Below are positions 1-26,183 of a stretch of 26,183 nt of DNA, piece after piece. Origin of the DNA: a virus. Positions within the stretch are counted from its first letter, which is position 1, and every line of letters begins with the position of its first letter. The stretch is from positions 1-26,183 of IMG/VR virus record IMGVR_UViG_3300037042_002212, one strand, 5' to 3'. The notes under the pieces are model-generated. The model was not told the origin of the DNA. It worked only from the letters and a program-made list of their open reading frames with translations, and did no database searches. The position numbers were made by a program, and so were the translations under genes.

Positions 1-1214
1 TTACTTACTAGTCCAACTGATCCAGTTCCTGTCGTGGCTGATAATAATGGGCACTGCATTGTAACGGTTCTTCCTATCCTTGCTAACTTGCAGGTTTTTG
101 ATCCAGTTGATCCTGGTGTTCCAGTACCATTAAATGTAAAATTAGTTGAGTGATCTAGCTCCTTATAATAATTCAGAGCAGTCTGCCCAGCAGCATCATC
201 ACATAGTATCCCGGTCGTAGTTTTGATTTGACCCACGACATCCAAAGCCACGGTGGGTGCCGCGATGCCGATGCCGACGTTTCCGTTGGCCAATATGGTC
301 ATTCGCTCCAATGGACTTACCGAGCCATCTGCACATGTTCTAAATTTTAATACACCAGGCATTGATGTAGCACTAACCGTACCTGCACCAACAACAGAAT
401 CTATTCTGGCACCTTGCTGAAATGCAGATACCCCGTCACTTCCTCTAAAATAGATGTAACCCAAAGCCTCTCCGGCAGTAACTGCGGTATGCGTCCCTAC
501 CGTAGACCCTTTACTTCTATTAAAATCAAATACAGTAGCTTCACCAGCCGTTGCAGACCACGTTGTTAATGAAAGTCCACTATTTGTGGCTGAAGCATCA
601 ATAGACAAACCCTGACCGAGCCTAATCGACGACGCCGACGTGGATGCGCCTACCTTAAGCGTTCCAGTAAACGACTTATTCCCAGCAAAAGTCTGAGCCA
701 CAGTATCAACAAGCCCGGCTGTTGCTGCGCCTGCGCTGGGGATATATGTGGCTACCGAGATCGGGTTAATCATGTTCGCCGCGATGGTATATGCGGTTGG
801 CTCGGCGTTGAGTTCTACATCACCCGATATGGCCACGTTCGCGGTTGATGTGGACGATTTACCGTATATGTAAATATCATCCGAGTTGTCATTACAGAAT
901 GCCGTTGATCCAAAATCATTGTTGTTAAAATGAGAGCATACCGCCTGTGATGCCCCTGCAACAAAGAGTACATCTGGAAGGGTGATCTGGATCGTAGCAT
1001 CGAACGGAGAAACTGTGGTATATGAGCCTCGTATATTGAATTTTAATCGCCATACCCCTGCACTATCTGAATAGAAAATACCATGCGCCCTTGTGGTAGC
1101 CCAACCAGCCTGAGCCGATGTCACAGTTAAATCAACTTGCTTCGTCTGTTTAACTAAATTCTGCACCGCTATAATATTATTTCCGCTTGGTGATCCCAAA
1201 AATCCGCTCGACAT
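1..1214 (-). CDS. Tail fiber / receptor-binding protein, 3' end off-window
   Basis: The frame is open from an ATG at 1214 to the window edge, about 404 codons with no stop, so the C-terminus is missing. The minus-strand leader has a G-rich ribosome binding site (GGGGG) four bases before the ATG. The N-terminal ~170 residues (starting MSSGFLGSPSGNN) differ from the neighbouring fiber. From about residue 183 (LKVGAST) onward it is clearly homologous to the 734-residue fiber upstream, including FDFNRSK, YFRGSDGVSAFQ, the motif NVGIGIAAPTVALDVVG and DDAAGQTALNYY. The last visible part (ARIGRTVTMQC) matches the fiber C-terminal domain (TRVGRVVTLTT). The NVGIG...LDV motif is widespread in phage tail fibers. 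Seen: homology to the neighbour and the motif. Inferred: a distal fiber or second receptor-binding protein. Whether a chaperone domain follows cannot be seen. Confidence 0.75.
   Translation of the reverse strand, partial: MSSGFLGSPSGNNIIAVQNLVKQTKQVDLTVTSAQAGWATTRAHGIFYSDSAGVWRLKFNIRGSYTTVSPFDATIQITLPDVLFVAGASQAVCSHFNNNDFGSTAFCNDNSDDIYIYGKSSTSTANVAISGDVELNAEPTAYTIAANMINPISVATYIPSAGAATAGLVDTVAQTFAGNKSFTGTLKVGASTSASSIRLGQGLSIDASATNSGLSLTTWSATAGEATVFDFNRSKGSTVGTHTAVTAGEALGYIYFRGSDGVSAFQQGARIDSVVGAGTVSATSMPGVLKFRTCADGSVSPLERMTILANGNVGIGIAAPTVALDVVGQIKTTTGILCDDAAGQTALNYYKELDHSTNFTFNGTGTPGSTGSKTCKLARIGRTVTMQCPLLSATTGTGSVGLVS
164..282. repeat. Tail-fiber cassette repeat, copy A
   Basis: This stretch matches 1644-1762 at a constant offset of 1480 bases with only a handful of substitutions, several of them synonymous. 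It encodes the segment NVGIGIAAPTVALDVVG to TALNYY. Nucleotide identity this high between paralogous genes points to recent duplication or gene conversion. Confidence 0.85.
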
Positions 1215-1227
1215 ATTACCCCCAATT

Positions 1228-1239
1228 CGCCAATTGGCG
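1228..1239. repeat. 12-bp perfect palindrome in the gap between the fiber genes
   Basis: The sequence CGCCAATTGGCG is a perfect 12-base palindrome inside the 67-base gap between the two fiber genes, flanked by AATT on both sides. It could be a protein-binding or methylation site, or chance. No T-tract follows it, so it is not called a terminator. Confidence 0.35.
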
Positions 1240-1281
1240 CGTTAATTTGTGTTCGTTTCAAATTTCATTTATTTACCTATT

Positions 1282-3486
1282 CTATACGTTCCAAGATGCA
1301 CATATAGTATGTATTCCAGTACTTGCCGAATTAGGCCATGCCGTCCCTGCGGGCGTAAAATAGATACGCATAACACCAACAGTAGAGATTGCCAACGTCC
1401 CAACCGTCGAAACATTATTCGATACAACCTCGATAGGTATACGTGTGCCCGCGCTAGGATATGCCCACGATTCTAGAGCGACAGACGAATCTACATAAGC
1501 GACAGACCCAGAAGATGTGCCATTAAATATGGACGTTGTGGTCAGGGTAACAACCCTTCCTACCCTAGTTATTTTTCCAGCAAAAGCACTGGTGGGGGTA
1601 GAGAAACTCCATACTGCATTAAGCAGTCTAGCATCATCCTCCCTATAATAATTCAGCGCAGTCTGCCCAGCAGCATCATCACATAGTATCCCGGTCGTAG
1701 TTTTGATTTGACCCACAACATCCAAAGCTACGGTTGGTGCCGCAATGCCGATGCCAACTTTGCCGTTATTTAAGATTGTGACCAAATTGGAATTTTCAGT
1801 ATTATTATCAATATTTATCGCCGTAGAACCAGAACTTATACTCATGTAACCAGCTGCTGCTGCTGTACGTATTCGTCCCCCGGTACCCGCACCGCCAAAG
1901 GTATTAACTGTTCCATCATTTACAAAATTTCCCGTAGCATGCATCGCACCCACAACATCCAAAGCTACGGTGGGTGCCGCGATGCCGATGCCCACGTTGC
2001 CATTAGCTAGTATACACATGCGTTCAGTGGGACTTACTGATCCGTCTGCCGACGTATTAAAGACCATCTTAGCTGGCATGGATGTAGCACTAGGAGTTCC
2101 GGTATCAACACTTGCACCAATATATGCTGCATTCTGAAATGCGGATACCCCATCGCTTCCCCTGAAAGAAATAAAACCAAGTTTATCCCCCGTAACAACA
2201 GCAGCATGCGTCCCAATTGTCGCACTCTTACTCCTATTAAAATCCACTAGTGGGCAATGTCCGGCAGTAGTTGACCATACATTAAGAGCATCACCGCCAT
2301 AGTTTGCAGACACATCGGTAGAAATAGATTGACCAAGCCTACTAGACGTCGCCGACGTTGATGCACCTACCTTAAGCGTTCCAGTAACCGCCAAATTTCC
2401 AGCAAAAGTCCCAGACACAAATGTCGCTTGATCCTGCACTCTCCAAGTTGAGTTTGTAGCATCCCAAGTCAGAATCGCCCATCCGTTCACTGGTAGCAGA
2501 GTTACATCAGTGTAAGCAACACCGCCATAAGTGATTGTCTCAGTTCCAGCATATCCTTGGATAACAAGCCGTTTTGTCGTTGTATCGTTTCCGAATGTTT
2601 TGAAGCCTATTGTTGCCGTTGAAGATGCTGTCAATGTCGATGACTGTGGAAGCCTGCAATAGCCGTTGTACGTGGCTAAATTGTACTGATACAGGTTGCC
2701 GCCAAGAGTCGCGAAAGGTGTGCCTGTTGCAACGCCGCCATCTTCCGCAGCAGCAGCAGCATGATAGACGACAGCAAGTCCGCCTCCAATTGTTTTGAAG
2801 GAAGACCCATCATCAACCACAAGAGATGCTTTGTCTGTGTCATATGCAACGGTAGCAACCTTGCGAGTGAGTCCAGAGAGTGTGGCAGTTGATGCCTTTG
2901 GTACGGTTACTCTTGATGTATTTGATGCCGTTGATCCTTCATAATCCTTGTTGGTCAATTGTTGGACCGTGGATTTTGTGGCGATTGTTACTGGTTTAAA
3001 TTTACTAGAAGTTGAATCGAAGACGAGAGCCTGCTCGTTGATGGCTGGTGTTGATAAATCAACGTCAGTAAGTTCTGATGACGTACCAGCAAAGTAACCT
3101 TGAACAATGATCGCCGCAATGTCTTGTTGCGATCCGGTGTTGTTTGTGATTGTTACTTTTGTCGTAGTAAAACCGCCTGTAGCAGCTACCACAAAGTCAT
3201 CAAGATCAGGTGTCCCGCCCTTAACGATCCTGGTCAATTCGCCAGTTCCCTCGTTGTAGGTGTGAAGAAGGATCTTCAATTCCGCGAAAGCGCATTTGAA
3301 GTTATGCTCCAAAACAACAGAATCAGCAGTATTCAAGTTCGGAGCTAAATAAAACCTGGATGTCAAAAAGTCTGACACCCTCGAATATATCGCCTTAATA
3401 TACGTTTCAAGAGTAGAACCGCCTTCATAACCCAGATCTGGGTGAATGAGTTGCGCCCTGCCTAATGTTGATGTTGTATTAGCCAT
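1282..3486 (-). CDS. Tail fiber protein with repeated VGIG modules
   Basis: 734 residues. The ATG at 3486 has GGGAG seven bases upstream and lies three bases after the previous stop. The N-terminal ~360 residues are Thr/Ser/Ala-rich, as in beta-structured fiber shafts, with an Ala-rich patch (YHAAAAAEDGG). From about residue 370 the protein matches the partial fiber downstream. The module [NK]VGIGIAAPTVALDVVG occurs twice (about residues 490-513 and 575-614), while the neighbour shows one copy in the visible part. The C-terminal ~100 residues (from GKITRVGRVVTLTT) look like a small beta domain that could contact the receptor. The NVGIG...LDV motif is common in tail fibers and in the stalk just before intramolecular chaperone domains, but no S74-type chaperone follows here. 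Inferred role: host recognition at the tail tip. Tail spike remains possible. Confidence 0.8.
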   Translation of the reverse strand: MANTTSTLGRAQLIHPDLGYEGGSTLETYIKAIYSRVSDFLTSRFYLAPNLNTADSVVLEHNFKCAFAELKILLHTYNEGTGELTRIVKGGTPDLDDFVVAATGGFTTTKVTITNNTGSQQDIAAIIVQGYFAGTSSELTDVDLSTPAINEQALVFDSTSSKFKPVTIATKSTVQQLTNKDYEGSTASNTSRVTVPKASTATLSGLTRKVATVAYDTDKASLVVDDGSSFKTIGGGLAVVYHAAAAAEDGGVATGTPFATLGGNLYQYNLATYNGYCRLPQSSTLTASSTATIGFKTFGNDTTTKRLVIQGYAGTETITYGGVAYTDVTLLPVNGWAILTWDATNSTWRVQDQATFVSGTFAGNLAVTGTLKVGASTSATSSRLGQSISTDVSANYGGDALNVWSTTAGHCPLVDFNRSKSATIGTHAAVVTGDKLGFISFRGSDGVSAFQNAAYIGASVDTGTPSATSMPAKMVFNTSADGSVSPTERMCILANGNVGIGIAAPTVALDVVGAMHATGNFVNDGTVNTFGGAGTGGRIRTAAAAGYMSISSGSTAINIDNNTENSNLVTILNNGKVGIGIAAPTVALDVVGQIKTTTGILCDDAAGQTALNYYREDDARLLNAVWSFSTPTSAFAGKITRVGRVVTLTTTSIFNGTSSGSVAYVDSSVALESWAYPSAGTRIPIEVVSNNVSTVGTLAISTVGVMRIYFTPAGTAWPNSASTGIHTICASWNV
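1644..1762. repeat. Tail-fiber cassette repeat, copy B
   Basis: Near-identical partner of 164-282 (offset 1480), within the complete fiber gene. Confidence 0.85.
1948..2018. repeat. Tail-fiber cassette repeat, shorter copy C
   Basis: Third copy of the DNA encoding NVGIGIAAPTVALDVVG, near-identical to the matching parts of copies A and B. It lies about 235 bases upstream (in coding sense) of copy B in the same gene, so this fiber carries an internal module duplication. Confidence 0.75.
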
Positions 3487-3489
3487 TTA

Positions 3490-3906
3490 TCAACTCCCTG
3501 CGGTATGCTCTAACAATTTGATATTTCTTCGCTCAATCGGTAACTCATGGATGCTTCCCGTCCCATCAACATAAATAGTGTATTTATGCGTTTCAGAGAT
3601 AAGAGCTAAACCCATAAGTTCCGACTGAAGTTTAATTTCACCCTTAACTTTAGGACTTAATACAGGAGCGGCATTGCAGCGCCTTATCCATTGTGATGTT
3701 TTGTATTCATGCCCAGGCATCTCAAAAAGAACTTTTGTGGCATATTGCTGCAAATGCTCACCCTCTATACACGCCCTGACAAGACCCTCTTTCTTTACAG
3801 AGGTCGCACTGTCAGAAAAATGAGGAGAACTCCCATTCCAACAACCAATTTTGGAAGGAGAATTCAAAAAATCAAAACGCCATCTAAGACGGTAAGAAGG
3901 TTTCAT
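3490..3906 (-). CDS. Unrecognised tail-tip region protein
   Basis: 138 residues; family not recognised. It starts at an ATG 16 bases after the previous stop with only a weak AGGCAG ribosome binding site, and ends three bases before the fiber ATG. The N-terminus is basic and aromatic (MKPSYRLRWRFDFLN). Three cysteines are spread through the chain without a metal-binding pattern. The C-terminal half has short amphipathic beta-like stretches (HKYTIYVDGTGSIHELPI). There is no signal peptide or membrane segment. Its place between a putative tip protein and the fiber suggests a fiber attachment or assembly protein, but this rests on position alone. Confidence 0.6.
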   Translation of the reverse strand: MKPSYRLRWRFDFLNSPSKIGCWNGSSPHFSDSATSVKKEGLVRACIEGEHLQQYATKVLFEMPGHEYKTSQWIRRCNAAPVLSPKVKGEIKLQSELMGLALISETHKYTIYVDGTGSIHELPIERRNIKLLEHTAGS

Positions 3907-3922
3907 TTAACTGCCTATGCCA

Positions 3923-4600
3923 TTATGCTGTATACGAGTACGCCCAAACCCATGCCCATTGCATGATACCACCGTCTAAGGCAGCGGTATTTAAGTAGAA
4001 TCTAGAACCAATCCAAGAAGTGTCGCCCTGGACAGTATCATTCAGCTTGCCAATAACTCCAGTTACAGGCGTAGTAGCATCGGTCATCGATCCGGTATTA
4101 TAGTACGCCATTGCGTCTACATGTGCCGGTATTGCGGTAGCCAAATCAATGCCAACTTGACCTGAGCCGTAATCTTGTCCGTAAACTCTAACTTGAGCAA
4201 CGGCTGGGTCAAAACGAGAAAGGCCCAAACCTACTAGAGATCGTCCACGCTGATCAATCCAGAACCCACGTTCGTTTCCAGTACCGTTGTTGGCCGAAAG
4301 ACCAGGAGTAGCATCACCCATGGCAATAAGATCTGCGATGTCTGTGGCTGCGTCTTTTGCGCCGCCATACGTCCCAGGATAGATGTCGACATATGTCCCA
4401 ACTTCTGTAATTGGGTCAACGGTGGCATCATGATACGCATAAATGTTAGCATAGCCGGTGTTGGTTGACTGTACATCTATTGGCTGGTAGCGACCGTTCA
4501 CTACTTGGCCAATATCCCAACCACTATCGCCACCCGCCAATGTGTCGGCTATCTGCGCTCCTCTGCCACCAGCTTTTGATACTGTCAATGTGACTGCCAT
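3923..4600 (-). CDS. Putative virion protein of the tail tip, function unknown
   Basis: 225 residues; family not recognised. A very strong ribosome binding site (GGAGG, seven bases before the ATG) suggests high expression. The protein is rich in Gly, Ala, Thr, Tyr and Asp, has no cysteine, and ends in an aromatic stretch (IMQWAWVWAYSYTA). There are no long helices, charged coils or membrane segments. The composition resembles a beta-structured structural protein, for example a fiber, tip or decoration component. The neighbours (hub upstream, fibers downstream) place it in the distal tail. The assignment to the virion is inference. Confidence 0.65.
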   Translation of the reverse strand: MAVTLTVSKAGGRGAQIADTLAGGDSGWDIGQVVNGRYQPIDVQSTNTGYANIYAYHDATVDPITEVGTYVDIYPGTYGGAKDAATDIADLIAMGDATPGLSANNGTGNERGFWIDQRGRSLVGLGLSRFDPAVAQVRVYGQDYGSGQVGIDLATAIPAHVDAMAYYNTGSMTDATTPVTGVIGKLNDTVQGDTSWIGSRFYLNTAALDGGIMQWAWVWAYSYTA

Positions 4601-4615
4601 CTCTATACCTCCATG

Positions 4616-6472
4616 TTAAATCTCTTGGGTGATGGCAATGTCATATCCTGTGACTTTGCCGACAACATCAGTCTTTAAAGAACCAGTGAAACTAACCATC
4701 TGTAATAACCAGATCTTAACTGGTATTGATAGCCCCTTTGGGTCGTATCCTATTCGCCTGACTATTCCAGTTACCTTATCATTAAAAAGAGTCTCATATC
4801 CATCGTCATCGAAGTAGGTCGTAAAACTTATTCCACCGATATCAATATTTAAACTGATCTGATCCCCGATGTCCAATAACATCGAACGCGAAGTTAAAGA
4901 ACATTCTAAATATTCAATATATGGTGCCAACCTAAGCATTTCAGTTAGCTGGTAAACAACGTCAACTTCAATGTAAAGATTTGGAAAAACTATCAATTTT
5001 GATATTTTGTTATCCATTTGAGTTATTGCTAACTCATTTTTATATATCGGAGTTGAAAATGCGTTCTCATTTATGGCAGGACAGAACCCATAGTCTGACT
5101 GGGCTGCATTGAAAATAGCTGTGTCGTCCAACCTTGGATTGAGAGAATCTTTTATCAAATCCCAGTTTTTTATCACATAAGTTGGCGCTGCAACGAATGA
5201 TTCAAAATACATACCATGAAGAGATAACTTATCGTCTTTGTCGATATATATTTCCAATCTGACTTGCTCAAAAACTGACAAGCAATACTCTAAAAGCTTC
5301 TGACTTTCTTGAAGCCAAATTCTAGTTCTCATCGGCTTGGCCTCTAAAGTATCAGACCAATCTACCCAGTTATCTCCAAAATCATCTTCAATCAATTCTG
5401 GTGCATATGTCATCAAAAGATCTTTTACTTGCTGAACCGGATTGGTAGGAGAATATGTCCCAAGAGTTTTGCCGATAACTCTTACAAAAATTTCATCTCC
5501 ACTTTCATAGATCCATGGGTCAGTTCCTTCGGTTCCTACAAATAAATTCTTTTGAGTTATTGATATCGACCTATTATCTGTCCCAATAATTATCGTTATG
5601 TCTCCACTATCAAAAACATAGTTATCCTGACCTCTAGTCAATGTAACCGTATCAACATCTAAATATGAAAGCGCCGTTTGAGATATCACACATATAACAG
5701 GAGAATCACCAGCATTTGGATCTGGCTCACCTGTCCCCGGAACTTCTATTGATTTGTTCACAAGAGGATCTTTTCCGTTTATCACAAACGCCGGGATCTG
5801 AGATGCCTCTTTCAATAATTTAATAGTGTAATCGGTTGGGTCCGTTATCTTTAGCTTTCTTAGATTTGTAGTATGGTTTCCATAAATGATCGGTATTCCC
5901 TTTCCAACCGAATCATCATCTAAATATGGAAATTCTTCTTTCAAAAAAACATTTGTAGGTATATTGACGTTCAATGAATCAAATCTATTCATTGCATGAA
6001 TCTTAAAAGACTTCTTACTTCTTTCATATCCACCAGTTTTAGTTATTTTGCCTTTAAATATTCTTCTGTAATTATCTCCATCCTCTCCAATGCCAACTAA
6101 TATCTCAACAACTCTGTTAATGAACCCATTGTAGTTTCTACCACCAGGAAGCAGTTCATTATATTTTCCATCAGAATTATTTATCTCAATATCGCAGCTA
6201 GACATTTCTAACTGACTTGAAAGCCAATCGCCTATTGATTTACTTATTATTGGGAATGTCGCTCTTGGTTCACAGAACCTATGGTAATCATATCCAGGTA
6301 ATTTTATATATTTCGATCTGTCAGATAAAATGATTGTCCCATAAGGATCTGCAAACCCAGTTATAACGCAAATCATTTCAAGACGATTTGTTAAATTATC
6401 TTGGCATTGATCCAACAGCTCTTGGGTCAATGTTGTTGCAGTAAGATATGGCCGTCTGTCAGATGTCCCCAT
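4616..6472 (-). CDS. Tail hub / baseplate-like protein
   Basis: 618 residues from the ATG at 6472, which has GGAAG seven bases upstream. A longer frame from 6517 exists but has no comparable site and would overlap the previous gene more. The chosen start overlaps the upstream gene by 14 bases. The N-terminal ~220 residues contain IEINNSDGKYNELL, RRIFKGKITKTGGY, FKIHAMNRFDSLNVNIP and DSVGKGIPIIYGNH. This series (local coordinate system, excursion of a path or curve, then a GKGIPIIYG-type segment) is one I associate with phage tail hub or tip proteins. The middle has beta-rich segments with acidic stretches; the C-terminal ~150 residues include LLDIGDQISLNIDIGG, again hub-like. Position after the tape measure and tip-repeat protein fits. 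Exact family is not certain; no lysozyme or peptidase motif was seen. Confidence 0.6.
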   Translation of the reverse strand: MGTSDRRPYLTATTLTQELLDQCQDNLTNRLEMICVITGFADPYGTIILSDRSKYIKLPGYDYHRFCEPRATFPIISKSIGDWLSSQLEMSSCDIEINNSDGKYNELLPGGRNYNGFINRVVEILVGIGEDGDNYRRIFKGKITKTGGYERSKKSFKIHAMNRFDSLNVNIPTNVFLKEEFPYLDDDSVGKGIPIIYGNHTTNLRKLKITDPTDYTIKLLKEASQIPAFVINGKDPLVNKSIEVPGTGEPDPNAGDSPVICVISQTALSYLDVDTVTLTRGQDNYVFDSGDITIIIGTDNRSISITQKNLFVGTEGTDPWIYESGDEIFVRVIGKTLGTYSPTNPVQQVKDLLMTYAPELIEDDFGDNWVDWSDTLEAKPMRTRIWLQESQKLLEYCLSVFEQVRLEIYIDKDDKLSLHGMYFESFVAAPTYVIKNWDLIKDSLNPRLDDTAIFNAAQSDYGFCPAINENAFSTPIYKNELAITQMDNKISKLIVFPNLYIEVDVVYQLTEMLRLAPYIEYLECSLTSRSMLLDIGDQISLNIDIGGISFTTYFDDDGYETLFNDKVTGIVRRIGYDPKGLSIPVKIWLLQMVSFTGSLKTDVVGKVTGYDIAITQEI

Positions 6473-6692
6473 TTTTTTCTTCCATAAGCAAATCGAATAC
6501 TTCTTTAGGCACTCCAAAAAATGAACCGCTACTCATCTTGATGACGTAATCCCCATTTCTCATATACTGAATTCCTATAGGAGATCTTACTACATAGTTT
6601 GTACAAAATTTAGCAAGACCTGGAACAAGACGATGAAGCTGAAACTTGTTGGCTTCAATAGAAACATTATTTTTTGTAACAAAAGTAGACAT
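6459..6692 (-). CDS. Small unrecognised protein between tip-repeat protein and hub
   Basis: 77 residues; family not recognised. Its ATG shares one base with the previous stop (TAATG at 6692), indicating translational coupling. Its 3' end carries the ribosome binding site of the hub gene. The visible content is basic and mildly hydrophobic (LVPGLAKFCTNYVVRSPIG) with an acidic tail (LLMEEKNGDI). Conserved tight packing between two tail genes supports it being real. A small tail assembly or tip connector is possible, but nothing in the sequence proves it. Confidence 0.6.
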   Translation of the reverse strand: MSTFVTKNNVSIEANKFQLHRLVPGLAKFCTNYVVRSPIGIQYMRNGDYVIKMSSGSFFGVPKEVFDLLMEEKNGDI

Positions 6693-8614
6693 TACAAACT
6701 TTCGTCATAGTCCAGAGTTAATGAAACATAATGTTCTTCATCGGTTATTGCAGTATGGCTCTCAGAGGGAAGAACAGAGAGTTTAGAAAACACAGCAAGA
6801 GAACTTGGGTTCGTTGGCCTTGGTATAACAAGCGCCTTAAGATCTGTTTTATTTGTAATAAAATAGTCTCTTAGCATTTTATAGTTACCGCCATTATATT
6901 TTATCATTGAAAATGATAATGATAAGTTCTTCCTTATAGCTCTATCGTTAGATACAGGAGAGAACCCCTCTGTTTCAATCGTGTCCTTGAAATGCTTGAA
7001 CCCAAAAGTCACAGGGTTATCAAAGCATTCGGCCAAAGAAACAATTTTGGACGAACCTATAACAACAACACCCATATAAAGAGCATACGGATTCCCATAA
7101 TCAAGAACAAATATTCTCCAATACCTATATGGATTGCTTGGCACGTCAGGGCTTATCCAATAGGTGTTCTCCAATTCAACCGTAGGTCTAATGGTTATGT
7201 CTGCGGCACCGTTAGGATTCGTTGTATACCCATAGATTTCAACCACAGCGCCCTTTGTGAAGTTGTGGTTAAGAATTGCGATGGTATCAACATAGGTGTT
7301 TGGCTTTCCAGTATCGCACCAAATTGAAAATCCCCTAACTCCCTGGGCTGTCTTTGTAATCTGCTCCAATATATCGGTGTTCAAGTTGTTTGGATCATAG
7401 TCACCTTCGGCTATCCCGTCAGGAACATCATTCGTCCAAGTCTCTCCATTTTGCGCTGGAACGCCTCTACTTGCGAAATCAGTCAATATCCTCAATTGAG
7501 TTGTGTTATACAAAACTTTATTTACTTGGGTTTTGTGACTAACTTCTCCAATTTTTAATACTTGAACGCCAAGATAATTTTGAACATATATTATTTTTTC
7601 AACCTGATTAAAATTCAATGCATAAACATTAATCTTCATTTCTATTTGAATTGGTAAATAAATATCATCTGTAGAAGACATTATGTGAAGATTTATTTGT
7701 GACCCAATTTTATTGTCATGATAAATCTTACTATCTATTTGAACGCCATTAATATTTATGTAATCAATTCTCTTTTCAACTTGGCTTCCAACTTGAAGGT
7801 CTGTGTATTTCTTAAGATCTATTTGAGTAGATACTTCATTTACATTGTGAGTTCTCAGTTCAACCTGTGTGCTTATTGGATATTCAAAGTTTATCTTTTT
7901 ATCTATCTGTGCCGAAATATCCAGTCTCTCTTTAACTCCAAGATCTATCTGAGTTCCCATTGGAGTTGTGAAACATTCAGCAAGATACTTATCAGTCAAA
8001 TACGGAACCATTAAATATTTTGGACAAGGAATATGAAGAAGACCACCTTTTACAACCTCAACACCGAATGGGACAGATAGGTCTTCAATTAATTTTTCGA
8101 TCTGAGTTGAAATTGGATTTGAATATATATTTTTTAATTCAATTTGCATGTTAATAGATAATGAATCTTGTATTTCAAGATCTACTTGAGTGCTTAAATT
8201 ATAAATCTTATCTTCAATGAATCTTTCTATTTGAGATGAAACTACATTATATCCAGTAGCTATTTTATCTATTTGAGTGCTTAAAACATTTTCATCTAAT
8301 ATTGATAATTCAGACTGAACTCCATTTGGTAATTCATAATTTATTTCCAACTCTACTTGAACGCCATTATCTTGTTCATAATCAAGTATGGACTTTAATA
8401 TCTGCGTACCAAGATCTAACTCTAGGTTTATTTTCGATTCAACCTGAACAGACACCGAATTAGAATCTTGTATTTCCAAATCAATCTGTGACCCAAGATC
8501 AAAAATATGGGCTTCTATCTTCTTATCTATCTGCGCGCCCAAGTAATTCTGAACATGACCAGAAAGATACCCATCGGTTAAATATAATGATTCAAGATAT
8601 CCTTGCATTGCCAT
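6692..8614 (-). CDS. Tail-tip protein with 14-residue tandem repeats (distal-tail-like)
   Basis: 640 residues; starts in TAATG overlap with the tape measure stop. Residues ~25-375 consist of about 23 copies of a unit with the pattern [LIV]-[SG]-[TS]-Q-[IV]-[DE]-x-[KE]-[IL], repeating every 14 (sometimes 15) residues. The Gln of each unit falls at 28, 43, 57, 71, 86, 100, 114, 128, 143, 157, 171, then 222, 236, 250, 264, 278, 292, 306, 323, 337, 351. A YLTDxYL motif starts exactly 17 residues before the first Gln of each block (11 and 205). Residues ~380-540 (FSIWCDTGKPNTYVDTIAILNHNFTKGAVVEIYGYT...YWRIFVLDY) look like a galactose-binding/discoidin-like beta sandwich. The C-terminal ~100 residues look like a further beta domain. 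Position directly after the tape measure is that of a distal tail protein. Role inferred; the repeat is not one I recognise. Confidence 0.65.
   Translation of the reverse strand: MAMQGYLESLYLTDGYLSGHVQNYLGAQIDKKIEAHIFDLGSQIDLEIQDSNSVSVQVESKINLELDLGTQILKSILDYEQDNGVQVELEINYELPNGVQSELSILDENVLSTQIDKIATGYNVVSSQIERFIEDKIYNLSTQVDLEIQDSLSINMQIELKNIYSNPISTQIEKLIEDLSVPFGVEVVKGGLLHIPCPKYLMVPYLTDKYLAECFTTPMGTQIDLGVKERLDISAQIDKKINFEYPISTQVELRTHNVNEVSTQIDLKKYTDLQVGSQVEKRIDYININGVQIDSKIYHDNKIGSQINLHIMSSTDDIYLPIQIEMKINVYALNFNQVEKIIYVQNYLGVQVLKIGEVSHKTQVNKVLYNTTQLRILTDFASRGVPAQNGETWTNDVPDGIAEGDYDPNNLNTDILEQITKTAQGVRGFSIWCDTGKPNTYVDTIAILNHNFTKGAVVEIYGYTTNPNGAADITIRPTVELENTYWISPDVPSNPYRYWRIFVLDYGNPYALYMGVVVIGSSKIVSLAECFDNPVTFGFKHFKDTIETEGFSPVSNDRAIRKNLSLSFSMIKYNGGNYKMLRDYFITNKTDLKALVIPRPTNPSSLAVFSKLSVLPSESHTAITDEEHYVSLTLDYDESL
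7520..8551 (-). repeat. Protein-level tandem repeat array, 14-residue (about 42-base) period
   Basis: About 23 diverged units of the STQIDxKI type in two blocks separated by a 36-residue spacer holding a second YLTDxYL cap. DNA of different units has drifted, so the array is maintained by protein selection rather than recent copying. Confidence 0.8.
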
Positions 8615-11600
8615 TATCTAACTCCTGCGGAAGACAGAATATATCTACCCATTTGAGATTTTTTCTTCAGTTCTTTTTCTATCTCTGGAACTACTTCTCT
8701 TCGTATCTGATCTGCATCAAGTAATGTCCTTGAATTTATTGTCACATTAATAACTGTCCCACCAGATGACTGAAGAGGAGATCCGCCATTATTGATTGAT
8801 TGAAGAAGGCCCAAGTTATTCTTGGTAGAGTTGCGGTTTACTACAAACTCTCCAGGAGTAAGCATAGAAGGAACAGAATCGGTGCCTTGTGCAAAATTAG
8901 CAACTCGATTTGAATTTATATATCCACCGTCAGCAAAAGCAGGAACCATTCCACCACGACTAAACGCATTACCCCTGAACATGTCCATAATCCAAGATGT
9001 TGCCTTTGTTTTTACAGTATCCCACATTACCCTTTTAAGTTCTTCGGCGGCTGCGGCAGCGGCAGCAGCTATTTGAGCGGCAAGAACTTCGGCTGCTATT
9101 CTTGCGTCTTCAATGGCTCTAGCGGTAGCAGCAGCTATGTTAGCAGCAATTACTTTAGAATCCTCTACAGCCTGTGCAGCGGCAGCGGCGGCATCTTCCA
9201 ATGCTTGTGAAGCGGCTGCTGCTGCGGCGGCTGCGGCAGATGCGGCGGCGGCGGCGGCGGAATCAGCAAGATCCTTCCCAGAATCTATAACATCTCCTAA
9301 AGTTCCACCGACTTTTACTTTTGGAAATCCCATAGCAAATTTAGGTAACTGCATATTTCCGCTAAGTATGGAATTTATAATCCCAGCAATTCTTGGATCT
9401 TGCATTTTTGATCTTGGTATGATCGCTTCACCAGGAGAAAGAAGGGCTAGTATTCTGTCATTTCTTTCTGAATCTCCACTTACCAATGCATTTCCAGGAA
9501 CTTTACCACCTTCTGCAAAACTTACATAAGGTATGTCAATTCCAAGAGCGCCTTCAACAGTACCTTTACCATAGGCACTATCTGGAATTTTGAATATTTT
9601 GCCTAAAAGACTTGCTGGGTTTAAATCATCTAATATTTTCTTGAAACCAGTAGAAACATTATTAAATGCATCTTTCATTCCATCCCAAATACTAGATCCT
9701 ATTCCTTTGAAAAAATCCCTCGCTCCATCTAACCCATCCTTCAATCCATTAAATATTTTTGTTCCTATTCCAGATACAATATCAGATCCAGAAGACAACG
9801 CTGTAGTGAATGAATTCCAAATATCAGAACCAACATCTGCAAAAGCTTTTCCTATATCTTCTAAACCTTTAGTAAATGCGTTAGCTATATCACTTACGGC
9901 CTTAGAAAAGGCGTTAATTGTGTCTTCTATTCCTTTAGTAAATGCGGCAACTATATCACCAGCAGCCTTTAATAATGCTGTGGATATATCTTCTAATGCT
10001 TTATAAAATGCATCAAATACATTTCTCCATATAGTTTCTATTTGCGACCAAAGTATAGTTAATGCATCACAAATATTTCTCCATATAGTTTCTATTTGCG
10101 ACCATAATATTGTAAGTGTGTCACAAATATTTCTCCATATAATTTCTATTTCACCCCATAAAGATTGCAATGTATCGCAAAACATTCTCCATATATATTC
10201 TATTAAACTCCACAATCTCGTTAATTCAGCGCAAATATCTCTCCATGCTTTTTCTGCTGTATCCCATATATTTTGAAGAACGTCTACGAATGGTTTTAAA
10301 AAGTGATTCCATACATACAACCAAATATCTTTTAAATATTGAAGAGCCTTATTCCATATCATTTTAAGATAATTAGCCCCGCCCACTAGAGACTGATCAA
10401 TTGCTTTTTTAATTCTGTTAGCCAGATCACTTCCCTTGGCTTTCTGGGCGCTTTCCATAACAGAGAACAATTGTGAACTAGACTTACTTACAGCCTCACC
10501 TAGCTCCTCAACTTTCTTTGTAACATCAGGAATGTTGAATATCGGTTTCATTTTAAATAATGCAGCTACTTCATTAATAAATTTTTTAAATTCTAATATA
10601 AACCCATCTACAAAAGCCTTTACCATTGTTTTAATTATTGGCCCTATATTCTTAACAAGAAGAATAACTCCCTTAATTATTGATAATACTATTTTTGGAA
10701 TAAATAAAAGCAAAGATGCCATCATTTTACCAATGCTGGCCCAAAACTTCTCGGACGAAAATGTTTTTACAAAGCTATCCATTACTTTATCAATAACATT
10801 AGGAAACATATCAAGCCAACTTTGAAACATTCTCGTAGTATCAACACTTCCCTTTGATACAAGATCTCCGAATGTTTTTGCGGCGCTATTGAATGTGTTT
10901 GCTACTTTTCCTGGAAAACTGGATACAGCATCTAGAAGGTCAAGGAATTTCTGAGGAAGTTCTGCTATGGCATTGATCATAGACTTTATAGCATCCATGA
11001 TCATTCCGGCGGCTGACACCATTCCCATAGGCCCGCCCATGAAGCTAGTGAAGGAAGCCATCCCATTGGCAAGAGGAGCGCCAAAATTAGCTCCTGCTTG
11101 TTCGATCTGAGCAGAGTTAAATACAGCGCCACCTTTTTCTACTGCTGGCGCTATCTTTGTTTTCCTTGTTGTAGCAGCCTCTTTCTTTTTGAGATCGTCC
11201 AACATATCAAGTCGATCTTTTATAAGATCATTCTGGTACTTTTCTAATTTAATTAATGCTTCTTTTCCAAGTTCCATTGTTTCAGTAGTATTATAACCTC
11301 TCTCATTCATCATTCTTTGGGCTTCAATGGCTCTTTGTATGCTAGATATTTCATCATCGTAAGCCTTTGTTTTTTCATTTCTTTCTCTATTAAAAGCTTT
11401 AATATAATTTCCTTGCGCCTCTGCTCTTGCTTCATCTATTTTTGCCTGTTTAGTTTCATAACTTAAAAGTTCAGTTCCAATTAAATTATAAGTTTCAGCA
11501 ACAGCTTCATGATATTTCTTTGCTGCCGCGTCTGCTTCCTTAAAAGAACTTGTAATCTTTCCAGAATCATCTCCATATGTTGCTGCATATGCTGTGGCAA

Positions 11601-13731
11601 GAGCCTTTTTATAATCCTGAGATTCCGATAAAATTTTAAAGTATGCCGCATCTAATTTAGTTAACGCGTTTGTCCCTTTGTATATAGAATTTATATCTTT
11701 TTCAGTCATGCCTATATACGGAACCTTCTTTGCAACAGCAGTTTTAGATTCTCCAGGAACAGCATTAGTATCAGGCTGTCCTTGAAGCTTCTTGAAAAAT
11801 GCATCCAAAGCCGTTCCATTTTTTATTACATCATCATTAAACCCCTTCATTGCTGAAGTTAAGTTATCAGACATAGTAAAAACAAAAGGTGTCTGCACTG
11901 TTTTTCTAAGTTCATTTAATCTTGTGTTTAGCTTTGCATATTCATCATTAAGAGTTTGAACCTTATCTTTATGGCCCAATAAATCTGGCCCTGAGTTTTT
12001 AAGTTTTACTATTACTTCATCAGACCATTTTCTTATAGCATCTTGCGAAAATCCAAATAGCCCAACGAATCCTGCCATGAAGTCAGTAACGCCAGAAAGA
12101 AATGAAGCAAACGCATCTACCAACAAAGTTGAAAAACCATTTTTAATAGATTCAACCCAATACTCGAAAGCATTTCTAGCCATGTCGGCTTTAACTTTCA
12201 TTATTTCAAATGCATCTCCAAGATTATTTCTATTTCGATATATATATTCAATGGCAGTTCCAAATGCCATTACAGTCATTGTTAATAGAGTAAATTTAGC
12301 CATAACAACTAATGCGCCGCTCATGGCAAATGTTAAAAATATAATTGCTAATCCAAACTCTTTTGCGCCCTTTGTAGCCGCGCTCCAATTAATCCTTTGC
12401 AAAGCTTGAGCGAACGCGACAACAACAGGATAAACAGCGTCAATGACTTCTCTCATTCCTGTTATTACTCTTGCGGTAACATCTAAGAGTTTGTATCCAA
12501 AGTCCTGTATTAATGCAGTAAATGTTCCTTTTAGAATCATCAACTTTCTATCAACGGTTTTCATCTGTATGTCAACAGCCTGACCAACAACAGTTCCAGG
12601 TATTCCTTCGGTAGCCTTTATCTGGGCCATTGTTTTCTCATAAACGCCAAGAATAGCTGGGTTCATGATCATAGTGATCAATCCCTGGATGCCTTCTTGT
12701 CGTCCTATCAAGTTACCTACGGCTTCGGCCTGTCCACCTACTGCTTCAATCAACGCCTTCATTGTCTTAAGAAGACCAACAGACTTGAGCATCTCCTGAA
12801 TGCCAGAAAACTGCTTGCCGTCTATTTTTAATGTCGGAAGGATTGTCCCAAGTAATTCGGACTGTTTCATAAATGACACTAGGATTGATCTAAGGTATGT
12901 CATTGCCTGTCCAGTGTCTTGCTGTGCCGTTGTCATTGCTGACAGTGCAGAGGCTGTCTCTCCAAGAGATACACCCATATTATAAGCAAGAGGGGCAACA
13001 TCCCCGATGGTAAGAGCCAAGTCAGTCATCGTTGCCTGACCGTTTCTTTCAGCCAATGTCAAAATGTCGGATATTCTCGCTGCATCAGAAGCCTTCATGT
13101 TGTATGCAGCTATGACAGATGTTAATGCCCTGACAGAAACGGACAATTCCGTAGACCCACCAATTGCCAATCTCTGAGCGTCATATAGGAACTTTGTGGC
13201 ATCATTGGCCGAGACAATTCCGCTACTTAAAGTCTTATAATAAGCTTCGATAATGTCTTGCTGCGATGTCCCAAATAATCTTTGAAAGTTTATAATATCG
13301 CTGCTGAATGTCTTCTGAGCATCTTTGACATCAGGAACAATAGCATTAATTGTTGCTGCGCCTTTTTCCAGTGCTATGGCCGGACCCATTACAGCCGTAC
13401 CGAGTGTAGCAAATGTTCTAAATGTCCTGGTAACAAGCTCAAGGGCCTGGTTTACCATGAATATCTTAGAGGGAAGAGATCCTATGTTTTTGCCAAAAAG
13501 GGTAAACATGCCACCGCTAGAACCAGCGCCATCTCCTGCACCCTTTAAGGCAGATCTCATTTTGCCAGCAGATTCTTGAACTTTGCCTGACGCTCCAGTT
13601 AAATCATTGGCCATCTTGGTGAATGCTTTGGCCATTGAATCGGCTACGCCCTGGATCATCTTAAGCTTGGCTGTGGCTTCGTCCTTGACACTAATTGGAA
13701 TGACAAATTCGTCGCCAGTTGTTACAGCCAT
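8614..13731 (-). CDS. Tail tape measure protein
   Basis: 1705 residues from the ATG at 13731, which has GGGGGAA upstream; a TTG at 13746 would place that site inside the gene and is not used. Residues ~100-350 form a TP901-type phage tail tape measure core (MGPAIALEKGAATINAIVPD, TLAERNGQATMTDLA, LGETASALSAMTTAQQDTGQ). Hydrophobic segments lie near 457-495 and 1000-1038, as usual for proteins that may enter the host membrane. A charged coiled region lies near 720-830, 18-residue Trp repeats at ~1147-1237, 11-residue repeats at ~1240-1330, and an Ala-rich stretch at ~1485-1563. Two SPGE/TPGE motifs (LLSPGEAIIPRS, MLTPGEFVVNRNS) mark the C-terminus typical of the family. At the generally cited ~0.15 nm per residue the tail would be roughly 250 nm. 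It ends in TAATG overlap with the tip gene. Confidence 0.95.
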   Translation of the reverse strand: MAVTTGDEFVIPISVKDEATAKLKMIQGVADSMAKAFTKMANDLTGASGKVQESAGKMRSALKGAGDGAGSSGGMFTLFGKNIGSLPSKIFMVNQALELVTRTFRTFATLGTAVMGPAIALEKGAATINAIVPDVKDAQKTFSSDIINFQRLFGTSQQDIIEAYYKTLSSGIVSANDATKFLYDAQRLAIGGSTELSVSVRALTSVIAAYNMKASDAARISDILTLAERNGQATMTDLALTIGDVAPLAYNMGVSLGETASALSAMTTAQQDTGQAMTYLRSILVSFMKQSELLGTILPTLKIDGKQFSGIQEMLKSVGLLKTMKALIEAVGGQAEAVGNLIGRQEGIQGLITMIMNPAILGVYEKTMAQIKATEGIPGTVVGQAVDIQMKTVDRKLMILKGTFTALIQDFGYKLLDVTARVITGMREVIDAVYPVVVAFAQALQRINWSAATKGAKEFGLAIIFLTFAMSGALVVMAKFTLLTMTVMAFGTAIEYIYRNRNNLGDAFEIMKVKADMARNAFEYWVESIKNGFSTLLVDAFASFLSGVTDFMAGFVGLFGFSQDAIRKWSDEVIVKLKNSGPDLLGHKDKVQTLNDEYAKLNTRLNELRKTVQTPFVFTMSDNLTSAMKGFNDDVIKNGTALDAFFKKLQGQPDTNAVPGESKTAVAKKVPYIGMTEKDINSIYKGTNALTKLDAAYFKILSESQDYKKALATAYAATYGDDSGKITSSFKEADAAAKKYHEAVAETYNLIGTELLSYETKQAKIDEARAEAQGNYIKAFNRERNEKTKAYDDEISSIQRAIEAQRMMNERGYNTTETMELGKEALIKLEKYQNDLIKDRLDMLDDLKKKEAATTRKTKIAPAVEKGGAVFNSAQIEQAGANFGAPLANGMASFTSFMGGPMGMVSAAGMIMDAIKSMINAIAELPQKFLDLLDAVSSFPGKVANTFNSAAKTFGDLVSKGSVDTTRMFQSWLDMFPNVIDKVMDSFVKTFSSEKFWASIGKMMASLLLFIPKIVLSIIKGVILLVKNIGPIIKTMVKAFVDGFILEFKKFINEVAALFKMKPIFNIPDVTKKVEELGEAVSKSSSQLFSVMESAQKAKGSDLANRIKKAIDQSLVGGANYLKMIWNKALQYLKDIWLYVWNHFLKPFVDVLQNIWDTAEKAWRDICAELTRLWSLIEYIWRMFCDTLQSLWGEIEIIWRNICDTLTILWSQIETIWRNICDALTILWSQIETIWRNVFDAFYKALEDISTALLKAAGDIVAAFTKGIEDTINAFSKAVSDIANAFTKGLEDIGKAFADVGSDIWNSFTTALSSGSDIVSGIGTKIFNGLKDGLDGARDFFKGIGSSIWDGMKDAFNNVSTGFKKILDDLNPASLLGKIFKIPDSAYGKGTVEGALGIDIPYVSFAEGGKVPGNALVSGDSERNDRILALLSPGEAIIPRSKMQDPRIAGIINSILSGNMQLPKFAMGFPKVKVGGTLGDVIDSGKDLADSAAAAAASAAAAAAAAASQALEDAAAAAAQAVEDSKVIAANIAAATARAIEDARIAAEVLAAQIAAAAAAAAEELKRVMWDTVKTKATSWIMDMFRGNAFSRGGMVPAFADGGYINSNRVANFAQGTDSVPSMLTPGEFVVNRNSTKNNLGLLQSINNGGSPLQSSGGTVINVTINSRTLLDADQIRREVVPEIEKELKKKSQMGRYILSSAGVR
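9043..9275 (-). repeat. Ala-rich low-complexity stretch in the tape measure
   Basis: GCN-rich DNA encoding runs of up to nine alanines broken by short charged groups such as QALEDA, QAVEDSK and RAIEDAR. The spacing of these groups suggests a degenerate helical repeat. GC content here is clearly above the flanking sequence. Confidence 0.85.
10021..10290 (-). repeat. Five tandem 54-bp repeats in the tape measure
   Basis: Units begin at 10021, 10075, 10129, 10183 and 10237. The first two share a 30-base identical start; the last two are more diverged. Each encodes an 18-residue unit of the form LWSQIETIWRNICDALTI, with Trp at two fixed positions. Confidence 0.85.
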
Positions 13732-13732
13732 C

Positions 13733-14161
13733 TTATTTTCCCCCAAACATTTTGCTAATCATTTTCCCTAAAGATTCTAAAACATTTCCAGCTAGTTCGT
13801 ATGAACTTCTCCACATTGTAGAATTTTCTTTAAGCCTAAAATAATTAACAAACCAAGAAAAGTTTTCAGCGAACATTTCGTCCTGATCTTCTAATGACCC
13901 AGGTTTTGGCATAATCCCTGTTTCAAGTGCCATTAGACAGTCAGAGAACAATTCGGCTATCTCATTGTACCATGTTGCTTTTCCATGGCAAAACGTCAGT
14001 TTGAGACTTGATGGATCTATTTGCCTTCCTCTTGGAATGTTATTAAACCCATCTTCTTTACATTTTCGTTGCCTTTTGACTACTTCGGGACATTTCTGGC
14101 AGTCTACCGTCTTCAAAACATCATGTGGTGAAAACCTTAGATCTACCAATGCCCCTAAGAG
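13733..14161 (-). CDS. Tail assembly chaperone extension (gpT-like), reached by -1 frameshift
   Basis: This frame lacks a good start of its own: the only candidate near its beginning is a TTG at 14149 without a well-spaced ribosome binding site. It is exactly the -1 frame of the upstream gene at a slippery A_AAA_AAC, so a shifting ribosome reads ...SKN-LLGALVDLRFSPHDVLK... and makes a fusion of about 300 residues (158 + 142). The extension has a Cys cluster (VDCQKCPEVVKRQRKC) and ends in a basic helix (KMISKMFGGK), one base before the tape measure ATG. In lambda and many siphoviruses gpG and the frameshifted gpGT sit between tube and tape measure genes and load tube subunits onto the tape measure. 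Sequence similarity to named gpT proteins is not evident; the call rests on position, frame and slippery site. Confidence 0.75.
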   Translation of the reverse strand, partial: LLGALVDLRFSPHDVLKTVDCQKCPEVVKRQRKCKEDGFNNIPRGRQIDPSSLKLTFCHGKATWYNEIAELFSDCLMALETGIMPKPGSLEDQDEMFAENFSWFVNYFRLKENSTMWRSSYELAGNVLESLGKMISKMFGGK

Positions 14162-14634
14162 TTTTTTGAGTTCGACTTGACCTCACTTTGCGTCAGTGTG
14201 AAGTAATGATTGAATATTTCGTTAACAATACCATATCTCTGAAGTTCGGTCATCGTATCTTCACTTACATAACCTTTTGAATCTCTTGAAAGTTTAATTA
14301 CATCGGATTCGCCGATTGGATTTTGGATGTCCTTCAAGCAACGCTTTGTAATTTCATAGGCCCATTTACCCATGGTCATCTTTGGGTTCTTGTCGTCATC
14401 AACGCCACCAATCATTGAATCCTGGATTGATGCGCCATCTTTTCCAGATACTTCAAAATTGCATAGAAAAATGGTTGGCGTTTTACCTTCCAACAATTTT
14501 ATGGATGTTTCATTTACAATTGGATCTTTGTCATAAAGCGCAAAGTCTGAAAGTTCTAGATCAACTGCGCCATCATTTCTAGAAATCAACTTTACAGAAT
14601 TAAGACTTCTAACGCCTGATTTTTTGAAAGCCAT
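14155..14634 (-). CDS. Tail assembly chaperone (gpG-like)
   Basis: 159 residues with a strong AAGGAG ribosome binding site six bases before the ATG at 14634. The protein is soluble and acidic, with no membrane segment: a beta-rich N-terminal half (VKLISRNDGAVDLELSDF, IKLLEGKTPTIFLCNFEV) and a helical C-terminal half (MGKWAYEITKRCLKD, ELQRYGIVNEIFNHYFTL). It follows the tail tube gene and precedes the tape measure gene, the standard place for the short chaperone. Its last codons contain the slippery A_AAA_AAC, and the zero-frame stop comes one codon later, as in gpG genes. Function is inferred from position and the frameshift; I do not recognise the family by sequence. Confidence 0.75.
   Translation of the reverse strand: MAFKKSGVRSLNSVKLISRNDGAVDLELSDFALYDKDPIVNETSIKLLEGKTPTIFLCNFEVSGKDGASIQDSMIGGVDDDKNPKMTMGKWAYEITKRCLKDIQNPIGESDVIKLSRDSKGYVSEDTMTELQRYGIVNEIFNHYFTLTQSEVKSNSKNS
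14161..14167 (-). promoter_or_regulatory. Programmed -1 frameshift slippery site A_AAA_AAC
   Basis: Read on the minus strand in the zero frame the codons are TCA AAA AAC TCT TAG. The heptamer A_AAA_AAC fits X_XXY_YYZ. A slip of -1 continues with CTC TTA GGG GCA TTG, open to 13733. A GAGG that could pair with 16S rRNA ends 13 bases upstream (14181-14184), and a weak stem CTTAG/CTAAG starts two bases downstream. Confidence 0.8.
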
Positions 14635-14655
14635 TTTTTACTCCTTAAATGAAAA

Positions 14656-14685
14656 TAGTCTGTTTCTTTGTATAGAAACAGACTA
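14656..14685 (-). terminator. Terminator-like hairpin after the tail tube gene
   Basis: Perfect 12-base inverted repeat TAGTCTGTTTCT / AGAAACAGACTA with a six-base loop. On the minus strand the stem is followed by TTTTCATTT. It lies between the tail tube stop (14714) and the chaperone ribosome binding site. The interrupted T-tract suggests partial termination or 3'-end protection of the tube message. Confidence 0.7.
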
Positions 14686-14713
14686 CCTGAACAGATTAAG
14701 GAGTGAAATTGAA

Positions 14714-16327
14714 TTATACGAATTCCAACACGATTGGATCTCGTCCACCAGGAGTACTTTCGTACAGGTTACCAGTGAATGTAACAGGCGTTACACCGCT
14801 AGCAGGAAGGTCAATAGCAGGAACGCTGACAACCCACTTAGGAGCCGAAACCAGAAGCGATCTGCCAACGCCATCACCGATAAGAATCTGAGGAGTGAAC
14901 CCACCGAATTTCCTAGCCTGAACCAAGCTGCCAAGGTTTACGCCAGAAAGATCTAGTGTGCATTCAAGTGTCATGGTCATCTTGTTTGCAGGAACAAACC
15001 CTTCATTGCCCTGACTTCCAAAGCAATTGTCCCTATCGACATGGTCATTATTGCATGTCAAAGAAATGTTAGTTACGCAAACCGATGGATCTGTCGAATT
15101 GAATTTGAAAGAACCATAAAGATCCGTGTAAATATTATCTCTTGCGGTCGTACCAACTGCGCCTGGGTGCCAGAACACAAGGAAACCACCAGTTTCAGCA
15201 TCTACTGCTGCAGAAAGAACCAGAGTATCTGTTCCCTGGATTTCGGTAGTAATGAACAAAGACCCATCGAATCCAGCAGTAATCGTCCTTCCATCAGCAG
15301 CAACAACCATTACAGGTGCGCCAACCGTGAAACGCTCAACATGCTTTATCGGGGTATTTTGAAGAACTATCGTGTCAGAAGCGACAACCGCTCCATCAAT
15401 GATACCGATACCAGCAATGGCACCGTTTGCAAGACGGCCAGAGAATTTCTGTGTGCCTGGAGCATCGCCTGGAACGGTCAGGGCGTATTCTTTAACATAA
15501 CCGCCAGTGAAGTATTCGGCGAAGATGGTAGAAGCCCTAACAACGCTGAAATACACTGTGGGGATGTCCTGTTCGTAAACCATCTCAACGCCAGGAACCA
15601 ATGTCTGTTTTCCGAAAGACGACTTCAAGAGAACGGCGATTGCCGGATCAATCGAAGCGCCAGCAGAACCAGCCATGTTGATCATGGTTGTGATGTCAAA
15701 TGAACAGTTGACTTTCTTTTTGATAAACCCAGAATGGTATCGCTCTGTTCTGTGCGGGCTGGCTTCAATCGGCTGTTCAAACTTAGCGCCACCTTCTGTG
15801 TACAGAAGATAATCTTGATCTACAACGCCAACAGCTTCATCGCCACCATTTGCAAGGCCAATCTTCAAATCGTCAGCCAAGTTATTGGTAGCTCCGTCTG
15901 TAATTACTACAGAAGAACCTGTTCCAGTTGATTGAGAATAAATCTCATAATGGTCATCAACGATGTCAAAAAGTGCCCAAACTCTTGCGTCTTGTCCGTC
16001 AGCAGCCAAGGCAGTATTGATAACTGTCTCAAGGTGTGCGGCAATTGCAGCGCCAGTCGTTTTGCCAGCGTTTGTGGTAGTGCAATTTACAAGAGTGCCG
16101 CCATCGACTACTACTTTGAAATTAACACCAGGAAGTGCAGAGATATCATCAACCGCACCAATGTCACCAATCGAACTTCCCTGGGTTCCAATTCTAGGAA
16201 CAGCAAAAACTCCCCTAGATGCTTCTTCTCTAATAAAGATGGAGCTATCTACACCAAGGTTAGCACCTTCTCTATCGCTGTTAACGATACTGGCAAAATC
16301 AATCTTGCTTCTGTACTTCAAGCCCAT
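14714..16327 (-). CDS. Major tail (tube) protein
   Basis: 537 residues from the ATG at 16327, which has GAGGG five bases upstream; an ATG 12 bases earlier has its AAGG directly abutting and is less likely. The start MGLKYRSKIDFASIVNSD and the C-terminal LECTLDLSGVNLGSLVQARK / PVTFTGNLYESTPGGRDPIVLEF fit a tube-forming beta protein; position between the tail terminator and the chaperone/tape measure pair supports this. The protein is longer than typical simple tube proteins. Residues ~70-160 (KVVVDGGTLVNCTTTNAGKT, GAAIAAHLETVINTAL, IYSQSTGTGSSVVITDGA) form a compact domain resembling ones seen inserted in flagellin-hook-like and phage surface proteins. Residues ~305-400 form a second beta domain. 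These are likely outward-facing insertions. The following hairpin fits a highly expressed gene. Identity by sequence alone is moderate. Confidence 0.75.
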   Translation of the reverse strand: MGLKYRSKIDFASIVNSDREGANLGVDSSIFIREEASRGVFAVPRIGTQGSSIGDIGAVDDISALPGVNFKVVVDGGTLVNCTTTNAGKTTGAAIAAHLETVINTALAADGQDARVWALFDIVDDHYEIYSQSTGTGSSVVITDGATNNLADDLKIGLANGGDEAVGVVDQDYLLYTEGGAKFEQPIEASPHRTERYHSGFIKKKVNCSFDITTMINMAGSAGASIDPAIAVLLKSSFGKQTLVPGVEMVYEQDIPTVYFSVVRASTIFAEYFTGGYVKEYALTVPGDAPGTQKFSGRLANGAIAGIGIIDGAVVASDTIVLQNTPIKHVERFTVGAPVMVVAADGRTITAGFDGSLFITTEIQGTDTLVLSAAVDAETGGFLVFWHPGAVGTTARDNIYTDLYGSFKFNSTDPSVCVTNISLTCNNDHVDRDNCFGSQGNEGFVPANKMTMTLECTLDLSGVNLGSLVQARKFGGFTPQILIGDGVGRSLLVSAPKWVVSVPAIDLPASGVTPVTFTGNLYESTPGGRDPIVLEFV

Positions 16328-16341
16328 GATAACCCTCATCC

Positions 16342-16803
16342 TTAAAGGTTGTGAAACTGACTATTGAAAATGATTTGCAAATTAATCATAGCAAATCTAT
16401 TCGCCTCTATCATATTCAAATCGTATTCGATTCCAGGACTATCTATGTCATAGATAGCTGAATTCATATCCCTAAAAGCCAACGCCGTATCTGTCGAACT
16501 ATCGTAGAAAACGGACTTATAAACATCAGACGTAAAATTGATCATATCCTTGTCAGTAGATTCTCCGACATTAATACACTGAACTTCAAAAATCGCCTTT
16601 GTTCTATTACATCCTACTATCTTTTCAACTTCAACTGCATTGAATAATAATAGTATTGCAGGTAATTGATATGGATCTAATTGAGTTGCCATTGGTATTT
16701 TATCAAAATAAACTGCTTTAACTTCGGTTGAATAACCGTTTGCAACAGTTATTGTTTCTAACCTTGCAGCCAAAGCATCCTGAATGTCAGATAAAAGACC
16801 CAT
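16342..16803 (-). CDS. Tail terminator / tail completion candidate
   Basis: 153 residues; ATG at 16803 overlaps the previous stop as TAATG. The start MGLLSDIQDALAARLETITV, a Pro/Leu stretch (DPYQLPAILLLFNAVEVEKI) and the beta segment TKAIFEVQCINVGEST match the general plan of small tail terminator proteins (lambda gpU and SPP1 gp17-like: N-terminal helix, then a mixed sheet). Its position between the gp10-like joining protein and the tail tube gene is the usual one. These proteins cap the tail tube when it reaches full length and bind the head connector. Assignment is by position and fold pattern rather than clear sequence identity. Confidence 0.65.
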   Translation of the reverse strand: MGLLSDIQDALAARLETITVANGYSTEVKAVYFDKIPMATQLDPYQLPAILLLFNAVEVEKIVGCNRTKAIFEVQCINVGESTDKDMINFTSDVYKSVFYDSSTDTALAFRDMNSAIYDIDSPGIEYDLNMIEANRFAMINLQIIFNSQFHNL

Positions 16804-17435
16804 TATGAACCACTCAATCTTTTATATTCTTCGTTGAATATCCTTGGATATTGCTTTGCTGCAATCCTAGCAGCAGGTCTTAAGTATGGCCTTGGAGGTA
16901 TTGTAACAGATAATTTCATAAGCCAAAGCCTTCTTAACCCATCTTTTCTATTGCTGGTTCTTTTTGCTGCTATCGCTCCATCACCATAAGCAGATCTATA
17001 CATCCCACGCTTAAAGAAAAAGTGTTTGCTTGGGTCATTCTCTTTTAACTGGATATATTCTGTCGGAGTAAGGTTTTTGTACTTACTTCCTTTTCTGAAT
17101 TTATCTTTCAATGGAAGCCATAAAAACCTGGCGCTCTTTGGCTTGAGATTTTTATAACCGAATTCTTGTAATTTTGCATAGATAACGCCTCTTGTTCCAA
17201 TGACAAGAGTTTCTTTACCACCTATGTTTCTTAGATCCCAAAAAATAGAATTCATCAGTTTGTTTGTTTTGGTAGGCCCATCTGCTCTTGCGGGGAAGTT
17301 CTGTCTTGTATTTAGTTTGGCCGTTTTTTCTCCGATTAAACCGACTCTAGCCAACGCTCTTAGGTTGGCCTTCTTTACGTTGTTAGTCAATTTCTTCAGC
17401 AATTGCTGTATCTTCCCGATACCCTGTTTGGCCAT
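16803..17435 (-). CDS. Head-tail joining protein (HK97 gp10-like)
   Basis: 210 residues, strongly basic. The ATG at 17435 lies inside the preceding gene (53-base overlap) with GAAGG about 12 bases upstream, so translation is probably coupled. N-terminal basic helix (IGKIQQLLKKLTNNVKKANL), then the segment IYAKLQEFGYKNLKPKSARF and near the end TIPPRPYLRPAARIAAKQYP. A PPRPYLRPA-type segment close to the C-terminus is characteristic of the HK97 gp10 / minor tail Z group, which acts at the head-tail junction. The inserted middle (residues ~105-165: KFRKGSKYKNLTPTEY, HFFFKRGMYRSAYGDGA) makes it longer than common gp10 proteins of about 110-150 residues. Confidence 0.7.
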   Translation of the reverse strand: MAKQGIGKIQQLLKKLTNNVKKANLRALARVGLIGEKTAKLNTRQNFPARADGPTKTNKLMNSIFWDLRNIGGKETLVIGTRGVIYAKLQEFGYKNLKPKSARFLWLPLKDKFRKGSKYKNLTPTEYIQLKENDPSKHFFFKRGMYRSAYGDGAIAAKRTSNRKDGLRRLWLMKLSVTIPPRPYLRPAARIAAKQYPRIFNEEYKRLSGS

Positions 17436-17631
17436 TTTCTATTTGCGCCTTCTCAATTCGCTTCGTCATTCTGTATGCTTTTACCCTTTTGCAGAAAGGG
17501 CATTCTTTTTCAGTATGCTCCAAAGTAAAAGCATTAAATTCTAATATGTAACCCTCTCCATTGCAAAATGTGGCATGAATTTCATGCTCTTGACGATACA
17601 GAGGGTTTCTCTCAATATCTGAAAGCTTCAT
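17383..17631 (-). CDS. Small CPFC-motif protein of the neck region
   Basis: 82 residues from the ATG at 17631, which overlaps the adaptor stop as TGATG; an ATG 30 bases earlier has no ribosome binding site. The visible part carries HATFCNGEGYILEFNAF and CPFCKRVKAYRMTKR, so a Cys pair (CPFC) plus one upstream Cys and two His residues could bind zinc. The C-terminus is acidic and polar (NGQTGYREDTAIAEEID) and overlaps the next gene by 53 bases. Position between the adaptor and gp10-like genes is where head-closure (stopper) proteins are encoded in other siphoviruses, but the sequence alone does not show it is one. Confidence 0.6.
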   Translation of the reverse strand: MKLSDIERNPLYRQEHEIHATFCNGEGYILEFNAFTLEHTEKECPFCKRVKAYRMTKRIEKAQIENGQTGYREDTAIAEEID

Positions 17632-18248
17632 CAATAATTCCGTTGCGCCATTGGCTGACATGGAAATTCAAACGATTTGTAAGGGCTTAGTTTGTAAACT
17701 AAAACTTTGGGGATGCCAGTTTTACCATCCCATTCAACCATCTGACTTCCAGTTTCTTCTGATTCATCTTTCTTGGATCTTCTGCCACCAATAAGAGACT
17801 TCTCGTTTTTACGTCGAAATTCAGCTTCAACAGCCTGGATGGCAACAAGTTTTACGTCAGCGGGAAGGGCCGCATAACCATAGGTGTAATCAACCCTGAC
17901 CCTGGATCTGCAAAATGGGGTTCTTCCGATCTGCAAAACAATTGAATGTTCCAATACTTGGTAATTCAAAACCTCAACCAAGTACCCATTGTCTCCAGCC
18001 GTATCACATGAAAAATAGATAGCCTGGACAGATATTATCGGGATGTTCTTTGGGATGATAATATCTGAATCATTACCATCAAGAATCTCTTTGGTTACGA
18101 CATGAGATTCAAAATCAGTTTCGCAGTAATTTTTGATTGATTGTTCAACGGCAGCATTGATCATAGTCAAAAAAGCATCTTGGCTGGTATCAGTAGGTTT
18201 GATTCCCAGCCACGGCTTAATGTCAGTTTCTAAATCAAGAAATGCCAT
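17631..18248 (-). CDS. Head-tail adaptor (HK97 gp6-like connector)
   Basis: 205 residues; start overlaps the previous gene by 14 bases with an A/G-rich ribosome binding region. The N-terminus LETDIKPWLGIKPTDTSQDAFLTMINAAVEQSIKNYC, followed by the beta part (IIIPKNIPIISVQAIYF), VRVDYTYGYAALPADVKLVAIQAVEAEFRRK and a flexible basic stretch, is the standard order of the gp6-like / SPP1 gp15-like adaptor family: helical bundle docking under the portal. YTYGYAALPADVKLVA is the most recognisable segment. The protein forms the ring that joins portal and tail-completion proteins. The ~50-residue tail after RRSKKDESEE is unusual but its function is unclear. Confidence 0.8.
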   Translation of the reverse strand: MAFLDLETDIKPWLGIKPTDTSQDAFLTMINAAVEQSIKNYCETDFESHVVTKEILDGNDSDIIIPKNIPIISVQAIYFSCDTAGDNGYLVEVLNYQVLEHSIVLQIGRTPFCRSRVRVDYTYGYAALPADVKLVAIQAVEAEFRRKNEKSLIGGRRSKKDESEETGSQMVEWDGKTGIPKVLVYKLSPYKSFEFPCQPMAQRNY

Positions 18249-18648
18249 TTTTCTTCTTTCTTCTTATTCTCTCAGGCCGAGATGTCATGCTTCTGTTTTC
18301 AGAAATCTCAGAAATAGAAACAGGAGTTTCAATCTCAACTTCAAGAATTACCTTCTCTTCTTCTTTGACTTCTTCTTTTGTATCGATTACTTCAGCGGGT
18401 TCCATTCCTGGAGCAAATTCAATTTTCAAACTTCCAGCCCTCTGTAATTGCCAATAACTGTTCTTGCATTTAAGAACAACAACATCAGTAGAAGTATCAA
18501 CATACTTCCTGTAAACGGCGTTCATCTGCTTGCCTAGAGATTTTCTGACGGTTAATTCATCGCCATGCCCCACATAAACAAACATCGGAACAACAAATAG
18601 TTTCCGTTGACCCCTGGGTAATTTGAACTTGATTTTTACAGCGTCCAT
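18235..18648 (-). CDS. Unrecognised protein between capsid and adaptor genes
   Basis: 137 residues from the ATG at 18648, which has GGAG seven bases upstream; the longer open frame from 18687 would start inside a terminator-like hairpin and has no binding site. Family not recognised. Residues 1-90 look like a small beta domain (VKIKFKLPRGQRKLFVVPMF, STDVVVLKCKNSYWQL). The C-terminal third is first very acidic (DTKEEVKEEEKVILEVEIE) and then basic (RPERIRRKKKNG), a charge-segregated tail. Accessory head proteins are often encoded here. A decoration, completion or DNA-binding role is possible but not shown. Confidence 0.6.
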   Translation of the reverse strand: MDAVKIKFKLPRGQRKLFVVPMFVYVGHGDELTVRKSLGKQMNAVYRKYVDTSTDVVVLKCKNSYWQLQRAGSLKIEFAPGMEPAEVIDTKEEVKEEEKVILEVEIETPVSISEISENRSMTSRPERIRRKKKNGIS

Positions 18649-18664
18649 TTTTTTGCTCCAAAAG

Positions 18665-18692
18665 ATCCCTTGGGCCATGTGACCCAAGGGAT
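18665..18692 (-). terminator. Terminator-like hairpin after the major capsid gene
   Basis: Perfect 10-base inverted repeat ATCCCTTGGG / CCCAAGGGAT with an eight-base loop, nine bases after the capsid stop. On the minus strand it is followed by CTTTTGG, a short T-tract, so termination is probably partial. It lies before the ribosome binding site of the next gene. Confidence 0.65.
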
Positions 18693-18701
18693 AAGGGAAT
18701 T

Positions 18702-20045
18702 TTAGCTGAGAGCAATGTTGTACGCCATAACTACGCTGCGCTCGCTCGTAGACTGAGGTACGCCAGCGAAACTGTGACGAGCCTTGGCACTCATGAGCAT
18801 ACTGTCAGACGACGGCAGAGAAGGAGCTACCCAGACTTTGGTGGCCTGACGCGACCAGCGAGAGAAACGCGATTTCTTCAGAAGAAGAACATACGTTCTG
18901 TTCGTTGTTACGCCATCGTATACACCAGAAGCGTTCAGGTCTTCACGAACGTACTGGCAAAGAACCGGCTGAACACCAAAGACAGGAGGAACGATCCCAG
19001 TGCGGTTGGAAGCTAGAGAACCGAAGGCAAACGCTGTGAACAATTCAGGAATTGCACCAGTAACCAAATCGGTATGAACAGAGGAACCCAAAACATAAAC
19101 CAGGTCGTCTTTTTCGGTGTTGTGCAGTTTCAACATCTTAAGAAGAAGAGCGAACAGGTCTTTGTTGGGTGTATCATTGGCGTGGTCTACGCAGATTGCT
19201 TCGCCAGTAACAACGGCTTCGTTTTCAAAAGCAAGTTTACGCAAGCCCTTGAAAGCTTTCTTGAAAGACTTGGCAGAAACAACGTCAGAATCTTGGTGTG
19301 CGCCAGTGGTGTCGCCATCAAGTAACGCTTTTTCATAACTGCGGCCAATGCCTTTGAGAACTTCGCGGCGAAGCTTGTCAATGATAGCTGGGCTAGAATC
19401 ATCCAACAGATCTTGGGTGATAAGGGTGTGCACCACGTTGTTTTTCGATTCAACAAGATAGCTTGCTTCTGTGTTGAACTGAGCAACAAAGCTGCCGTCA
19501 TCGGCTTCGAGTTGGCCTTCCAAAAGACCAAGGGCGCCAGGAACTCTGACGATAGGACTTGTCATGGGAAGCTGGTCGAACTGATCGGCCAAAAGAAGAG
19601 GAATTTCATACTCTTCGAAGTAAAAGCGAGCTTGAACGGTATCGATCCAATCGCCCCAATCCGAAATTCCAAAAGCCTTGCAAGAAGATTCAAAGGATTT
19701 AAACCCAGGAACGCTCATCAAAGCTTCTTTGGTGGGGTTTGCACAGCGGGTTTTGTACTGCGCCTGAATGTGCATATTGCTATGCAGTTTTTTCAGGTTG
19801 AACAGACGCATACGAACTTCGTCAGGCATCTGACAAACATCGCTTTTGCTGCCAAAGTTTACGGGGTTAGATACGGACTGATTGTCTTCATTGGCAATCG
19901 CCTTCCCAATAAATTGGTCGGGTCTTTCTTTGCCAATCATTTTTACATAATCCATATCCGATGCAAATACTGGTCTGCCAATCTGTGCAGGAGATTTGCC
20001 GCTTGCAAGTACGTCGCCAATTTGTCCTAATGTTTCGCCACTCAT
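18702..20045 (-). CDS. Major capsid protein
   Basis: 447 residues from the ATG at 20045, which has GGGAG seven bases upstream; a TTG six bases earlier would sit too close to that site. Directly after the prohead protease and portal genes, the invariable place for the HK97-fold capsid protein. The C-terminal two thirds fit the fold: a long helix (DKLRREVLKGIGRSYEKALL DG split as helix plus DG), substrate-like segments GIVPPVFGVQPVLCQ and TYVLLLKKSRFSRWSRQATK, and a C-terminal strand (AGVPQSTSERSVVMAYNIAL). The N-terminal ~100 residues are polar and could be an N-arm or a cleaved delta domain. A nearby hairpin fits high expression. No separate scaffold gene precedes it. Confidence rests on position and size more than on identical residues. 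Confidence 0.8.
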   Translation of the reverse strand: MSGETLGQIGDVLASGKSPAQIGRPVFASDMDYVKMIGKERPDQFIGKAIANEDNQSVSNPVNFGSKSDVCQMPDEVRMRLFNLKKLHSNMHIQAQYKTRCANPTKEALMSVPGFKSFESSCKAFGISDWGDWIDTVQARFYFEEYEIPLLLADQFDQLPMTSPIVRVPGALGLLEGQLEADDGSFVAQFNTEASYLVESKNNVVHTLITQDLLDDSSPAIIDKLRREVLKGIGRSYEKALLDGDTTGAHQDSDVVSAKSFKKAFKGLRKLAFENEAVVTGEAICVDHANDTPNKDLFALLLKMLKLHNTEKDDLVYVLGSSVHTDLVTGAIPELFTAFAFGSLASNRTGIVPPVFGVQPVLCQYVREDLNASGVYDGVTTNRTYVLLLKKSRFSRWSRQATKVWVAPSLPSSDSMLMSAKARHSFAGVPQSTSERSVVMAYNIALS

Positions 20046-20113
20046 CTTCAAACTCCCTTTTGAAGTAAATTTGTTGAAAGGGCATCCTGCCCATGTATTT
20101 GCTGAATACCCGC

Positions 20114-21403
20114 TTAGACAGATACTCTCTCAGCCAAAGTCTTAACAAAAGCGCATAGCTTATTGAAATCATCTTTTACAGTAACAAGTTCTTCTCTTAG
20201 ATTTTTAAGTTCTTCTTTATCTTTTTTGCATTCTTCATCGTCTTCAACGTCTTCTTTAGGAACCTTAAGTTCTTCAGCTACTACTTCTTCAGTAGTGGTT
20301 TCAGATTCTTTTCCTGCCGATTTGTTATCAAGCATACCAAGCATTTTTTCAGAAAGGGAAAGAGATTTTTCCGAATTTGCATTTATAGCGCCTAGAATTG
20401 TTGACATGCCTTTTACTGCGGAAACTAATTCTTGTGCTGTTTTTTCGTCCATATCTTTTCCATCCTTTAATCTGCCTGAAACGGCTTTTACGCCATCCGT
20501 TAATTCAATTGTTCTAAAACTATCTTCCAAAAATTCACTAGGTTCCACTTGACGTATTCTTATCGAATCTTCTGTTTCATCAACTTTGTCAGCTTTAAAA
20601 TCGTGATCTAAAGCCCACTTCTTCGCCGTTTCGACAGTAAACTTTTTCTTATCGAAAATAAGACTTTGAACCTTTGTAGAGGTAGTTGCCTTCAACTCAT
20701 TTTCAATTATATTCTTGATATCTGTCAAGGTATTATCTTCTGATATAGACTTACTATCAAATAAAGAATCTTGGTTAGCTGGGACAGGAACTAATGAAAG
20801 TTCTAACATCTCCCATTTCAAAATTCTTGCAGCCTTAACAATCTTTCCAGTGGTTTCGTCCCACTCAGGCGCTTCAATCTCTTTAGGTATGAACCCAATG
20901 GAAACAGTCTTTAAAATTCTCTGTGCTATCAAAGACCTAACTTCTTTTTGCTTGTCCGTCAAAGGTCCAAGAGAAGGATCACCAACATATGCGTCAAAAT
21001 GAACTCCATCAGCTTCGATTCTGAGTTCTTCGACAAGCCCAACAGCGTAAGCACATGTATAGCAATGATCGGCCAAAAGAATTGGGTTCTTTACATATGG
21101 CCCAACTTGTATGCCATTGGGGACGACTATTTCTTGATATCTATCGACCACGTTAGCATTTGCTATGCCAGTAATATATAGCTTTTCCGAAGGGTCGCAT
21201 CCACTTACCAATCTGTCGCCAGCTTTTCCGGTTTCAGTCTTTGCAGAAAACATTCCTTGGATCATTCGATAACCATCTGGTTTGTTCTCATAATCCAATG
21301 TTTTTTTGTTAAGTTTAAGATTGGTTTCTTGTTCAGTGAGCAATGATTTATATCGCTCAATATTTTTCTCTGAACCCTTAAAAAGTATAGTTTTAGATCT
21401 CAT
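20114..21403 (-). CDS. Prohead protease with scaffold-like C-terminus
   Basis: 429 residues; ATG at 21403 with GAGG five bases upstream, seven bases after the portal stop. Residues ~70-215 are an S78-type HK97 prohead protease: His113 in LLADHCYTCAY and Ser168 in ILKTVSIGFIPK as likely catalytic residues, followed by the family segment EMLELSLVPVPAN (~198-210). Residues ~254-290 (FTVETAKKWALDHDFKADKV and the following DET-IRIRQVEPSEF) form a small accessory domain seen in phage head proteins. Residues ~355-429 are Glu/Lys-rich coiled coil (EEVVAEELKVPKEDVEDDEE, KDKEELKNLREELVTVKDD), scaffold-like. With no separate scaffold gene, this part plausibly directs capsid assembly and is digested by the protease. 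That role is inference. Confidence 0.85.
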   Translation of the reverse strand: MRSKTILFKGSEKNIERYKSLLTEQETNLKLNKKTLDYENKPDGYRMIQGMFSAKTETGKAGDRLVSGCDPSEKLYITGIANANVVDRYQEIVVPNGIQVGPYVKNPILLADHCYTCAYAVGLVEELRIEADGVHFDAYVGDPSLGPLTDKQKEVRSLIAQRILKTVSIGFIPKEIEAPEWDETTGKIVKAARILKWEMLELSLVPVPANQDSLFDSKSISEDNTLTDIKNIIENELKATTSTKVQSLIFDKKKFTVETAKKWALDHDFKADKVDETEDSIRIRQVEPSEFLEDSFRTIELTDGVKAVSGRLKDGKDMDEKTAQELVSAVKGMSTILGAINANSEKSLSLSEKMLGMLDNKSAGKESETTTEEVVAEELKVPKEDVEDDEECKKDKEELKNLREELVTVKDDFNKLCAFVKTLAERVSV

Positions 21404-21410
21404 TTCAACC

Positions 21411-23939
21411 TCATGAATTGACGATTAAATCAGACTTGGATCTAGCATCTTGTGGAATTACAGAAACCCATGAACAACGGCAGTTACAAATATCAGCAGG
21501 GCCAGAACTAGGATCTCTTGGATATTTCATTTTCCCGCCAGTTGTTGGATTAGTCCAAACATAATCATATGCCACAATTCCATCGCCTTCAAATGCGGCG
21601 TGTTCTTTCCTGGCTTCAGGGTTAATGCCAACATCACCTGTGTGGAACCATTGCTTGCCAACTTCGTCAAATACTTCTCGAAGAACCTTGTGGTTCCATT
21701 CCTGACCTTCAGATATGGCGCACAATGTCTCTGTCCTTACGATTGTGTCAACTCGGTATCCGAACTTGACCTCATAATTGGCCCTTAAGCTACTTGCGAT
21801 AATAGAATCTGTCTTGCCAGCCTTTTGGCCGTCTTCTATCACTTGCATGATCTCTTCTGATCTAACCTTGTCGATTCCATTCTCAGCGTCTACAAACCCA
21901 TCCAAAAGCCGCCTAGCGAGGGTTCTCCTCTGATCATCTCTTGTTCTTTCCCTGATTATATCAATGGCAACCAAGTCACTATCCTCAAATGTCGTGCCTG
22001 CTTCTGCCCTGACCATAACCTTAGAAAGCGTCTTTGCATTTGAAGTTGCAATAGAAAATGACTTTTCCATTATTTCGTTGGCAACAGGAAGAACATCCTC
22101 TATGTATTTTTTCTTCCTGGTTTCATGCTGAGACATCAAGAATGACCCAACATCTCTGCCGGAAGATAGAGCATATCTAGCGTTTGCCAGTATGTTTTCT
22201 AGGTACTTATCAATGGCTTTAGAATACTTTTTGGATTCTACTTCTTCCAAATTTGCCTGATCATCAACTGCCTTTTTCTTAGCCAAACTCTTCGCGCCAA
22301 AGTAAGTTTCTTTGTCGATAATGTCTGGATGGGTATGAGAATCATCGCCACCAGATAATACTCTCCAACCTTTGATTGCATGATTGTGCTGAGTGCCATC
22401 TCCCTGGACGTTTCCTAGAGTTGTGCCATCTCCGTTTTCATCCCATTGGCAATAATGAACGTGTCTGTACTGACCGTTGCCATCATCAGTATTTCCCTTT
22501 TTGAACTTCTTCTCTTCCAAGACATCGGGAGGAGGTGGCGGCTCGTCGCTTCTTTGATCTTTAGGATTTCCAATAGTAGACAAAGGATTGCTTTTAACTA
22601 TTTCAGAAACAAATTTGTCTCCTCTTATGTCGCCTTCTTCCATCGGAGGAATCTTCAAGATCTCTTTTCTAATTTCATTTATTGTCATGAACTTAGCTGC
22701 TTTTTCTCCCAATTCGCATTTGCTATAGAAAGATCCTTCTACAGCGTCAAGACCCTCTAAATCTGCCTTAACGTATATCTTCCCTTTGTACTTTGTTTTT
22801 ATTAGATAAGATTCATTCCAACCGCTTTCAATAAAAAGCGTTAGAGGAACAATAGTGTTATCCCAAAGAGCAGCTTTCTGATCTTCAGAAGTTGACCTGT
22901 TTACGTCCTGGACAATACCAACCTGAGAAGGAGGTATCCCAAGGTTTGCTAGAAGTGTCGATCTGTTTTCTTTCAATCCTTCGAGATGTTGCATCTCTGT
23001 CATCGAAAGAGTTGAGTTCTTCCACCTAGCGCCCTTTGGCAGAAACAGTTGTCTCCACCAGTTTCTCTTTCCAGTGAAGGCTTGCTCAAACGTCCGCATC
23101 AGACGTTCCATCCTGGTTTTGCTTATCTCCTGGTCTGTCTCGATAACACCAGAATGCATCCCACCACGAAGATAGAAAGCCATCTCATATTCATTTTTAT
23201 ATCTGTCTAATAGAATTGGCCTAGATGCGCTTATTATTAATGGAAGTCCATAGAACGGATTAAATGGGTTAGGTAGTTTTACATGAACGCATCTTTCAAA
23301 GGGAATATTACCATCTGTAAACTTCAGGGCCGAAAGATCGCTTATTTGAATGGATTCAATTGGCCCAAGTTCTACGATCTTTTTCCTGTCTATGTCAGAC
23401 CTTATCTCGCGCATAACGGGCGTGACAGTAGCGAGAGGAATCCACATGCACGTTGTATACTTTTCATCAAAGATAAGGAAATAGTTACCGCCAAGAACGG
23501 CATCAATATAAGAGCAAGAATCCCTGAAGGCTTTGCTTGTAATGAAGTTGCCAGTGTCTATCAGTTTTTGAATTGGATGTTTTGGGATCTCTTTGTGCGT
23601 AGCTGAATCATAAACTTTGAAAGGAACTTGCATCAAACTTCTAGCGATTAAGTTGGCGCAAGTATTGACCCAGGGTTCTTTAGCGTAAAGACCAACCAGG
23701 CGCCCAACAGTTGCCTGGATGTTGAATTCTGAACCAAAATAGTTTCCGTTTTGTTGCGAATCGTCATTCTGAAACTTGTCATATCCAAACTCTGCTTTGA
23801 TATGAGCATCAATTCCAAAACGATCATTCATATCTACTTTAACAAAACGTGCATCGTTTAACTCGGATATGTCGGTTAAATCTTCCTTCAAAGTAACAGG
23901 TTCGGGACTTTTATCCCGAAAAAAGTCTTTCAAATTCAC
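21411..23939 (-). CDS. Fused portal and MuF-like head protein
   Basis: 842 residues beginning at a GTG (23939) with AAGGA nine bases upstream; no in-frame ATG is closer. Residues 1-460 are an HK97-type portal (family stretch LLANLGIPPSQVGIVQDVNR at ~329-348; YGLPLIISASRPILLDRYKN). A Pro run (DEPPPPPD, ~466-472) leads to a His-rich domain at ~491-540 with HVH, HNH and HTH pairs. Residues ~560-842 are MuF-like: a coiled middle, RTETLCAISEGQEWN, and a terminal GPADICNCRCSWV, the Cys-rich segment typical of MuF proteins. The portal ring is the DNA entry point; MuF proteins are minor head proteins needed for morphogenesis. Having both in one chain is seen in some phages. Confidence 0.85.
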   Translation of the reverse strand: MNLKDFFRDKSPEPVTLKEDLTDISELNDARFVKVDMNDRFGIDAHIKAEFGYDKFQNDDSQQNGNYFGSEFNIQATVGRLVGLYAKEPWVNTCANLIARSLMQVPFKVYDSATHKEIPKHPIQKLIDTGNFITSKAFRDSCSYIDAVLGGNYFLIFDEKYTTCMWIPLATVTPVMREIRSDIDRKKIVELGPIESIQISDLSALKFTDGNIPFERCVHVKLPNPFNPFYGLPLIISASRPILLDRYKNEYEMAFYLRGGMHSGVIETDQEISKTRMERLMRTFEQAFTGKRNWWRQLFLPKGARWKNSTLSMTEMQHLEGLKENRSTLLANLGIPPSQVGIVQDVNRSTSEDQKAALWDNTIVPLTLFIESGWNESYLIKTKYKGKIYVKADLEGLDAVEGSFYSKCELGEKAAKFMTINEIRKEILKIPPMEEGDIRGDKFVSEIVKSNPLSTIGNPKDQRSDEPPPPPDVLEEKKFKKGNTDDGNGQYRHVHYCQWDENGDGTTLGNVQGDGTQHNHAIKGWRVLSGGDDSHTHPDIIDKETYFGAKSLAKKKAVDDQANLEEVESKKYSKAIDKYLENILANARYALSSGRDVGSFLMSQHETRKKKYIEDVLPVANEIMEKSFSIATSNAKTLSKVMVRAEAGTTFEDSDLVAIDIIRERTRDDQRRTLARRLLDGFVDAENGIDKVRSEEIMQVIEDGQKAGKTDSIIASSLRANYEVKFGYRVDTIVRTETLCAISEGQEWNHKVLREVFDEVGKQWFHTGDVGINPEARKEHAAFEGDGIVAYDYVWTNPTTGGKMKYPRDPSSGPADICNCRCSWVSVIPQDARSKSDLIVNS

Positions 23940-23956
23940 ACTTCACCGTCCTTGGT

Positions 23957-26183
23957 TTATGCATCTTCATAATCGAAAACAAACTCATGGTCTTCTTTAT
24001 CTTCATCGTCAACGTCGAATGGGTCGGGGCCATCCATGGCCAAATCGGCATAAGCGCCAATCACATCATCCAGATTCTCACCATTCAAGGCTGCTATAAG
24101 ATACTCTTCCGCAGAAGACGAACAGCTATTTGAATATGCTCCACTTATCGCAAGTATCGCTGCCGATACAACGTCATCATGTTCGCCTTCTGGAGCGCCA
24201 TACTTGTGCAGTCCAGAAGCCGTGACAGATAGCTCATAAATACCAAACTCATGGGCAATGCGCCTGATTTTTGGTGTTTTGTGCCAACCTGATTGAACAC
24301 TTAGAACGGCTTTCGTTATCATCTCAGATTTAGACTTCGAGGTAAAGCAGATTGGCTGAACATCGGCCTCTAACTGAGCTTCATTGAGCATATCCTCGAA
24401 AGCTACACCAACACCTGTTGCGTCAAACCTAACCGTATTATCACAATCAGTAAAATAATTAGTTAGATATGTCTTAAGCCTTATCACTTGTTGAGGATAT
24501 GGAATCAATTGGAATCTGCAATATCCAACCAGTTTTCCGATAGAATTGACAGTATAAAATACTGTGTAGTCCTGTTTTTTTGCAACGTCCACTCCATGGT
24601 ACATTTCGCCAGTTCTATAAGATGAATCATGAATCCAAAATCTCTCCATTGATGGCTTGTAAATAACCGAATCGTCCCACATGGTACTTAGATCGCCAAA
24701 CGTAGTCGAATGACTGATAAATTCTGCCAAATAATATTGAGAAAAAAGATGCGGAGGAAGAAGTTTCTTCGCCCTGGCAATCGCTTCTTTTGAAACAAAT
24801 GGGCTGTCTTCTGTCTTCAAATTAACATATACGAAAAAAGGATCGTCACCCATCTTGGCCTGTCTGGCTATCTCATAATACCATGTAAGACCTCTTGGCG
24901 TACCAGTGACAATCCCTTTGCCCCTGGTTTGAGTGATGGTTGTTAGAAGAGAGATCCAAACTTGCTTTCCAATTTTTCCGGCTTCATCAACGCAAAATCT
25001 GTCTACGGCTTCACCTTCTATGGTTGTCTCTGCATCTTTACCATGAAGGAATTTTACGAATGACCCATTTCCCAATCGGATCTCCAAAAGCCCATCCATC
25101 ATATCTATAGAAGAATCTGACGGCATAAACGATTTGAAGTACCTGTAAGCGATCTTACATTTTAGATATGTAGGAGCGATCCAAACACAATAGAGCCTTG
25201 GATAGGTCATCGCTTCAGTAACCATCCATAGGGCAGACCCATAGGTATTGTGTGTTGGGATGCATCCTTCTCCACATAGGAAAAGATGGGTAGGACTATC
25301 TACCTTAATACATTTGACTGGTACTGAAGGAACAGGATTGACTGCGACAATAGTGCGGTGTTTTGCTTTAAGGGCCACAGGACGTATTCTGTCGAGTTTG
25401 CGCTTTAGACGAAAGACAGGGACATCGGTTGTAAAAAGAACTCGATAGCAAAGCTTTTTTTGTACGCCATATAATTTCCCATATCTCTCTTGTCTTGAAA
25501 CTCTTATCCCAAGAGAAACGGCCAATTTCTCAACACCGTCCGCAATGTTTTTGTTTGTATTATCGAAGCAACATTTTCCAGTTTTACCAACAGTCCCATC
25601 TGTATCCATTAATCCCTGGAGAAGAGCTAATCTTTGCGCTGAAGATCCAATAAGATATTGATCGGGAATCCTTTTCTCTTTTGGCCTTCCTATCTTTTTT
25701 AAATCTGTTATCAATCCCAAAACACCATGTTGTTTTCCATCTGGATAATCAGTAACTACATATCCAGCTTTCTCTATTTCCTCGACAATCTGCCTATCTG
25801 GCTTACAGTATGATCCGTGGCCAGTACTACCATCTCCCAACCAAATACCAAGAACATATGGATCTACTTCAAGCTTTTGTTCTTTAAATTGTATTGGGCC
25901 AGAAACCAATTTAACAGAATGATTGGGTCTTTCTACTCCTCCTATTGTAATAGTAAGAGTATCCAATATTTGTTTGGTTGTTCTCAATTGAGGAGCCGCC
26001 TCAGTTGTTTTGCAGCGATCATTTTTCGATAAAACCCTAGCTTGATTCTTTCTCTCGTAATGAGTTTCTGTTAGCCATAAATGATCCTCGTCTGCTACAA
26101 CTTTAGTCCCATCCGAAAAGACTAGTTCATAACATTTATGATCATACATCGGCTCAGAGGCCCAAATAACCTCGATTGGATGA
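23957..26183 (-). CDS. terL: Terminase large subunit interrupted by an intein, 5' end off-window
   Basis: The frame is open across the right edge. Numbering from the Met codon at 26149, residues up to 301 are intein and 302-730 are terminase. The extein resumes with TYGSALWMVTEAMTYPRLYC; Walker B is VDRFCVDEA (Asp388-Glu389) and TGTPRG follows at 415-420. The nuclease has acidic residues in YHGVDVAKKQDYT (Asp521), VRFDATGVG (Asp576) and EGEHDDVVSA (Asp658/659), the three positions of an RNase-H-like TerL nuclease. The C-terminus is strongly acidic. The Walker A motif is not in the window; the first extein residue Thr302 followed by YG suits the Thr of a GK[T/S] P-loop. The protein translocates DNA into the prohead and cuts concatemers, after removal of the intein. 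Confidence 0.9.
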   Translation of the reverse strand, partial: HPIEVIWASEPMYDHKCYELVFSDGTKVVADEDHLWLTETHYERKNQARVLSKNDRCKTTEAAPQLRTTKQILDTLTITIGGVERPNHSVKLVSGPIQFKEQKLEVDPYVLGIWLGDGSTGHGSYCKPDRQIVEEIEKAGYVVTDYPDGKQHGVLGLITDLKKIGRPKEKRIPDQYLIGSSAQRLALLQGLMDTDGTVGKTGKCCFDNTNKNIADGVEKLAVSLGIRVSRQERYGKLYGVQKKLCYRVLFTTDVPVFRLKRKLDRIRPVALKAKHRTIVAVNPVPSVPVKCIKVDSPTHLFLCGEGCIPTHNTYGSALWMVTEAMTYPRLYCVWIAPTYLKCKIAYRYFKSFMPSDSSIDMMDGLLEIRLGNGSFVKFLHGKDAETTIEGEAVDRFCVDEAGKIGKQVWISLLTTITQTRGKGIVTGTPRGLTWYYEIARQAKMGDDPFFVYVNLKTEDSPFVSKEAIARAKKLLPPHLFSQYYLAEFISHSTTFGDLSTMWDDSVIYKPSMERFWIHDSSYRTGEMYHGVDVAKKQDYTVFYTVNSIGKLVGYCRFQLIPYPQQVIRLKTYLTNYFTDCDNTVRFDATGVGVAFEDMLNEAQLEADVQPICFTSKSKSEMITKAVLSVQSGWHKTPKIRRIAHEFGIYELSVTASGLHKYGAPEGEHDDVVSAAILAISGAYSNSCSSSAEEYLIAALNGENLDDVIGAYADLAMDGPDPFDVDDEDKEDHEFVFDYEDA
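25247..26183 (-). mobile_element. Intein with LAGLIDADG homing endonuclease, N-terminal end off-window
   Basis: In frame with terminase. Visible parts, numbered from the Met codon at 26149: block B-like VVADEDHLWLT (~18-27); LAGLIDADG motif 1 YVLGIWLGDG (Asp106); motif 2 LLQGLMDTDG (Asp184); C-terminal splicing blocks VKCIKVDSPTHLF and CGEGCIPTHN, ending His300-Asn301. The next residue is Thr302, a nucleophile able to serve at +1. Both catalytic aspartates and all visible splicing residues are present, so splicing and homing could be intact. Roughly the first 35-40 residues, with the N-terminal nucleophile, are beyond the window. Confidence 0.9.

Follow-up and report, generated by a model that had tools for sequence, protein, structure and literature searches.

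The window, by which is meant the whole stretch of DNA analysed, is a 26,183-base virus record with a head-and-tail module on its minus strand, where a terminase, a portal fused to a Mu-F domain, a capsid region, tail genes and a tape measure gene accompany the gene that is the subject of this work (Table 1). The frame 6692-8614, for which the original prediction named no strand, is open on the minus strand only, and runs from an ATG at 8614, with AGGAG (8626-8622) seven bases ahead of it, to 6692, encoding 640 amino acids; the repeat claimed for this frame is real. Its placement immediately behind the tape measure gene, also part of that prediction, is borne out, as the two genes abut in the window and the upstream gene is that of the tape measure in every relative where it is readable. 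Downstream lie genes of 77, 633, 225 and 138 amino acids and then two tail-fibre-like genes, and a gene of the same size as that of the 633-residue protein follows the repeat protein in the three relatives examined. The arrangement agrees with the gene order tape measure, distal tail protein (Dit), hub, the tape measure being recognized by PF10145 and the putative hub by a weak match (E = 0.11) together with gene order.

The remainder of the module, also on the minus strand, displays further features. The terminase large subunit (23957-26182) contains an apparent intein, and the contig begins within this intein-like sequence, a probable intein whose end (...CIPTHN, followed by T) lies at the terminase ATPase region. 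The portal fused to a Mu gpF-like domain (21411-23939) matches PF04860 with E = 3.6e-40, while its match to PF04233, at E = 0.002, is below the curated cut-off of that family. The two tail-fibre-like genes (3-1214 and 1282-3486) are adjacent and have near-identical stretches in common (LANGNVGIGIAAPTVALDVVG..., CDDAAGQTALNYY), which suggests duplication or exchange between them.

Table 1. Features of the repeat-protein locus, in window coordinates.
Feature	Position	Strand	Basis
Putative repeat-bearing minor tail protein, whole gene, 640 aa	6692..8614	-	Full-length match of L103 protein, 37% identity, same gene order
Tape measure protein, 1,710 aa, upstream neighbour abutting the repeat-protein gene	8614..13746	-	PF10145, E = 3.4e-21
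633-aa downstream protein in hub position	4616..6517	-	phrog_196 baseplate hub, weak, E = 0.11; gene order
N-terminal YL triad GYLESLYLTDGYLSGHV, residues 5-21	8549..8614	-	Motif at N-terminus of nearly all relatives
Repeat block 1, 12 units: Q28, 43, 57, 71, 86, 100, 114, 128, 143, 157, 171, E186	8033..8542	-	
Middle element LLHIPCPKYLMVPYLTDKYLAECFTTP (residues ~190-215): His194, Cys197, second YL triad, Cys214	7957..8035	-	
Repeat block 2, 11 units: Q222, 236, 250, 264, 278, 292, 306, 323, 337, 351, 363	7505..7960	-	
C-domain, residues 369-640: phrog_8610 relative; galactose-binding-like fold and second domain (~536-637)	6695..7510	-	

Residues 20-375 of the protein carry a 14-residue period, the residue-score autocorrelation reaching z = 6.7 at lag 14 and 3.9 at lag 28 against shuffled sequences. 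A profile trained on 55 relatives detects 22 units, and a 23rd, degenerate one (FGVEV, at Glu186) can be read by eye, in agreement with the original count of about 23 copies; the same profile finds 1.2 units in shuffled family members versus 11.8 in real ones. The consensus derived from the relatives is G-x-Q-[V/F/A/I]-x-[R/L/F]-x-I-x-[D/N]-loop, in which the Gln is the most conserved position (80%, otherwise Glu). Spacings between units are of 14 or 15 residues, except for one of 17 and for the final step of block 2, which is of 12, so that the near-regular spacing described at the outset holds, but the array is divided into blocks of 12 and 11 units around a distinct middle element that repeats the N-terminal YLxxxYLxxxYL motif. 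With a mean identity of 26% at the amino acid and 44% at the nucleotide level, the units are diverged and old, and the window itself shows no recent duplication.

Searches of IMG/VR with a degenerate DNA pattern and with profiles identified about 100 relatives, to which is added one 7 kb contig of a Bacteroidetes MAG, which may be a misbinned virus. The pattern, consisting of five 14-spaced Gln-Val/Ile codons, yielded contig L103, whose protein is related to that of the window over its full length (E = 4e-126), most of the 119 contigs obtained from the first DNA pattern being out-of-frame or low-complexity matches; C-domain profiles gave successively 7, 69 and 102 loci, 80 of which were kept. 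No Pfam or NCBIfam family covers the window protein, and no described repeat family was found for it, in keeping with the original remark that the repeat was not recognized in a described tail family. Exact-peptide scans, PDB sequence searches and a first GTDB scan gave no matches, and tblastn found the repeats in no cultured phage. A match to Aeromonas phage AVP3 (L200, 5188-9573) was rejected, being due to a tail protein whose C-terminus is an array of an unrelated, 13-residue PYGLQPGVIADLT repeat, and gp71 of EBPR siphovirus 2 (ESV2) was discarded as a repeat-bearing relative, as it corresponds to the C-domain without repeats. Within the family several features recur: most proteins repeat the N-terminal YL motif in the middle element, which carries two Cys in 38 of the 47 relatives that have it and holds 80 of the 101 Cys of the N-terminal halves; the last Gln precedes the YN that opens the C-domain by exactly 6 residues in 79/79 proteins; and the final unit-to-unit step is of 12 residues in 74/78.

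The C-domain of the window protein matches the phrog_8610 profile with E = 0.0037, as do those of 48 of 49 relatives (best E 4.9e-20). In the AlphaFold2 model, for which 49 relatives were aligned, this region mostly displays pLDDT values above 85, and Foldseek matches it to CBM32 modules (TM 0.7 on the target), which agrees with the galactose-binding-like C-terminal half initially proposed; in the viral library, matches are to phage proteins of ~265 residues, one of them from Caulobacter phage Sansa. Homologues of the C-domain include Sansa gp39 and gp40 (E ~1e-88), which match phrog_8610 over the full extent of that family, and ESV2 gp71 (E 9e-35), but these proteins, of ~264 residues, comprise nothing beyond the C-domain and have neither YL triads nor repeats. 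The two Sansa proteins are encoded in tandem (L202, 27641-29223), and phrog_8610 has no annotated function. In the tail module of ESV2 the phrog_8610 gene is immediately preceded by a large gene of tape-measure size, and in that of Sansa one further gene intervenes between the tape measure gene and the phrog_8610 genes; the window protein is likewise encoded at the tape measure gene of a tail module. No member of a set of 49 matched a Pfam Dit family, an hhalign comparison of the window family with the one annotated Enterococcus phage Dit tested gave a probability of 0.5%, and a full-length Foldseek search lists the tail and neck chains 9jlf_E and 9l0f_G with TM values of 0.34-0.35 and rmsd of ~13.

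The length of block 2 follows a strict rule. It was measured without the repeat profile, as the number of residues between the second YL triad, counted from its end, and the YN with which the C-domain opens, because unit calling should not affect the result. This distance is of 28 residues in 15 proteins, 69-76 in 41, 112-122 in 8 and 157 in the window protein, the single value of 34 reflecting a triad mis-parsed by the pattern; no values fall between the length classes, and the best period for the 66 proteins is 43.0. The corresponding unit counts are 2, 5, 8 and 11, all 2 mod 3, with those of L228, L238, L125 and L263 corrected for degenerate or misplaced units. On a tree of the C-domain (76 rows, IQ-TREE quick search, SH-aLRT only) unit number requires at least 19 changes, at least 17 of which remain within 2 mod 3, and the two exceptional ones lead to the single-block proteins L192 (3 units) and L229 (12 units). 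Block 2 thus grows and shrinks in steps of three units, or 43 residues, and has done so at least 17 times on this tree. Block 1 is less strictly quantized, with counts of 0 or 1 mod 3, and rarely 2, its sister pairs often being three units apart (10/13, 7/10, 4/7). Units three places apart resemble each other more than those at lags 2 and 4, by 0.19 +/- 0.04, with no peak at lag 6. In addition, there is a deficit of 15-residue steps at each third position, counting from the middle element (shuffling, uncorrected for kinship, gives p = 0.0003), a loop-phase class that was picked after viewing the table, the class tested first having given p = 0.047; these p-values are descriptive.

A further sign of the rule is a 132-bp tandem duplication in L184, 99% identical, which comprises exactly three units. 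Could three-unit steps simply reflect the way in which the DNA is duplicated? Single-unit tandem repeats of 42/45 bp exist in L186, L241 and L255, and a mutational artefact limited to triplet duplications was rejected on these grounds; given that single units are also duplicated, the triplet rule looks like the result of selection. It suggests, from comparative sequence, that three units correspond to one turn of a compact beta-coil. The rule also bears on the possibility that three chains, each giving one strand, assemble through their repeats into a long, homotrimeric beta-fibre shaft, which would make the protein an extended rod or side fibre. Fibre-shaft repeats, such as those of triple beta-spirals and tail fibres, resemble the present units in length, in their alternating hydrophobic residues and in their conserved Gly-x-Gln turn; copy number varies here, and a weak monomer prediction would suit an obligate oligomer. 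In a C3 homotrimer, however, a shift by one unit restores an equivalent position, so that single-unit changes should survive, yet block 2 admits three-unit steps only. A single chain with three units to a turn is therefore favoured, and the homotrimeric shaft is considered unlikely.

Structure prediction is consistent with a strand in each unit, as had been proposed from the alternating hydrophobic pattern. In the AlphaFold2 model of the window protein the repeats reach pLDDT values of only 30-55, but a model of a block of the relative L183, aligned with other blocks (29 rows), places a single strand, 8-11 residues long, in each unit, with pLDDT 72. It is from the three-unit rule, and not from this model, that we infer three strands per turn; 23 units would then make only about 7-8 turns, which at ~4.8 A per turn span a calculated ~35-40 A in total, and the extended rod of the original prediction is therefore not favoured, while the collar or tail-tip element that it also named is still plausible. 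A Foldseek search with the L183 repeat model gave no significant match, its nearest hits being beta-helices and functional amyloids with E >= 0.09. The three units could also make up an antiparallel sheet of three strands, in the manner of a blade or small domain that is repeated several times, which would account for the three-unit steps as well as for the local similarity at lag 3. Strands occupying different places in such a sheet should, however, maintain a lasting three-phase pattern, and there is none at lag 6; as units six places apart are no more alike than others, the three sides are probably nearly equivalent, which a solenoid fits better, and the blade arrangement appears distinctly improbable.

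The relationship with the tape measure was explored as well. Fourteen extended residues approximate the rise of one tail ring, but a correspondence of one unit per ring was rejected, as unit number is unrelated to tape-measure length (rho = 0.12, p = 0.33, n = 63; the earlier sample had n = 47). The same result weighs against the units acting as an array of short linear docking motifs, wrapped around a trimeric or hexameric part of the tail or lining it, with one unit per subunit contact and three per turn, as does the prediction of strands rather than coil. Since the siphophage tail-end hub, beside the Dit ring, has three-fold stoichiometry (PMC13243795), three contacts per lap would also quantize the block; the gene directly adjoins that of the tape measure, and the unit sequences are loosely constrained, but this arrangement is nevertheless judged to have little likelihood. 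The selection acting on the repeats points to a scaffold-like role rather than to hypervariability: in informative pairs of equal length, dN/dS is 0.06-0.22 for the repeats and 0.03-0.09 for the C-domain, so that the repeats evolve faster than the C-domain, yet under purifying selection, and a hypervariable receptor binder under positive selection was rejected. Values for L168/L169, L168/L191 and L163/L174 were set aside because of unequal lengths in an ungapped alignment, and those for L143/L145 and L176/L181 are based on too small a number of changes.

The explanation that best accounts for these observations, to which we would give about an even chance of being correct, is that of a minor tail protein made at the Dit position, whose C-terminal ~270 residues, a phrog_8610 module with a carbohydrate-binding-like fold, would dock in the tail tip, as its position and its relatives suggest. 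The N-terminal half would form two short beta-solenoid blocks with three strands per turn and a YL-YL-YL element at the start of either block; every 14-residue unit ([G]-x-Q-V-x-R/F/L-x-I-x-D/N-loop) would contribute one predicted strand to a side of a three-sided coil, and one turn would comprise three units, or ~43 residues. From the location that we infer within the virion, the blocks could serve as a rigid decoration or spacer at the tail tip, whose height would be adjustable by whole turns. A large tail-protein family, with about 100 IMG/VR relatives, previously known only through an unnamed C-domain, is thus described, and a fold-level prediction has been obtained from comparative sequence alone, through a block length that varies by three 14-mers. 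If it is true, a wide three-strand solenoid would be added to the known phage tail parts, and the family would offer a natural length series (2, 5, 8 and 11 units) for the study of how coils are built.

Most described parallel beta-solenoids employ roughly 18-25 residues per turn, in contrast to the ~43 of the turn proposed here, and the best structural neighbours of the repeat model, all of them non-significant, are the CsgA and FapC amyloids, left-handed beta-helix enzymes and SufB/SufD. It is conceivable, as a tentative view that we hold with less than even confidence, that there is a class of solenoid, unrecognized by the structure search, in which each turn consists of three equivalent strands of 14 residues (~43 residues), and that uncultivated siphophages employ it at the tail tip as a module adjusted in height by whole turns. 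A 14-residue QVGxFRV repeat is also found in a phage protein with an N-terminus that appears LamG-like by eye (L066, reverse strand, 10568-12568); it resembles the window repeat in its period, its Gln and Val and its hydrophobic residues at +3/+5, but differs in architecture and apparently belongs to another phage type, and is possibly convergent with, or a distant cousin of, the repeat described here. Galactose-binding-like decorations have been described on Dit (PMC13243795), and it is because of these, the Dit position and the carbohydrate-binding-like fold that decoration of the tail tip is the likeliest role. The window protein is thus similar to siphophage Dit in gene order, being encoded after the tape measure and before a hub-sized gene, and to decorated Dit in its galactose-binding-like fold, but differs from them in bearing two repeat blocks.

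Follow-up and report, generated by a model that had tools for sequence, protein, structure and literature searches.

Among the frameshifts described for tail assembly chaperone genes, that of phage lambda uses the slippery heptamer GGGAAAG. In that phage the tape measure protein is bound by gpG, and gpGT, made at about 1:30, brings in the tail tube protein through its T part; both proteins are gone by the time the tail is completed (PMC5009743). SPP1 and haloarchaeal tailed viruses have been described with the same arrangement and a variety of heptamers (PMC6316719, PMC5009743).

The locus considered here lies in an IMG/VR virus record of 26,183 bases (the whole stretch of DNA analysed, hereafter the window), which carries a head-and-tail gene cluster on its minus strand. 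An earlier note on this DNA had proposed a tail chaperone fusion of the gpG/gpGT type, a proposal that has gained support from heptamer conservation, adjacency to the tape measure gene and 3' RNA structure, and from these we infer the slippage itself. We regard it as very probable that the two reading frames, here called G and T, are phage tail assembly chaperones joined by programmed -1 ribosomal frameshifting. This reading is based on an in-phase heptamer, a short overlap of the frames, conservation in 72 of 72 loci, a peak of RNA folding and the gene order.

The predicted slip site and its genomic setting

The minus-strand codons closing G have been found to read GTC AAG TCG AAC TCA AAA AAC TCT TAG, in which, as noted earlier, a slippery A_AAA_AAC lies near the zero-frame stop; it is in phase, and one sense codon, TCT, separates it from TAG. 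Going back from the G stop, the -1 frame closes after only 25 nt, which leaves a very small interval for the shift, and the heptamer falls inside this interval. Read from the slip, the -1 frame begins with CTC and stays open, as had been claimed, up to the tape measure gene, a single base separating the T stop from the tape measure ATG (Table 1). The peptide crossing the shift in the predicted G-T fusion would read ...SNSKN-LLGALVDLR.

Table 1. Positions of the G/T pair, its putative recoding signals and the flanking genes in the window
Feature	Position	Strand	Remarks
541-aa ORF	14714..16339	-	directly upstream of G; major tail protein position, by position only
G-like tail assembly chaperone ORF (putative)	14155..14634	-	159 aa; ATG 14634; stop TAG 14157-14155
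Slippery heptamer A_AAA_AAC	14161..14167	-	in phase, X_XXY_YYZ
T-like -1 frame	13733..14161	-	142 aa after slip; CTC at 14161; stop TAA 13735-13733
Predicted 3' stimulatory RNA hairpin	14087..14155	-	spacer of 5 nt from heptamer
Tail tape measure protein gene	8614..13731	-	directly downstream of T; ATG at 13731

The genes have been found in the order intein-interrupted terminase large subunit, portal, prohead protease, capsid-like ORF, connector proteins, 541-aa ORF, G, T, a 1705-aa tape measure protein and later tail genes. The tape measure protein is of the TP901 type, with matches to PHROG families (to 9.9e-38), PF10145 (3.4e-21) and TIGR01760 (1.8e-18), and the 541-aa ORF has given no informative PHROG, Pfam or NCBIfam match.

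Several further features of this cluster have been observed. The terminase ORF (23957-26182, minus strand) opens with an intein-like segment matching LAGLIDADG_3 and Hom_end, followed by a C-terminal intein junction (...EGCIPTHN|T) and then by the terminase domain, the N-terminal extein lying past the contig end. An 842-aa ORF (21411-23939, minus strand) combines a phage portal domain with a weak C-terminal Mu F-like/SPP1 gp7-like domain and is possibly a portal-head morphogenesis fusion. The first half of a 640-aa ORF (6692-8614, minus strand), for which no Pfam match has been found, repeats motifs resembling xSTQIDLxI / xVQVExxI at short intervals. Two adjacent fibre-like ORFs (3-3486, minus strand) share long near-identical stretches (SADGSVSP.ERM.ILANGNVGIGIAAPTVALDVVG), which suggests duplication of a tail fibre gene.

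Conservation among relatives and competing explanations

Relatives have been sought with separate G-seeded and T-seeded searches, and matches have been obtained in IMG/VR only. After removal of most duplicates these amount to 72 distinct loci, the window included, which group into 61 clusters when T is clustered at 70% identity and in which T identity to the window falls to about 23%. Each of the 72 loci has a heptamer of the X_XXY_YYZ form, in phase and situated at the G stop or close to it: AAAAAAA (43), AAAAAAC (24), AAAAAAT (3), CCCAAAC (1) or AAAAAAG (1). The C_CCA_AAC of L037/L053 (one contig) alters the encoded residues and retains slipperiness. Among the relatives found with G, 18 have a gene end that can be read, and all of these carry a heptamer in phase and T in the -1 frame; the T-seeded loci likewise keep both heptamer and frame relation in every case; in most loci a large ORF lies closely 3' of T. 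Loss of the heptamer or of the frame relation in relatives, which the earlier note had named beforehand as an observation that would speak against it, has been looked for and found in none of the 72 loci. The arrangement is thus maintained despite the divergence of the proteins.

The chance level has been estimated from 457 other long-ORF ends of the same loci, in whose last 10 codons an in-phase heptamer was sought. It occurs at 5 of these ends, compared with 72 of 72 for the G/T pair, and at 1 of the 457 the -1 frame is, in addition, free of stops for 60 codons or more. The joint log10 probability of the codon choice is about -43, given local Lys/Asn codon use and with the loci treated as independent. 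At one long-ORF end (L054:1714) an in-phase T_TTT_TTC heptamer is accompanied by 237 open codons in the -1 frame; this may be another site of recoding, or the frames may overlap by chance.

The lack of a credible own start for the downstream frame, another point of the earlier note, has held in the window and beyond it. The early candidates in the window are two TTG codons, at T codons 5 and 16, neither with an SD-like sequence, and the first ATG in the T frame comes about 76 codons in. Were the heptamer incidental and T translated independently of G, through reinitiation after termination or at a weak TTG close to the G stop, such translation could draw on the first of these TTG codons (at 14149), which lies 5 nt past TAG. 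In 69 of the 72 loci, however, none of the possible T starts comes with an SD-like motif, many loci offer no start codon at all within the first 20 T codons, and conserved T residues (e.g., A4, in 70 of 72) start directly after the slip and hence come ahead of the TTG. As independent translation also cannot account for a heptamer retained in 72 of 72 loci, we consider it very unlikely. Equally unlikely is that the fusion is made by transcriptional slippage on the A run instead of ribosomal slippage, since, although runs of at least nine A are found in some relatives (e.g., L055, L066, L069), the window has just six, and neither its site nor the CCCAAAC of L053, which has no long homopolymer, is well explained in this way. 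The C at position 7 is kept in 24 loci, and both the 3' hairpin and the phase, conserved with respect to G, are as expected for tandem tRNA slippage.

Ribosomal frameshifting receives added support from a feature absent from the earlier account, namely RNA structure 3' of the slip site. For the 81 nt past the heptamer of the window, a folding energy of -31.4 kcal/mol has been calculated (z -4.74), a stability reached by none of 200 shuffles, and the hairpin listed in Table 1 has been obtained with the first three bases held open. A folding scan of all 72 loci in 70-nt segments, covering -330 to +390 relative to the slip, has shown a family-wide peak at one position only, just downstream of the slip, where the mean z is -2.2 in AAC-type loci and -1.6 in the others, compared with about -0.2 elsewhere; about one third of the loci have no downstream structure. 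The pairs of the hairpin are not conserved family-wide, which counts against the frameshift reading. RNAalifold has found no base pairs in common among 25 relatives and, in 8 members picked for strong folding, a base stem of 6 pairs, 2 of them with double changes, and therefore we do not claim a single conserved structure. In our reading the RNA structure is a 3' stimulator, common but absent from some loci, which is renewed instead of being kept strictly the same. As an upstream Shine-Dalgarno-like stimulator is present in just 17 of 72 loci, it is not claimed either.

The G and T proteins

Neither G nor T of the window has a Pfam, PHROGs or NCBIfam match, and 19 relatives have given no consistent Pfam or PHROG match, which agrees with the earlier statement that similarity to lambda is not evident in the sequence. 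Aligned across 19 members, the G family is conserved. For the T part, the cysteine cluster previously noticed has been found to be invariant, with Cys21, Cys24, Cys34 and Cys58 present in 72 of 72 loci; judged from this pattern, the four residues probably form a metal-binding site. Three T proteins, searched by tblastn against INPHARED (50,697 phage records), have given no match, and two T-profile scans of 84,980 prokaryote genomes have found no relative. Matches of G to major tail proteins of Streptococcus phages are insignificant (E 0.3-0.4), and PDB sequence profiles have given chance matches only.

AlphaFold models have been obtained with pLDDT 93 for T and 85.5 for G. Foldseek against the PDB has returned nothing significant for the T model, VIA-align has given Z of at most 2.9, and the best BFVD match (E 2.6e-3) is an unnamed protein of an uncultured Caudovirales phage, so that T, as modelled, appears to have no convincing structural relative. 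For the G model no significant Foldseek match has been found, and the only match reported by VIA-align is the HK97 tail assembly chaperone 2ob9.

Proposed mechanism and relation to known systems

In the proposed mechanism, most ribosomes would terminate at TAG and yield the 159-aa G-like protein, while a minority would pause at A_AAA_AAC before the hairpin starting 5 nt downstream, where both tRNAs would slip back one base to give a G-T fusion of about 300 aa. In E. coli, which may not be the host of this phage, A_AAA_AAC is much less shift-prone than A_AAA_AAG (PMC5009743), a point that weighs against the proposal. By analogy with lambda, G would coat the tape measure protein, the T part, folded around its probable four-cysteine metal site, would recruit tail tube subunits, and both G and G-T would be expected to depart before tail maturation; the G:G-T ratio and the binding partners are presumed to follow lambda as well. 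We further suggest, tentatively and with somewhat less than even confidence, that the T domain is built on this metal site and that frameshifting is set by a hairpin within the T coding sequence, partly in the CxxC codons, in a widespread family known only from uncultivated phages.

The proposed frameshift, of the lambda gpG/gpGT type, is well supported and a known kind of event, here in a chaperone family absent from the catalogues used (Pfam, PHROGs, NCBIfam). A large uncatalogued family (61 clusters) thereby joins the frameshifted tail chaperones, one whose recoding signal is retained at 100% even though protein identity has fallen to about 23%. The loci offer a natural series of heptamers and hairpins, useful for measuring how the frameshift rate is tuned, and annotation becomes possible for otherwise unnamed G/T genes.

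The pair shares with lambda gpG/gpGT its place directly before the tape measure gene, a -1 shift late in the first ORF and a second ORF without a usable start. It differs from the lambda pair in having no Pfam/PHROGs match, in its heptamer, and in the four invariant cysteines of the T part and the predicted 3' hairpin. The gp17.5/gp17.5* pair of SPP1 and the g-t pair of HCTV are functional analogues by position, with the heptamer UUUUUUC in SPP1 and, in HCTV-2, an A_AAA_AAC identical to that of the window (PMC6316719, PMC5009743); they belong to other phages, and the likeness drawn here is one of position and of slippery heptamers. The HK97 tail assembly chaperone (2ob9) matches the G model weakly (Z 4.2 over 96 residues, rmsd 6.7, 5% identity), a match that is weak by itself and yet points to the expected protein.
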